Shown in pieces: positions 1-64,000 of a stretch of 64,000 nt of DNA. The notes under the pieces were generated by a model, which saw only the letters and a list, made by a program, of their open reading frames with translations, was not told where the DNA came from and ran no database searches. Source of the stretch: Deltaproteobacteria bacterium. Lineage in GTDB: Bacteria; Myxococcota_A; Polyangia; Haliangiales; Haliangiaceae. Position 1 is the first letter of the stretch. Every line of letters begins with the position of its first letter. A program made the translations under genes and the position numbers. The stretch covers positions 1 to 64,000 of the forward strand of contig JACCTC010000127.1 in assembly GCA_013812655.1 (NCBI GenBank). The letters are read 5' to 3'.

Positions 1-323
1 GGCGACGCTGGGCGAGCCGTCGCGGCCGGTTGCTGCGCGGCGACCGGGCCAGTTGCAGGGCGTGCCGGAACACCGCTCGGCGGCGCTGGCGATGGCGGTC
101 GGGGACGCGCGAGCGTCTTCGCGAACGTCGGAGCCTTCGCCGAATCAACAGCCGGCTCCGCCACGACTGGCACGGCGGCCGCGGGCGTCGACGCCATCTG
201 GCGCACGAGCCCTTGGAGCTGCCCATCGGATGCCTGCGGGGTGTGGATGTCGCGCTCCCACTCCGCCTCGTCCATCGCGTCCATCTCGACGACGCGCTCG
301 TCGGGTCCCGCGGGTTTCGTCAT
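1..323 (-). CDS. Pro/Ala-rich hypothetical protein, 3' end cut off by the window
   Basis: The frame opens with ATG at 323 and runs off the window edge, giving about 107 residues. The first 35 residues are acidic (MTKPAGPDERVVEMDAMDEA at the start); the rest is rich in Pro, Ala and Thr, like a flexible linker before a domain that lies outside the window. No signal peptide or known motif is visible. Its ATG overlaps the stop of the preceding lipoprotein gene as ATGA (320-323), so it is probably translationally coupled and is the last visible gene of the kinase/regulator operon. Function not recognised. Confidence 0.65.
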   Translation of the reverse strand, partial: MTKPAGPDERVVEMDAMDEAEWERDIHTPQASDGQLQGLVRQMASTPAAAVPVVAEPAVDSAKAPTFAKTLARPRPPSPAPPSGVPARPATGPVAAQQPAATARPAS

Positions 324-814
324 GGCTGGGTCGCCTTCGCGACGAGCCCATCGAGACCCTCGGCCGCTTCACGCTCGCTCGCGAACGTGTGATCCGCAGC
401 GGTCCGCGGCGAACCCGCCTCGACATCGAACAGCGTGATCGTCACCCGCAGCGCTCGCTTCTTGCCCGGCACGATCTGCGCGAACAGCAGCTGGTTCGCG
501 GCGAGCGAACGGCCGACCGCCTGGTAGCAAGCCGCCGTCGGCTCGACGCACTCGATCGACAGCTGGACGACCTCGACCGAGACCTTCGAGATCTCGGTCT
601 CGTCGATGCCGGTGACCTGCGCCTTCGCGAGCGACTCGGTCGCCGCCTTCGCGACCTTCGGAAACTTGTCGCTCTCGACGGCGAGCACCGCGAGCTTCAC
701 CTTGCTCTTCGGCGCGATCACGTCGGCGGGAGTCGTCGTCGTGGTCGTCGCTGCACGTGGCTTCGTGCACGCGACCGCTGCGATGGTGACCACCATCATG
801 CAAAACGCCCTCAC
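320..814 (-). CDS. Putative lipoprotein, 164 aa
   Basis: The N-terminus has a short hydrophobic stretch (MRAFCMMVVTIAAVACTKP) ending in a plausible lipobox Cys at about residue 16, then a Thr-rich linker. The rest is a small soluble domain of mixed alpha/beta character with two Cys (around residues 88 and 95). The composition suggests a periplasmic helper that reads or totals something, but I recognise no family. It lies 27 bp downstream of the OmpR-type regulator and overlaps the next gene by ATGA, so it belongs to the sensor-kinase operon and may be an accessory or output protein of that system (inference from position only). Confidence 0.7.
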   Translation of the reverse strand: MRAFCMMVVTIAAVACTKPRAATTTTTTPADVIAPKSKVKLAVLAVESDKFPKVAKAATESLAKAQVTGIDETEISKVSVEVVQLSIECVEPTAACYQAVGRSLAANQLLFAQIVPGKKRALRVTITLFDVEAGSPRTAADHTFASEREAAEGLDGLVAKATQP

Positions 815-841
815 CTGGGCCTGATGATAACACCCGCGGCG

Positions 842-1576
842 CTACGGGACGAGCTTGTAGCCCAGGCCGTAGACCGTGAGGATGTGGCGCGGGCTCTTCT
901 GGTCTTCCTCGAGCTTGCGGCGCAGCTTGACGATGAAGTTGTCGACGGTGCGGCTCGTCGGCGAGGCCTGGATGCCCCACACCTTCTCGAGCAGCTCGTC
1001 GCGCGACACCGTCTCGTCGGAGCGCTCGCGCAGGAGCTTCAGGACCTCGAGCTCGTAGAACGTCAGCCGCTTGCTGGTCCGGCCCTTGGTCATCGTGTGC
1101 TTGCGCGCGTTGATCGTCCACGTGCCGATCGCGAAGGTCTCGTCCGCGTGCGACGACATCCGCGTCTGGCGACGGAAGATCGCGTTGATCCGCGCGATCA
1201 GCTCGGCGACCGAGAACGGCTTGGTCACGTAGTCGTCGGCGCCCGCCTCGAGCCCGCGGATCTTGTCGGTCTCCTGCGCCTTCGCGGTCAGGATGATGAT
1301 CGGCACCGTCTCGTCGCGCTGGCGCAGCGTCTCGCAGACCCGGTAGCCGTTGTCATCGGGCAGCATCAGATCGAGCAGCACGCAGTCGGGCGCCCAGTCC
1401 ATCGCCGCGGTCAGGCCCTCGGCGCCGGTGCCACGCGCCTGGACCTCGAAGCCCTCGAACTCGAGCGCGTCGCGAATCCCTCGCACGATGTCGGGCTCGT
1501 CCTCGATCACGAGGATGCGCTTCTTCGTCCCCTCGACGGGCTCGGTCACGGCGGTCACGCCCGTACTATTTACCAT
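842..1576 (-). CDS. OmpR/PhoB-family response regulator
   Basis: Residues about 20-135 form a receiver domain: acidic pocket IEDEPD, phospho-acceptor Asp near 69 in [11 protein letters not shown], and the conserved Lys in DDYVTKPFS. Residues about 150-244 form a winged-helix effector domain ending [15 protein letters not shown]...YGLGYKLVP, typical of OmpR/PhoB transcription factors. The length of 244 aa is normal. I chose the ATG at 1576, which overlaps the end of the kinase gene by 11 bp; longer in-frame starts have arginine-rich shadow sequence. A GTG a few codons inside is an alternative. It is the cognate partner of the adjacent sensor kinase. Confidence 0.93.
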
Positions 1577-3086
1577 CGATCGGAAGCCAGATGCTGAACG
1601 TCGAGCCGTGTCCCGTCGAGCTCGCGACCTCGACGTCGCCGCCGTGCGCGCGCGCGATGTGCTGGACGAGCGCCAGGCCGATGCCCGAGCCACGGATCGG
1701 CTTGAGCCGGATCGCGCGTGCGCGATAGAACCGCTCGAAGATCCGTTCGTGCTCCTCCGGATCGATGCCTGGCCCCCAGTCGCGGACTGCGAGGACGATG
1801 CGATCGCCCTGCTTCTTCAGCGACAGTGCGATCTTCTTGCCTTCGGGCGCGTACTTGATCGCGTTGTCGATCAGGTTCAGCACCGCGAGCGTGTACGCGT
1901 TGGCATCGAGCCGAAGCAGCGGCAGCTCGGACTCGACGTCGACCTCGAGCGTCATCTCGGCGGCCTGTACGCGCCGGCCCGACAGCTCGAGGGCGCGATC
2001 GACGACCTCGCCGAGGTCCATGTCGTCGGCAAACTCGTAGACGCCCATCCCGCGCTCGATCTTCGCGAAGTCGAGGACGTTGTCGATCAGCCGGCCGAGC
2101 CGCACGCTCTCGCGCCAGATGATCTCGGCATACTCGTGCGCCTGCTCGGGGCTCTTCGTGCGGCCCTCGGCGAGCATCTCGCCGAACATCGAGATGATCG
2201 AGAGCGGCGTCTTCAGCTCGTGCGAGACGTTCGAGATGAACTCGCTCTTCAGCTCGTTGAGCCGGCGCTCGCGGCGGATCGCAAAGCCGAGCGCGAGCAA
2301 GCCCGCGAGGATGACGAGCACGGCGCTGCCGATCACGATCGCGTCGATCAGCCGCTTGCGCTGCTGCGCGTCCGGATCGCCGACATCCTTCTGGGCGACG
2401 CGCAGCACGAAACCATCCCAGGTCTCGGTGAACCGCCGCTCGACGACCAGGCCATCCGAGATCTCGCCGAACGGAGCGCCGTAACGGACCTCACCGCGAT
2501 CGTCGATCACCTGGTAGAGCCGCTTGCTCGAGTCGCTGAAGATGAAGAACTGCGGGAACAGGTGGCCGACGAGGTGGAACAGGTCGTCCTCGATCACGAC
2601 GTAGAACGTCCGGCCCTGGGACACCCGGCGCATGAACGAGAACAGGTACGGCTGATCGAGGTTGAGGTAGAGGTGGCCGCGGGTATCGACGGGCTGTCGG
2701 GTCAACGGGAGCTGCGGCAGGACGTTCGCGAGGAACCAGTCACGGAACGCGACGCTGCGGCTCGACACGACGCCGTCGGGGACGAGGTTGAGATCGGCGT
2801 CGAGCACGAACACGCTGCGGACCGCAGCCCCGGACTGCTCGACCTTCTTCTGCAGCGGGGTCTTCGACATCTCGTCGAGCCCGATGCCGCGCATCAGCTT
2901 CTTGTCGGCGTCGTCGATGAGCGACTCGATGTTGAGAACCTTCTCCTCCGCCAGATCGAGCATCAGCGCGAGCTCGCGGTCGCGAGACGTCTGTTCCGAG
3001 GTCGCCGTGTAGCCGTAATATGCGAGTGCCGCAGCCGCGGCCAACACCGCGAAGATCAAGGCATTCACGAGGAGCAGGCGACGCAC
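1566..3086 (-). CDS. Membrane sensor histidine kinase
   Basis: Two membrane helices (about 7-27 and 245-268) flank a periplasmic sensor region of roughly 215 residues. The cytoplasmic part has the H-box [12 protein letters not shown] (phospho-His near 288), N-box [13 protein letters not shown], and G-boxes [20 protein letters not shown] and [11 protein letters not shown], so autokinase activity is expected. No HAMP domain is evident between the second helix and the dimerisation helix. It starts with GTG at 3086, directly before the first membrane helix. It is first in a minus-strand operon with the OmpR-type regulator, to which it presumably passes phosphate; the signal sensed is unknown. Confidence 0.93.
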
Positions 3087-3259
3087 GCGCCCGCGATCCT
3101 GCCACGTCTTCCGTCACTTGTAAGTCCTCAAGGTTGCTAGGTGACTACAAGTCGTGTTAGACGGCTGACTAACGCGCAACTCAATCCGGACTTCGGGATT
3201 CGGCGTGTTTCTAGGCAATTAGCGGCTCGATACCTCGCATTCGCGCAGAAGAGGCAGGG

Positions 3260-4273
3260 ATGGATTCCATCTTCGAAGAAGACGCCGATGAGGTGGGTGG
3301 GGAGATCGAGGCGTATTGCCCGTCGCCACGCTGCAAGGCGGATACGACGCACACGATCATCAGCATGTACGAGGACGAGGTCCGTCGCGTGCAGTGCGTG
3401 GTCTGTGGCGAGGTTCACGCCTACCGCAAGCCACGTGGCGACGGTACCGAGGAAGCTGCCGAGGGCGCCGCAAAGAAGTCGACCCAGAAGCGGATGACCT
3501 GGGACGACGCGATGGCCCGTGCCACCGACGCCGACCTCGCCAACTGCCGGCCGTACTCGATCCGCGATGCCTACGAGGAAGGCGACGTCGTGCACCACCC
3601 GGTGTTCGACATCGGCTTCGTGATCGACCTGCTGCCTGACAACAAGGTCGAGGTGATCTTCCGCGACGGTGGCTCGCGTGTGCTCGTGCACAACCGCGGC
3701 GATCTCGCGTCGCGCATGCCGGACATCAGCGAGATCCCGGTGCCGCGCGAGGCTAAGAAGAAGAAGCGCGCGAAGAAGCCAGGCGCCGACGGCACGCTGC
3801 CGACGGTCCCGGCGCGCTCCAAGGCGCAGGTCGAAGAGGCCGTGCTGCGTGCCCGTGGCGCGGCGCAGATGCGCATGGACGAGGCTCAGAAGACGGCCGA
3901 CGAGCGCAACAAGAAGCTCAAGGACGAGGCCAAGAAGAGCAAGGGTAAGGGCAAGGCGCCCGCGACCCCCGCGAAGGTGCCTGTGGCCCCCGCGAAGGCA
4001 GCGGCGAACGCGAAGGCGCCTGCTGCGAAGGCTGCGCCTGCGAAGGCTGCGCCGGCGAAGGGCTTAGAGAAACCGGCTGCGAAGGTGGCCAAGGCGCCTG
4101 CGAATGCGACCGCCAAGCCTGCGAAGCCGGCCAAGCCCGCCGCCAAGCCCGTAAAGAAGGCTCCGGCGAAGAAGCCGCCGGCGAAGAAGCCGGCCGCCAA
4201 GCCCGCCGCCAAGCCGGTAAAGAAGGCTCCGGCGAAGAAGCCGTCGAAGCCCGCTCCCAAGAAGAAAAAGTAA
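3260..4273 (+). CDS. Zinc-ribbon / SH3-like (CarD- or KOW-like) protein with histone H1-like tail
   Basis: Three parts are visible. Residues about 18-55 carry four Cys in two pairs (YCPSPRC and VQCVVCG), a zinc ribbon. Residues about 95-155 ([20 protein letters not shown] onward) resemble the small SH3-like fold found in CarD-type and KOW proteins. From about 165 the chain is almost only Lys, Ala and Pro, with AAKP/PAKK repeats including two copies of a 22-residue unit, like histone H1 or the tails of bacterial AlgP- and H1-like proteins. Likely a nucleic-acid or RNA-polymerase-associated nucleoid protein (inference). The start at 3260 has an AGGCAGGG Shine-Dalgarno. It converges with the kinase gene at 4283, leaving 9 bp. 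Confidence 0.85.
4130..4245 (+). repeat. In-frame 66-bp direct repeat in the Lys/Ala/Pro tail
   Basis: The stretch gtaaagaaggctccggcgaa continuing to gaagccg occurs at 4151-4177 and again at 4217-4243, a spacing of 66 bp (22 codons). The repeat is preserved at the nucleotide level, including wobble positions, which suggests recent duplication and makes the tail length likely to vary between strains. Confidence 0.85.
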
Positions 4274-4282
4274 CCGCGCCGT

Positions 4283-5392
4283 TCAGCTGGCCGGTCGTTC
4301 AGTTGGCCGGACTGGCGGCTCGGAGTCGCGCCGCGGCTTCTGGCGGAACGGCAGGAGCACCGTGAACTCGGTGAACACGTCGGGCTGCGAGTCGACGGTG
4401 ATCAGCCCGCCGTGGAGCTCGATCAGGCCACGGGCGATGTAGAGCCCGAGCCCTGCGGAGTCGGGACCCGCAGAGGTGTGGTGCTTCGCAGGCTGCGCGT
4501 GGAGGAACGGATCGAAGATCCGCTGGCGGTCCTGCTCGGCGATCCCGACGCCGTTGTCGCGGACCCGGAGCCGTGCCCAGCCGCCGGGGTAGCGATCCGT
4601 CGGAGCTTCGTCGACGCAGATCGTGATCTCGCCCTGTTCGGGCGTGTAGCGGATCGCATTGGAGACGAGGTTCACGGCGATCTGGTGGATCTTGTCGCGG
4701 TCTGCGTCGAGGCGATCGATCCGCTCGACCCGGGTCTCGAGCTTCTGCCGGCGGGCATTCGCGAGCGGCAGGAGCTCGGTCACGACGTCGCGAACCTCCT
4801 CGCCGAGGTCGACCGGCTCGCGGCGGAGGATCATGCTGCCGGCCTCGAGACGGCTGACATCTAGCATGTCGTGGACCAGGCGCTTCAGCCGGTGCGCGTT
4901 GCGCCGGACCGACGACATCGGCCGCGCGATCAGCGGCGGCAGCTCGCCGAACCGGCCCTCGGAGAACAGATCGAGGTAGCCGACGATGCTGGTGAGCGGC
5001 GTGCGGAGCTCGTGCGCCGCGATCGAGATGAACTCGGCCTTGATTTGGCTCTGGCGCTCGAGCTCGGCGTTCTTGGAACGGAGCTGGGCCTCGACCTCCG
5101 CGAGCGCACGGGTTCGCTGGCGCACGATCTGGTCGAGGTTCGCCCGCAGCGCGCGAAACTCGCCCCGCGCCTCATCGACCTCGCGCGTGCGTTCCTCGAG
5201 GACGTTACCGAGCCGGACCGCGGCGTCGAATAGCTCGGCCTGGGTCGGCGAGGCAGTGCCCGAGCGCTCGAGCCGGTTGATCAGGACCTCGATGGTGCGC
5301 CGCGCAGCTGCGAGCTCGTCCTCGAGCTCTGCGATCCGCTCGTCCTGCGGAGCCCGAGGCTTTGTGGTCCCGGTCGGATCATCGCCGCTCAC
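4283..5392 (-). CDS. Cytosolic histidine kinase coupled to a FIST sensor
   Basis: 369 aa with no membrane segment. An N-terminal coiled coil of about 110 residues is followed by the H-box FISIAAHELRTPLTS, N-box NLVSNAIRYTPEQG and G-boxes RDNGVGIAEQDRQRIFDPF and SAGLGLYIARG. The GTG start at 5392 overlaps the stop of the FIST gene as GTGA, so the two are translationally coupled. The FIST protein probably serves as its soluble input module. No response regulator is adjacent, so the partner is elsewhere. An upstream in-frame ATG would add arginine-rich shadow sequence and was rejected. Confidence 0.9.
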   Translation of the reverse strand: MSGDDPTGTTKPRAPQDERIAELEDELAAARRTIEVLINRLERSGTASPTQAELFDAAVRLGNVLEERTREVDEARGEFRALRANLDQIVRQRTRALAEVEAQLRSKNAELERQSQIKAEFISIAAHELRTPLTSIVGYLDLFSEGRFGELPPLIARPMSSVRRNAHRLKRLVHDMLDVSRLEAGSMILRREPVDLGEEVRDVVTELLPLANARRQKLETRVERIDRLDADRDKIHQIAVNLVSNAIRYTPEQGEITICVDEAPTDRYPGGWARLRVRDNGVGIAEQDRQRIFDPFLHAQPAKHHTSAGPDSAGLGLYIARGLIELHGGLITVDSQPDVFTEFTVLLPFRQKPRRDSEPPVRPTERPAS

Positions 5393-6528
5393 CGCGGACG
5401 TCCGATCGCGAGCCCGGCCAGCGTGTGGTTCACGAGGAGCATCCCGGACTGCTCGCCGAGGCTCTGGAAGCCGACGACGTCGTACTGCCCGTAGGCGCCC
5501 GCAAGCTCGCGCTCGAGGTTTCGCATCGACGCCTCCCAGTGGCGGCCGAGGCACGAGCACGCGAGGAACGCTCCCATGGTGCCGCCAACCTTCTCGGCGG
5601 CCAGCGCGAGGTCACGCGTCGTCGTTCCGATCAGATCGCCGGGACACATGATCCGCAGCACGTGGCCGGGATCGACGGCGCTCGCGAGGTGGATGCACTC
5701 GTTCTCGAGGTGCGTGATCGAGCGGACGTAAGGCAGCCCGTCGACGTAGCGCGCGAACGTGTGGTTCGGCCGCGGCATGGCGAGCTCCTCGCCGACTCCA
5801 CGGAGCAGCTCGCGCAGCCGCGATACCGCCGGGCGACCGTCGAGCTCCTCGATCACGCGGCCCGAGCTCGCGGTGACCACGGTGTTGATCTCGGTCGGCA
5901 GCACGTGAGAGGACATCACCGCGTGAAACGGCAGCTCGCTCTCGAGCAGCACGACCACGCCGGCATCGGTCAGCACCTCGCCGTCGACCCAGAGGAACGG
6001 CCTTCTCGTCGACTGCACCTCGGTCGCCGCACAGCCACCGACGAACCGAATCTGCGGCGCCGCGGCCGCCGAGCCGATGCAGAACGCCTCCTCCTGGCCA
6101 CACCGACCGTCGACGAGCGTGATCGCGACGTGGCGTGATGGATCGAGCCCGGTCGCCGAGCGACCCATCGAGATCGCCGCGCGCTGTACGGCATCGCGGC
6201 TGCGCGTCAGTGCGGACTTCGGCAGCTCCTTGGCGACGCCGATGCCGACGTGCACCCAATCGCCATACAGCCCGAGCCCGACCGCGGCGAGGCCATCGAG
6301 GAGCGGCGCGCCCTTGCCGATGACGCCGGTCGTGGTGCCACCGATGACGGGTGCCGGCACGAGCTCACGATGCGTGACCTCGGCGATCACCTGCGGATCG
6401 TGTCGCCAGTCTGCGAACACGAACGCGACCCGAAGATCCGGCGCTGCCAGTCCATCCGCGATCTCGCGAGCGACCAGCTCGCTGTCTGCGCCCACCGCCA
6501 CCACCTGTCGTGAGATCGGGTCCGCCAC
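5389..6528 (-). CDS. FIST-domain sensory protein
   Basis: 379 aa, soluble. The N-terminal half ([10 protein letters not shown]... [12 protein letters not shown]... [11 protein letters not shown]) matches the FIST N domain, a sensor thought to bind small ligands such as amino acids. The C-terminal half ([17 protein letters not shown]... [15 protein letters not shown]... ACSCLGRHW) matches FIST_C. I chose the GTG at 6528, which gives the canonical start; the long upstream extension overlaps the divergent parA-like gene. FIST is normally found in one chain with a kinase or next to one, and here the kinase is the GTGA-coupled downstream gene. The ligand cannot be told from sequence. Confidence 0.88.
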
Positions 6529-6588
6529 GCAGGCGACTATAGCGCCGAAAAGTTGCCCCAGTTCCGTCGATGCCGCTTCGATAAGGGC

Positions 6589-7557
6589 ATGGAGAAGACG
6601 TGCAGCGCGTGTGGGCAGCTGTTCAAGCCGGCCTTCGTGTTTCAGATCGCGGTGACGGCGAATGGTCAGCGCAATCATTACTGTTCGCTCGAGTGTCGCA
6701 AGGACGGCCTCGGTGACGAGGCGTTCCGCGCGAAGCGCGCACGTCGGATCGCGATCCTCAATCAGAAGGGCGGCACCGGAAAAACCACCACAGCCGTCAA
6801 CCTCGCAGCGGGACTCGCAGAGCGCGAGAACGACGTGCTCCTGATCGACACCGATGCGCAGGGCAACGTCGGTGTGTCGCTCGGGGTCAACGGCGAGAAG
6901 TCGCTCTATCACGTGCTCGTCGACGGCGTGGACCCGACGGAATCGGGAGTTCCGGTACGCAAGCACCTCGACGTCATCACGTCGGACTCGACGCTGGCGG
7001 CTGCCGAGATCTGGCTCGCGCGCCAGAACACGGACGCGCGCTCGAAGATGTTGTTCAAGCGCCTCAACCTCATGCAGGTCTCGCGGCGCTACGACTTCGT
7101 CATCATCGACTGCGGTCCGTCGCTGAACCTCCTCAACCAGAACGCGCTGTCGTACGTCGACGAGGTCATCATCCCGGTGACCTGCGATTACCTGTCGCTG
7201 GTCGGCGTCAAGCAGGTGCTACGCACGATCAAGGACGTCGAGCGCCACCTCGGTCACGCCGTCCGGGTCTCCGCGGTCTTGCCGACGTTCTACGACGGCC
7301 GCACGCGGCTCGCGCGCGAGGTCCTCGAGACGTTGCAGGGACACTTCAAGCAGAAGTGCCTCGAGCCGATCCGGCTCAACACGCGCCTCGCCGAGGCCCC
7401 GAGCCACAAGAAGACGATCTTCGAGTACGCGCCGACCTCGCATGGCGCTGCCGACTACAACCGCGTTTGCGACTGGGTGCTCAGCACCACGACGCGCGCG
7501 GAGGTTGCGGCTGATTCGAGCTTTCACCCCGAGCCCACGTCGCCCGCTGCCGCATGA
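6589..7557 (+). CDS. ParA/Soj-family ATPase with N-terminal zinc finger
   Basis: 322 aa. Residues 1-40 hold CSAC and a downstream C-x3-C (HYCSLEC), a likely zinc finger not present in standard ParA. Residues about 47-300 are a ParA/MinD-type ATPase with the deviant Walker [13 protein letters not shown] (signature Lys present), Walker A' IDTDAQGN and Walker [10 protein letters not shown]. It should form a nucleotide-dependent dimer that binds DNA and positions a cargo. The start at 6589 follows a 60-bp divergent region shared with the FIST gene. It forms an operon with an RHH-like protein and a small conserved protein. No ParB is adjacent, so chromosome segregation is not the default reading. 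Confidence 0.9.
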
Positions 7558-7565
7558 GGTCCCCC

Positions 7566-7880
7566 ATGAAAGAAGAGAAGTTGATGGCCCACGACCCACT
7601 GAGTGACGCGGACGCGATCCTCAGCGAGGAATACTATGGTCGCCGCGTCGTTCGCGGTGAGGATGCAGCTCATACGCCCAAGCGGCGTGCCGGGGGCGGC
7701 ACGCGGCCGACGCACTACAAGGTGATCTGCATCTCGATGTACACGCGCGACATCGAGGAGCTCGAGGCGAAGGTCGCGGAGCTCAAGCGGCGGGGCTGGA
7801 CCAAGGCCAACAAGTCGCAGCTGATCCGGCTGGCGCTGAGCCAGCTCGATCTCGACAAGCTCCCGACGCCGCGGCAATAG
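7566..7880 (+). CDS. Ribbon-helix-helix-like DNA-binding protein
   Basis: 104 aa. The C-terminal half has a short strand-like segment ([16 protein letters not shown]) followed by two helices ([13 protein letters not shown] and [13 protein letters not shown]), the pattern of MetJ/Arc-type RHH repressors and of the centromere-binding partners of some ParA proteins. The N-terminal 45 residues are basic and disordered. The ATG at 7566 has a GAGG Shine-Dalgarno overlapping the stop of the ParA gene; an ATG at 7584 is possible. Its position 8 bp after a ParA-type ATPase makes it the natural candidate for the ParA adaptor (inference). Confidence 0.75.
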
Positions 7881-7898
7881 CGGGCGTATAGTGACCGG

Positions 7899-8168
7899 GT
7901 GATCGAGGATCTGCCCGGGCGCTACCACGAGTATCTCGAGCGGTTCGCGAAGGAGCTCGGCGACGTTGCCGTCGGAGCGTTCGCGAAGTTCAGCGGCAAG
8001 CTGATCAAGAAGCTCTCGTTCGAGGAGTTCACGCCGGCGTACCTCGAGTACACCGAGATGGCGGACCGCTACTTCGAGAGCATCGAGCGCGGCGATACGA
8101 TCAACGACGTGATCTTGCGGCTGATCCGCGAGCAGGCAGCGAGTCTCGTGCTGAAGCCGCCGGGCTAG
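7899..8168 (+). CDS. Small conserved hypothetical protein, 89 aa
   Basis: A helical, soluble protein starting with GTG at 7899, 18 bp after the RHH-like gene. No motif is recognised. Codon usage follows the neighbours and the residues are diverse, which supports a real gene. It is third in the ParA operon and may be part of the cargo or an adaptor. Confidence 0.7.
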
Positions 8169-8268
8169 CTGTTGTCGCATCACGCCTACACGCCGTCGGG
8201 CACACGCTGCCCGCGGTGAGCGATCCGGCACGCAACACGAAACGGAGAAGCGTCCGACTTCACATCTC

Positions 8269-11200
8269 GTGAGAACCGCGACCGCCCTGACGGTCATCAT
8301 CTTTCTGAGCACGGTGGCGGCGGTTCGCGCCGACCCACCCAGCCAGTATCCGTTCCGGCGCTTCGGCGTCGAGCACGGACTGCAGAACCTGTCGCTCAAC
8401 CAGATCAGCCAGACCGGTGATGGCTTGCTGTGGGTCGCGAGCGAGGACGGGCTTTATCAGTACGATGGCACCCGGTTCCGCCGCTTTGACGTCGCCGAGG
8501 GTCTGCCGTCGAGCCACGTCAAGGCGCTGCTACCGGAGCGCCGGGGCTTGTGGGTCGGGACCGAGAGGGGCGTCGCGCTCGTGGTTGACGGGCAGGTCAC
8601 GACCACCGCGCTGACCCAAAGCCTGCCGGCGGAGCTCGTCAACGCGCTCACTCTGGGCCCCGACGGGACGCTGTGGGTCGCGAGCGATGGTGGCCTGTAC
8701 CACGAGCGCGGCGATCGCTTCGAGCTCGCGCCCGGCTGGCCCGGTGGGGCGAGCTCGGCCGTCCGCGTCGAGGTCGACGGCCGCGTGATCGCCGGCCGCG
8801 TTCGCGATGTCATCAGCGGCGATGGTGCGGGCTCGTGGACCGTGTACGGCGAGAGCGCCGGCTTTGGCCTCGAGCGGATCGACGCGATCGCGCGCACCGG
8901 AGACAACACGCTGTGGGTGCGGTCGTCGCGCTATCTGTGGGAGTGCAAGGAAACGCTGGCGACCTGTCGCGACGTGTCATCGGACCTGCCCGATGCGAGC
9001 GAGCTGGGGCGGCTCCTGGTCGATCGCCACGGCACGCTGTGGGTCACCACGCGCCGTGGCATCGCACATCGGCTCGCGGATGGTACGTGGGACGTGATCG
9101 GCGCCGCCGAGGGACTGCCCGCTCGCTCCGTGCTCGGTGCGTTCGAGGATCGCGAAGGCTCGATGTGGCTGATCGGCGACGAGCTGTTCCAGATGCTCGG
9201 CCGCGGCCTGTGGCGGTCGTACACCGCGGCGCACGACTTTCCCGCAGACACCGTGTGGTCGATGATGCGCGATCGTCGGGGCGCGCTGTGGGTCGGTACC
9301 AACCGGGGCGTCCTCGAGGCCACCGCTGAGAGCTGGACGGTCTTCCCCGGCACCGAGCCGTTCGCGTTCAACGCGGTGATCGAGGTGAACGGCGCGATCT
9401 ACGCGGCCGGCAGCGGCCCAGATGTGCTCCGCCTCGATTCGCGCACGCGGACGACCACGGTGCTCGGGCCCGGTGCCGAGCTCGCGGGTGACAACTTCAA
9501 CTCGATGGTCCACGAGGGCGACACGCTGTGGGTCGCAAGCTGGAAGAGTGGCCTTTTGGCGATGACCGAGGGTGACGGCAAGCGCACGTGGCGCCGCGAG
9601 TCGCTCCCCCGCGGCAACGACCGCGAAAACGTCAACCAGCTCGTGCTCGATCGGCATGGCCGGCTGTGGGCGACCGGCACGGAGGGCCTCGCGGTGCGTG
9701 ACGATCGCGGCTGGCACCGCCTCGACGAGCGCGAGGGTCTGACCGCGAGGAGCACCCAGTACATCGTCGAGCGGGCCTCTGGTGAGATCTGCGTCGCGTA
9801 CTCGGAGGCGCATGGTGTCACGTGCTTTCGCTACGGCACCGAGGTCACCAACATCCGCCACCTGACAACCGCCCACGGCCTCGCGAGCGACAAGGTCTAT
9901 CTGCTCGGGGAGGACGCACGCGGCCGGCTCTACGTCGGCATGGGGATCGGTGTCGACGTCATCGATGGCGGGTCGCACGAGCACTTCTCGACGGCGACCG
10001 GGCTCGCAGGCGACGACTGCGCCGCCCGCGCGTTCTGGAGCGACCCCGACGGCGACGTGTTCATCGGCACCACGCGCGGCATGGCCCGCTTCGCGAGTGC
10101 ACGCTACACCGCGCCGCCCCTGCCGCCGGAGCCGGTGATCCTCGGCGTGTCGCTCGGCGGCACCCCACTCGGGACCGGCCCCCCTCGCGCACCGAAGCCT
10201 GGCAGCGCCTCGCTCTACGTCCAGTTCGCCGCGCCGACGTTCGGGAATCGCGCCCAGATCGAGCTGCAGGTCCGGCTCTTGCCGCTCGAGAGCGAGTGGC
10301 GGATGACGAGCGTCGGCGAGGCTCGCTACCACCAGCTGCCTCCCGATGACTATCGGTTCGAGGTGCGCTCGCGGATCGCACCGGGCGCGTTCGGTCCCGC
10401 GACCACCGTCGTGTTCTCGATCGAGCCCGCGTGGTGGCAGACGCTCGGGTTCCGCGTGCTGGTCGCCCTCGCGCTCGTCATCGCGCTCTTGCTGGTGATC
10501 GCGTGGCGTGCACGCGTCTCGACTGCGCGGGCGGCGCGCCGGATCGTCCTGCGCTCGGAGGCGAGCTTCCGGGCCCTGATCGATCAGTCTCCGGATGCCG
10601 TGATCGTTCATCGCGAGGGCACGGTCATCTACGCGAACCACAAGGCGCTCGAGTCTCTCGGGTACCCCACGCCGGACGAGATCGTCGGTGGGCCGGCGCT
10701 GGCCCTCGTGCATCCCGACGACCACGGCGCAGTACTCGCGCGCGCCGCGATGCTCGCTCGCGGCGAGCCGCTGCCGGTCCGCGAGCTCCGGTTCCAGCGC
10801 AAGGACGGCTCGCACCTCGTGGCCGAGGTCTCGGCGCTCACCGTCGATTTCGGCGGGACGCCGGCGACCCTGGCCGTCCTCCGTGATTGCACCGAGCGCA
10901 AGGCGCTCGAGACGCGACTCGTCCTCGCGGATCGCATGGCATCGATCGGGACGCTCGCGGCGGGCATCGCCCACGAGATCAACAACCCGCTCGCATACGT
11001 GAAAGGCAACCTCGCCTTCCTCGCCGAGGAGCTCCCCGAATCGGCCGTCTCGCCCGCGCTGCGCGTGGCGCTCAACGATGCCGTCGAAGGCGCGACGCGC
11101 GTCCAGCGCATCGTCGCCGGGCTCAAGACGTTTTCGCGCGCCGACCACGAACAGCGCGCTTCGATCGATGTCCAGCGCGCGCTCGAGCTGGCGCTGCGGA

Positions 11201-12099
11201 TGACGTCGAACGAGCTGCGGCACCGTTGCACGGTGACAACGAAGCTCGGGCCGGTTCCCCACGTGCTCGGGGACGAGTCACGGCTCGGCCAGGTCTTCAT
11301 CAACCTGCTCGTCAACGCAGCGCACGCGATCCCGGACGGTCGCGCTGACGACCACCAGATCCACGTTTCGACGCACACCGACGACGCGGGCCGCGCTGTG
11401 ATCGAGATTCACGACGACGGATGCGGCATGGCGCCGGACGTGGTGAAGCGGATCTTCGATCCGTTCTTCACGACGAAGGACGTTGGCGAAGGCACGGGGC
11501 TGGGGCTCGCGATCGGCCTCGGCATCGTGAAGGCGCTCGGCGGTGAGATCCTCGTCGACAGCACGCCCGGCGTCGGCTCGACGTTCACGGTCACGTTGCC
11601 ACCGATGACACCGGGCTCCGAGATTGTCTCCGCGCGTGCTCCCTCACCCGCCCCCGTGCTGCCCGACCTGCCGGACTCGCCCGAGACGTCCGTGACCGCG
11701 CGGCTCGTTCCACGATCCAGCCAAGTGCTGTTGATCGACGACGACGACCGGCTGCGCACGTCACTCGCGCGGATGCTTCGCAAGGAACACACGATCACGC
11801 TGGCGAGCTCGGCGCGCGAGGCGCTAGCCCACCTCGATGCCGGCGAGACCTTCGACGTGATCGTCTCGGATCTCATGATGCCGGAGATGACCGGCATGGA
11901 GCTCCACGCCGCGCTACACCGCCGCGATCCCGAGCTGGCGGCTCGCATGGTCTTCATGACCGGCGGCGCGTTCACCGAGGACGCCCAGCTGTTCATCGAC
12001 CAGATCCCGCATCGCTGGCTCCAGAAGCCGTTCGAGGTGGCCGAGATCCGGCAGCTGGTGCGGCGCGTGCTCGCCCGACGGCGAGCGGACGCCGCTTAG
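8269..12099 (+). CDS. Hybrid histidine kinase with beta-propeller sensor and C-terminal receiver
   Basis: 1276 aa. A signal peptide (residues 1-22) leads into a long periplasmic region of two-component propeller repeats with recurring LWV motifs (for example LLWVASEDGLYQYDG, ALWVGTNRGVLE), then a Y_Y_Y-type Ig domain (about 625-715). One membrane helix lies near 724-745. Inside the cell follow a PAS domain (about 760-880), HisKA with GIAHEINNPLAY (His near 902), HATPase_c (G-box GTGLGLAIGLGI), and a receiver domain from about 1150 with phospho-acceptor Asp near 1201 in VSDLMMPEMTG. The architecture resembles Bacteroides hybrid sensors but ends in a receiver rather than an AraC domain. It starts with GTG at 8269. 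Ligand unknown; extracellular glycans are bound by some relatives. Confidence 0.92.
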   Translation: MRTATALTVIIFLSTVAAVRADPPSQYPFRRFGVEHGLQNLSLNQISQTGDGLLWVASEDGLYQYDGTRFRRFDVAEGLPSSHVKALLPERRGLWVGTERGVALVVDGQVTTTALTQSLPAELVNALTLGPDGTLWVASDGGLYHERGDRFELAPGWPGGASSAVRVEVDGRVIAGRVRDVISGDGAGSWTVYGESAGFGLERIDAIARTGDNTLWVRSSRYLWECKETLATCRDVSSDLPDASELGRLLVDRHGTLWVTTRRGIAHRLADGTWDVIGAAEGLPARSVLGAFEDREGSMWLIGDELFQMLGRGLWRSYTAAHDFPADTVWSMMRDRRGALWVGTNRGVLEATAESWTVFPGTEPFAFNAVIEVNGAIYAAGSGPDVLRLDSRTRTTTVLGPGAELAGDNFNSMVHEGDTLWVASWKSGLLAMTEGDGKRTWRRESLPRGNDRENVNQLVLDRHGRLWATGTEGLAVRDDRGWHRLDEREGLTARSTQYIVERASGEICVAYSEAHGVTCFRYGTEVTNIRHLTTAHGLASDKVYLLGEDARGRLYVGMGIGVDVIDGGSHEHFSTATGLAGDDCAARAFWSDPDGDVFIGTTRGMARFASARYTAPPLPPEPVILGVSLGGTPLGTGPPRAPKPGSASLYVQFAAPTFGNRAQIELQVRLLPLESEWRMTSVGEARYHQLPPDDYRFEVRSRIAPGAFGPATTVVFSIEPAWWQTLGFRVLVALALVIALLLVIAWRARVSTARAARRIVLRSEASFRALIDQSPDAVIVHREGTVIYANHKALESLGYPTPDEIVGGPALALVHPDDHGAVLARAAMLARGEPLPVRELRFQRKDGSHLVAEVSALTVDFGGTPATLAVLRDCTERKALETRLVLADRMASIGTLAAGIAHEINNPLAYVKGNLAFLAEELPESAVSPALRVALNDAVEGATRVQRIVAGLKTFSRADHEQRASIDVQRALELALRMTSNELRHRCTVTTKLGPVPHVLGDESRLGQVFINLLVNAAHAIPDGRADDHQIHVSTHTDDAGRAVIEIHDDGCGMAPDVVKRIFDPFFTTKDVGEGTGLGLAIGLGIVKALGGEILVDSTPGVGSTFTVTLPPMTPGSEIVSARAPSPAPVLPDLPDSPETSVTARLVPRSSQVLLIDDDDRLRTSLARMLRKEHTITLASSAREALAHLDAGETFDVIVSDLMMPEMTGMELHAALHRRDPELAARMVFMTGGAFTEDAQLFIDQIPHRWLQKPFEVAEIRQLVRRVLARRRADAA

Positions 12100-13667
12100 A
12101 ACGCCTTGACGATGCCCGCGGTCACCGCGTGGAAGACGTCCGTGCGCTGCACGCCGCCCTCGGGGTGCATGCGCTGCGAGCTGTCGACCTTGTCGCCGAA
12201 CGTCGCCTTCGTGAACTGCAGGTCATACGTGGCCTGGATGTCCATCGACGGCTTCCAGCGGTAGGTCAGCCCGGCGCCGACCGTCGCGCCCTTCGCGGCC
12301 GGGCTCTTGCCGTCCTCGAGGTTCTTGGTCTGCTTGTAGCTCGCCGTGAACAGCATCGCGTCGAGGCTGAACCGCAGGCCGAGCTTGTTCGAGAACCGCG
12401 GCATCGCGAGCGCGACACCGAGCTTCGGCGCGATCATGATCTCCGACGGCAACATCGCCGTGTTCTCGGCGAGGTTCACGGCCTTCGCGACCTGGAAGGA
12501 CTGGTAGTGGAGGCCGGCGCGACCGAGCAGCATCATTCCGCTCTTGCGCCGGAAGTCGATCCCGAAGATGCCGCGCACGTTCAGGTTGTGCAGCGAGATG
12601 CTCGTCGTCTTGTCCATCGGCGTCTTGATCCCGGGGATCGCCTTCGCGTAGTCGTACGTGAGCTCGGTGCCGACCACGAACTTCGACTTGTAGGGACGGT
12701 AGTAGCCGCCGCCGAGCGCGAGCGTCGCTGCAGCCGTCGAGATGTTGTAGTTGTTCGGGACGCCGGCCGCGCCACCGGGGGTTCGCAGCGCCTGTGACAG
12801 GAACGAGACGCCGAGCCGCACGCGCATGTCGATCTGGCTGTCGCCGCCACCGCCGATCGCGGGCGGCGCAGACTTCTTCTGGACGTCGAGCGACGAGCTC
12901 AGCACGTAGCCGAGGTCACCTTCTTCGTTCTCGACCTCGGTGTACTTGCCCTTCGTCTCGCCAGTGGGGAACAGGACCTCGCCGGCCTTAGCGACGTAGA
13001 TCTGCTCGCTCTTGGCGTCGGGATCGACGTAGACCGGGGTCTTCGAGGCGACGCGCGCCTTCTTGCGGGTGTCGACCTCTTCCTCGTCGTCTGCATCCTC
13101 GTCGCCGGCGTCAGCGTCCTCGTCGCCCTCATCGAGCGGATCCTCGTCATCCTCGTCGACAGCCGGCTTGGTCTTCGGCTTGACAGCCTCTACCGCGGGT
13201 TTGATCTTGGTGACCTTCGCGATCGGTTTCTTGACGTCCTCGTCGGCATCCTCGTCGTCGGCGTCATCGTCGCCGCCGTCCTCTTGCCCTTCGCCCACCG
13301 CATCGGCGCCGATGCGGTCATCGGGCGCTTCGTCGCTCGCGCCGCCGAACCCGCGCTTGACGCCACGGCCATCGACGAACGGGCGACGCCGCGTGTTCCG
13401 GGCGATCTCGTCGCCACCGGGCATGTCGACCGTGCTGCGCGCGACGAAGCCGGTGCGGCCGGATACCCGGACCTTCAGCCACCGACCCTCCTTCGCGATG
13501 ACGGTCATCGCCTTGCCCTCGTCGACCTTGAGGAGGACCTTGGCGCGCTCGCCGGGGCGCGCGTACAGCTTCGTCGGTTGGTTCGTCCGGACCTTCTCGG
13601 CGTGGCTGATGGCAGGGTCACCAGCGACGCCGAAGAGCAAGACGAGGATCAGGACACTCACCCTCAT
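12096..13667 (-). CDS. Envelope protein: two SH3b domains, acidic linker, beta-barrel
   Basis: 523 aa with a signal peptide (cleavage near residue 23). Residues about 25-85 are an SH3b domain (TKLYARPGERAKVLLKVDEG), followed by a very acidic Asp/Glu stretch (about 110-205) and a second SH3b (about 205-265; TPVYVDPDAKSEQIYVAKAG). The C-terminal 240 residues alternate in the way of an outer-membrane beta-barrel and end in a non-polar residue (VTAGIVKAF). SH3b domains often bind peptidoglycan, so the protein may tie the outer membrane to the cell wall. Its stop codon overlaps that of the hybrid kinase gene, which converges on it. Confidence 0.85.
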   Translation of the reverse strand: MRVSVLILVLLFGVAGDPAISHAEKVRTNQPTKLYARPGERAKVLLKVDEGKAMTVIAKEGRWLKVRVSGRTGFVARSTVDMPGGDEIARNTRRRPFVDGRGVKRGFGGASDEAPDDRIGADAVGEGQEDGGDDDADDEDADEDVKKPIAKVTKIKPAVEAVKPKTKPAVDEDDEDPLDEGDEDADAGDEDADDEEEVDTRKKARVASKTPVYVDPDAKSEQIYVAKAGEVLFPTGETKGKYTEVENEEGDLGYVLSSSLDVQKKSAPPAIGGGGDSQIDMRVRLGVSFLSQALRTPGGAAGVPNNYNISTAAATLALGGGYYRPYKSKFVVGTELTYDYAKAIPGIKTPMDKTTSISLHNLNVRGIFGIDFRRKSGMMLLGRAGLHYQSFQVAKAVNLAENTAMLPSEIMIAPKLGVALAMPRFSNKLGLRFSLDAMLFTASYKQTKNLEDGKSPAAKGATVGAGLTYRWKPSMDIQATYDLQFTKATFGDKVDSSQRMHPEGGVQRTDVFHAVTAGIVKAF

Positions 13668-13903
13668 GAGCCTTCATTCTACAAGCCCCATGCCGGTTCC
13701 CGCACGTCGAGGTTGAGGCCTTCGTCGCGCTGCCCACATGGTCACATCTGTAACCGGCGCGGATTGCTCACGTTTCGCGGCGCAGTGGGTTCGGGATTTC
13801 GCGTGGGGATCGAATGCCCCAGTTGCTGATGGGACTCGTGGCTCCGTCGGGGGCATCCAGGCGCCAGCACGCGTATGAGGTACGTTAAGCTGAGGCTCGC
13901 CCC

Positions 13904-14830
13904 ATGACCTTGCAGAAGCGTTCGTACACCTCGGGCCACTTCGAGCTCATGATCGACGGTCACAAGACGACCGCCTATCTGAAGTCCGTCGACGGTGGGC
14001 ATGTCAAAGCGAATGCGATCGATGAGCCGATCGGTCCGCACAACCAGCGCATCAAGCACACGTCGACGGTCGAGATCGAGCCGTTCTCGATCGACTTCGG
14101 CATCTCCGGTGCGAAGGACATCATGCGGTGGGTGCAGATGGCCTTCAACAAGGAGATCTCGCGCCGCAGCGGCATGATCACGCACGCGAACTTCGATCTT
14201 CGCGCGACCTACGAGCACGAGTTCTACGACGCGCTGCTCACCGAGGTCACGTTCCCCGCGCTCGACGGCTCCTCCAAGGAGAGCGCGTTCATGAAGATGA
14301 AGATCCAGCCGGAGCGTGTCGTCCCGCGCAAGGTCAGCAACGGCCCGGCGATCACCGGCGCCGGCGGCACCAGGCAAAAGCTTTGGACGGCTGCGAATTT
14401 CCGCTTCAACATCGATGGCCTCGACGACATGCGCTACACGAACAAGATCGAGTCGTTCACGGTCAAGCAGGGCATCAAGAAGCTCTACACCGGTGAGGAT
14501 CGGTTCCCGCAGATCGAGCCCACGAACCTCCAGTTCCCGCACATCGTCGGCACGATCTCGCTCGAGTACGCCGACCAGCTGCTCAAGTGGCACCAGGATT
14601 ACGTCATGAAGGGCACGCGTGACGATCGCGCGGAGAAGACTGGCTCGCTCGAGTTCCTCGCGCCCGACCTCAAGACCACGCTCTTCCAGATCAACCTGTT
14701 CGAGATGGGCATCCACGCCCTCCAGATCCAGCAGTCGCAGGCGAACCAGGACTCGATCAAGCGCGTGAAGTTCGATCTCTACGTCGGTCGCATGCAGCTC
14801 GACGGCGGCGGCTCGCTCGGCATGGAGTAG
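13904..14830 (+). CDS. Phage tail-tube-like protein with two fused tube domains
   Basis: 308 aa. The protein is an internal duplication. Residues about 8-145 and 160-305 align: FELMIDG with FRFNIDG, HVKANAI with TVKQGI, IDFGISGAKDIMRWVQ with GTISLEYADQLLKWHQ, and a final strand region ending MKIQPERV against FDLYVGRM. Each half has the FxFxIDG opening and strand-helix-strand order of the T4 gp19/gpV/Hcp tail-tube family. Single-domain tube proteins of phages and contractile injection systems are about 150 aa, so this is a tandem fusion. No sheath, baseplate, spike or AAA gene is nearby. A lone secreted, membrane-associated or structural role cannot be told apart; I see no signal peptide. The ATG follows a GAGG site. 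Confidence 0.7.
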   Translation: MTLQKRSYTSGHFELMIDGHKTTAYLKSVDGGHVKANAIDEPIGPHNQRIKHTSTVEIEPFSIDFGISGAKDIMRWVQMAFNKEISRRSGMITHANFDLRATYEHEFYDALLTEVTFPALDGSSKESAFMKMKIQPERVVPRKVSNGPAITGAGGTRQKLWTAANFRFNIDGLDDMRYTNKIESFTVKQGIKKLYTGEDRFPQIEPTNLQFPHIVGTISLEYADQLLKWHQDYVMKGTRDDRAEKTGSLEFLAPDLKTTLFQINLFEMGIHALQIQQSQANQDSIKRVKFDLYVGRMQLDGGGSLGME

Positions 14831-14834
14831 CGGC

Positions 14835-15503
14835 TCACATGCGCCAGTAGACGAGCAGGTCATAGAAGACGTGCGCGTAGACGACGTGAGCGAGCGAGCG
14901 AAACCAGAAGATCAACGCGAACGCGACGCCGGCGAGACAGCGGAAAGCGAACGCATGGGTCGACCATGCCTCGCCGTAGATGCCGATGTGGTGGGCGGCG
15001 GAGAACGCCACCGACGAGGCGACGATGGCGACGGCGATGGCAAGGCGTGAGGATAGAGCGCGCTGTCCGAGCGCGACGAGCCCGCCGAGCAGGCCGAGCC
15101 GGAACACGAGCTCCTCGTGGACGCCGGCGCCGAGCGCGTTGACCATCTCACCGCCGGTGATGCCGAGCCCGAGGACGCGGTCGAGGATCAGCGTGATCAA
15201 GGCGCCGAGCGTGAGCGCGTAGAGCGCAGCCTCGAGGAAGACCGGCGCCACCACGTCGATGGTCAGCGATGCCCAGCGACGGCCCTGGCGGATCCAGATC
15301 AGGAAACCGAGCGCGATGACGGCGTAGACCAGCAAGTAGGTCGTGCGGCCGAGCGAGCTATAGACAGCGCGGGTGATGACATCGGCGCCGTTGACGCGGC
15401 CCGCGAACAGCACGCCGATCTCGTAGGCGAGGAGCAGCGGGAAGATCAACACGAGACTCGCCGGGAGGTCGCCGTGTCCGGCCCAGGTCGCGCCGCGCTT
15501 CAT
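14835..15503 (-). CDS. CPBP (CAAX-like) intramembrane metalloprotease
   Basis: 222 aa with about six to seven hydrophobic helices. The family signature is present: HEELVFRLG (EExxxR, first metal/catalytic motif) near residue 135 and FSAAHHIG near 170. These Abi/CAAX proteases cleave within membranes, or in bacteria act in bacteriocin self-immunity and envelope protein processing. The ATG at 15503 lies 5 bp after the stop of the M16 peptidase gene, so both are probably co-transcribed. Confidence 0.85.
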   Translation of the reverse strand: MKRGATWAGHGDLPASLVLIFPLLLAYEIGVLFAGRVNGADVITRAVYSSLGRTTYLLVYAVIALGFLIWIRQGRRWASLTIDVVAPVFLEAALYALTLGALITLILDRVLGLGITGGEMVNALGAGVHEELVFRLGLLGGLVALGQRALSSRLAIAVAIVASSVAFSAAHHIGIYGEAWSTHAFAFRCLAGVAFALIFWFRSLAHVVYAHVFYDLLVYWRM

Positions 15504-15508
15504 CGTCT

Positions 15509-18349
15509 TTACGGCCTCCGGCCGCGCGAGCGCACCGGCTTTTGGCGCGGGGCAGGAGCGGCCCTGCGCTCCGCGGGAACCTTGCTCGGCGCCAGCGGCT
15601 TGGTCGGCGCCGGCGACTTGATCGGCGCCGGCGGCTTGGTCAGCGACCGCTTCGTCGCGGCGGGGCTGGCGACCGGCGGACGGATCGTGGCGGTGATCAT
15701 TCGATCGACGCGGAGGTACTTCGCCGCGGCGGCGGTGATGTCGGCGGGCTTGACCGCGTGGATCGCGTCGGCGTAGCGCGACCAGCTTTGCCAGCCGAGG
15801 CCATAGGCCTCGTGATAGACGAGCGCGTTCGCGACAGCGGCGCGGCGTTGCATCGCGATCTCGTGGCTGCCGATCAGGTAAGTGCGGGCACGCTCGAGCT
15901 CGGCAGCCGTGACGCCGTCGACGCGGACGCGCTCGAGCTCGGCCCGCACCACGGCGACTGCCTCGTCGAGCTTCGCCGGCGAGCACGACAGATAGACGGC
16001 GATGAAGCCCGGATCGACGCCCTCGATCGAGTGCGCGGAGATCCGGTAGGCGAGCGCGCGTTTCTCGCGGAGCTCGGCGAAGAGCCGGCCGCTCTGGCCG
16101 CCGAGGATCGACACCAGGATCTCGAGGGCAAACCGATCGGGCGTGTCCACGGTGGCGCCCGGAAAGCCGACGACGAGGTGTGCCTGGGCGCGGTCGAGAA
16201 ACGCGAACACCTCGCGGTCGGTCGCGGGGCGACCATCGAATCCCGCTCGCCAGCCTTCGCTGGCTCGCTCCACCTTGGACACGAACGGCTGCACGGCCGG
16301 CTTCGCGCGGCTGATCCGATCGAAGCGAGCGCGCACCTTGGTGATGACCTCGTCGACATCGACATCGCCGACGACCGAGAGCGTGAGCGCCGAGGCCGGG
16401 TAGCGCTCGCGATAGAACGCCGCGAGCGCCGGCCGCGACACCGTGGAGATCGTCGCCGCGGTGCCGAGCACGTCGCGCGCGTACGGATGGTCGCGGTAGA
16501 GCGCCTCGCTGAACAGCCGGAACGCGGCGTGCGTCGGACTGTCGGCCTGGGCTTGTTGATCGTCGACGAGGAGCCGGCGTTCGCGCGCGAGCTCGTCGGC
16601 GGGCAGCGTCGGGTCGAGGATGCAATCGGCAAACAGCTCGAAGCCCGGCTGCCACGTGCGCGCGAGCCACTCGGCAGCGACGCCGAAGCTGTTGCGGCCG
16701 GCGACGCCTGCCAGCGAGCCGCCGAGGCGATCGATACGATCGGCGACGGCCGTCGCGTCGAGCATGCCGCAGCCGCGCGTGATCATGCGCGCGAGCAGCG
16801 TCGACATCCCGCTCTGGACGGGCTCCTCGACGCGCTGACCGCCGCGCCACACTGCACGCATCGCGACGACGGGCACCGAGGGGTCGCGGCGGACGAGCAG
16901 CGTGATGCCATTCGCGAGCACGACGCGCTTCTCGATCGGCGCGACGACGGTGGTCTGCTTGGTCGACAGCGAGCGACGGACGCGCGCCTCGGCCTGCCGC
17001 GCGAACACACCGCCTCCGGCGCCGCGGCGCGGCTTCGGCAAGATCGCCGCGACGCTCGCGTTACCGGGCTGCAGGTAGCGCCGGATCGCCTGCGAGACAT
17101 CGTGCCGGCGGACGCTGCGAATCCGGTCGAGGTAGACGTGACCGAACTGCGGATCGCCGGCCACGGTCGCGTACCAGCCGAGCGAGCGTGCGCGACCCTG
17201 CGCGGTCTCGAGCTGCCGCACGAACCCGGTCTCCGCGGCGATCCGCGCCTTGTCGAGCTCGTCGGAGGTCAGCTCGTCGGCGAGCCACTTGCCGTGATCG
17301 ACGAGGGCGCCGACCGTCTTCTGCGCATCGCCCGGACGCGCAGTCGCCGACAGCACGAGCAGGCCCGGATCACGGAGTGCGTGGACGTTCGCGTACGCCG
17401 ACGTGACGAGCTGATCGCGATCGCGCAGAAGCCGCGGCAGCCGCGCCGACTCGCTCTGGCCGAGCAGGATCGCCGCGACGTCGAGCGCCGCGAGATCGGG
17501 GTGCCGTGCGGCGGGCACGTGGAAGCCGACGGCGAGGTGCGCCTCGGTGACGTCGCGGTGCAGCGCCGTCGCGCGCGCGTCGGTCTGCATGGGTTCGGCG
17601 CTGACCCGCCGCAGGGGCCGGCCGGCCGGCATCGAACGGAACCGCCGCTCGACGCTGCGCCGCACCCGTACCGGATCGACGTCACCCGCGACGACGAGCG
17701 TCAGGTTATCGGCGACGTAATAGCTGCGAAAAAACTCGACGAGCGTGCGTTCGGTGAGCCGCTGCACGCTCTCGGCGGTGCCGATCACGGGGCGGCGGTA
17801 GGGGTGCGCGACGAACGCGGTCGCGAACAGGCTCTGCGCGACGGTGCGTGCCGGATCGTCGCTGCCCTGCCGGATCTCCTCGAGGATCACCTGGCGTTCG
17901 CGCGCGAGCTCCTCGGGATCCACGCGCGGCGTCATCAGCGTGTCGCCGAGCGCATCGACCGCGACGTCGACGTGATCGCGCCCTAGCACCGCGTGATAGA
18001 CGGTGTGATCGAACGCGGTCCACGCGTTGATCTCGCCGCCGCCGGATTCGATCGTGCGGACCAGCTCGCCGAGGCCGTAGTCGCCCGAGCCCTTGAACAG
18101 CATGTGCTCGACGAAGTGCGCGGTGCCGGCCTGGTCGGGACCCTCGTCGGCAGACCCGACGCCGACCCACGCCTGCACCGCCGCGACCGGAGCCGGATGG
18201 CCGGGCGCGATGTGGAGCGTCAGTCCGTTGTCGAAGCGGTGGGTGAGGATCTCGTGCACGGCGGTCGTTGCCGCCGGCGCCGCCCATAGCCAGGCGGCCA
18301 CCAGCACGGCGGCTCGCAAAGCATAGGCATGGGGTCGGGTGCGGGGCAT
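15509..18349 (-). CDS. Periplasmic M16-family (pitrilysin-type) zinc metallopeptidase, two-unit
   Basis: 946 aa with a signal peptide (about 1-28). The first M16 unit has the inverted zinc motif HFVEH (His78, Glu81, His82) and the distal acidic stretch LARERQVILEEI, and should be catalytic. The second unit (from about 480) has the fold-typical NGITLLVRRDPSVPVVAMRA opening but lacks HxxEH and is the non-catalytic half, as in other M16 proteins that close over a peptide. A Pro/Ala/Lys-rich tail (last 50 residues) is unusual and may bind nucleic acid or wall polymers. I chose the ATG at 18349 for the signal peptide. It heads an operon with the CPBP protease. Confidence 0.92.
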   Translation of the reverse strand: MPRTRPHAYALRAAVLVAAWLWAAPAATTAVHEILTHRFDNGLTLHIAPGHPAPVAAVQAWVGVGSADEGPDQAGTAHFVEHMLFKGSGDYGLGELVRTIESGGGEINAWTAFDHTVYHAVLGRDHVDVAVDALGDTLMTPRVDPEELARERQVILEEIRQGSDDPARTVAQSLFATAFVAHPYRRPVIGTAESVQRLTERTLVEFFRSYYVADNLTLVVAGDVDPVRVRRSVERRFRSMPAGRPLRRVSAEPMQTDARATALHRDVTEAHLAVGFHVPAARHPDLAALDVAAILLGQSESARLPRLLRDRDQLVTSAYANVHALRDPGLLVLSATARPGDAQKTVGALVDHGKWLADELTSDELDKARIAAETGFVRQLETAQGRARSLGWYATVAGDPQFGHVYLDRIRSVRRHDVSQAIRRYLQPGNASVAAILPKPRRGAGGGVFARQAEARVRRSLSTKQTTVVAPIEKRVVLANGITLLVRRDPSVPVVAMRAVWRGGQRVEEPVQSGMSTLLARMITRGCGMLDATAVADRIDRLGGSLAGVAGRNSFGVAAEWLARTWQPGFELFADCILDPTLPADELARERRLLVDDQQAQADSPTHAAFRLFSEALYRDHPYARDVLGTAATISTVSRPALAAFYRERYPASALTLSVVGDVDVDEVITKVRARFDRISRAKPAVQPFVSKVERASEGWRAGFDGRPATDREVFAFLDRAQAHLVVGFPGATVDTPDRFALEILVSILGGQSGRLFAELREKRALAYRISAHSIEGVDPGFIAVYLSCSPAKLDEAVAVVRAELERVRVDGVTAAELERARTYLIGSHEIAMQRRAAVANALVYHEAYGLGWQSWSRYADAIHAVKPADITAAAAKYLRVDRMITATIRPPVASPAATKRSLTKPPAPIKSPAPTKPLAPSKVPAERRAAPAPRQKPVRSRGRRP

Positions 18350-18424
18350 CTTTTGACCGGCGCCGCGAGGGGCGCTGAACATAGCTCGCCGCCGCTGCCG
18401 CGCGGTATCCTCGCAGCCTCCGCC

Positions 18425-18916
18425 ATGTTCAAACGCCTGCTCCCGATCCTCGCGTGCGCCGCCTGTGACGCGGTGTGGATCGACGAGCCAGCCAACCTCG
18501 GCGGCGACTACACGTTCGTGACGGTCAACGCCGAGAATGGCTGCGAGGTCGACCGGTGGGTCGAGAGTGAGCGGTCCGCACCGTTCCCGGTTCACATCGA
18601 GCAGGACGGTCGGGCGGTGACCGCGCTGGTCGCCGATGGCACGGCGTTTGGCTCCTATCTCGACCTGGTCTTCGGATCGCACACGTATCGCGGCCGGGTG
18701 ACCGGCGATGACGTCACGCTCGAGCTCATCGGCGTCAGGGCGATCAGCCAGGGTGCGTGCACGTACACGTACACGTCGTTGGGCGAAGGAACGCTCGACG
18801 GCGACGGGTTGATCGGTGAGCTCCGGCTGCTCGCGATCACGAACCGCAGCCCCGAGTGCGGGGCGCTGACCGATTGCGCGTCGAGGCAGACGTTCATCGC
18901 CCTTCGCGCGCCGTGA
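18425..18916 (+). CDS. Putative lipoprotein, 163 aa
   Basis: The N-terminus MFKRLLPILACAACDAVW has a short signal with a Cys after ILA, a plausible lipobox. The mature part is beta-rich, with two or three further Cys near the C-terminus (ECGALTDCAS). No known domain. It overlaps the following acetyltransferase gene as GTGA and shares a 75-bp divergent promoter region with the M16 peptidase gene. Confidence 0.7.
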   Translation: MFKRLLPILACAACDAVWIDEPANLGGDYTFVTVNAENGCEVDRWVESERSAPFPVHIEQDGRAVTALVADGTAFGSYLDLVFGSHTYRGRVTGDDVTLELIGVRAISQGACTYTYTSLGEGTLDGDGLIGELRLLAITNRSPECGALTDCASRQTFIALRAP

Positions 18917-19485
18917 GCGAGCATCCGCCGACGCTGTCGACCGAGCGCCTCGTGCTGCGCGAGCTCCGCCTCGACGATGCGCCTGCGGTCGCGGCGGGTG
19001 CCGGCGATCCGCGTGTGGCGCGATATCTGATCCAGGTGCCGTCGCCGTATCCGATCTCGCTCGCGCGGCGCTGGGTGATCGCGCGGACCGAGTGGTGGTC
19101 GCTCGGCCGCGGCGTCACCCTCGCGGTCGCGTGGCGCGCGCGGCCCGACGTGCTGCTCGGTACCGTCAGCCTGCGGCGCTACGCGCGCGATCGCCGCGCC
19201 GAGCTCGGCTATTGGCTCGCCGCCGATGCGTGGGGCCAGGGTATCGCGACCGAGTCGACGCGCACGCTTGTCGACTTCGGGTTTCGCGAGCTGGTGCTCG
19301 CACGGATCTACGCGCAGGTGCTGGCCGGCAATACCGCGTCGATGCGCGTGCTCGAGAAGCTCGGCATGGTGAGCGAGGGCGTGAAGCGACAGCACGTGCG
19401 CAAGGCGCGACGCCTGCACGACGTCGTGCTCTACGGACTCTTGCGCGCCGAGTGGGGCCCAGGCGACGACGACGACGATCGCTGA
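18913..19485 (+). CDS. GNAT-family N-acetyltransferase (RimJ/RimL-like)
   Basis: 190 aa. The opening LSTERLVLRELRLDDAPAV, central ELGYWLAADAWGQGIATEST (acetyl-CoA pyrophosphate loop) and ending ARIYAQVLAGNTASMRVLEKLGM are the hallmarks of RimJ/RimL-type GNAT enzymes, which acetylate protein N-termini or small amines. The GTG start overlaps the previous stop as GTGA. The last 55 bp overlap, antisense, the end of the convergent membrane-protein gene. The Asp-rich tail is odd. Substrate unknown. Confidence 0.88.
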   Translation: MSEHPPTLSTERLVLRELRLDDAPAVAAGAGDPRVARYLIQVPSPYPISLARRWVIARTEWWSLGRGVTLAVAWRARPDVLLGTVSLRRYARDRRAELGYWLAADAWGQGIATESTRTLVDFGFRELVLARIYAQVLAGNTASMRVLEKLGMVSEGVKRQHVRKARRLHDVVLYGLLRAEWGPGDDDDDR

Positions 19486-19778
19486 TCGCCGAGTGCCTTG
19501 CCGATCGCGACGCCGATCGCGATGCCGACGCCGATGCCGATCGCGAGGCCCGCCGCGAAGCCGCTGCCCGCGGGCGCGGTCGCCGATGTCACCGTCGCCG
19601 GATCGGGCTCCGCCAGCACCAGCATCACGAAGGCGACGACACCGATCAGGCCGAGCACACCGCCCGCGATCCACAGCGTGCGCGACGTTCGCGGCCGCGC
19701 TTGCCGGGCCTCGCGGGCGATCGCGTCGACGGCAGCCTCGGTTGCGTCCGGCTCCACGACCTTTGGTAGCACGGGCAC
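19431..19778 (-). CDS. Small membrane protein with two hydrophobic segments
   Basis: 115 aa. An N-terminal charged region (about 1-34) precedes a membrane helix (TLWIAGGVLGLIGVVAFVML); a second Gly/Ala/Ile-rich helix (GFAAGLAIGIGVGIAIG) lies near 73-92. The tail is Ser-rich. The alternation of charged and hydrophobic stretches supports a real gene, but it overlaps the acetyltransferase end by 55 bp. A short 71-bp divergent region separates it from the esterase gene. Function unknown. Confidence 0.5.
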   Translation of the reverse strand: MPVLPKVVEPDATEAAVDAIAREARQARPRTSRTLWIAGGVLGLIGVVAFVMLVLAEPDPATVTSATAPAGSGFAAGLAIGIGVGIAIGVAIGKALGDQRSSSSSPGPHSARKSP

Positions 19779-19849
19779 GTGTCTTGCTGATCGTCCGTTG
19801 GCCTCGTGAGGTCGCAGACTTGCGACCCCTTCACGTTGCGATCATCAAC

Positions 19850-21133
19850 ATGCGCACCATCCTTGTCCTGATTCTGCTCGCCGCGTGCGGCGGTGGTGCC
19901 TCGCCGGGGGCGCCGGACGCGTCCTCACAACCGGATGCCGCCATCGACGGCGCGAGCGGGTGTCCTGCCGGCAAGGCGGGCGCGGCCTGCGTGCTGGCGC
20001 TCCACGACGCAGCGATCGCCGGCTGTGATGTCACGGCGGTCGCCGAGCTCCGTACCGAGCTCGATGAACGTGCCGACCTGGGGCCGCTGTGGGCCGACGG
20101 CCGCGCGCTGTTTCGCACGGACTCGCCTGCGTCGATCGCGGGCGACTTCAATGGCTGGGTCGACGGTGCGCTGACGACCTCCGCGATCTGCAGCTCGGAT
20201 CTCGTCCTCGCGGTCGGTGCCGTGCCGACCGGGTACTGGATGTACAAGCTCGTGCGCAACGGGGCGTGGTCGCTCGATACGGACAATCCGGCCTTCGCGT
20301 TCGATGACTTCGCGGGCAACGCCGACGGCAAGAACAGCGTGCTCGCGACGCCGGACTCGAACCGCGGCTACCTCGTCACGCTCGATCGCGCGTGCTCGAC
20401 GGCGCTCGGCAACTGCCGCGAGGTCACCGCGTACTTGCCCGCTGGCTACGACGCACTCGCGAATGTCGACCGTCGTTATCCCGTGCTGTTCATGCACGAT
20501 GGCCAGAACGTCTGGGACGATCACGATTGCTGCTTTGGCCACACCGGCTGGGAGGTCAACGTCGCGCTCGACGCCGAGATCGCCGCCGGTCGGGTCACGC
20601 CGGTGATCGTGATCGCCGCCGCGCAGTCGGGCGCGCGCAATGACGAGTACGGGCTGTCGGCGACGAAGCTCGCCGCGTTCATCGATTTTCAGGTATCCGA
20701 GCTGCAGCCGCAGGCACTCGCGCAGGTGCGCTGGGATGGCGCGCGCGTCGCGGTCGCGGGCAGCTCGCTCGGCGGCCTGGTGTCGATGCACCTCGCGCTC
20801 GGCTATCCGCAGACCTACGCATCGGGTGCGTCGCTCTCTGGCGCGTTCTGGCCCGGCAAGAACGACGGGACCGCGCTTCGCGATCGGCTGCCTGGCTTCG
20901 GCAAGAAGCCGGTCGCGATCTACCTCGATCACGGCGGCAACCCGGCGACCAACAGCGATGGCGCGGCCGACACGCTCGAGGTCCGCGACATCATGCTCGA
21001 CCTCGGCTGGTCGACGACCTGCACGGTCGGCGCGGACGCGCTCTGCTATCACTCGGCACCCGGCGCGACCCACGACGAGCTCGCCTGGAAGGAACGCACC
21101 CCGCTGTTCCTGCGGTTTCTGTTCCCCAGGTGA
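19850..21133 (+). CDS. Lipoprotein esterase (Fes/esterase D-like alpha/beta hydrolase)
   Basis: 427 aa. Lipobox LLAACGGG at residues about 9-16, then a disordered linker. Residues about 85-165 contain GDFNGW and Y-rich strands typical of an E-set or AMPK-like glycan-binding module. Residues 170-427 are an alpha/beta hydrolase of the esterase D/enterochelin esterase group: VLFMHDGQNVWD, nucleophile elbow GSSLGGLVS, and a C-terminal His in APGATHDELAW that may complete the triad. Likely a surface or periplasmic esterase acting on carbohydrate or siderophore esters (inference). The ATG at 19850 was chosen for the signal peptide. Confidence 0.85.
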   Translation: MRTILVLILLAACGGGASPGAPDASSQPDAAIDGASGCPAGKAGAACVLALHDAAIAGCDVTAVAELRTELDERADLGPLWADGRALFRTDSPASIAGDFNGWVDGALTTSAICSSDLVLAVGAVPTGYWMYKLVRNGAWSLDTDNPAFAFDDFAGNADGKNSVLATPDSNRGYLVTLDRACSTALGNCREVTAYLPAGYDALANVDRRYPVLFMHDGQNVWDDHDCCFGHTGWEVNVALDAEIAAGRVTPVIVIAAAQSGARNDEYGLSATKLAAFIDFQVSELQPQALAQVRWDGARVAVAGSSLGGLVSMHLALGYPQTYASGASLSGAFWPGKNDGTALRDRLPGFGKKPVAIYLDHGGNPATNSDGAADTLEVRDIMLDLGWSTTCTVGADALCYHSAPGATHDELAWKERTPLFLRFLFPR

Positions 21134-21307
21134 CCGTCGGGGAACAAGTGACCCGATCGGGTGACCGAGTCATCACGAGTGGGGCGCGAGACACCGATCG
21201 AGGGGTGGGATACGTCGGTATCGCCCGCGGACTTCCCAATCATTTCGGGCACCCACGGCTGTGTAGATCGTGCACAGACGGCACACCCGTTGCTTGATGA
21301 TGCCGCC

Positions 21308-22153
21308 ATGAGGAACCTCCTGGTCTTTGCCCTCGCTCTGCCGCTTGTCTCCTGCACCGTGGGCGACGAGCCGGGCGGCTCCGGCGACGACCTGCCCGGG
21401 GACGAGCACGACACCGGCGAGGACGATGGCGGCGGCACCGGGACCGGCGAGGGCATCGCCGGCAACATCACCGCCGACACCACGTGGAGCGGCAGCGTGC
21501 GGATCAAGGGTGCCACCACGATCGACGCCGGCGTCACGGTGACCGTCGCGCCCGGCACGACGCTGAGCTTCGCGGATACCACGCGCATCCAGATCGACGG
21601 CACGCTCAACATCGAGGGCACGGCCGCCGGCAAGGTCAACCTCCAGGCCGAGGCCGGCGCGACCTACTACTCGGGCTTCGGCGTCAACGGCACGCTGACG
21701 ATGAGCTACGCCGTCTTCAAGGGCGGCGCGATCACGCTGAACACCGGTGCGACCGCGACGATCACGGACACCAAGATGTGGGGCGCTGGCGGCGACTACC
21801 TGATCATGAACGGCGGCACGCTCGACATGACGTACTCGCAGGTCGGCGCGGACCCCGGCGTTACCGACTCGACGCACTGCAACCTCCACTTCAGCGGCGG
21901 CACGATCAAGGTGACCCGCAGCAACATCAACGGCGCGCCGTTCGGTCTGATGTTCTACGGCGGGACGAACGCGATCTTCACGAACAACAACTGGTACGAC
22001 AGCCCGATGAAGGACGTCGACGCAGTCGCGGGCGTGTCCGGCGACTTCTCCGGCAGCTGGTTCCAGAAGGGCCAGCCGGTGTCGGGCGGCGCGAACCTGA
22101 CGTTCAACAACCTCGCGCCCGCGAAGCTCGTCGACGCTGGCCCGCGCGGCTGA
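21308..22153 (+). CDS. Secreted lipoprotein with right-handed beta-helix
   Basis: 281 aa. The signal MRNLLVFALALPLVSC carries a lipobox (VSC), followed by an Asp/Gly-rich linker (about 18-48). From about 50 the chain is a regular series of short T/I/V strands (for example GSVRIKGATTIDAGVTVTVA, GTLNIEGT), the pattern of parallel beta-helix proteins. Some of these are polysaccharide lyases or adhesins, but no catalytic residues are recognised. It ends 3 bp before the stop of the convergent lipoprotein gene. Confidence 0.75.
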   Translation: MRNLLVFALALPLVSCTVGDEPGGSGDDLPGDEHDTGEDDGGGTGTGEGIAGNITADTTWSGSVRIKGATTIDAGVTVTVAPGTTLSFADTTRIQIDGTLNIEGTAAGKVNLQAEAGATYYSGFGVNGTLTMSYAVFKGGAITLNTGATATITDTKMWGAGGDYLIMNGGTLDMTYSQVGADPGVTDSTHCNLHFSGGTIKVTRSNINGAPFGLMFYGGTNAIFTNNNWYDSPMKDVDAVAGVSGDFSGSWFQKGQPVSGGANLTFNNLAPAKLVDAGPRG

Positions 22154-22156
22154 TCG

Positions 22157-22696
22157 TCACGGAGTCGGGACGCGGAGGATCGACTCGAGGACGCTCGCGT
22201 CCTCGGGCGGCGACGGCGTGAGCAGATAGACGCCGACGATGGTGTTCGCGTCGACGCGGAACGCCTTGACCGATCGCGTGCCGGGCTCGAGCTCGCGGGT
22301 ACGCAGCGAGGTCTTGGCCTCGGCGGATTCGGGAGTCAGCTTCGCGCGCTCGCCGATCAGCTGGTTCCAGCGCTCGATCGCGCGGTTGTCATCGGCGAAC
22401 CGCTCGTATCGCTTGAGCTCGACAAGCTTTCCATCCTCGAACCTCGCGGCGATCCACGACTCGCCCCATTCGGCGCCCGGGCGCGTGCAGCGCGGGTAGA
22501 CCTCGGTCTTCGCGGCGCGCTCGCCTTCCTTCGGGCAGTACTTGTGGGCCTTGACCCGGGCGTGCACTGCGTCACGCGGGATGCCGAGCGAGATGGTCAG
22601 TGGCGACTCGGCCGTGACACCCCCGCAGCCGACGACACCACCGGCGACCATCACCGCGAGAAAGCGCAATCCGGCGAGGCTCTGTTCAACCTTCAT
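22157..22696 (-). CDS. Putative lipoprotein, 179 aa
   Basis: ATG at 22696 gives MKVEQSLAGLRFLAVMVAGG followed by VVGCGG, a signal with a lipobox Cys near 24. The mature part has a charged alpha/beta domain with conserved-looking segments (WGESWIAARFEDGKLVELKR, a BamE/SmpA-like strand arrangement). That resemblance is weak. It shares a 56-bp divergent region with the deacetylase-like gene. Confidence 0.7.
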   Translation of the reverse strand: MKVEQSLAGLRFLAVMVAGGVVGCGGVTAESPLTISLGIPRDAVHARVKAHKYCPKEGERAAKTEVYPRCTRPGAEWGESWIAARFEDGKLVELKRYERFADDNRAIERWNQLIGERAKLTPESAEAKTSLRTRELEPGTRSVKAFRVDANTIVGVYLLTPSPPEDASVLESILRVPTP

Positions 22697-22752
22697 CGGC
22701 CGCCAAACTAACATGGCTTTTCCCGTGGTTCCCCATGATAGGGTCCGCCGCG

Positions 22753-24051
22753 ATGCGAACGACAATCGTGTGGATCGTGCTCGTACTGGCTGCGTGTGGT
22801 GGTAGCTCCGGACCGCGGAGCGAGAAGCCGAGTGACCCCGGCACGAACGATCCGGCGTTCACGCTCCGCTCGATCAAGGACTGGTATCTGATCGGCAACG
22901 CCGCGACGCCTGGCCAGGATCTGATGACGATCTTCGTCGATGCGCCGTCGGGGACGGACACCGTCGACGTGTGGGTCGCCGATCTTCCGCCGGTGCGGCT
23001 CACCGAGCAGCCCGATGGCTCGTTCGGCACGCAGGTGACGATCGCGACGCTCGGCGTCGGCGCGCATGACGTGCTGTTCGCCGCGGACGGTTCGACGACT
23101 GCATTCGCGAAGCATACGGTTCGCCGGAGCGCGCCGTATTACGTGCTGGTCACGACGGACTGGGACTTCGCAGATCCTGGGCAGATCGCGATTGGCTATC
23201 AAAGCCAGATGCATGCAGATCACCCCGAGCTGCGGATGACGCACTTCGTGGGCCCGTACACGTTCACCGATCCCGCGATGACGGCCGAGCGCAAGCAGCA
23301 GCTCGTCACCTGGCTCGTCAAGCAGCGTGACACTCACGACGACGAGATCGGCCTTCACATCCACCCGTACTGCAACTTCGTAGAGAGCGCGGGCCTCGCG
23401 TGCGTGACCGATCAGTCGACGGTCTACGCCGAGGACACCACGGGCTACACGATCAAGGTCTCCGCGTACGACCGGCAGCAGTTCGGCATCTTGCTCGACC
23501 ACGCGAACGCGCTGTTCGAGCAGAACGGCCTGAACCGCACCAAGACGTTCCGCGCCGGCGGCTGGACGGCAGACCTGTCGACGCTCGCGGCGCTCGCCGA
23601 CAAGGGTTTCACCGCGGACACCAGCGCGCTCAACTGGGCGCGGATCGAGGAGTGGAAGGATCAGCAGAGCGGCGAGCTCTACCGCTGGAACATGGCGAAC
23701 TGGGGACCGATCGGCGACACCAGCCAGCCCTACTGGGTCAGCGAGCAGAACGTGCTGACCGATACCGCGCCACGCCTGCCGATCCTCGAGGTTCCGGACA
23801 ACGGCGCGATGATCGACTACGTGACGCTCGAGGAGATGAACGCGCTGTTCGACGCGAACTGGAACGGCGAGCCGCTCGCGACGCCGACCACGTTGATGAT
23901 GGGATTTCATCCCGCACCAGGCTTCACGCAATCTGAATATCGCCGAGTCGACGGGTTTCTCGATTATGCGGATCTCCGGCTCGCAAATCGTGGCCTCGGC
24001 CCGGTCGTCTACATCACGCTCGAAGACGTCGTCGCCGCGTACGCGCCCTGA
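22753..24051 (+). CDS. Lipoprotein, polysaccharide-deacetylase-like (NodB superfamily)
   Basis: 432 aa. Signal with lipobox MRTTIVWIVLVLAACGGS, then a domain of about 100 residues of beta type, then a C-terminal domain with VTTDWDFADPGQ, HDDEIGLHIHPYCN (His-x-His metal-type motif) and TFRAGGW. This order fits the metal-binding motifs of carbohydrate esterase 4/NodB-type barrels. The DxD and HxxxH motifs of the family are not a clean match, so the fold is more certain than the activity. The protein is probably anchored in the outer membrane. I chose the ATG at 22753 over one six codons upstream because it gives a normal signal. Confidence 0.7.
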   Translation: MRTTIVWIVLVLAACGGSSGPRSEKPSDPGTNDPAFTLRSIKDWYLIGNAATPGQDLMTIFVDAPSGTDTVDVWVADLPPVRLTEQPDGSFGTQVTIATLGVGAHDVLFAADGSTTAFAKHTVRRSAPYYVLVTTDWDFADPGQIAIGYQSQMHADHPELRMTHFVGPYTFTDPAMTAERKQQLVTWLVKQRDTHDDEIGLHIHPYCNFVESAGLACVTDQSTVYAEDTTGYTIKVSAYDRQQFGILLDHANALFEQNGLNRTKTFRAGGWTADLSTLAALADKGFTADTSALNWARIEEWKDQQSGELYRWNMANWGPIGDTSQPYWVSEQNVLTDTAPRLPILEVPDNGAMIDYVTLEEMNALFDANWNGEPLATPTTLMMGFHPAPGFTQSEYRRVDGFLDYADLRLANRGLGPVVYITLEDVVAAYAP

Positions 24052-24170
24052 TCAGCTCGTCGAGCCTCCTGCGAGGTTTGGCCGGGCCGCGTGTTGTGCG
24101 GCGAGTGGCGATATGGTCCATTCGCCGCACCGCTGATAACTATTTACTTCAGCGTGATGAGGACATTGAA

Positions 24171-24584
24171 ATGAGCAACTACCAATCCGAAGTCCAGAAG
24201 CTGGTCGATGGGTTTGTGTCGCAGCTGACCGAGCTGTGGCGCAGGGCCGCGATCGATTCTCTGACGGGGCTTGAAGGGGGTAGGGGTCGGGGTCGGGGCG
24301 CCGCCGGAGCAACGTTCAACGTGGGAGGGCGGGGTCGTGGGCGAGGTGCGAAGCGCACCGCCGCCGAGCTCGATCAGCTCGCGGATGGCTTCGTCGAGTT
24401 CGTCAAGGCGAACCCTGGTCTGCGCATCGAGCAGATCAACAAGCAGCTCGGCACGTCGACCAAGGATCTCGCGCTGCCGATCCGCAAGCTCCTGGCCGAT
24501 GGCGTGATCAAGGCGAAGGGCAAGAAGCGCTCGACCGCGTACTTCGCGGGCGAAGGCAGCCGCAAGCGCAAGGCCAAGGGCTGA
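24171..24584 (+). CDS. RG-rich DNA-binding protein with winged-helix domain
   Basis: 137 aa. An N-terminal helix (about 1-30; NYQSEVQKLVDGFVSQLTEL) is followed by two GRGRGRG blocks (about 36-43 and 52-60) like RGG or AT-hook sequences, then a small helical winged-helix-like domain (about 65-130; NPGLRIEQINKQLGTSTKDL ... VIKAKGKKRSTAYFAG) and a basic tail. Likely a sequence-tolerant DNA- or RNA-binding nucleoid protein. The ATG at 24171 has a GAGG Shine-Dalgarno and an unusually AT-rich upstream region (24120-24170), probably its promoter. The first GRGRGRG block is encoded by a G-quadruplex motif. Confidence 0.8.
   Translation: MSNYQSEVQKLVDGFVSQLTELWRRAAIDSLTGLEGGRGRGRGAAGATFNVGGRGRGRGAKRTAAELDQLADGFVEFVKANPGLRIEQINKQLGTSTKDLALPIRKLLADGVIKAKGKKRSTAYFAGEGSRKRKAKG
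24276..24298 (+). other. Intramolecular G-quadruplex motif on the coding strand
   Basis: Four G runs (GGGGG, GGGG, GGGG, GGGG) separated by loops of only two bases (TA, TC, TC) occupy 24276-24298; a further GGGG lies just upstream at 24266-24269. This matches the strict G-quadruplex pattern and would form in both the coding DNA strand and the mRNA. Confidence 0.85.
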
Positions 24585-24666
24585 GCGCCAGTTAGCGGCA
24601 ACCGAGCGGTGACGAGCGGGACACACCGACCCGAGATCCGGGCCAAGACCATACAAGAGGACGAAC

Positions 24667-26451
24667 ATGGCGACGCGTGACCTGATCCCCCATCGCCTGC
24701 TCTCGCAGGCCGACACGCGTCCGACGGCGATCGCCTACGAGGCGAAGGTCGACGGGCGCTGGCAGCCAACCACGTGGCGAGGCTTCGCCGACCAGGTACG
24801 GCTCGCGGCACGCGCGTTGATGACGCTCGGATTCCCGCGCGGCGGCAAGGTCGCGCTGCTCGGGTTCAACCGCCCCGAGTGGGTGATCCTGGACCACGCG
24901 GCGATGATGGCGGGTGGCGCGGCCGCTGGCATCTACACGACGTGCTCGGCCGACGAGGTCCAGTACATCGTCCATCACAGCGAGGCGCTCGTCGTGCTCG
25001 TCGAGGACGCTGGGCAGCTTGCGAAGCTCGAGGCCAAGCGTACCGAGCTGCCGCTGATGAAGACGATCGTGATGATGCGCGGCGCGCCTGCGGCCGGCCC
25101 GGGCAAGGGCGTGCTGTCGTGGGACGACTTCCTCGCGAAGGCGGCGGCGACGCCCGAGGCTGCGCTTGATGCCCGGCTCGACGCCATCGAGCAGGCCGAT
25201 CTCGCGACGCTGATCTACACGTCGGGGACCACCGGGCCACCGAAGGGCGTGATGCTCTCGCACGGCAACCTCGCGTGGACGGCGAAGGCGCTGATCGATG
25301 CGGGTGGTGGGAGGGTCGACGGCGACGTGTCGCTGTCATATTTGCCGCTGTCACACATCGCCGAGCAGATGGCGACGATCCACATGCCGGCCTCGACCGG
25401 CTCGACGGTGTACTTCGCGGAGTCACTCGAGAAGATCGCGGACAACCTCAAGGACTGCCGGCCGACGGTGTTCTTCGGGGTGCCGCGGATCTGGGAGAAG
25501 TTCCACGCGGCGGTCGCGGCGAAGCTGACGCAGGTGACGGGCGCGAAGAAGCGGCTCGTCGAGTGGGCGCGCAAGACGTGCAGCGCGGTCAACGCGAAGC
25601 GCGATCGTGGCGAGGAGCTGCCAAGCGTCCTCGCGTTGCAGTACGCGCTCGCGAACAAGCTCGTGATCCGCAAGCTCAAGACCGCGCTCGGCTTCGATCG
25701 CGCGCGGCTGCTGATCTCGGGCGCTGCCCCGATTGCACCGGACGTGCTCGAGTTCTTCGCGAGCCTCGACATGCCGATCCGCGAGGTCTACGGCCAGTCC
25801 GAGGACACTGGCCCGACGTCGTTCAACCTCGCCGGCAAGACCAAGATCGGCACCGTCGGTCCGCCGCTGCCGGGTCTCGAGTGCAAGATCGCGGAGGACG
25901 GCGAGATCCTGGTGCGCGGTCCCAACGTCTTCCTCGGATATTTCAAGGAGCCCGAGGCGACGGCAGAGTCCCTCGAGGACGGCTGGCTGAAGTCCGGCGA
26001 TCTCGGCGCGTTCGACGCCGACGGCTTCCTGACGATCACCGGTCGCAAGAAGGAGATCATCATCACCGCCGGCGGCAAGAACGTCGCGCCGAAGAACATC
26101 GAGGCGGCGATCAAGCAGTCGCCACTCGTCGGTGAGGCCGTGGTGATCGGCGATCGCCGCAAGTTCCTGACCGCGCTCGTCACGCTCGACGAGGACGTGG
26201 CGCGCAAGCTCGCACCCGACGCGTCGAACGTCGCCGATGCGCCTCAGATCAAGAGCGCGATCCAGGTGCAGATCGATCTGGTGAATCAATCGCTGGCGCG
26301 CGTCGAGCAGGTGAAGAAGTTCGCGATCCTGCCGAAGCCGTTCGGCATCGATAGCGGTGAGCTCACGCCCACGATGAAGATCAAGCGCAAGGTCGTCGCG
26401 CAGAAGTACGCGAGCCAGATCGAGGCGATGTACGGCGACGGCGGCGACTAG
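24667..26451 (+). CDS. Long-chain acyl-CoA synthetase (AMP-forming)
   Basis: 594 aa, normal for FadD15/FACS-type ligases. Motifs: YTSGTTGPPKGVMLSHGN (ATP/AMP-binding P-loop, about 183-200), VYGQSEDTGPTSFNLAG (adenylate-binding region), GWLKSGDLGAFDADGFLTIT and GRKKEIIITAGGKNVAPKNI (hinge and C-domain), with PTMKIKRKVV near the end supplying the catalytic Lys region. It activates fatty acids to acyl-CoA for lipid synthesis or beta-oxidation. AGAGGA precedes the ATG at 24667. The stop codon (TAG) shares one base with the GTG start of the next gene. Confidence 0.93.
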   Translation: MATRDLIPHRLLSQADTRPTAIAYEAKVDGRWQPTTWRGFADQVRLAARALMTLGFPRGGKVALLGFNRPEWVILDHAAMMAGGAAAGIYTTCSADEVQYIVHHSEALVVLVEDAGQLAKLEAKRTELPLMKTIVMMRGAPAAGPGKGVLSWDDFLAKAAATPEAALDARLDAIEQADLATLIYTSGTTGPPKGVMLSHGNLAWTAKALIDAGGGRVDGDVSLSYLPLSHIAEQMATIHMPASTGSTVYFAESLEKIADNLKDCRPTVFFGVPRIWEKFHAAVAAKLTQVTGAKKRLVEWARKTCSAVNAKRDRGEELPSVLALQYALANKLVIRKLKTALGFDRARLLISGAAPIAPDVLEFFASLDMPIREVYGQSEDTGPTSFNLAGKTKIGTVGPPLPGLECKIAEDGEILVRGPNVFLGYFKEPEATAESLEDGWLKSGDLGAFDADGFLTITGRKKEIIITAGGKNVAPKNIEAAIKQSPLVGEAVVIGDRRKFLTALVTLDEDVARKLAPDASNVADAPQIKSAIQVQIDLVNQSLARVEQVKKFAILPKPFGIDSGELTPTMKIKRKVVAQKYASQIEAMYGDGGD

Positions 26452-27212
26452 TGGTCGCACCCTGGCCACGCGAGAACTACGTCGCGGGAGGTGGGCCGGC
26501 GCAGATCGCGCTGATCGCGCTGTCTTCGGCGAAGCTGCCCGACCCCCTGCCCGTCTCGCGCGCCCGCCACGGCATGCCGGACCACGGTGATGGCGCTGAG
26601 TCGATCGCGCTCGTCGCGCGCGACCGTGCCGACGATCCGACGTGGTTCGCGAACCAGGTGCTCGCGCCGTTCACCGAGCTGATCGTGTCCGATCTCGGAC
26701 CCGACGCGGCGGCCACGGTGCTTGCCGCCGAGCACGCGTACGTGATCGAGGCGCAGCTCGACGATCCCGACGACCTCGGTCACCTGCAGGCAGCCTGGGC
26801 GCTCGCGAAGTGTGTGTGCGAGGAGGGCGCGGCGGTCGTGATCGACGTCTACGCGGCACGCGCACACCTCGGCAGCGAGGTCGCCGCGATGCGCGCCGAT
26901 CGCAGCTTCGACGTCATGCACGAGGTCACCCTGTTCTTCGAGGAGGAGCCCGCCGGCACGCTCGCCGCGTGGTCGCTCGGCCTCAAGAAGTTCGGCCGCC
27001 CCGATCTCGTCGTGCTCGGCGTCCGGGCCGACGAGGCGACCGAGGCCGCGCTGCTGCTTCGCGACATCGCCGCGACGCTCGCGTCCGGGGAGCGCATCGA
27101 GCCAGGTGACAGCGTCGGCGCACCGGGCGGGCGCACACTCGTCGCCGAGCGCTTCGACCCCGCGCACTCGGCTGCGGTCGCCGTCGACGGCGACGCGATC
27201 TTGCTGCGCTGA
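26451..27212 (+). CDS. Conserved hypothetical protein, 253 aa (possibly DUF4261-like)
   Basis: Soluble alpha/beta protein with no signal or membrane segment. Segments such as EVTLFFEEEPAGTLAAWSLG and LKKFGRPDLVVLGV resemble the DUF4261/suppressor-of-fused-like domains that I recall from such genomes, but this is a weak recognition. It starts with GTG, sharing one base with the acyl-CoA synthetase stop, so it is co-transcribed and possibly translationally coupled. Confidence 0.7.
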   Translation: MVAPWPRENYVAGGGPAQIALIALSSAKLPDPLPVSRARHGMPDHGDGAESIALVARDRADDPTWFANQVLAPFTELIVSDLGPDAAATVLAAEHAYVIEAQLDDPDDLGHLQAAWALAKCVCEEGAAVVIDVYAARAHLGSEVAAMRADRSFDVMHEVTLFFEEEPAGTLAAWSLGLKKFGRPDLVVLGVRADEATEAALLLRDIAATLASGERIEPGDSVGAPGGRTLVAERFDPAHSAAVAVDGDAILLR

Positions 27213-27217
27213 ACAAT

Positions 27218-27244
27218 CAAGGGGCCGCCAGCGGCGACCCCTTG
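27218..27244. terminator. Hairpin between convergent genes, probable terminator
   Basis: CAAGGGG-CCGCC, a 3-base AGC loop, GGCGA-CCCCTTG: a 12-bp stem with one mismatch. It sits between a plus-strand stop (27212) and a minus-strand stop (27273). The minus-strand transcript would end in a short T-rich tail (TTGATTGTTC); the plus-strand transcript has none, so it fits best as the terminator of the minus-strand gene. Confidence 0.65.
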
Positions 27245-27272
27245 AAGCGATGATCGACTGGCAGAGCGCGCG

Positions 27273-28136
27273 TCAGTCGATGAGCTTGGCCGGGCCGCAG
27301 TTGCCGCCGGCAGCCGTCTGCGCCGCGAGCGTCGAGTCGTAGAACTTCTGCAGCGCGGTCATGCCGATGTTGGTCGTCGGGTTGAACCGGGGGTGCCCGA
27401 CGATCACCGTGCCGGCATTGTTCATCGCGCCGGTGTTGATGATGACCTTCGCGGGCTCCGAGGCGGTGTCGACGGTGAAGTACTTGAGGAGGTAGCCCGA
27501 CTGCTCGCTGACGACCTTGAAGAACACGTCGGCGTTGCCGTTCACCATGAAGCCGTCCCCGCCGCCCTGGTGGCAGTTGAGGCACTTCTGGTTGTTGTTC
27601 GCGGCGAGCGTGCTCCACGCGCCTGGCATGTTCGCGGCCCTGAAGTTTTCGAGCGTCATGCAGCCGGTCCACGTCGCGAGCATCGCCTTGGGGTCGACCG
27701 TCGGCGTCGGGTTCGTGCCCTTGCGCTCGGTCGCCTCGACCGACAGCCAGTTCGTGATCTTGGTGCTCTCGTCCGGCGTGTACGTCACGCCCTGGTGTCC
27801 GGCCGTGATCTTCGTGAGGATCGGGGCGATCGAAGTGAAGCCACCCACGATCGTGGGGGCGCGCTCGATCGCCGCGTAGCCGGCGTCGGGGTCCATCGTA
27901 TAGAACTTGCCGAGCGCGCCGCTGACCGCATCGAGGCTGTGGCAACCACCACCGCTGCACTTCGCCATCGCAGCGTGGACATCGCGCTTGTAGATCGTGG
28001 CGCCCATCGTGTTGATGGTGGTGCCGGCGTCCGGCTCGTCCGTGCCGTCATCGCCACCGGTATCGGTGCCACCAACCGCGCCAACACAGCCGGTAACCAT
28101 CAGCAGACCCGAAACGGCGGCGAGGAGATGGCGCAT
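27273..28136 (-). CDS. Cytochrome c-like lipoprotein with an unusual heme motif
   Basis: 287 aa. Signal MRHLLAAVSGLLMVTGCVGA with lipobox (VTGC) and an acidic linker. The first Cys-His motif is CSGGGCH (C-x4-C-H, not the standard C-x2-C-H; about residues 61-67) and a second is CLNCH (C-x2-C-H; near 190). Both resemble multi-heme or planctomycete-type cytochrome domains of myxobacterial surface proteins. Redox role is likely, but the missing two-residue spacing in the first motif means heme attachment there is uncertain. ATG at 28136. Confidence 0.75.
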   Translation of the reverse strand: MRHLLAAVSGLLMVTGCVGAVGGTDTGGDDGTDEPDAGTTINTMGATIYKRDVHAAMAKCSGGGCHSLDAVSGALGKFYTMDPDAGYAAIERAPTIVGGFTSIAPILTKITAGHQGVTYTPDESTKITNWLSVEATERKGTNPTPTVDPKAMLATWTGCMTLENFRAANMPGAWSTLAANNNQKCLNCHQGGGDGFMVNGNADVFFKVVSEQSGYLLKYFTVDTASEPAKVIINTGAMNNAGTVIVGHPRFNPTTNIGMTALQKFYDSTLAAQTAAGGNCGPAKLID

Positions 28137-28277
28137 GGCTGTCACATTTGCAACAGCCGATCCACGGGTGTCACGAACGATCACAGACACTTGTGACCAA
28201 GATCGGTGCCGTTTGCCGGGGTCTGTCCCCACGGGGGTGGGGCCTCGCCTGGATCCCCTTGGGCTACACTGGCCGCC

Positions 28278-30317
28278 ATGCCAGCAGGCGAAGGTGTGGC
28301 TCTCGTGCGTCCGCGGTATGGCCACCACGGCAAGGTTCTGTTCGTCGATCTGACCGAGCGGACCCATCGGGTCGAGCACATCGACGAGGCGGTCTACCGC
28401 GCGTATCTGGGTGGGTACGGGCTTGGCGCGTGGCTCATGTGGAAGCACTTCCCCGCCGGTGCCGACGCGCTGGCACCCGAAGCCTGCTTCTCGATCTGCA
28501 GCGGCCTGCTCACCGGGCTGCGCACGCCGTTCTCCGGACGCATCCAGATCGTCGGCAAGTCACCGCTGACCGGGACGTGGGCGGACTCGAACTCCGGCGG
28601 CAGCGTGTGCAGTCACCTCCGCCAGGCCGGCTACGACGCGGTGGTCGTGCGCGGCCGCGCGGCCGAGCCAACCGTGCTGGTGATCCGCGACGGCGAGATC
28701 AGCTTCGAGCCCGCCGGCGAGCTGTGGGGGCAAGAGATCCCGCAGACGTTCGACGCGCTCAAGCAGAAGTTCGGCGGCAAGCGTGACGTCGGGGTGTCTG
28801 CGATCGGCCCGGCCGGCGAGCAGCAGCTGCGAATCGCGTCCGTGATGAACGACCGCTATCACGCGTTCGGCCGGCAGGGCTTCGGCGCGATCTACGGCAG
28901 CAAGAACCTCAAGGCGATCGTGGTCTCGGGCTCGGGCGAGATCCCGGTCGCCCAGCCTGCGGAGTTCAAGGCACTCTGCAAGGGCATCACCGACGAGTAC
29001 AAGCGTGACCTCGGGCTCGTCGGCCGGGTGTTCGCGTACTTCATCAAGCCCAAGGGTTGGCTCGCGTGGATGTACCGGCTGATGACGCGGATGGGCGCCA
29101 AGCTGCAATCGCCGACCGCATCGATGCGGCGCGCGTGGTCGCAGCGCGGAACGACCGCCGCGGTCGCGCTCTCGATCGAGAACGGTGACGCACCGATCAA
29201 GAACTGGCTCGGCGTTGGCTCGCGGGATTTCCCGCTCGGCAAGCGCGGCATGAAGATCGATGGTGCGGTCGTCGACAAGTACATCACCAAGAAGCTGTCG
29301 TGCGGTGACTGTCCGATGCCCTGCAAGGGGATCGTCAAGGTGAAGTCACGCGGGCTCAGCGACGTCCGGCGGCCCGACTACGAGACGATCGTCGGGTTCG
29401 GCGCGAACCTCCTCAACGACGACATCGAGCTGATCACCGCCTGTCACGACGCGTGCAACCGCTACGGCATCGATGCCGTGAGCTCGTCGATGACGATCGC
29501 GTGGGTGTGCGAGTGCGTCGACAAGGGCATCCTGACGGCCGCGGACCTCGACGGCATCGACATGAAGTGGGGCGACGGCGAGGCCGCGCTCGCACTCACG
29601 ATCAAGATGGGCAGCGGGCAAGGCTGCGGCGCGTGGCTCGGCCAGGGCGTCAAGCGCGCGTCGGAGCACGTCGGCAAGGGCAGCGACGTGTTCGCGATCC
29701 ACGTCCACGGCGGTGAGCCCGCGTATCACGACAGCCGGTTCACCTCGCTGATGGGCGTCACGTACATCGCGGACCCGACGCCCGGCCGTCACACCGCCGG
29801 CTCGGCCTCGTGGAACGAGACGTTCGGCGTCGGCTTCTCGCTGCCGAAGGCCGCGGACAAGAAGGAATGGAACGTGAAGTGGAAGGGGACCGAGGGCAAG
29901 GGCAAGGCCCAGGCGCTGCACTCGAATGCCCACCAGGCGATGAATGGCCTCGGCCTCTGCATGTTCACGATGCTCACCGGCTCGCTGCCGTGGACCGCAC
30001 TGTTGAACGCCGCGACCGGCTGGACGATGACCGACAGCGACGTGCTCGCGTGCGGCGAGCGCATCCAGAACCTGCGCGCGGCCTTCAACCGCCGCGAGGG
30101 CATCACCCCCGACAAGTTCGCGCCCCACCCGCGGATGCTCGGCGAGGGCGACGGCCTGCTCGACGCAGGCCCACTCAAGGGAATCCGCGTGCCCCTACCC
30201 GTCCTCCGGGACGATTACTATCAGTCGATGCAGTGGGACAAAACGACCGGAAACCTCTCGAAGGCCCGCGCGACCGAGCTCGGGATGGACGAGATCCTCG
30301 ACGGGTACACGGCGTAG
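28278..30317 (+). CDS. Aldehyde:ferredoxin oxidoreductase family (tungsten/molybdopterin) enzyme
   Basis: 679 aa. The N-terminal half has the family sequence [25 protein letters not shown] (about 100-108), and [20 protein letters not shown] (about 198-216). The [4Fe-4S] ligands are C342-x2-C345-x3-C349 ([10 protein letters not shown]) plus a distant Cys near 561 (GLGLCMF), with the spacing known in AOR enzymes. These enzymes oxidise aldehydes to acids or reduce acids with ferredoxin, using a tungstopterin. The ATG at 28278 begins after a short, glycine-rich upstream region. Its operon partner is a MoaD-like protein, which fits pterin cofactor synthesis. No dedicated ferredoxin or AorC-type electron partner is adjacent. 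Confidence 0.9.
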
Positions 30318-30368
30318 CAATGTCGAGACGAGAGAGGCCGTCCGGCCGAGCGAGCGCGAGGAACTAAG

Positions 30369-30674
30369 ATGGGCATCTTCGACCGACTTCGTGGCGACCA
30401 GGTCCGTATCCACATCGTGATCCGCGGCCGGATCGGCGACGACTGGAAGGACGTCGACACGTACATGAAGGTGCCGGCCGGCACCACGCTGGCGAAGCTC
30501 GTCGAGTCCGCCGACGTCGCGAAGATCCCGCTGCGCGAGGCGCTCGAGCACTCGCCGCACCTCAAGGACACGATGATGCTCAATGGCGAGCGGTGCCCGT
30601 TCACCGAGAACGCCGAGCGCGTGCTCGCCGAGGGCGACGAGGTCTACCTGCTCGCGCCGCTCGCGGGCGGCTAG
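30369..30674 (+). CDS. MoaD/ThiS-like sulfur carrier protein
   Basis: 101 aa ending in the Gly-Gly (LLAPLAGG) that is thiocarboxylated in ubiquitin-like sulfur carriers. The body has the beta-grasp order of the MoaD family, with VPAGTTLAKLVESAD and EGDEVYLLAPL. It lies 51 bp after the AOR gene and most likely donates sulfur to the pterin cofactor of that enzyme. It converges on the MCE gene with a 4-base overlap of stop codons (30671-30674). Confidence 0.85.
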   Translation: MGIFDRLRGDQVRIHIVIRGRIGDDWKDVDTYMKVPAGTTLAKLVESADVAKIPLREALEHSPHLKDTMMLNGERCPFTENAERVLAEGDEVYLLAPLAGG

Positions 30675-32206
30675 ATCAACCCGACGAGCAGCGCGCCGTA
30701 GACGCGCAACAGCATCGCGAGGTCGGCGTCGTCGAAGTGCAGCGCGGCGCCGACGAAGAAGTCCCGGCCGTATGGCACGCGCGTGAACCAGTTCGGCACC
30801 GCGGTGTTGCCGGTGATCACCTGGAGCTCGCCGGGCGCGTTGAGCACGTCATCGACGCCGGCGACCACGTAGATCGAACGGAACACCGCGAACGCGCCGG
30901 CGAGCTTCACGCGCGGCGTCGGGCTGAACGACCCGAAGATGTCCGTCGAGAACTTCAGGCGGCCATCCATCAGCAGCATGTCGGCGCCGATGCCGAAGGT
31001 CGAATCCTTGAGGCCGCCGCGGAGCTGCATGAAGCCGAACTGCTTGCCGAACTGGAACGTGAACCGCAGCTTGTCGCGGATCTCCTGGCGGCGCGTATAC
31101 GTGTTCGCGTTGGCGACGTCGCTGAGCTGATCGGTGGGCAGCCCGCCGAGGGCGCTGCGCTCGACCTCGATCAGATAGAACTTGTCGTTGTGAGCGCGCA
31201 GCTCGGCGCTCGCATAGAACCGGAACTGGCGCGAGTGAGTGCCGAGCTCGAGCCGCCCGCCGAGCCAGGACTTGAAGCGGTTGAACCCCGCGGTCGCCTC
31301 GCGGAGGCCATCGGTCGTGTCCTCGATGTCGTCGGCGAGCTGCGGATCGTTGACCAGCTGACCGAGCGTGCCGCGCCAGTCGTCGCCAGAGCCGTTGTTG
31401 ATCGCACCCATGACCTCGGCCATCTGGGCGACCGGCTCGTCCATGCGGTCCATGCCTTTGCGCGCGTTCGCGAAGCCCTCGATCATCCCCTGCTTGGCGT
31501 CGGCGATCGTGCCGCGCGCGTTCGTGACGCTGTGGTTCCAGCCATCGAGCCGGCCCGGCACCGAGCGGCCATCGGTTGCCATCGCCGCCGCCATCGCCTC
31601 GCTCCCGCGCTCCCAGCGCTGCATCGCGCGGTCGGCCAGTGCGAGGGGCCCCTCGACATGACCCGCCGCCAGCCAGCGATCGGCAGCGAGGAGCCGGTTC
31701 TCCATCGGGCCCTGCACCCACTGCCGACCGTTGACCATGAAGTCGTGCACGAGCTCGAGGGCGTTGTCGATCTTGGGCATTGCCGTCGCCATCGCGCGCA
31801 GCACGGTGTCCGTCGAGCCGCCCTCCTGGACGTGGCCGATCTGGCCGCCCGGCCTGACCATCACCGACGAGGTCCCCGGGATGATCTCGATGTAGCTGTC
31901 ACCGAACAGCGAGTCCGAGCGCCGCGTCGCGAACGAGTCCACCGGGATCTCGATGGTCTCGTCGAGCCGCATGTCGACACGCGCGAGCCGACCCTCGATC
32001 GAGAGCCACGTGATGTCACCGATCCGGACGCCCGCGATGATGACCGGCGATCCCGGCTGCAAGCGCGAGCCGTCGCGGAACATCGCGAACGCCTGGAACT
32101 GCCCGCCGACCGTGCTGTCGGGGACCTTGGAATAGATCAGCAAGCCGAACCCGCCGACCACGACGAGAATCAGCCCGATCGTCACCAGGCGAGAGAGCCA
32201 CCGCAC
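30671..32206 (-). CDS. MCE (MlaD-like) protein with C-terminal beta-barrel-like region
   Basis: 511 aa. An N-terminal membrane helix (about 8-26) is followed by one MCE domain (about 33-125; GDSYIEIIPG conserved strand), a long helical region (about 140-315) and a C-terminal beta-rich region of about 190 residues (from 318) with alternating strands such as RFTFQFGKQFGFMQLRGGLK. MCE proteins carry lipids between membranes. The usual partners MlaE, MlaF, MlaB and MlaC are not in the window. The C-terminal region could reach the outer membrane. The start is an ATG at 32206. Confidence 0.85.
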   Translation of the reverse strand: MRWLSRLVTIGLILVVVGGFGLLIYSKVPDSTVGGQFQAFAMFRDGSRLQPGSPVIIAGVRIGDITWLSIEGRLARVDMRLDETIEIPVDSFATRRSDSLFGDSYIEIIPGTSSVMVRPGGQIGHVQEGGSTDTVLRAMATAMPKIDNALELVHDFMVNGRQWVQGPMENRLLAADRWLAAGHVEGPLALADRAMQRWERGSEAMAAAMATDGRSVPGRLDGWNHSVTNARGTIADAKQGMIEGFANARKGMDRMDEPVAQMAEVMGAINNGSGDDWRGTLGQLVNDPQLADDIEDTTDGLREATAGFNRFKSWLGGRLELGTHSRQFRFYASAELRAHNDKFYLIEVERSALGGLPTDQLSDVANANTYTRRQEIRDKLRFTFQFGKQFGFMQLRGGLKDSTFGIGADMLLMDGRLKFSTDIFGSFSPTPRVKLAGAFAVFRSIYVVAGVDDVLNAPGELQVITGNTAVPNWFTRVPYGRDFFVGAALHFDDADLAMLLRVYGALLVGLI

Positions 32207-32221
32207 GGCTACATAGTAGCG

Positions 32222-33223
32222 TCAGTTGTTGCGGGCGCAGTCGAGCGTGAGCGTGATCATCGTCCCTTGTTCGATCACGTCGAAGTCCTCCACCTTGAGG
32301 GCGTAGAGGTCCTGGGGCTCGAGGAGGCCATCCCACTTGGCCGTCGTGTAGCGATCACTCTGGGCGGTCAGCGCGATGTTGCCGCCATCCGCGTGATACA
32401 TGCCGTACTTCTGGAGGGCCCGGGCGACGACCTTGGCGCCCTCGCTCGGCAGGCTGTCGACGGGGTAGTCCGCGCGCAGCCGCATGTGGAAGCCGTAGGC
32501 CGGCGAGTCGGGGCCACCGGTCGTCGCGGTGCCGTGAGTTGCCGGACGCACGTAGCCGCGGCGGATCCGGTTATTCGGCAGGATGAACCGGATCGCGTGA
32601 TTGATCTCGCCGGCCGCGACCTCGTCCGCGGTGAACAGCAGCGGCGCGATCGGGAAGCCCGCGGCATCCGCGCTCGTGCACTGCTCGCCGCGCAGCGTGT
32701 CGCCGTAGGTCGCCTGGGTGTCCCAGACCGCGAGGCATCCGCCGTTGAATGCGGAACCGCTGATGTCAGCGCGCCACATCTCGTAGAGCTTACCGGCGCT
32801 GCGGTCGTGGACGATCAGGTGACAGTCGCCGTTGCCGTCGCACGCGTAGCCGCTCTCGCCCTCGACGTTGCCCCCAGCGGGTACCGGCACCGGCACGTGA
32901 TCGCAGTCGGGATCGTAGAAGTCGTCGGTCGTCGTGAAGGTCCGCGTCGGCGTCGAGCTGTCCGCGCCAAGGACGTCGAACGAGAAGTCGACGTGCATCC
33001 GATCGCCATTGCCCCAGCCGCCGAGTGCGCGCAGCGCCGCGATCATCGCATCGCTCTGCGGCGACTTCGCCGCGTCACTGACGACGCGATTGAAGAACAT
33101 CGGCTCCTGGAAGAACGGACCGGCACCGTCAGGAACCGGCGGCGCGTCGTTGCCACCGTTGATCGTGTTCTTGCTCCCACCGCAGGCCGCGGCCAGCACG
33201 ACCGCCACGAGGATCCGGCGCAT
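32222..33223 (-). CDS. Secreted lipoprotein, duplicate family copy A
   Basis: 333 aa. Signal MRRILVAVVLAAACGGS with lipobox, then a Gly/Asn-rich linker. The mature domain has a run of motifs shared with the next gene: PMFFNRVVSDAAKS, GGWGNGDRMHVDFSF, GCLAVWDTQ, PIAPLLFTADEVAAGEI and AKVVARALQKYGM. Six or so Cys at matching positions suggest disulfides and extracytoplasmic folding. The two copies are about half identical. Family not recognised. Confidence 0.8.
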   Translation of the reverse strand: MRRILVAVVLAAACGGSKNTINGGNDAPPVPDGAGPFFQEPMFFNRVVSDAAKSPQSDAMIAALRALGGWGNGDRMHVDFSFDVLGADSSTPTRTFTTTDDFYDPDCDHVPVPVPAGGNVEGESGYACDGNGDCHLIVHDRSAGKLYEMWRADISGSAFNGGCLAVWDTQATYGDTLRGEQCTSADAAGFPIAPLLFTADEVAAGEINHAIRFILPNNRIRRGYVRPATHGTATTGGPDSPAYGFHMRLRADYPVDSLPSEGAKVVARALQKYGMYHADGGNIALTAQSDRYTTAKWDGLLEPQDLYALKVEDFDVIEQGTMITLTLDCARNN

Positions 33224-33270
33224 GGCGGGCAGGTTCGCACGGCCCCACGCCCGGGCTCAAGCGCTGGATC

Positions 33271-34236
33271 TCAGCGGGTGCAGCGGTAGGGGTACGAAAT
33301 CACCGGACCGTTGTCGACGACCTCGAAGTCCTCGACGCGCAGGAACTCGAGATCGCGGTCCGCGAGCAGCCCTGCCCACTTGGCCGTCGTGTAGCGATCG
33401 CTGGCGGCGGTCAGGGTGACCTCACCGCCGTCGGCGTGGACCATGCCGTACTTCTGAAGCGCCCGCGCGACGACCTTCGCGCCCTCGTTCGGCAGCGAGT
33501 CGATCGGATAGTTGGCCTTGAGCCGGAGGTGCACACCGTACGGCGGCGTGTTCGCCGGGCCCGTCGTGTCGGTGCCGTGGACCGCGGGGCGCACGAAGCC
33601 GCGACGTACGCGATCGTTGGGCAGCACGAAGCGGATCGCATGAGTGATCTCGCCGGCCGCGACCTCGTCGGCCGTGAACAGCATCGGCGCGATCGGGAGC
33701 CCCGCCGCGTCCGCGCTCGAGCATTGATCGCCACGCAGCGTCTCGTCGTATGCCCGGGTCGTGTCCCAGACCGCGAGGCAGCCACCGCGGAAGTCGCTGG
33801 TGATGTCGGCCTTGTACATCTCGTAGAGCTTGCCGCCCTCGCGATCGAGGACGATCAGGTGACAGTCGCCGTCCGAGACACATGCGTAGCCAGGCTCGCC
33901 CTCGAGGTTTCCGATCGCCGGCACTGGCACCTCGGCCTGCTCGCAATCGGGCGAGTAGAAGTACTCCGGCGTCGGCGTGAACGGGCGGCGCGGCGTCGTG
34001 GTGTCGGCCTCGAGGACCGCGAACGAGAAGTCGATCTGCAAGCGGTTGCCGCGACCCCAGCCGCCCGCGGATCGCAGCCCGGCGATCATCGCGTCGCTGT
34101 CGGCCGCCTTCGGTGCGTCCTCGATCACGCGATTGAAGAACATCGGTTCGCTGAAGTACGGGCCGCTGTCGCCAGCGCCGTCACCGCCGCCGCCGCATGC
34201 CGCGAGCAGCAATCCGAGCACGACCTTGCCTTGCAT
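33271..34236 (-). CDS. Secreted lipoprotein, duplicate family copy B
   Basis: 321 aa and the tandem paralog of the neighbouring gene, transcribed in the same direction with 47 bp between them. Signal MQGKVVLGLLLAACGGGG. The same Cys positions and the block EPMFFNRV...DAPKAADSDAMIAGLRS are retained. Because both copies keep their signals and Cys, both are likely functional and may have specialised. I see no enzymatic motif. Confidence 0.8.
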   Translation of the reverse strand: MQGKVVLGLLLAACGGGGDGAGDSGPYFSEPMFFNRVIEDAPKAADSDAMIAGLRSAGGWGRGNRLQIDFSFAVLEADTTTPRRPFTPTPEYFYSPDCEQAEVPVPAIGNLEGEPGYACVSDGDCHLIVLDREGGKLYEMYKADITSDFRGGCLAVWDTTRAYDETLRGDQCSSADAAGLPIAPMLFTADEVAAGEITHAIRFVLPNDRVRRGFVRPAVHGTDTTGPANTPPYGVHLRLKANYPIDSLPNEGAKVVARALQKYGMVHADGGEVTLTAASDRYTTAKWAGLLADRDLEFLRVEDFEVVDNGPVISYPYRCTR

Positions 34237-34362
34237 CCCGGCGTCTTACTGCACGACGCGTGCGTGGCCACGGTCGCGGGCCCGAGACGGAGCGACGCTG
34301 GTAGCCGGGCGAGGCTGCTTCGATCCGTGCCGAGGCGCCCGTGGCGTGCGCCGGCGCGACAG

Positions 34363-36246
34363 TTATTTCGAGCGGCGCAGGTAGTAGTGCACGCCGCGCT
34401 GCGGATGCGAGAGCCGGATCGAGAGCGCGCCGGCCGATGGCGGCTGGACCTTCGCCGCGAAGCGCCGCGCGCCATCGATCGGGATCGAGATGCCCGCGAC
34501 CGCGGCGGACCAGCCCGGAAGCACGGCGCCGCGGACGTCGATGTCCCCGGTCCACGGCTTTCCGTTCGGCGGCGACTCGATGTAGACCTGCGGCGCGGTC
34601 TGATCGAAGTCGATCTTCAGCGTCGACACCCTCGGCTGCTTGGTGCCGTCGATGTCGAACCAGTAGGTGTACTCGCCTTCCTTGAGCTTGCTACCCGGGA
34701 CGACCACCGATGGCTTGCGCGCGTCGAACGTCTCCTCCTTGCCGGCTTGTGCGAGGTGCAGCTTGAACGTGCTGCCGCTGCCCTTCGCGCTGACCTGCAG
34801 GCTCGGGATCTGGCTCTGGTAGGAGATCCGCCAGGTCCGGCCGTCGGCATCGATCGAGTTCTGTGGCGGGATCTTCGGCAGCGCGCGGCGTCCGTCATCA
34901 CGCACGACGACGACCCGCCCCGACGCGACCGCGCCACCCTCCCCTGCGCCGGTCGTGCAGCGCACCCGGTACGCCCAGCCTCCGGCAGCGACCAGCAGAT
35001 TTGCGGCTTCCTTGCCCGAGCTGATCTTCGCGGTGCGAAAGCGCGCGTCCTTGTCCATCTCGACGACGCCACCGCCGGGACACTTGTCGCCGAACTGGAA
35101 CTGCACCGCCGTCGGGGGCCGCGGATCGTGGATCGTCAGGCTCTCGCCGGCGTCCATGCGGAAGTCGAAGTAATTCGGGATCGCCTCGACGACGCGGATC
35201 GTCCCCGCCTTCGCGAGCGTCGCGGTCTCGCCGCGCGTCATCGCGAGCTCGCTGCCCGAGGCTCCCGCAAGCTTGCCCGAGCCGCGCGCCATCGTGATCC
35301 GCGAGTCGCGCGCGCTGACCCCGAGCCGGGCCTCGGCCGGCGCCGTCGCCGTGCCTTGCAGCGCGAGCGAGCCACCGGGCAGCTGGACCTTCGCTTCGCC
35401 GGCCGACGCGACGCGCGCATCGCCGAGCTCGACGACGAAGCCGAGATCATCGGCGATCGACACGCGTGTGCCGCCACCGAGATCGAGCGTGGTGCCACCG
35501 GAGATCAGCTTCGCCGACGAGCCGACCCCGATCCGCACCTTCGCGCCCTTCGGCAGGTTGCCCGCGCCGGCGTCGAGTGCGGTCCACTTGGTCTCGCCGG
35601 GGAGCTGGATCTCGGCGCGCTTGCCAGTGATCTCGGCGGTGACGCCACTGGTGTCGGCGACCGGCGCCGCGTCGGTCGCGGCGGCGTCGGCGACGACAAC
35701 GACCGCATCGACCGGCACGCCGGCGTCGACGACCGCGGTCACCGCGACGTCGAGCCCGATGTCGATCGCCTTGCCGACCACGAGCTCGATGGTCTCGCCA
35801 TTCGCGGTCGAGACCTGGGCGGCGCCGATCGTCAGCTCGACGGTGCTCTGGCCATCGGGGTTCGCGGTGATCCGCACGGTGCCATTGCGAGACAGCTTGA
35901 CGTCGCCGATGTCGAAGCCATAGTCGCCGGTGCCGGTCAGATCGATCGCGCCGAGCTCCACCGCGATCTTGCTGCTCGTATCGGTGCCGCCGAACCGCAA
36001 GACCGTGTGCGGTTGCATCGCGATCAGCGCGCCGCCGGCGATCTTGAGCTGCGCGCCGCCGTCGGCCGTCCGTGCGGCGTCACCGAGGAAGAACTCGGCG
36101 CCGACCTTCACGCCCTTCCACTCGGGCCCGCCGTGCTGGCGCTCGATCGGACCGTCGGCCTTCATCAGCTCCGCGATCGCCGCGCTCTTCTTGCTGCACG
36201 CAACAGCGAGCACGATGCACAGCCCGAGCACGGCGACTGCGCGCAC
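34363..36246 (-). CDS. FecR-domain lipoprotein
   Basis: 627 aa. Signal VRAVAVLGLCIVLAVACSKK with lipobox, beginning at GTG 36246, five bases from the stop of the preceding gene. Residues about 40-150 are a FecR-type domain (WKGVKVGAEFFLGDAARTAD, GAQLKIAGGALIAMQPHTVL); more FecR-like and beta-sheet repeats follow (LGGGTRVSIADDLGFVVELG). The C-terminal part has Ig-like strands and ends in a basic segment. FecR domains are known from iron-sensing anti-sigma systems, but many envelope proteins in myxobacteria carry FecR alone. It is co-transcribed with the barrel protein upstream. Confidence 0.82.
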   Translation of the reverse strand: MRAVAVLGLCIVLAVACSKKSAAIAELMKADGPIERQHGGPEWKGVKVGAEFFLGDAARTADGGAQLKIAGGALIAMQPHTVLRFGGTDTSSKIAVELGAIDLTGTGDYGFDIGDVKLSRNGTVRITANPDGQSTVELTIGAAQVSTANGETIELVVGKAIDIGLDVAVTAVVDAGVPVDAVVVVADAAATDAAPVADTSGVTAEITGKRAEIQLPGETKWTALDAGAGNLPKGAKVRIGVGSSAKLISGGTTLDLGGGTRVSIADDLGFVVELGDARVASAGEAKVQLPGGSLALQGTATAPAEARLGVSARDSRITMARGSGKLAGASGSELAMTRGETATLAKAGTIRVVEAIPNYFDFRMDAGESLTIHDPRPPTAVQFQFGDKCPGGGVVEMDKDARFRTAKISSGKEAANLLVAAGGWAYRVRCTTGAGEGGAVASGRVVVVRDDGRRALPKIPPQNSIDADGRTWRISYQSQIPSLQVSAKGSGSTFKLHLAQAGKEETFDARKPSVVVPGSKLKEGEYTYWFDIDGTKQPRVSTLKIDFDQTAPQVYIESPPNGKPWTGDIDVRGAVLPGWSAAVAGISIPIDGARRFAAKVQPPSAGALSIRLSHPQRGVHYYLRRSK

Positions 36247-36250
36247 GCAG

Positions 36251-37813
36251 CTACTTGCGAAGCTCGAAGTTCTTGACCGCGACGCCATTGGGATCGATCA
36301 CGACGTCGAGCGTCTGCTCCTTGAAGCCAGGCGCTGTTGCCTTCGCCTTGTACGTGCCCGGCGGCAGATCGATCGACACCGTGCCGTCCGCGGCGGCGGT
36401 CGCGGTCGCGCCACTCGGCTCGATCGTGACGATGCCACCCGGGATCGGCTTGCCGGTGCCGGCTGCACGGAGCACCGCACGGAGCTGACCCGGTGGCAGC
36501 AGCGGCTCGAGCGCCAGCTTCGCGACCGTGTTCGGTCCCTTCACGAGCGTCAGCGTCTGGGTCGCGGGCTTCTTGCCCTCGACCTCGACGGCGAGCTCGC
36601 CGATGGTGTCGTCGAGGTTCGTGGTGCCCGCGACCGTCTTGCCGATCGGCAGCCGGGGCACCGTGTAGTTGCCCTTGTCGTCGGTGGCGCCGGTACCGGA
36701 GTGGTTCTTGAGCTTGATCGTGACCCGCGCGCCTACGACCGGCTTGCCGGCCTCGTCGGTGATCGTGCCGGTGACGTCGGCGTACTCGATGACCTCGACG
36801 TCGGCCGGGTTCACGTTCTTGGTGATGTGGTCGTCGCTCGCGAGCCGACGCGTGCCGCCGAACCGTCCCTGCAGACCGATGCCTCCCGTGATCGCCGGCT
36901 CGTACGCGATCAGCGGGACGTAGTTCATCATCACCTCCGTGGCCTCGATGCCCGGGACCTTCGCGACCTCGACGAAAGCCAGCAGCGACCACTGGTCTGT
37001 CAGGTGCAGCCCGCCGTGCACACCGCCGCGAAGCAGCGGTCCGGGCGCGCCATCGCCGATGAAGAAGTCGATGCTGCCCTCGGCGCCGACGAACGCCTTG
37101 CCCGCGGGGACCGTGATGTGCGCGCCGCCGACGACGGCGTGAAACTCCGACACGCCGAGCGAGATCCGATCCGCGACCGATAGCCGCTCCGGCTCCTCGA
37201 CGGACTTCGCGCTGTTGTCGAGCCGGAACCCGGCGTTGAAGCTCAACGTGCCGGGCCCCGCCTGCAGCGACAGCAGCCCGCGCGCCTCGACCGAGATCGC
37301 GGATCCCGCGACCGACGGCGCGTCCTTGCCAGGGACCCAGACGCCGAGCTGACCGCCGATCGTCAGCGAGCCCATCGGCTTGCCGGCGCGCACGATCAGC
37401 CGTGGATCACCGACGTAGCCGTCTTCCTTCTTGCCGTCGGTTGTCCGAGGGACGCCGAAGTGACGGTCGTAGCGGCCGTCGAGCGTCAGCGCGATCGTGA
37501 ACAGATCGGTCGGCGCGTACGCGAATGCAAGGTTGCCAACACCACGCCCGAACCGATGCTTGTTGCCGCCCTGGTCGGGTAGAAGCCCGCTGCGCCAGCC
37601 GAAGCCGCCGAGCGTCGCTACCGCGAACGTCCCTGCCGGGAGCGTCAGCGCACTCGCAGCGTGAATGCCGCCGGGCAGCGCACCGTAGCCAAGCTGGAGC
37701 AGAGGCCCGGCGACCTCGACATCCGCCGTCGCCGAGACCTCGGCCGTCGCGGGCTGAGCGAGCGCGGACGCCGCGACCAGCATGCACAGGCAAGTTGCTC
37801 CCCAGCGACGCAT
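36251..37813 (-). CDS. Outer-membrane barrel protein with carboxypeptidase-regulatory-like domains
   Basis: 520 aa with a signal peptide (MRRWGATCLCMLVAASALAQ). Residues about 25-330 form a beta-barrel of the type seen in OmpA/porin-like proteins. The C-terminal 190 residues have two Ig-like carboxypeptidase-regulatory-like domains (ADVTGTITDEAGKPVVGARV, and a PEGA-like GGIVTIEPSGATATAAADGT). These domains commonly act as stalks on surface proteins. ATG at 37813 was chosen for the signal. Confidence 0.82.
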   Translation of the reverse strand: MRRWGATCLCMLVAASALAQPATAEVSATADVEVAGPLLQLGYGALPGGIHAASALTLPAGTFAVATLGGFGWRSGLLPDQGGNKHRFGRGVGNLAFAYAPTDLFTIALTLDGRYDRHFGVPRTTDGKKEDGYVGDPRLIVRAGKPMGSLTIGGQLGVWVPGKDAPSVAGSAISVEARGLLSLQAGPGTLSFNAGFRLDNSAKSVEEPERLSVADRISLGVSEFHAVVGGAHITVPAGKAFVGAEGSIDFFIGDGAPGPLLRGGVHGGLHLTDQWSLLAFVEVAKVPGIEATEVMMNYVPLIAYEPAITGGIGLQGRFGGTRRLASDDHITKNVNPADVEVIEYADVTGTITDEAGKPVVGARVTIKLKNHSGTGATDDKGNYTVPRLPIGKTVAGTTNLDDTIGELAVEVEGKKPATQTLTLVKGPNTVAKLALEPLLPPGQLRAVLRAAGTGKPIPGGIVTIEPSGATATAAADGTVSIDLPPGTYKAKATAPGFKEQTLDVVIDPNGVAVKNFELRK

Positions 37814-37896
37814 CACCGAAAAGTGTACGCGGTTTCCGCTCGCCAATGTCACTGCCCGGACACTCACGAACGGGGCACCTCTGGACTATATAACCG

Positions 37897-39144
37897 TCAA
37901 TATCGCAGCCAGCGGACCATCTCGCGCAGGCTCGGTCGCTTGCCATACATGAGGACGCCAACGCGATAGATCTTCGCCGCCGCGCGGACGACGAGCGCGG
38001 TCGACAGGATCAAGATCCCGAGCGACAGGGCAACCTCCCCGAGCGACGCGCCGCCGAGGACGTAACGCATCGGCATCAGCAGCGGCGACCAGAACGGCAC
38101 CATCGTCATCACCGTCGACGCGGTGCCGCGGGGATCGCTGCTGATCACCTGGAAGCAGAGGACGCCGATCACGAGCAGCATCGTGACGGGCATCTGCACC
38201 TGCTGGGTCTCCTGCTCGGACGACACCATCGCACCTACCGCGGCATACATCGCGGCGTAGAAGAAGAAGCCGATGATGAAATAGGCCAGGACGACGGCGA
38301 TCTCGGCGAGCTCGAGTGCAGGCAATGTCGGGCCGGCGCCAGTCACGCCGAACAACCCGAGGAGCTCGTTGCGGTACGCGAGCGTGATCGCGCCCATCGT
38401 CAACCACACCGAGACCTGGACGAGCCCGGCCGCGCCGACGCCGAGGATCTTCCCGGCCATCAGCGAGCGCGGCTTGACGGCGGCGACCATGAGCTCCATC
38501 ACGCGGCTCGTCTTCTCCTGGACGACGCTGCGCATGACGGCCACGCCGTACAGCGTGATCACCATGTAGAGGATGAAGCTCAGGATGTAACCGACGAAGA
38601 ACGCGGCGAGCCCGGAGGTCGCCTTCGTCGAGCCGGTGTTGAGCTGCGACAGGAAGTTCGGCCGCGCGAGGAGCTTGTCGAGCGTGTCGGGGGAGATGCC
38701 GGCACGCCGCCCGCGCTCGCCCTGGACGACCTTGCGGACGCTCTCCTCGAGCATCATCGCGACGATCTGGCTCGACCCGTTGTCGCCCTCGTAGATGATG
38801 AACTCGCCCTCGAGCGCGTGCTTCGGGATCACGATGAAGCCGTTGATCTCGTTGTCGCGGATGCGATTCTTCGAGGTCTCGTACGACGTCTCGGGTGGGA
38901 CGATCTTCGGGATCCACCGCATACCGCGGAGCTCGGCCGCGATCTGCTCGCCGAGCGCACCGGAGCGATCGACGATCTCGACCTTGGCGCCGACGACGCT
39001 CTTCGACGCGATCAGCGCCGGGATCACGATCATCGCGACCATGAAGACCGGGCCGAGCAGCGTCATCGCGACAAACCACTTCGACTTGACGCGCTCGAGC
39101 AGCTCGCGCCGCGCGATCACGAACGTGTCACGGACGGTCTTCAC
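37897..39144 (-). CDS. ABC-2 type transporter permease (NatB-like)
   Basis: 415 aa. Helix near 25-47 followed by a large extracytoplasmic loop of about 130 residues and then five membrane helices (for example FFVGYILSFILYMVITLYGV). The motif VRDTFVIARRELLERVKSKW at the start and EKTSRVMELMVAAVKPRSLM after the second helix are typical of ABC-2 exporters in the NatB group. The ATG overlaps the ATPase stop by four bases (ATGA). Substrate unknown; sodium, antibiotics or lipids are transported by relatives. Confidence 0.88.
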   Translation of the reverse strand: MKTVRDTFVIARRELLERVKSKWFVAMTLLGPVFMVAMIVIPALIASKSVVGAKVEIVDRSGALGEQIAAELRGMRWIPKIVPPETSYETSKNRIRDNEINGFIVIPKHALEGEFIIYEGDNGSSQIVAMMLEESVRKVVQGERGRRAGISPDTLDKLLARPNFLSQLNTGSTKATSGLAAFFVGYILSFILYMVITLYGVAVMRSVVQEKTSRVMELMVAAVKPRSLMAGKILGVGAAGLVQVSVWLTMGAITLAYRNELLGLFGVTGAGPTLPALELAEIAVVLAYFIIGFFFYAAMYAAVGAMVSSEQETQQVQMPVTMLLVIGVLCFQVISSDPRGTASTVMTMVPFWSPLLMPMRYVLGGASLGEVALSLGILILSTALVVRAAAKIYRVGVLMYGKRPSLREMVRWLRY

Positions 39145-40139
39145 GCGGTCTCCTCGATCTCGTCGCTCTCGTCGGGGCGGCGCTCGGCGACCGCCGCGCT
39201 GTCGCCAACCTTGGCCACGAAGATCTGGTGGAGCGTCGGGGTCACGATCTCGAAGCGGCGCAGCGCGACGCCTGCGGTCACGAATGCCGCGAGCAGCTGT
39301 GGCGGCGTTGCACCGTCGGCAAGCCTGACCTCGTAATCGGCATGATCGCCGGCGAGCGGCGGGCGTTTCTCGGCGACGAGCGCGCGATCCTGGATCACGA
39401 CCTCGGCCTTGTCACGGGCGATCTCGTCGGCGACCTCGATCGCGATCAGGCCATCGAGCGCCGAGGCACGCTTGATGTCACGTAGCTTGCCGTCGAGGAC
39501 CTTCTTGCCGCGCGCGATGATGCAGACCGCGTCGCAGACCTTCTCGGCCTGCTCCATGACGTGCGTCGAGAACAGCACGGTGCGGCCGGCTTTGCGGATC
39601 TCGTCGACGACGTCGCGCAGCACCTCGGAGTTGATCGGATCGAGGCCACTCCACGGCTCGTCGAGGATCACCAGCGCGGGCTCGTGGATCAGCGCGGTCG
39701 CGAACTGCACCTTCTGCTGCATGCCCTTCGAGAGGTCCTGCACCTTGTTCTTCGTCCACTGCGAGAGGCCGAGCCGGTCGAGCCAGGTGCCCGCGCGCTT
39801 CTTCGACTCGGCGCGCGACAACCCGCGCAGCTCGCCCATGAACTCGATCATGTCGATCACGCGCATCTTCGGGTAGAGCCCGCGCTCCTCGGGGAGGTAG
39901 CCGATGTAGGGAGCCGATTCGGCGCCCGGCTTGAGACCGTCGAGCACGGTGATCGTGCCGTGGTCGGGCGCGATGATGTCCGTGATCATGCGGAGCGTCG
40001 TCGACTTGCCGGCGCCGTTCGGGCCGAGGATCCCGTAGGCGACGCCGCGCGGCACCGTGAACGACACCCGCTCGACGGCGACATGGTTGCCGAACTGCTT
40101 CGTGACCTCGTTGACGACGAGCGCGTTCGCGGACTTCAC
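39141..40139 (-). CDS. ABC transporter ATPase (NatA-like)
   Basis: 332 aa with Walker [10 protein letters not shown], signature [10 protein letters not shown], Walker [13 protein letters not shown] and a C-terminal DUF4162-like extension after about 220. It begins at GTG 40139, overlapping the pyrB stop as GTGA, so its translation is coupled to pyrB. It forms the energy unit of the following permease. Coupling an exporter to a pyrimidine gene may only reflect operon packing. Confidence 0.92.
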
Positions 40140-41107
40140 GCGGCCGCCGGCCTCGCCGCGGGCCACGCCTCGGGCCCGAGGATCGCGCGCTCGAGCACGG
40201 CCATCCGGACCGCGACGCCCCAGCTGACCTGGCTCAGGATCACCGCGCGCGGACCATCGGCGACCTGTGGCGACAGCTCGACGCCGCGATTGATCGGGCC
40301 CGGGTGCATCACGATCGCGTCGGGCTTCGCGTAGGCCAGCGAGCGCTCGGAGAGCCCGAACGTGCGCGACAGCTCGCGGGTATTCGGGAACCGCGGCGCC
40401 TCGCCCTCGAAGCGCTCGTGCTGGACCCGCAGCATCATCACGACGTCGGCGCCCTCGAGCCCCTCGTCGAGCCGGGTCACGACGCGCACTCGCTCGCGCG
40501 TGAGGTCGCCGCCGATCAGCTCGATGCCGCGCGGGATCAGCGTCCACGGCGCGACGAGCCGCACCCGCGCTCCGAGCTTCGCGAGACAGAGGATGTTCGA
40601 GCGCGCGACCCGCGAGTGCGAGATGTCGCCGACGATCGCGATCTCGAGGCCCTCGACCTTGCCCTTGTTGCGGCGGATCGTGGCGGCGTCGAGGAGCGCC
40701 TGGGTCGGGTGCTCGTGCTGGCCATCGCCGGCGTTGATCACCGCGCAGCTGACCTCCTTCGTCAGCATCGCCGCGGCACCGCCGAACGAGTGGCGGACGA
40801 CGATGCAGTCGGGGAACATCGCCTCGAGGTTGTCGGCGGTGTCGAGCAGCGTCTCGCCCTTGCTCGTCGACGACGCGGACGCGCTGATGTTGATCGCCTC
40901 GGCAGACAGCCGCTTCGCCGCGATCTCGAACGACGTGCGCGTGCGCGTCGAGTTCTCGAAGAACATGTTGATCACCGTGCGACCGCGCAGCGACGTCAGC
41001 TTCTTGATCGGCTCGCTCGCGAGAGACCAGTACGCGTCGGCGTGGTCCAGGATCCGGATGATCTCCACCGCTTCGAGGTCAGCGATGCTCACCAGGTGAT
41101 GCGGCAC
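40136..41107 (-). CDS. pyrB: Aspartate carbamoyltransferase, catalytic subunit
   Basis: 323 aa, standard length for the catalytic chain. The carbamoyl-phosphate loop STRTRTSFE, the conserved SASSTSKGE flexible loop (Lys), HEHPTQ, and the C-terminal [10 protein letters not shown] are all present. It makes carbamoyl-aspartate, the first committed step of pyrimidine synthesis. No pyrI or pyrC is adjacent, as is common in this group. The start at ATG 41107 lies 22 bp from the divergent kinase gene. Confidence 0.95.
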
Positions 41108-41129
41108 GTCCCTCGTATAGCAGAACCTA

Positions 41130-42002
41130 ATGATATGGTGGGTCGTGTCCGGAGATCGGGTCGATCGGACCGGTCAGATCATCGGTGGGCGATTTCGCAT
41201 CGATGCGCTGATCGGCAAGGGTTCGATGGCGGACGTCTACCGCGCCCTCGACGCGACGACCAACGAGTTTGTCGCTCTCAAGATCTTGCGGACCTCGCTC
41301 GACGGTGACCCGGCCGCCCGCCAGCGGTTCACCCGCGAGGCCGAGGTTCAGGCGCGGCTCCGGCACCGCAACGTCGCGTCGCTGCTCGCCACCGGCGTCA
41401 CCGAGCAGACCGAGCCATATCTCGCGATGGAGCTGCTGCGCGGCAAGACGCTACGCGGCGTGATCAAGCGCGAGGGCCAGCTCGAGCCGCGACGCGCCGC
41501 GAGCTACACGTGGCAGGCGTTGCAGGGGCTCGCGGCGGTCCACGCGGCCGGCGTCCTCCATCGCGATCTCAAGCCCGCGAACATCATGCTCGAGCCCTCG
41601 GTGGGTCCCACCGATCGCGTCGTGCTGATCGACTTCGGGTTCGCGAGCGTCGAGGGCAGCGCCAAGCTCACGCAGCAAGGGGCGATCGTCGGCAGCCTGT
41701 CGTACATCGCGCCCGAGCGCCTGCGCGGCGAGGAGATCGATCAGCGCAGCGATCTCTACGCGATCGGTATCATCCTGTACGAGCTGCTGACCGGAGAGCT
41801 GCCATTCGACGCGGCGAACGATCTCGATCTCGTCGACCAGCACCTGTCAGCGCCGCCGCCACCGCTCGGGCCCCAGTTTCCGCCGGCGTTCGCCGCTCTG
41901 ATCGAACGCGCCCTCGCCAAGCACCAGGAGGACCGGTTCCCGGACGCGCTCGCGATGGCTGCGGCCCTCGAGGCTGCGGCCGTGGAGCTGGGTCAGTCCT
42001 GA
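41130..42002 (+). CDS. Eukaryotic-like Ser/Thr protein kinase, soluble
   Basis: 290 aa with the full kinase set: glycine loop GKGSMADVY, Lys51 (VALKIL), [11 protein letters not shown] (about 144-154), DFGFAS (about 168), GSLSYIAPE and [16 protein letters not shown]. It should be active. It lacks the membrane helix and sensory C-terminal domains common to bacterial kinases of this class. The start shown is the ATG at 41130; the GTG at 41145 is an equal candidate because the first residues (MIWW) look unlike the family. Its target is unknown. Confidence 0.9.
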
Positions 42003-42054
42003 TCTTCGAAACGCAGGTTTACAGCCGCGAGCAGCACCTCCGGTCCGCTACCCG

Positions 42055-42414
42055 TCAGCGACGTGTGCTGAGGGTCCACAGCAGCTGGGCAAGCGCTGCG
42101 CCTGCCTCGGCGTCCCGCGATTTCCACATCGCAGCGAGCAGCGCTGCTTTCGTGGTCGGCGCCACGACGCGAATGACCTTCGCCTCGATCAAGAACTTCG
42201 GTGCGAGCTCGGGAACGTCGAACTGAATTCGGATGAGCTCGCCCGTCTCGAACTCGACATTGCGATCGTTGCGCAAGAGGACGCCGCCGGCAGAGATGTT
42301 GATGACGGTAAGGGTCTCGCTCTGCCTGTCGTGAGTCAGCCCGACCTGCACGACGAGCTCGAAACGCTCTTGCTGTCGGCGTTCAGCACCGGGACGCGAC
42401 TGCTCTTCGGACAT
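42055..42414 (-). CDS. PilZ-domain protein
   Basis: 119 aa. The c-di-GMP-binding motifs are present: RxxxR as RRQQERFELVV (Arg pair near 12-16) and D/NxSxxG as NISAGGVLL (near 37). The rest fits the PilZ beta-barrel, with a short helical tail. In myxobacteria many PilZ proteins tune motility and polysaccharide production. ATG at 42414 gives the natural start; an in-frame upstream extension is arginine/serine-rich shadow sequence. Confidence 0.85.
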   Translation of the reverse strand: MSEEQSRPGAERRQQERFELVVQVGLTHDRQSETLTVINISAGGVLLRNDRNVEFETGELIRIQFDVPELAPKFLIEAKVIRVVAPTTKAALLAAMWKSRDAEAGAALAQLLWTLSTRR

Positions 42415-42503
42415 GCGTGAAGCATGAACGATTCTGTCGGGCGAAGCAGCTCTACATGCGGGCGCGTGTGCCGAACCGGGACGGCACCCGCTAGACTGCG
42501 GCG

Positions 42504-43883
42504 GTGAAGCTCCCGCCAGGACCGAGCACGCAGCCGATCGTGAGCATCGTGCGCTGGCTGCGATCACCGCTGCCGATGCTCGACGAGCTCGCAGCCGCGT
42601 ATGGCACGGCGTTCTCGCTACGCATCCCGCGTATGCCCGAGCCCATGGTCTTCTTCTCGGATCCGGCCGCGATCAAGGAGATCTGGTCCAGCGACCCGGA
42701 GACGCTGCGCGCGGGCGAGGCCAACATCATCCTGCGCGCCGCGCTTGGCCCGAGCTCGCTGTTGCTCCTTGACGGCGTCGAGCACCTGCGCGAGCGGCGG
42801 CTGATGCTGCCGCCGTTTCACGGCGATCGCATGCGCGCATATGGCGCGGCGATGCGTGACGCGACGCTGCGCGAGGTCGGGCGTTGGCCCATCGGCCGCA
42901 CGCTCCCGGTGCACGCATCGATGCAGGCGATCACACTCGATGTGATCATGCGGACGATCTTCGGCGTCGGCGATGATCCCGAGCTCGCGCCGCTGCGCGA
43001 TGCGCTCGTGCGGTGGACGACGCTCGGCACCTCGCGCGTCGGCACCGCGCTGCTCTTGCTCACGCCTCCCGAGTACGCGCAGCGTGTGCAAGCGCTCGCC
43101 TCGCGCGGTGTCGGTCGCTTCTTGCCGTGGGCGCCGATCGTGCGCGCGCAACGTGACGCGGATCGCCTCGTGCGCGACATCATCGCGCAGCGCCGGCGCG
43201 ACGGGACGGCAGGCCGCGATGACGTGCTGTCGATGCTGCTCGACGCCCGCGACGAGCATGGCAACGCGATGACCGACGACGAGCTGCGCGACGAGATGCT
43301 CACGCTCCTCCTCGCCGGGCACGAGACAACCGCGACCACGCTGGCGTGGGCGCTCCACCACCTGCTCGCGAGTCCGGCATGGCTCGCGCGTGTGCGTGCG
43401 GAGGTTGACGAGGTCGTCGGCGTGCGCGGACTCGTCGCGAGTGAACACCTGGAGCGCCTCGTACTCGTCGACGCGACGATCAAGGAAACGCTGCGGCTCA
43501 CGCCGATCATCCCGCTCGTGGCGCGCCGCGTCGCGCGTCCGACGACGATCGGCGGCTACGCGTTGCCGGCGAACTCGATCGCGTGCGCATCGATCTACCT
43601 CGTCCACCATCGCGCCGACCTGTGGTCCGAGCCGAGGCGATTCGACCCGTCGCGCTTCGTCGGCAAGAAGCCCGATCCGACGCACTACTTCCCGTTCGGC
43701 GGCGGAACGCGGCGGTGTCTGGGGATGGCGTTCGCGAGCTACGAGATGAAGGTCGTGCTCGCCTCGCTGCTCGCGCACGTTGATCTTGCTCCGGCACCCG
43801 GCGCGCGCGTGCGGCTCGTGCGCCGCGGCATCACGCTCGCACCGTCAGGCGGGATGCCGCTGATCGTCACTCGCCGTCGATAA
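42504..43883 (+). CDS. Cytochrome P450
   Basis: 459 aa with the standard motifs: I-helix LLLAGHETTATTLAW, K-helix ETLR (ExxR), and heme-binding FPFGGGTRRCLGMAFA with the Cys ligand. N-terminus MKLPPGPSTQPIVS begins at GTG with no membrane anchor, so it is a soluble bacterial P450. It shares an 89-bp divergent region with the PilZ gene. Redox partners are not adjacent. Substrate unknown; such P450s act on fatty acids, steroids or natural products. Confidence 0.92.
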   Translation: MKLPPGPSTQPIVSIVRWLRSPLPMLDELAAAYGTAFSLRIPRMPEPMVFFSDPAAIKEIWSSDPETLRAGEANIILRAALGPSSLLLLDGVEHLRERRLMLPPFHGDRMRAYGAAMRDATLREVGRWPIGRTLPVHASMQAITLDVIMRTIFGVGDDPELAPLRDALVRWTTLGTSRVGTALLLLTPPEYAQRVQALASRGVGRFLPWAPIVRAQRDADRLVRDIIAQRRRDGTAGRDDVLSMLLDARDEHGNAMTDDELRDEMLTLLLAGHETTATTLAWALHHLLASPAWLARVRAEVDEVVGVRGLVASEHLERLVLVDATIKETLRLTPIIPLVARRVARPTTIGGYALPANSIACASIYLVHHRADLWSEPRRFDPSRFVGKKPDPTHYFPFGGGTRRCLGMAFASYEMKVVLASLLAHVDLAPAPGARVRLVRRGITLAPSGGMPLIVTRRR

Positions 43884-44039
43884 GCCAGTTGTTCGGCGGG
43901 TAACGTTCGTAAAGCGCCGCCGTCATCTGCGGATCTGCCGTGACGGCTTGAATAAATCCGCGACCGGCCTGCGCGGCCGAACTGCCGAGGTGCAGGGTGC
44001 ACGGTAGACCGGACGGCTCTCCGAGGCGTTCGAGTCGGG

Positions 44040-44651
44040 ATGTTCCGAGTGCTCGCGTTCTTGGGTTGTCTGGTAGCTGCCACGCCGGTGGCCGCCGGCC
44101 CCCCGCGCGTGGTGGCCCACCCGCCGCTCCCTGCGTGGTCGGTCGGCGTGTCGTTCGGCGGCCTCGCCGCATCGCTCGGCCCGGTCGCGGTCGGCGGCAT
44201 GGGCGGCACGGCCGAGCTCGCCCTGGGACACGAGCGCTGGCAGCTGTTCGGCGAGGCCACGGTGATGCGCGTCACCGCCGGCGATCATGACGCACCGGTT
44301 GTCGGGATGCGCCAGCGCGCCGGGCTCGGCGCGCGCTACCTCGCTCGCTCGTTCCACCTCGACCGCAGTGGTGGGGTCGAGCTGATGCTGGAGGCGGGCC
44401 TCGGCGCCGAGGCGTATCGCTGGTCCGGCGGCGGCCATCTCGCGCGGCCCGATCTGGGTTTTGGCTGGAGCGTGAAGGTGCGGATGTTCCACCTGCCGCT
44501 CTCCGTCGGCCTCGGGATCCGACTCGCGGTCTCACCATCGTTCGGCGATACCGGAACGGCGGCGCGCGTGGTCTGTCGTGGCGTGTGTCCACCGACGGCA
44601 GCGCGGCCGCTCGACTTCAGCTTCTCGCCGACGCTGGGGATCTCGTGGTGA
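44040..44651 (+). CDS. Small outer-membrane beta-barrel protein A
   Basis: 203 aa. Signal MFRVLAFLGCLVAATPVAAG, then an alternating strand pattern (SVGVSFGGLAASLGPVAVGG, GGVELMLEAGLGAEAYRWSG) of a small 8-stranded-like barrel ending in LGISW (terminal aromatic residue, typical of BAM substrates). Overlaps the next gene as GTGA. Function unknown. Confidence 0.75.
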   Translation: MFRVLAFLGCLVAATPVAAGPPRVVAHPPLPAWSVGVSFGGLAASLGPVAVGGMGGTAELALGHERWQLFGEATVMRVTAGDHDAPVVGMRQRAGLGARYLARSFHLDRSGGVELMLEAGLGAEAYRWSGGGHLARPDLGFGWSVKVRMFHLPLSVGLGIRLAVSPSFGDTGTAARVVCRGVCPPTAARPLDFSFSPTLGISW

Positions 44652-45289
44652 GCCGCGCGACGATCTTCGTGGCGCTCGTCGTGGCGCTTTTTGCGGCGGG
44701 CCCGGCAGGCGCCGACGTCATGATCGCGCACGATCCACCACCGGCTCGTCCCCCGATCCCGGTGGTCGATGTGGCCGAGGTCGAGCCCGCGCCTGCCGTG
44801 GGTTCGCTGGGCTTCCGCCTCGGCCTCGGCAGTATCGTGGTGGATGACGTGCTGCGGGTCGTCGGGGCGTTTGGCGCCGCGTGGAACCGCCCGCTCACGA
44901 CCTCCACGGACATCGGGCTCGAGTACGAATGGCTTCATGTCGGCGCGACAACCGCAGAGCCCGGCGCCGAGCCGCGTGGCAGCGGGACTGGCCATCGCGC
45001 GAGTGCGACCGTGCGCTACGAGCTCGCGCACACAACCACGTCGCGTATCCAGCTACGCTTCTACGTCGCCGCCGAGGCCGGCCTGGGCGCGACGTACGTG
45101 TCCGATCCATCGCTCGGCGACCGCCTGATCGGTCATGCCCTGCTAGGGCTGCGCGCCGGCTACGAGCTGCCCGCGCCCGGACCCTCGCCATCGAAAACCT
45201 TCGACGCGCACCTCCTGGTTCGCGCCTTGCCGACGACCGAGGGTACGGGGTGGTTGTTCGGCCTCGGCATGGAGTGGGGCGGCGGCTGA
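44648..45289 (+). CDS. Small outer-membrane beta-barrel protein B
   Basis: 213 aa. Signal VSRATIFVALVVALFAAGPAGA at GTG 44648, a Pro-rich linker, then strands such as SLGFRLGLGSIVVDD and RIQLRFYVAAEAGLGATY. It is translationally coupled to gene A and probably forms a pair with it. Function unknown. Confidence 0.75.
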   Translation: MSRATIFVALVVALFAAGPAGADVMIAHDPPPARPPIPVVDVAEVEPAPAVGSLGFRLGLGSIVVDDVLRVVGAFGAAWNRPLTTSTDIGLEYEWLHVGATTAEPGAEPRGSGTGHRASATVRYELAHTTTSRIQLRFYVAAEAGLGATYVSDPSLGDRLIGHALLGLRAGYELPAPGPSPSKTFDAHLLVRALPTTEGTGWLFGLGMEWGGG

Positions 45290-45307
45290 GCTGGCGGCTG
45301 GCCGCGA

Positions 45308-47047
45308 TCAGTTGATCACGATCTGCTTGAGATCGAGGCCGCCGGCGAACATGTACGAGACCGCGTTCGAGTAGCCGTAGACGAGGACGCCGCAGCCGCC
45401 TGGGCACGTGACCTTGTGCTGGCCGGCGTTCACGACGTGGCGGGTCGCGCGATACATGCCGTTCGCGAACGCCGTCATCTGGATCGGCAAGCCGTCGACG
45501 AGCACCGCGCCGTTCGTGGGCGCCGCGATCGACAGGAAGTTCTTGGTGTACTGCGACGGCGTCAGGATCGTGTAGTCGGTGCGGAACTGCTCGGTCGGCA
45601 CCGCGATCGCCATCGACGGATCGCCCTCGCCCACCGCGCCGCCGAAGAACGGGTCCTGCCAGATCGCCGACTGCAGGTAGTGACCGACGAGCACCGGCTC
45701 GGATGCGGTGATCGCGGTGTCCGCGGCGATCTTGACCTGACAGTGCTGGCCGGGCTGCAACGTCGGGCACGTGCCGGTCGGCGGCGGGTCGAACGTCAGC
45801 GTCGTGTTCGGCTTCTGCGCCATGATCCGGAGGACGTCGAGCTCCTTCGTGCCACGCGGCTGGCTGCGCGCGATCGCGAACGTCTTCCCCCACGTCGACG
45901 TCGGGAACATCATGTCCTCGATGTGATCGGCGCAGCACGGGCCGACGACGTTGGTCTGGTTCGGCGGCGTCATCTCGCCAAAGCCCATCGCCTCGTGACC
46001 GCCGAACACGCCGAACGTCGAGGTGCCGTTGACCGAGCGAACCTTGGTGCCGGTGAGGTCGCCGCCCGGCGAGGCCTGGAGCGTCAGGATGTCGTGCGCG
46101 TTCAGCGTGAACATCGTCGGCGCGTTCGCCGCGATCGAGACCTGCGTCGCGCTCGCGCGCACCGTCGCGGTCGGCGTGACCTCGATGACCGTGTTGTCCT
46201 CCCACGCCACGACCGCGAGGTACCCGTGATAGCTGTGGTTGCCCGGCGCCGGCATCCGCCGATCCTCGGTGGGCCAGCTCATCGTGAAGTACTCGACGTC
46301 GTACGCGGTGCGCGGGATCAGCAGCGACACGCTGCGCATGAACGTCGTGCCGTTCGCGGCGGTCACCGTGACGTTGACCGTGCGCGACTGCGGGTTCGAG
46401 ACGACCATCGCGAACGGCGACTTCTGGGCGTCGAGGATGCAGACGTTCATGCTCTTGCACGTGAAGTTCGCGGGGCACGTATTGCCCGGCGGATCACAGA
46501 GGCCGGCGACCTGGGAGTTGTTCGCGTTGCCGCACGCCTGGATCGTCACGTTCTTCACGCCGGGTGCGCCGGCGCAGTTGATCGAGCCCTGCGTGCCGAT
46601 CACCTCGACGGCATTATCGAGATCCGCCGCCCAGTACTCGCAGCCGACGTAGCTCTTGTTCGTCGCCGCATCGGCGCAGGCGTTCACGCACTGGCCGTTC
46701 TGACAGATGTTCTGGCCGGTGCACTCCTCGACCTGACCGCCGACGTTGCCGCTTGGATCGCAGGCGAACACGTTGCCGTCCTTGCAGACGTTGACGCCGG
46801 GGTTGCACTGCGCGCAGCCGATCGCGTCGACGCAGGTGATCGGACAGTCCTCCTGGGTCGCCCACGTGCCCTGGTTGCAGACCTGGTACGTGCTCGCGGC
46901 GCAGCGATGCGTGCCGTCGGTGCAGTCCGGCGCGGTGGCATCGGACTCGGTGTCGTCGCCGGAGCTGTTTCGGTTCGAGGGTCCGCATCCGAGGCCCAGG
47001 CCAAGGACGACGCCGAACAGCAGCGCGAGACAAGTCACGTGGCGCAT
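45308..47047 (-). CDS. Cys-rich lipoprotein with IgGFc-binding-protein-like domain
   Basis: 579 aa. Signal with lipobox near residue 21 (GLGC), then about 130 residues with some 18 Cys in short disulfide-rich repeats (for example CVDAIGCAQC, CTGQNICQNGQCVNAC), resembling the DUF4215/EGF-like modules of myxobacterial surface proteins. The main part (about 210-570) matches the IgGFc-binding N-terminal beta-domain: SLLIPRTAYDVEYFTMSW, GHYLQSAIWQDP, LIVGxxA-type strands. Such proteins act in adhesion or as substrates of the envelope. Co-directional with the lipase-like lipoprotein, 11 bp apart. Confidence 0.82.
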   Translation of the reverse strand: MRHVTCLALLFGVVLGLGLGCGPSNRNSSGDDTESDATAPDCTDGTHRCAASTYQVCNQGTWATQEDCPITCVDAIGCAQCNPGVNVCKDGNVFACDPSGNVGGQVEECTGQNICQNGQCVNACADAATNKSYVGCEYWAADLDNAVEVIGTQGSINCAGAPGVKNVTIQACGNANNSQVAGLCDPPGNTCPANFTCKSMNVCILDAQKSPFAMVVSNPQSRTVNVTVTAANGTTFMRSVSLLIPRTAYDVEYFTMSWPTEDRRMPAPGNHSYHGYLAVVAWEDNTVIEVTPTATVRASATQVSIAANAPTMFTLNAHDILTLQASPGGDLTGTKVRSVNGTSTFGVFGGHEAMGFGEMTPPNQTNVVGPCCADHIEDMMFPTSTWGKTFAIARSQPRGTKELDVLRIMAQKPNTTLTFDPPPTGTCPTLQPGQHCQVKIAADTAITASEPVLVGHYLQSAIWQDPFFGGAVGEGDPSMAIAVPTEQFRTDYTILTPSQYTKNFLSIAAPTNGAVLVDGLPIQMTAFANGMYRATRHVVNAGQHKVTCPGGCGVLVYGYSNAVSYMFAGGLDLKQIVIN

Positions 47048-47058
47048 GGGTGCTCCGA

Positions 47059-49026
47059 TCAGTTGCAGGCGCCGGTGGCGCAGTCACACGGTGCCGGGGC
47101 ATCGGCGAGCTTGCACTCGTCGACGACGACGTTCTGCAGCAGGAACTGCTCGACCTGGCGGAGCGCCGCCGGGTTGCGGTTGACGCCGGAGTGCGTGCCG
47201 TTGTCTTCATTCGGCGGGACATTGGTGTCCGGCGGGAGCGGCAGCGGGTGCTCGTCGTAGAGCGTGACGCCGTTCGGTAGCGGCCCTGCCGCGAGCGGCA
47301 GCCCCCATGCCGGCTTGACCGACGGTGCGAGCATCGGCAGCCCCATCTCGCGCGCGACCATCTCGGTCGCGATGTTGGTCACGAGGCTATCGCCGATCGC
47401 GTACCACATCAGGATGTTCTTCACGGGGTTGCCGAACAGCGGGTCCTTGATCACGTGCGCGGCGGTCGTGATCGGATCGTAGGGCTCGAAGCCCATGCCG
47501 AGGCTCATCGCGAGGTTCAGCTGGTAGTACTCGGGCTCCACGTACGCGCCCTGCGCCGCACCGAGGAGCAGCGACCACGCGGTCGACCGCTCGAACAGCA
47601 TCGACCAGTTGCCGCCGGGGACCGCGAGCACGCCCTTCGTGATGTTCGGGTCGTACGCCATGAACGTGTTGCCCATGATCCCGCCGAGCGAGCCACCGAC
47701 GTAGTACGTGCGGGCGGGATCGATCACCGGCACACCGTTGAACTGGAACTCCGGCGCGGCAGCCATCGGCCCACGTGCGACCGACTCGAGCGCGATGAAG
47801 TCGATCACCGACTGCGCGAGCTTCTCGGTGATCTGCGGGCCGCGCGTGAGATCGTTGACCGCGAGCGCCGCGAGCGCGACCTGGCGCGACGTCAGGCCGA
47901 TGAAGTCACCCGCGATCACGATCAGGCAGTGATCCTGCGCGAGCTGGATGACGAAGTCGTCCTCGAGGTACTCCGCCGACGAGCCGAACAGGCCGTGGCC
48001 GAAGATGATCGTCGGGCGCGGCAGCGGCATGGTCTGTACGCAGGTCGGGACCACGGCGGCGAACTTGGCGTCGCGGAGGCCGCTGGCGATCGGCGTGTGG
48101 CTCGCGTCGCGCTGGAGCACCGACGAGTCGGCCTCGCCGTTGGTCAAGAAGTTCGGCGACTTGAAGGTGCCGAGATAGCGGCGGTACGTCGACGCGGTGT
48201 TCGACTGCGCGGTCGCGGTGAACGACAGGTTCGCGCCGTTGGTGCCGATCGCGGGGAGCGCCGCGGCGCGCATCGCCGTCAGGTCGGCGCGCAGGAAGTC
48301 ATCGGAGACCGTCACGAAGTCCCACGCGAGCACGAGCTCGGCGCGCGGCACGCCGGCGGCCTCGAGTGCCGCGAACATCGCCGGTGCGCCCTCCTGCAGC
48401 GTGGCGAACAGCGGGTGACTGAAGCCGCGGCCGTCGCGGAGCGCCGCGAAGCCAGGCGAGACCGGCAGCTCACCGCCGTCGGCGGCCTTCACGGTCCTGC
48501 GGATGCCGACCGCGTAGCGCGACTTCGGGTTCAGCCGGGCAAGCGGGCGGATGATCAGCGCGCGCTTCGCGACCTCGACGGTGTTCTGGTCGATCTCGGC
48601 GAAGAACGGCACGCGCTCGCCGGTCGAGATCTCGACGAACACGATGGGCGAGTCGGCCGCGAGCGAGGCGTCGGGCTCCTTGAACGTCGGCAGGCCCTGC
48701 GCGGACACGCCGGTCGGGAACATCGCGAGCAGCGGTGCGACGGCCGAGAACCCGTCCCAGCGGTTGAAGGCATCGGGCTCGAGGACGACACCGTCGACGT
48801 TGATCGGCACAGCGCCGCGCGGAATCGCGAGCCGGAAGCCGGTCGGCGAGCCGGTGTCGGCCTTCGCGTAGATCATCGACGGCCATGGCAACATGCAGCC
48901 CTGGCCACCGAGAGGATTACAGTCGTCGGGAATGCCGCTCGTGTTGCCGTCGTCGCCGCACGCGGCCGAGACAAGCAGCCCGAGTGCCAGAGCGAGTGGC
49001 GAAGCACGGACGGCGCGGTTCCTCAT
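47059..49026 (-). CDS. Lipoprotein alpha/beta hydrolase (lipase-like)
   Basis: 655 aa. Signal MRNRAVRASPLALALGLLVS followed by AAC, a lipobox. Residues about 45-300 are a beta-rich N-terminal module seen before the hydrolase in bacterial virulence-factor lipases. Residues about 330-640 form the hydrolase: PTIIFGHGLFGSSAEYLEDD (oxyanion loop) and YYVGGSLGGIMGN (nucleophile elbow GxSxG); the end DEHPLPLPPDTNVPPNEDNG and THSGVNRNP likely carries the Asp/His. It is probably anchored to the outer membrane and acts on lipids or esters. ATG 49026 chosen for the signal. Confidence 0.8.
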   Translation of the reverse strand: MRNRAVRASPLALALGLLVSAACGDDGNTSGIPDDCNPLGGQGCMLPWPSMIYAKADTGSPTGFRLAIPRGAVPINVDGVVLEPDAFNRWDGFSAVAPLLAMFPTGVSAQGLPTFKEPDASLAADSPIVFVEISTGERVPFFAEIDQNTVEVAKRALIIRPLARLNPKSRYAVGIRRTVKAADGGELPVSPGFAALRDGRGFSHPLFATLQEGAPAMFAALEAAGVPRAELVLAWDFVTVSDDFLRADLTAMRAAALPAIGTNGANLSFTATAQSNTASTYRRYLGTFKSPNFLTNGEADSSVLQRDASHTPIASGLRDAKFAAVVPTCVQTMPLPRPTIIFGHGLFGSSAEYLEDDFVIQLAQDHCLIVIAGDFIGLTSRQVALAALAVNDLTRGPQITEKLAQSVIDFIALESVARGPMAAAPEFQFNGVPVIDPARTYYVGGSLGGIMGNTFMAYDPNITKGVLAVPGGNWSMLFERSTAWSLLLGAAQGAYVEPEYYQLNLAMSLGMGFEPYDPITTAAHVIKDPLFGNPVKNILMWYAIGDSLVTNIATEMVAREMGLPMLAPSVKPAWGLPLAAGPLPNGVTLYDEHPLPLPPDTNVPPNEDNGTHSGVNRNPAALRQVEQFLLQNVVVDECKLADAPAPCDCATGACN

Positions 49027-49132
49027 TGCGACGGACCCTAGCACCGGCGCCGCGTCGGCGGGCAGGCCACTTCTGGTGTGGCACCGCTCACCTTGCCGCG
49101 GCCATGGGTTTTCGCGACTCTCCGGCGGCCCG

Positions 49133-49750
49133 GTGTACGTCCCGCTCCTCGACAAGCTCCTCTATCGCCACCCGTTCGAGGGCGGTAGCGCACGGCGTTA
49201 TGCCCGGCTCGAGCAGCGCGCGTTCGGCGACCTCGACGCTCGCCTCCTCGTCACGCTCGACCTCGCGGGTGCCCGGCGCTTCCTCGACCTCGGGTGCGGC
49301 CCCGGCACGCTGGCCCGCGCCGCTCGCGTCAACCATCCGGGCCTCCAGGTGATCGCGATCGATCCGAGCCGCGACTTCGCGAGCCGGCCCGGGTTCGTGC
49401 GCGCAGCCGGCGAGGCGCTGCCACTCGCCGATCGCTCGATCGACGTCGCGGCGTGCGTGTCCTCGATCCGTCACGTCCGTGACCGCGCCACCACGCTCGC
49501 CGAGCTTCGCCGCGTCGTCCACGGTCGTCTCGTGATCGTCGAGCTCGATCCGGCCGCCGACCGCACGCGGATCGCGAACCACGCCAACCAGCTCGGCTCG
49601 GCGATCCTGAAGCATCTGTTCGGTCCGCTCGTCGTCAAGACTGCTCCGCCCGCGGACACGATCGTCGAGCTCGCCGAGGCGGCGGGCTGGCGCTGCCAGG
49701 AGCGACGCTCCGATCCGATCCAGCCCGTCTTCATCCTGGAGCTCGCGTGA
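49133..49750 (+). CDS. Class I SAM-dependent methyltransferase
   Basis: 205 aa. Motif I RFLDLGCGPGTLARAA (SAM-binding glycines near 50), motif II VIAIDPSRDFA, and post-motif PLADRSIDVAACVSSIRHV fit the ubiE/Methyltransf_11 group. The final segment WRCQERRSDPIQPVFILELA closes the Rossmann fold. GTG at 49133 is the assumed start; the Shine-Dalgarno is weak. It overlaps the acyltransferase gene by GTGA, suggesting a two-enzyme tailoring operon. Confidence 0.85.
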   Translation: MYVPLLDKLLYRHPFEGGSARRYARLEQRAFGDLDARLLVTLDLAGARRFLDLGCGPGTLARAARVNHPGLQVIAIDPSRDFASRPGFVRAAGEALPLADRSIDVAACVSSIRHVRDRATTLAELRRVVHGRLVIVELDPAADRTRIANHANQLGSAILKHLFGPLVVKTAPPADTIVELAEAAGWRCQERRSDPIQPVFILELA

Positions 49751-51144
49751 GGGGCTGGTTACGCCGCACGACCGAGCTGCACGACGAGCTCGCATCGATC
49801 GCCGATCCCGATCCACGGTGGTGGCTCCTCGCCGGTGGTGTCGCCGCTGCCGAGCCGTGGCCTGCCCGCGCGTCCTACGTCCAGTCCGATGGCGATCCCG
49901 TCGAGGACACCCTGCTCGCGCACCGCGCGCCGCCTCCCGCCGATCCGCTCGCCGACGCGATCGCTCGCGCGCGTGCTGCGCGCACCGCGGTCCGCGCACT
50001 CGATGGCGAGTTCCCGGGCCAGCCCCTCGCGGTCACCGTCCGCCGCGGCGCCGGCACCACCACGGAGCCAAGCACCCTCGACGTCGCGGCGTTCGCGATC
50101 GGCGCGCACTGTCTCGTCGCTGCGCTCGACGATCCGACGCTTCCCACACAGCTCGCCGCCGTCGCGCGTGGCGAGGCACCCCGCCCGTGGCACGGCGCGA
50201 CGCCGTTCGTCTGCCTGACCCTCGGCGATGATCCACTCGCGGTCGCGCGCCACGCCCACCGTCGCGCATGGACCGACCAGGGTGGCCCGTGGCTCGGCCT
50301 CGGCCGCAGCGGCGAGCTCACCACGATCTCGACCTGCCACATGATCATCGACGGCTACGCCCACGCGTGCCTCGCCGCCCGCATCGGGGACGGTGTCAAC
50401 CTTGTCATCCCTTCGGGTTCGCCTGGACCCGCAAGGTCGACAGGGTTGCCACCGTCCCCGGTCGCACGGTTGACAGGGTTGACACCGTCCCCGGTCGCCG
50501 GCGTGGTGCCGCTCGGGGTGGCGTGGCGCGAGCTCGCGGCGCCGGTGCCGCGAGCGGTCCCGCTCGCGTATGCACTCGGTCGCCTGTTGCATGCTCGCGT
50601 GGGTCGCCGGGACGCTCGGTTCTCGCCAACGTTCCAGATCCCGATCGCACCCGGCCACCGCGACGATCCGATGCGCCGGCGGCGACGCGTGGTCCCCGCG
50701 ATCGTCAGCGTGCGGTTCGCGGACGGCGTACCCGAGCCGTTCGCGGCGTTCGAGGTCCGTGCGCGCGAGGCGCTCGCCCGCGAGGCGCACGGGGTCGGAT
50801 TGTGCTCGCGGCTGCTCGCGGCGGCGAAGGCGGCGCCGGCGCCGATCGCCTGGAAGCGCAAGGGGATCAGCGCGCAGCGCCCGCGCTGGCTCGATCGGTT
50901 CGCCGACGCGATCGGCGGCCGGGCCTGCCTGTCGCGGATGCGGTTCGAAGTCGCGACGCCGCCGATCTGCGCGGTGTCGTCACCGGCGCGCCTCGCGACG
51001 CCTCACGACCCGATCGGCGCGTGCGTGATCACCGTGCTCGAGGATGGCACGCGGGGCGCGATCACCGCATGCGGCTCGGGCCTCGCCGGCACGCCGGCGT
51101 CGGCGGCCGAGTTGCTCGACGAGCTGTTCGAGCTGTTGCCCTAA
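49747..51144 (+). CDS. Putative CoA-dependent acyltransferase (CAT/E2-like fold), with in-frame repeat insert
   Basis: 465 aa. The clearest motif is STCHMIIDGYAHA (about 197-209), which matches the HxxxDG active-site sequence of chloramphenicol-acetyltransferase and dihydrolipoyl-acyltransferase folds. The C-terminal section RFSPTFQIPIAPGHRDD and FGLCSRLL-like helices fit that superfamily less clearly. Family assignment is tentative; condensation-type enzymes are possible. Residues about 214-250 are a low-complexity Pro/Thr/Gly stretch (TGLPPSPVA, TGLTPSPVA) encoded by a REP-like inverted repeat inserted in frame. GTG start, coupled to the methyltransferase. Confidence 0.6.
   Translation: MRGWLRRTTELHDELASIADPDPRWWLLAGGVAAAEPWPARASYVQSDGDPVEDTLLAHRAPPPADPLADAIARARAARTAVRALDGEFPGQPLAVTVRRGAGTTTEPSTLDVAAFAIGAHCLVAALDDPTLPTQLAAVARGEAPRPWHGATPFVCLTLGDDPLAVARHAHRRAWTDQGGPWLGLGRSGELTTISTCHMIIDGYAHACLAARIGDGVNLVIPSGSPGPARSTGLPPSPVARLTGLTPSPVAGVVPLGVAWRELAAPVPRAVPLAYALGRLLHARVGRRDARFSPTFQIPIAPGHRDDPMRRRRRVVPAIVSVRFADGVPEPFAAFEVRAREALAREAHGVGLCSRLLAAAKAAPAPIAWKRKGISAQRPRWLDRFADAIGGRACLSRMRFEVATPPICAVSSPARLATPHDPIGACVITVLEDGTRGAITACGSGLAGTPASAAELLDELFELLP
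50386..50498. repeat. REP-like inverted repeat inside a coding sequence
   Basis: Arm 1 is ggggacggtgtcaac plus cttgtca at 50386-50407. Arm 2 is its near-perfect reverse complement (one mismatch) at 50471-50492. A degenerate extra copy lies at 50438-50459, 33 bp before arm 2, and both are followed by ggtcgc. The 33-bp step (11 codons) keeps the frame. The shared core GGGGACGGT also occurs in the direct repeats at 58971 and 59032. Confidence 0.85.
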
Positions 51145-52127
51145 CGCTTGGTGTCCCGGTTCGCATCGTCGATCGCCTGCGCCAGCGCGTCGTCGATCGG
51201 CGTGAACGAGACCGAGGGCGTCCAGCGCGGCTTGCGGATGCGCAGCACGTCGGCCTTTCGCGCGATCGGCGAGCGGATGGCGGCCACGAGCCACGTCAGC
51301 TCGAAGAGGACCTCGGCGATGCTCGGGCGATCCCAGCGATCGCGCGCGAGCATCTGATCGACGAGGCGGGTCAGCTCCGGTGGGACCTCGGGGCAGTGCA
51401 CCTCGGTCGGCACGTGCTGCGTCGAGCCGTCGCTCGCCGTCGCGATCGCGTGGCCACTGTACGGCAGCGTGCCGGTGAGGATCTGGTACGCGATCACGCC
51501 GAGTGCGTAGACGTCGGTGCGGTCATCGATCGGATCGCCGCACACGAGCTCGGGCGACGTATAGCTCCACGACGCGGCGTTCGGTATGCACGGGCTGTTC
51601 GCGGCGTCGTGCGCGCGGGCATCGGCCCAGTCCGGGATGCACACGGGGAACCCGCGCGCGCGTCCGGTCAGCACGATCCGATCCGGCCGCAAGCCACAGT
51701 GGATCACGCCGCGGCGCGCCGCGTGATCGAGCACGGCGGCGATGTCACGCAGCATCGCGATCGCGTCGATGCGATCGATCGAGCCTGATGGGAGCACGCT
51801 CGTCACCTTGGCGCCGTCGACGAGCTCGCGCGCGAACCACGGCCGGCGGTCGGGCAGCATCCCCGATTCGTAGAGCCGTGCGACGCCGGGATGCTGGAGC
51901 GCCTCGAGGATGCACGCCTCGCGCAGCACGTGGATCGCGAGCGGCTGCTTGATCGCGGGCTGATCCAGCGACGGTGCGTGCATCACCTTGAGCACGGCAT
52001 GCCGCGGCAGCACCTGATGCACCACGCGATACGAGATCCCCGTCGTATCCGCGGACAGCTCGTCCTCGATCCGGTACAGGCCGATGCGATCGATTTCCCC
52101 GAGCCGTCCTGAAGCTGAAGCCGCCAT
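51141..52127 (-). CDS. Protein-kinase-like protein, probable pseudokinase
   Basis: 328 aa (the ATG at 52127 is preferred; 52163 is also possible). The kinase fold is clear: AVLKVMH (ATP-binding Lys), IAAVLDHAARRGVIH, SWSYTSPELVCG (APE region) and DVYALGVIAYQILTGTLPYS. But the catalytic loop reads HCGLRPDRIVL where HRDLKPxN is expected (catalytic Asp replaced by Gly) and the DFG position reads PDWADAR. It is therefore likely inactive and may work as a scaffold or regulator. Its stop overlaps that of the acyltransferase gene by four bases. Confidence 0.82.
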   Translation of the reverse strand: MAASASGRLGEIDRIGLYRIEDELSADTTGISYRVVHQVLPRHAVLKVMHAPSLDQPAIKQPLAIHVLREACILEALQHPGVARLYESGMLPDRRPWFARELVDGAKVTSVLPSGSIDRIDAIAMLRDIAAVLDHAARRGVIHCGLRPDRIVLTGRARGFPVCIPDWADARAHDAANSPCIPNAASWSYTSPELVCGDPIDDRTDVYALGVIAYQILTGTLPYSGHAIATASDGSTQHVPTEVHCPEVPPELTRLVDQMLARDRWDRPSIAEVLFELTWLVAAIRSPIARKADVLRIRKPRWTPSVSFTPIDDALAQAIDDANRDTKR

Positions 52128-52294
52128 CGCCTGGCTATAACCAGAAGCCGCGACCGAAAGCATCGGGCTCGCCTGACATCTCGATCACAGGGTGCTGACG
52201 AGGCTGCAACCGACCGTGCGCAGCACGCCGGCGACGCGTCAGCTTCGTTACGAGTTCTCGCGCGGGTGCTCCAGCGGCGACGCTGCGCGGGCCG

Positions 52295-53668
<1,374 letters not shown>

Positions 53669-53704
53669 CGCGCGGAGCTTACTGCATCGCGCGCGCCGCG
53701 GCCC

Positions 53705-54514
53705 TTAGCCGACGATCGGCAATTCGAAGAAGAACCGCGAGCCCTGGCCCGGGCTGCTGATCACGCCGATCCGGCCGCGGTGTGCGTCGACGATGCGCCG
53801 GCTGATGAACAGCCCGAGACCGTGCCCATCGTGGCGCTCGGCGCCCGGCATGCGCCGGTAGCGATCGAACACGTTGCGTGCTTGCTCGGGCGTCAGCCCG
53901 GCGCCGCGATCGGCGACCGAGACCCGGGCGCGCTGCTGCACGCGATCGAGCACGATCGTGACCGGCGTGGTGCTGTACTTCAGCGCGTTGCTGACGAAGT
54001 TGGCGAGCACGCGCTCGAGGCGATTCGCGTCCGCGTTGACCGTGGCCGGCTCCTTGATCTGCACGACCACCCGGTTCCGATCGACCGAGGACACGGCGCG
54101 CTCGATGGTGCTCGCGACCAGCTGGCCGAGGTCGAGCTCCTGGAGCCGCAGCTGCAGGGTGCCGGCGTCGACCGAGGCGAGGTCGAGGATGTCGCCGACC
54201 AGCCTGTTCACGTACGAAGCATTCTGGACGATGCGCTCGAGGCTACGCCGCACCGCGGAGAGCTCGGCGAGCATCGGGTTCTGCTCGAGCAACTCGGCCT
54301 CGAGCATGATGATCGAGAGCGGCGTCCGGACGTCGTGTGCGATCAGCGTCGTGCGCTCGTCGACGTTCCCTTGCGCCTCGCGCGCGCGTTGCGCGAGGTC
54401 GTCGCGCGTGCCCTTCGCGACGGCTGGCGACACCTCGACCGGGGCCGCATCGTCGACGGCCGCGGCGGGTGGCCGCTGCGGGCCGTGCCGTGTGGGGGTG
54501 CGAAGCCTCGACAT
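53705..54514 (-). CDS. Cytosolic histidine kinase
   Basis: 269 aa. After a short disordered N-terminus the H-box reads TLIAHDVRTPLSI (phospho-His near 64), followed by N-box NFVSNALKYSTTP and G-boxes RGAGLTPEQARNVFDRYRR and GHGLGLFISRRIV. No sensor domain or membrane segment, so input must come by protein contact. No response regulator is adjacent. ATG at 54514 chosen; the longer upstream frame has a shadow-like composition. The 185-bp region to the next gene (54515-54699) shows no gene or clear motif. Confidence 0.85.
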   Translation of the reverse strand: MSRLRTPTRHGPQRPPAAAVDDAAPVEVSPAVAKGTRDDLAQRAREAQGNVDERTTLIAHDVRTPLSIIMLEAELLEQNPMLAELSAVRRSLERIVQNASYVNRLVGDILDLASVDAGTLQLRLQELDLGQLVASTIERAVSSVDRNRVVVQIKEPATVNADANRLERVLANFVSNALKYSTTPVTIVLDRVQQRARVSVADRGAGLTPEQARNVFDRYRRMPGAERHDGHGLGLFISRRIVDAHRGRIGVISSPGQGSRFFFELPIVG

Positions 54515-54699
54515 GACAATCTCGTTCTCAGTGTCAGCGGCCGCGAAACCGGATGCAACTCTGCCGGTGTGTGACGACCGCCCACAATCCTCGCGCGATG
54601 TCCGAGGTGGCTCCATCAAGCGCGCGATAATTCTCGGCCGCGCTGGCGGATCGCACGGATCACACGATCACGTCGCGGATCATCTCGCGGTCGTCTCAC

Positions 54700-55254
54700 T
54701 CAGTACGCGGACGGATCGCTCGCGACGCCGTCGCACTCGCAGACGTAGCGACGCCCCTGCGAACACAGTTGATCGATGTAGTTGTACGCGGGGCTCTCGG
54801 TCTCGACACAGCGCTCGGTGGTCACCACGTCCGGCTCGCCCGCCGCCCACGGCAGGTACGTCGCGGGCACGCCGGTGACGGTGAGCCACGTCCCGAGCGT
54901 CACGCGATCGGTCACGCCGACCCACAGGTCGCGCGCCGGCAACAGCGCCGTGATGAGGTCGCGTTCGTTCTGGGTCTCGAAGATCGCGAGGTGCTGGCCA
55001 TCCGCGGCGCACGCGGCCTGCGCCTGATCCCAGCTGATCGAGTCATCGACCGCGCGGTACCTCGAGGTCGTGGCGCCGACTGTCTGGTAGCTCGCCGGAC
55101 AGGGCGCGAGGAAGCCATCTGGCCGCAGACCGTCGGTGATGCTGTCGCCGGTCGAGCCGTCGGCGGGCATCATGTCGCCGACTCGCTCGAAGCCGATCCG
55201 GCAGCCCGCCGCGAGCACCAGCACGCAGCACACACCCGTCCTGCTTGGCCCCAC
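54700..55254 (-). CDS. Lipoprotein with C-type lectin-like domain
   Basis: 184 aa. Signal MGPSRTGVCCVLVLAAGC with lipobox. From about residue 60 the C-type lectin fold is visible: SWDQAQAACAADGQHLAIFE, LWVGVTDRVTLGTW, WAAGEP (the EPN-like position reads EPD), and the closing CVETES...YIDQLCSQGRRYVCEC with the four disulfide Cys. Such domains bind glycans, often with calcium; the EPD/WxD-like residues are not a clean calcium site. It is likely surface-exposed. Confidence 0.85.
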   Translation of the reverse strand: MGPSRTGVCCVLVLAAGCRIGFERVGDMMPADGSTGDSITDGLRPDGFLAPCPASYQTVGATTSRYRAVDDSISWDQAQAACAADGQHLAIFETQNERDLITALLPARDLWVGVTDRVTLGTWLTVTGVPATYLPWAAGEPDVVTTERCVETESPAYNYIDQLCSQGRRYVCECDGVASDPSAY

Positions 55255-55393
55255 GTCCCCAGAATACGCGTGGCGCGCAACAATGTGTGCCTGTCGAGGA
55301 CCCTCGATCTCACACGGTCACCGCCGCTGGGGCGCCCGGCGCCGGGCCGGACTCGCATAGCGGTCGCGTCCAAACGATGGTAATCAGGCCCAG

Positions 55394-58969
<3,576 letters not shown>

Positions 58970-58970
58970 G

Positions 58971-59062
58971 CGGGGACGGTCTCCACTAACTCAACTTGCG
59001 ATCCGCAAGCATCTGTATTCACTGCGGCGTTCGGGGACGGTCTCCACTAACTCAACTTGCGA
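58971..59062. repeat. 31-bp perfect direct repeat pair
   Basis: The 31-base unit beginning cggggacggtctccactaac occurs at 58971-59001 and 59032-59062, separated by 30 bases. The core GGGGACGGT also starts the REP-like arm at 50386. The 5' copy begins one base after the metH stop. The pair resembles the dispersed REP sequences linked to REP-associated tyrosine transposases (from memory; not verifiable here). Confidence 0.85.
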
Positions 59063-59229
59063 GCTGTCGCCGCTGCCCGATCACACCGAGACGGCCGAGG
59101 AAGGTCCGCGAGCTTCGGCACCTGGTTGCGAAAGGCGGCCATGCCGGCACCAGCGTCGGCGCGGTTGCCTCACGTGTCTCGTGTTCAGGCCGCGCAGCGC
59201 GCACGACGCACGGAGGGTATAAGCGCTCG

Positions 59230-59727
59230 GTGCGCGGCTATGACTTTCGACCCGTCGTCGAAGCTGACCTGTCGCTGATCGCGCGCTGGCGCGGCACGCC
59301 ACACGTCAGTGAATGGTGGGGCGCGCCATCTGGTGACGACGAACGCGAGAAGCTCGACGAGCCCAGGATCGCGATGTGGATCGTGGAGCTCGACGGCCGC
59401 CCATTCGCGTTCGCGCAGGACTACGACGTCCACGGCTGGAGCCCCCACCCGTTCTCGCATCTACCGCCCTGGTCACGCGGCATCGATCAGTACATCGGCG
59501 AGGCCGACATGCTCGACCAGGGTCACGGCTCGGCATTCGTGCGGCAGCACGTCGAGCGGCTGTTCGCGGCGGGTGCGCCTGCGGTCGGCACCGATCCGCA
59601 TCCGTCGAACATGCGCGCGCGCCGTGCGTACGAGAAAGCAGGCTTCGCAGTGACCAGCGAACCGGTGGACACGCCATGGGGCCGCGCCGTCCTCATGGAG
59701 TGCTGGTCCGCGCGGACCGCGCCTTGA
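59230..59727 (+). CDS. GNAT acetyltransferase, AAC(6')-like
   Basis: 165 aa. The N-terminal RPVVEADLSLIARWRGTPHV...EWWG, central IDQYIGEADMLDQGHGSAFV (acetyl-CoA loop) and TDPHPSNMRARRAYEKAGF follow the pattern of aminoglycoside 6'-N-acetyltransferases and their IucB-like relatives. Homologues outside resistance elements also exist, so drug resistance is not proven. GTG at 59230 is the likely start. It lies 167 bp after the second repeat copy and 260 bp after metH, with no other gene in between. Confidence 0.85.
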   Translation: MRGYDFRPVVEADLSLIARWRGTPHVSEWWGAPSGDDEREKLDEPRIAMWIVELDGRPFAFAQDYDVHGWSPHPFSHLPPWSRGIDQYIGEADMLDQGHGSAFVRQHVERLFAAGAPAVGTDPHPSNMRARRAYEKAGFAVTSEPVDTPWGRAVLMECWSARTAP

Positions 59728-59744
59728 GCGATCAGCTACGCTTG

Positions 59745-60566
59745 CTAACCCAAAGGATGTAGTCGGACCCAGCTCTCGCGCAGCGACCAGAGCTCCTGAT
59801 CGTTCTTGCCCTCGATAACCTCGTCGTCGATCAGCTGGAGAAGCCGAGCGAACAGAACCTGGTCCGCGCTGAGCTGATGAAAGGCACCATCACAAAGCTT
59901 CGCCATGGAAGCGACAAGGACGTGACCGCACGACTGCCAGTCGCTCGTGATGCAGGACAGGATCAGGTTGTCGAAGTGATCGAGCTCAGCCGACATAAGT
60001 CCCTCCGGGGTGAGCACGCGCAGCGCGGCGTTCTCCTCGCGAACTCTTTGCCACTCCAAGCGATACGTGGCGCGCGCCTCAGCAGAGACACGCGATGCTC
60101 GTTCTATCAGGTGGTTGCTCACGATCTGCTCGTCGTGAACAACACCGAAGTGTTGGGATAGATCTGGCCTCGTCGCTCCGTCTTGACCCACGAGCTCGAT
60201 ATCTGCAATGTCGATGACGCTCAGCGTCTCGACCCGCGAAATGAGCTCGAGAAACCCGCAGTACTCCATGACGGAGCGCCGACTCATCCACGCAACGAGC
60301 TCGGTATCCGCCGGAAGCGTTGTCACCGTCGCCCAGAACTCGTCGATGTAGGAGCTCACCTCGGGATCGTCGTCGAAACCGAGCTCTTCTGCGCACCACC
60401 GCATGCGATGCCGTGGGTCCGGCGGGTTGATCGGTCCGAAACTGAGGTCGTCAGTGAGGGAGAGCACCCGTTCCCGTCGCCCGAGCGTTCGAAGCGCGAG
60501 CCTCAGGCTTCCGGCCGCGGAGGAACCGATGGTCACGTGAACTCGTCTGAGAGTCTCGTTCGTCAT
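59745..60566 (-). CDS. DUF1835/DUF3658-like protein
   Basis: 273 aa. The N-terminal half starts RRVHVTIGSSAAGSLRLALR and DDLSFGPI, matching the DUF1835 family; the C-terminal half (LSADQVLFARLLQLIDDEVI) matches DUF3658. The pair is common in one polypeptide and its biochemical role is unknown to me. It ends 17 bp from the convergent acetyltransferase stop. The 168-bp region 60567-60734 upstream shows no gene. Confidence 0.8.
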   Translation of the reverse strand: MTNETLRRVHVTIGSSAAGSLRLALRTLGRRERVLSLTDDLSFGPINPPDPRHRMRWCAEELGFDDDPEVSSYIDEFWATVTTLPADTELVAWMSRRSVMEYCGFLELISRVETLSVIDIADIELVGQDGATRPDLSQHFGVVHDEQIVSNHLIERASRVSAEARATYRLEWQRVREENAALRVLTPEGLMSAELDHFDNLILSCITSDWQSCGHVLVASMAKLCDGAFHQLSADQVLFARLLQLIDDEVIEGKNDQELWSLRESWVRLHPLG

Positions 60567-60734
60567 GGCGACACGCCGATGCTACTCGGCCTTCTGCAGC
60601 CCAGGCGACTCTTGTCGTGAACGCGATAGCTCGGCCGTGCCTCGTACTCCGTAGAGGGCGCGATAGCCGTGTACGCTCGCCGCAATCGAGACGACGCCAT
60701 GCCACTCATGGTGGCCGGCCTCGCCGCGGATTCG

Positions 60735-61484
60735 CTACGCAGGCTTGGTCGGCATCGCCGGCGGCGCCGTCTCCGCGACCTTGATCAGGCGCTCGGTCCC
60801 GCGACCATGGCGGTAGGCCTTCTCCGGCCCGTCGACGAACTGCGTCCCGTTCCACTGCCGGTTGACGATCGTGATCACGTCGCCGTTGATCTCGAGGCGG
60901 TTGTAGCTGTTCGGCTCGCCGCGGTGCCGGTTCGAGCAGCAGGTGCCGGCGTTGACGCCGAGGATCGAGTGCTCCTCGTTGCGATAACCAGCTGCGTCGG
61001 GTGCATGCGCATACGAGACATGGAGGTGCCCGGTGAGGATCAGGTCCACCTTGACCGCCACGAGTCGCGGCACGGCCTCGGCTGCACCATCGACCAGGTG
61101 GCGCTCGGCGATCTGGCGAGGGACGACGAACGGATGATGCGCGACCAGTAGCTTCCAGCGCTTGGGGTGGAGCGCGAATAGCTTGCACACCGTGGCAAGC
61201 TGGTCTGGCCGAACGATGCCGTCCTTGATCGTGTGGCCATGGGCCGTGTTCATCCCGCACACGACCATCTCGTCGTCCTCGTAGAACGGCGTCATGTTCT
61301 TCGAGATGAACCGCTCGTAGCGGCTCATCGGCGAGAAGAACCGGCGGTACACGTCGTACAGTGGAATGTCGTGATTCCCCGGCACCACGAGGTACGGCAC
61401 CGTCAGCCGATCGAGGAACGCACGCGCCTCGCGGTACTGGGCCCGACGCGCGCGCTGCGTGAGATCGCCACTGATCGTGAGATA
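60735..61484 (-). pseudogene. Metallophosphoesterase, 5'-truncated
   Basis: Calcineurin-like phosphoesterase. The frame contains YLTISGDLTQRARRAQYREA (GD motif), YLVVPGNHDIP (GNHD), LLVAHHPF and LTGHLHVSYAH, in the family order, so most metal ligands are present. The expected N-terminal SDLHxG motif is missing. The first ATG/GTG/TTG in frame is the GTG at 61400, yet homologous sequence continues about 28 codons upstream to 61484. A stop codon follows further upstream (near 61570) and no frame holds the lost piece. The upstream part appears replaced by the divergent lipoprotein gene. A gene using a non-standard start codon cannot be excluded, but it would still lack one metal ligand pair. Confidence 0.6.
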
Positions 61485-61492
61485 GTGGCAAG

Positions 61493-62296
61493 ATGAGCAG
61501 GTGGCCTCGCGTGTGGCTGTTCCTGCTCGCGTGCTCGTGCAACGAGGTGCACGGCCTCGCTACGACGCAGCTCGTCGACGGGCGCGGGATCGACGCACCC
61601 GCACGCTGCAGCATGGACACGCCGGTGTTCGCACCCAACGTGCGGGAGTCGGTCTTCCGCCCGTGCACCGACTACACGTTCGCGGGCGGCATGGCGATCG
61701 CGGCGTGCGGGATCACGATCACCACGTCGAGGATCGCGGAAGGACCGATCGATGGGCCGCTCGCAGACGTCGCGATCATGCCGTCCGTACCGGACGCCGT
61801 CCTCTCCGAGCCGCGCCTCACGCCCGACGACGATCTGCTCGTCACGCAACGCACGAGCTCGACGAAGCGCGTCTCCGTGTACCGGCGCGCGAATGGCTGG
61901 GTGTGGGACCGCGACCTGCCGTTCACGTTTGCAACCCTGGAATATGCGGGCGTCCCGTCGCGGGGGCCGCAGCGACACCTGATGATCACCCGATCATCGA
62001 TGGTCGAAGAATTCCTCGACGACGGGAACAACAACTGGTCCTTGGCCAGAACCCAGCCCGCGTCGGTCTTCGGCGTCGAGAACTTTGGCAGCCCGATGCA
62101 CCTCAGCGCCGATGGCTTGCGTGCGGTCTTCAGCGCCGGTTCGAGCGTGCAATACGCGGCGCGTCCGAGCGTGGACGTACCGTTCGCGGGCTCGTCTCCA
62201 CTCGAGGTGCCGCTCGCACGTGACATGTTCCTCTCCGAGGACTGCAGTCGCCTGTACTTCAGTGGGCTCGAACGAATCTTCTACGTGCAGCGATGA
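61493..62296 (+). CDS. Putative lipoprotein, paralog pair member A
   Basis: 267 aa. Signal MSRWPRVWLFLLACSCNEV with lipobox (LAC or CSC). The body has beta-propeller-like strands and motifs shared with the next gene: IAEGPIDG, VSVYRR, LSADGLR (TPDGLH in the partner) and the ending SRLYFSGLERIFYVQR against CGRIYFSGLSSVFYARQ. Probably a WD40/TolB-like surface protein; no catalytic motif. It starts 8 bp from the remnant of the phosphoesterase and overlaps the next gene as ATGA. Confidence 0.75.
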   Translation: MSRWPRVWLFLLACSCNEVHGLATTQLVDGRGIDAPARCSMDTPVFAPNVRESVFRPCTDYTFAGGMAIAACGITITTSRIAEGPIDGPLADVAIMPSVPDAVLSEPRLTPDDDLLVTQRTSSTKRVSVYRRANGWVWDRDLPFTFATLEYAGVPSRGPQRHLMITRSSMVEEFLDDGNNNWSLARTQPASVFGVENFGSPMHLSADGLRAVFSAGSSVQYAARPSVDVPFAGSSPLEVPLARDMFLSEDCSRLYFSGLERIFYVQR

Positions 62297-63132
62297 AGCA
62301 AGCGTTGGCAATCGTCGGCGCGCTCGTTGGCTGCAACCAGGTGTACGGCCTCGAGGCGGTTCTGCTCGTCGACGCCCCGGGACCGGATGCTGCACCCTCG
62401 TGTGCCGGCACGCTCGCCTACCGGCAGGAGCTGCAACAAGTCATTCTCCAGGCGTGCGAGCATTACACGAGCGCGGCTGACATCGACCGAGCCCTCGCGT
62501 CCTGCAACCGTGGAGCGCGTCGGTACATTGCAGAAGGACCGATCGACGGCGTCTTGCAGGAGGTTGCCGTCGAGGTGACTGCCGCAGGAGCTGCACTCCT
62601 AACGCGGCTCGCGCCCGAAGGAGACCGCGCGATCATCCACCACCTCGGCACGAGCGGAACCGACAAGTTCAGCGTCTATCGTCGCGAGCCCGCTGGTTGG
62701 ATGCGCGCCTACGCCCTGCCCGCCGTCGTCGACTACGACGACAGCATCGGCACCCCGTCGCGACGACCGAACGCGCGAGTGCTTCATGCGCGTCCGAACG
62801 CAGGGCTGGTCGACGAATACGTCGAGGAGCCAGCCGATACGTGGCGATGGCTGCGCTCGTACACGACGACGGAGCTCGGCACGATCTCGCTGTACACGCA
62901 GTTCAACCTCACGCCCGACGGTCTGCATGTCGTGTATCAAGGATTTTTGTTCGATGGAACCCTCGCGATCTACCACGGCCAGCGCGCGAGCCTCGACGAG
63001 CCATTCGGCCGCGGCGTCGCGATCGCAGGTATCCCACGCACGGTTCACGACGCGTTCATGACGCACGACTGCGGCCGGATCTATTTCTCCGGTCTGTCGT
63101 CGGTCTTTTACGCGCGCCAGGTCGGCCAGTAA
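62293..63132 (+). CDS. Putative lipoprotein, paralog pair member B
   Basis: 279 aa and paralogous to the preceding gene; Cys spacing, the YIAEGPIDGVL segment and the final YFSGLSSVFYA block are conserved. Signal MKQALAIVGALVGCNQVYGL with lipobox. The ATG overlaps the previous stop (ATGA), so the two are made together. Function unknown; the pair may form a heteromer. Confidence 0.75.
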   Translation: MKQALAIVGALVGCNQVYGLEAVLLVDAPGPDAAPSCAGTLAYRQELQQVILQACEHYTSAADIDRALASCNRGARRYIAEGPIDGVLQEVAVEVTAAGAALLTRLAPEGDRAIIHHLGTSGTDKFSVYRREPAGWMRAYALPAVVDYDDSIGTPSRRPNARVLHARPNAGLVDEYVEEPADTWRWLRSYTTTELGTISLYTQFNLTPDGLHVVYQGFLFDGTLAIYHGQRASLDEPFGRGVAIAGIPRTVHDAFMTHDCGRIYFSGLSSVFYARQVGQ

Positions 63133-63276
63133 TCGTGAGGCCGACGGAGGTCATGGCCCTGCATCTCTCGGGCTTGACGTGGCGCCTTTCGGCTCCATCG
63201 TTCTGCGAGATTTGCGGCCTTCGTTCCGGCTACCGGACGGGTGGCCCATCGGCGTTGTTCCGCTATCCTCACGAAC

Positions 63277-64000
63277 GTGCCCGGCGATCTCGAGACGCGC
63301 GTCAGCGAGCTCGAGCAGGCGTTGCGCGAGCTACGCGAGCATCACCGCTTTCTGGCGACCCTCGACACGGCGACACAGCCGCTCGTGGCCCCGAACGACA
63401 TCATGCAGACCACCGCGCGGCTGCTCGCGGAATACCTCGATGTCGACCGCTGTGCATACGCGAACGTCGAGAACGAGAGCGTGTTCGACATCACGGGTGA
63501 CTGGCCGCGCGGCGTTCCGAGCATCGTAGGGCGCTGGGAGGTGGCCGCATTCGGACCGGCATGCGTCGCGCACATGCTCGCGAACACGCCGTACATCGTA
63601 GAGGACACCGATACTGACGATCGCATTACCGGTTCCCTGCTCGACGCGTACCGTGCGACGACGATCCGTGCGGTCATCTGCGTGCCGCTGCACAAGGAAG
63701 GCGTCTTCACGGCCGCGATGGCCGTGCACGCGAAGGTTCCACGAAAATGGACTGCGTTCGATGTCGAGCTCGTGACGACGGTTGTCGCTCGCTGTTGGGA
63801 GGCGCTCGAACGGGCGCAAACCACGCGTACGCGCATCGCGGCGGAGAGCGCATTGGCGGCGCACCGCGCGCGGCTCGACTATGCAGTACGGCTGTCGGGG
63901 GTGGGGTTCTGGTACTGCGACTTGCCGTTCGACGAGCTGCTTTGGGATGAGCGCGTGAAGGTGCACTTCTGGTTGCCGCCTGGTGCACGCGTCACGCTCG
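63277..64000 (+). CDS. GAF/PAS sensor protein, 5' part only
   Basis: The frame opens at GTG 63277 and runs off the window (about 241 residues visible). Residues 1-25 form a coiled coil (LETRVSELEQALRELREHHR), 30-180 a GAF domain (MQTTARLLAEYLDVDRCAYA... VICVPLHKEGVFTAAMAVHA), and from about 200 a PAS_3-type domain begins (YAVRLSGVGFWYCDLPFDEL). The missing part is probably a histidine kinase, as in typical multi-domain sensors of this group (inference). Confidence 0.8.
   Translation, partial: MPGDLETRVSELEQALRELREHHRFLATLDTATQPLVAPNDIMQTTARLLAEYLDVDRCAYANVENESVFDITGDWPRGVPSIVGRWEVAAFGPACVAHMLANTPYIVEDTDTDDRITGSLLDAYRATTIRAVICVPLHKEGVFTAAMAVHAKVPRKWTAFDVELVTTVVARCWEALERAQTTRTRIAAESALAAHRARLDYAVRLSGVGFWYCDLPFDELLWDERVKVHFWLPPGARVTL

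Follow-up and report, generated by a model that had tools for sequence, protein, structure and literature searches.

The main tube proteins of contractile injection systems (CIS) and eCIS, such as Afp1, Pvc1, All3324 and the Streptomyces CIS tube (8bl4), are single-domain proteins of about 140-150 aa that form hexamers. Another type of tail tube is found in siphophages: T5, phiCbK and P74-26 build trimeric tubes from two-domain subunits (PMC8718954, PMC10034513, PMC10038345), and in the literature found these sheath-less phages are the only source of such tubes (PMC8718954, PMC10034513). In solved tail tubes the contacts from ring to ring are made by the beta2-beta3 loop (PMC8718954). Two tube-like domains per chain also occur in the hub proteins gp27/VgrG and T5 pb3, the hubs being pseudo-hexameric trimers. 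In type VI secretion, orphan hcp genes encode paralogs of the tube protein away from the main cluster and supply the apparatus, and Hcp also chaperones effectors. A study of uncultured Myxococcota reported a gp19 tube gene as the highest-expressed gene in two MAGs and placed such genes in eCIS clusters (PMC11937823).

Here, a gene for a two-domain tail-tube protein is described from a Deltaproteobacteria bacterium (GTDB family Haliangiaceae, assembly GCA_013812655.1). The gene, referred to as paralog A, lies in a window of 64,000 nucleotides, positions 1 to 64,000 of contig JACCTC010000127.1. Paralog A is probably an orphan: a paralog of the main inner-tube subunit belonging to a CIS whose genes lie elsewhere in the genome, and most likely serves that CIS as an alternative subunit (probability roughly 0.6).

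A Tail-Tube Protein With Two Fused Domains

Paralog A consists of two tail-tube domains in tandem (Table 1), as a first-pass annotation made from the sequence had proposed. The Pfam model PF06841 (Phage_T4_gp19) matches it in two stretches (E=6.6e-11) and with 42.6 bits, above the curated cut-off of 28.2. Taken alone, the N half stays above this cut-off (32.1 vs 28.2 bits) and the C half gives a weak match below it (14.7 bits, E=0.029). TIGR02241 (phage tail region protein) scores 29.7 bits against a cut-off of 62.4, which leaves the protein outside that family. BLAST between the two halves as single sequences finds no similarity; when each is represented by a profile of 23 relatives, the alignment spans 142 columns (E=1.2e-13). 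The motifs that had been listed for both halves are there in a looser form, as FELMIDG and FRFNIDG, HVKA and TVKQ, and RWVQ and KWHQ. The N-terminus, read by inspection, carries no export signal.

AlphaFold2, run on a 21-row alignment (mean pLDDT 82.9, pTM 0.80), predicts two beta-sandwich domains of the tube type, both of which contain one helix and a long beta2-beta3 hairpin. The hairpin regions, at 30 and 24 aa, have the lengths found in 69 cytoplasmic relatives (SD 0.9 and 1.9). The annotation had named halves without a tube fold as the outcome that would speak against it; in the model and in Foldseek, both domains match the fold of CIS main tubes (6rap_A, 6j0f_a, 9gts_1a). Single-half matches to CIS tubes have TM scores by target of 0.75-0.82, including 0.82 for the Streptomyces tube 9gts_1a, 0.81 for Pvc1 (6j0f) and 0.79 for Afp1 (6rap). 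Foldseek aligns one half per target, and the tube fold of the C half rests on the AlphaFold2 secondary structure and on full-length matches.

These whole-chain matches are T5 p140 (7qg9_G), the SH-Ab15497 major tail protein (8xan_A, TM 0.65/0.66), the T5 tail tube (9iny) and P74-26 (8ed0), and T5-type pb3 hub proteins appear at ranks 5 and 7, so that a hub would also fit the fold taken by itself. The likeness to trimeric pseudo-hexameric rings that had been suggested is supported by the predicted chain, which resembles T5 p140/pb6, P74-26 and SH-Ab15497 (PMC10034513, PMC10038345). Those tubes likewise hold two tandem tube domains in a chain of about 300 aa and match over its full length (TM ~0.55-0.66); however, they belong to siphophages without a sheath and share about 10% sequence identity with the protein described here. 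A PDB sequence search with the single protein gave nothing, and matches came only with the alignment profile of the two-domain proteins, whose best solved relatives are the CIS main tubes 8bl4, Pvc1 and Afp1. A relative of the cluster type (L109:8931-9851) has the same AlphaFold2 fold (pTM 0.81) and matches the same structures. Kofleriaceae, Myxococcales and Polyangium MAGs are among the named sources of two-domain relatives, which puts the window on the Polyangia side of Myxococcota. Some homologs have long open N-terminal extensions, of up to 858 codons; fused domains were considered and rejected here, most of this length being open-frame read-through in GC-rich DNA.

Table 1. Features of paralog A and its neighbours in the window, and loci of exported relatives.
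Feature	Position	Strand	Basis or remark
Divergent neighbour, SH3-like, predicted envelope protein (by inspection)	12096..13667	-	Beside A orthologs at 13/15 A loci; outside CIS
Two-domain tail-tube protein (paralog A), 308 aa plus stop	13904..14830	+	Pfam, AlphaFold2, Foldseek
N-terminal tube domain, ~residues 12-143	13937..14332	+	Pfam gp19 residues 12-138; AlphaFold2 strands 12-143
Beta2-beta3 (inter-ring type) hairpin region, N domain, 30 aa	14000..14089	+	AlphaFold2; length comparison
Helix of N domain, residues 71-81	14114..14146	+	AlphaFold2
Inter-domain linker, residues 144-165, pLDDT down to 58	14333..14398	+	AlphaFold2
C-terminal tube domain, ~residues 166-300	14399..14803	+	AlphaFold2, profile comparison, tree
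Beta2-beta3 (inter-ring type) hairpin region, C domain, 24 aa	14468..14539	+	AlphaFold2; length comparison
Helix of C domain, residues 224-235	14573..14608	+	AlphaFold2
Convergent neighbour, CPBP-type membrane protease (by inspection)	14835..15509	-	Conserved beside A orthologs; outside CIS
Exported two-domain tube	L030:8112-9089	-	
Exported two-domain tube	L113:7137-8201		
Exported two-domain tube	L118:8159-9028		Opitutaceae
Exported two-domain tube	L155:7507-8448		Myxococcota
Exported two-domain tube	L157:6052-7548		
Exported two-domain tubes	L208, L210, L222, L223, L224		

A Contractile Injection System in the Same Genome

The first-pass annotation had described the gene as stand-alone and its partner system as unknown. 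Within the window this description holds, with no CIS gene at the locus; however, the genome (8.1 Mb, 508 contigs) encodes a second two-domain paralog, and a genome-wide search placed a CIS on two other contigs. The gp19 loci of the genome are three: paralog A in the window, the two-domain paralog B on contig C108, and a single-domain tube on contig C318. The CIS cluster, with sheath, tube, LysM/CIS_tube and VgrG genes, is split over contigs C219 and C318. C219 stops inside the main sheath gene or shortly beyond it (the sheath match spans 38548-38991 and the contig ends at 39154). C318 opens with the tail of the small gene p135; a sheath gene, tube1 (the single-domain tube), the very large gene Big, a gene of the CIS_tube/LysM type and a split VgrG follow in that order.

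Relatives keep a fixed order of sheathA, two-domain tube (paralog C), p135, sheathB, tube1, Big, LysM, VgrGa and VgrGb, read as far as the contigs reach (L027, L028, L033, L035, L038, L045, L048-L053, L060, L061); 13 relatives were counted for the order sheath, two-domain tube, p135, second sheath, single-domain tube. More clusters are found in L153 and, by coordinates only, in others. Paralog C was not seen on the assembled contigs of the genome studied here; because relatives carry these pieces as one cluster, the gap separating C219 from C318 is where it would be expected.

Other features of these clusters can be recorded. In L027:8661-10648, L028:8858-10848 and L153:9390-11427, two tandem two-domain tube genes lie between the main sheath and p135. 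The p135 protein (L045:8299-8703, minus strand) is small and highly conserved, has a C-terminal CPxC motif, and has no Pfam or NCBIfam match; its gene comes immediately after that of the main tube in the CIS clusters of Myxococcota that were read. Big (L045:1698-5804, minus strand), which lies between tube1 and the LysM gene, encodes ~1370-1670 aa with no Pfam match; among relatives its conservation is much lower than that of the adjacent genes. A 16-Mb genome of the same class (G500) has 12 sheath-domain matches, suggesting many contractile systems.

Distribution of the Paralogs and Their Exported Relatives

Genomes of the genus typically hold all three two-domain genes, which the tree resolves as three ortholog sets. 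Throughout the genus, orthologs of paralog A are full-length and stay in synteny, with a divergent SH3-like gene on one side and a convergent CPBP/M16 peptidase block on the other; no CIS gene lies near them. A conserved operon around A was rejected, the conserved neighbours being ordinary genes in divergent or convergent orientation. Over the same genome pairs, identity is 57% for A, 74% for C and 93% for the main sheath. Apart from G358, an assembly that is 75% complete, all checked genomes with a confident cytoplasmic two-domain protein have sheath genes. As to paralog B (L025:1992-2915, minus strand), a Ser/Thr protein kinase gene lies downstream on the same strand, likewise in L046, L059, L063, L154, L116 and L117; the distance is 75-356 bases and the pattern occurs in some genomes of two families.

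A different group of relatives appears in nine genomes without a sheath match, a finding that relies on one Pfam model and on partly incomplete assemblies (G034, the Chloroflexi MAG G313, the Opitutaceae genome G318, G305, G131, G395, G397, G473, and G631 with two proteins). With matches below 100 bits left out (e.g. the G384-G390 group), they encode ten confident two-domain proteins, and 10/10 carry a Sec, Tat or lipoprotein signal predicted by inspection and hydropathy scan. The same approach finds no export signal in the cytoplasmic two-domain groups. In G380, which has weak sheath matches, the two-domain protein also has a predicted signal, and one or both hairpins are clearly shortened in 7 of the 11 signal-bearing proteins.

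The exported copies in genomes without a sheath match speak for a recruitment of the two-domain fold elsewhere, and A itself might have been recruited away from the CIS, forming cytoplasmic rings or short tubes with a separate role as a scaffold, cargo store or regulator. The conserved non-CIS neighbourhood would agree with such a role, and the faster evolution of A than of C would fit a changed function as well. Recruitment is nevertheless unlikely for A, which has kept the tube hairpins and fold and whose genomes also encode the CIS.

Origin of the Two-Domain Tube

Paralog A differs from known CIS main tubes in having two fused domains in its 308 aa instead of one of about 150 aa, and in lying outside any CIS cluster. 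Paralog C, in relatives, holds the main-tube slot after the main sheath. In outgroup Myxococcota from beyond this class, a gp19 protein with one domain and 143-155 aa takes the slot between sheathA and p135 (L139, L141-L145, L150; L146 and L149 are similar), and sheathB is followed by tube1 just as in the two-domain lineage. Since tube1 is the only single-domain gp19 protein in five members of the genus (G003, G005, G006, G008 and G010), no other main tube is left in these genomes.

A tree built from the individual domains unites the N and C halves in one clade (UFBoot 98). The halves and the outgroup main tubes together split from tube1 with modest support (UFBoot 80), which places the halves with main tubes rather than with Afp5-like adaptors. 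By hhalign, the N half is nearest to the outgroup CIS main tube (E=1.3e-18) and the C half is nearest to the N half. With each half closest to the other (98% support), the main tube gene appears to have been duplicated and fused in this lineage. The simplest history suggested by these comparisons would be that a gene of ~150 aa in the Afp1/Pvc1 slot was duplicated and fused in the ancestor of the lineage. Descent of the halves from CIS main tubes makes the fusion look independent of the siphophage tubes. A phage origin was rejected, with no match in 50,697 phage records, and viral contigs held no relative of the A group. The one C-group match among viral contigs (L247:1-6898, IMGVR_UViG_3300047160_028022) carries sheathA, C, p135, sheathB, tube1 and Big; it is a 6.9-kb bacterial CIS fragment, probably misclassified. 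Plasmids queried with paralog C gave no match.

This ancestry bears on one role suggested by the first-pass annotation, a hub or adaptor. Under that proposal A would be a hub, adaptor or terminal ring, a pseudo-hexameric trimer joining the tube to a spike or cap. T5 p140 and the hub pb3 are among the trimeric two-domain folds, gp27/VgrG hubs likewise have two tube-like domains, and a single specialised ring would need no place in the cluster. A hub role has become quite improbable, however: the cluster comes with separate hub genes of the VgrG/GPD type, a LysM/CIS_tube adaptor and the Afp5-like tube1. In addition, paralog A has no Phage_GPD/VgrG match in Pfam or NCBIfam, its closest relatives are main-tube copies, its halves group with main tubes and not with tube1, and its closest functional relative occupies the main-tube slot of the cluster.

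Another proposal concerns the cluster itself: tube1 may build the whole tube, and the two-domain protein there may be some other component, for instance a terminator. Here, too, the chances seem low. tube1 is the stronger gp19 match of the two, but its matches include Pvc5- and Afp5-like adaptors (the NCBIfam CIS5 model stays below its cut-off), outgroups with tube1 also have a separate single-domain tube in the slot, the tree divides tube1 from main tubes and halves, and the two-domain profile finds main tubes as its best relatives in the PDB.

Discussion

Paralog A is favoured as an alternative CIS subunit because of its fold, its hairpins, its synteny throughout the genus and its co-occurrence with sheath genes. 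Three copies would close into one pseudo-hexameric ring, as in the tail tubes of T5 and P74-26, so that three fused copies would form a ring usually made of six single-domain copies. Paralog A from the window and paralog B from C108 would then provide rings, as alternatives or as additions, for a tube that uses the same sheath and baseplate, with A entering the CIS tube in a manner comparable to orphan hcp products. Paralog A shares with orphan hcp genes the location of a tube-subunit paralog away from the main cluster; however, it belongs to another branch of the protein family and another system, has two domains, and its use by the CIS is putative. In a further reading A carries cargo: as a tube-like subunit it would bind an effector and be loaded into the tube or onto it. 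This is very improbable: effector-chaperoning Hcp offers a parallel and the dispersed paralogs A and B have diversified, but the A locus has no effector-like partner or extra domain and its neighbours are ordinary conserved genes.

For the lineage as a whole, the odds are about even that these Myxococcota, on the Polyangia side, build the CIS needle from fused double-tube trimers, a three-fold tube in a six-fold sheath, with further paralogs that stand alone and some that are exported. No description of a two-domain tube in a contractile system was found in the open-access literature, subscription papers and preprints lying outside the search, nor was one of interchangeable tubes in a CIS found in the open-access literature. 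If the double-tube trimers are confirmed, a contractile system with a pseudo-hexameric main tube would be known for the first time. Two different tube faces would have to fit six like sheath subunits, and tube-sheath coupling could thus be tested against single-domain relatives in the same phylum. The exported copies, if borne out, would represent tail-tube rings recruited to the cell envelope, a new use of the fold. The conservation of orphan copies in nearly every genome of the genus raises the question of whether these bacteria have interchangeable CIS tubes.
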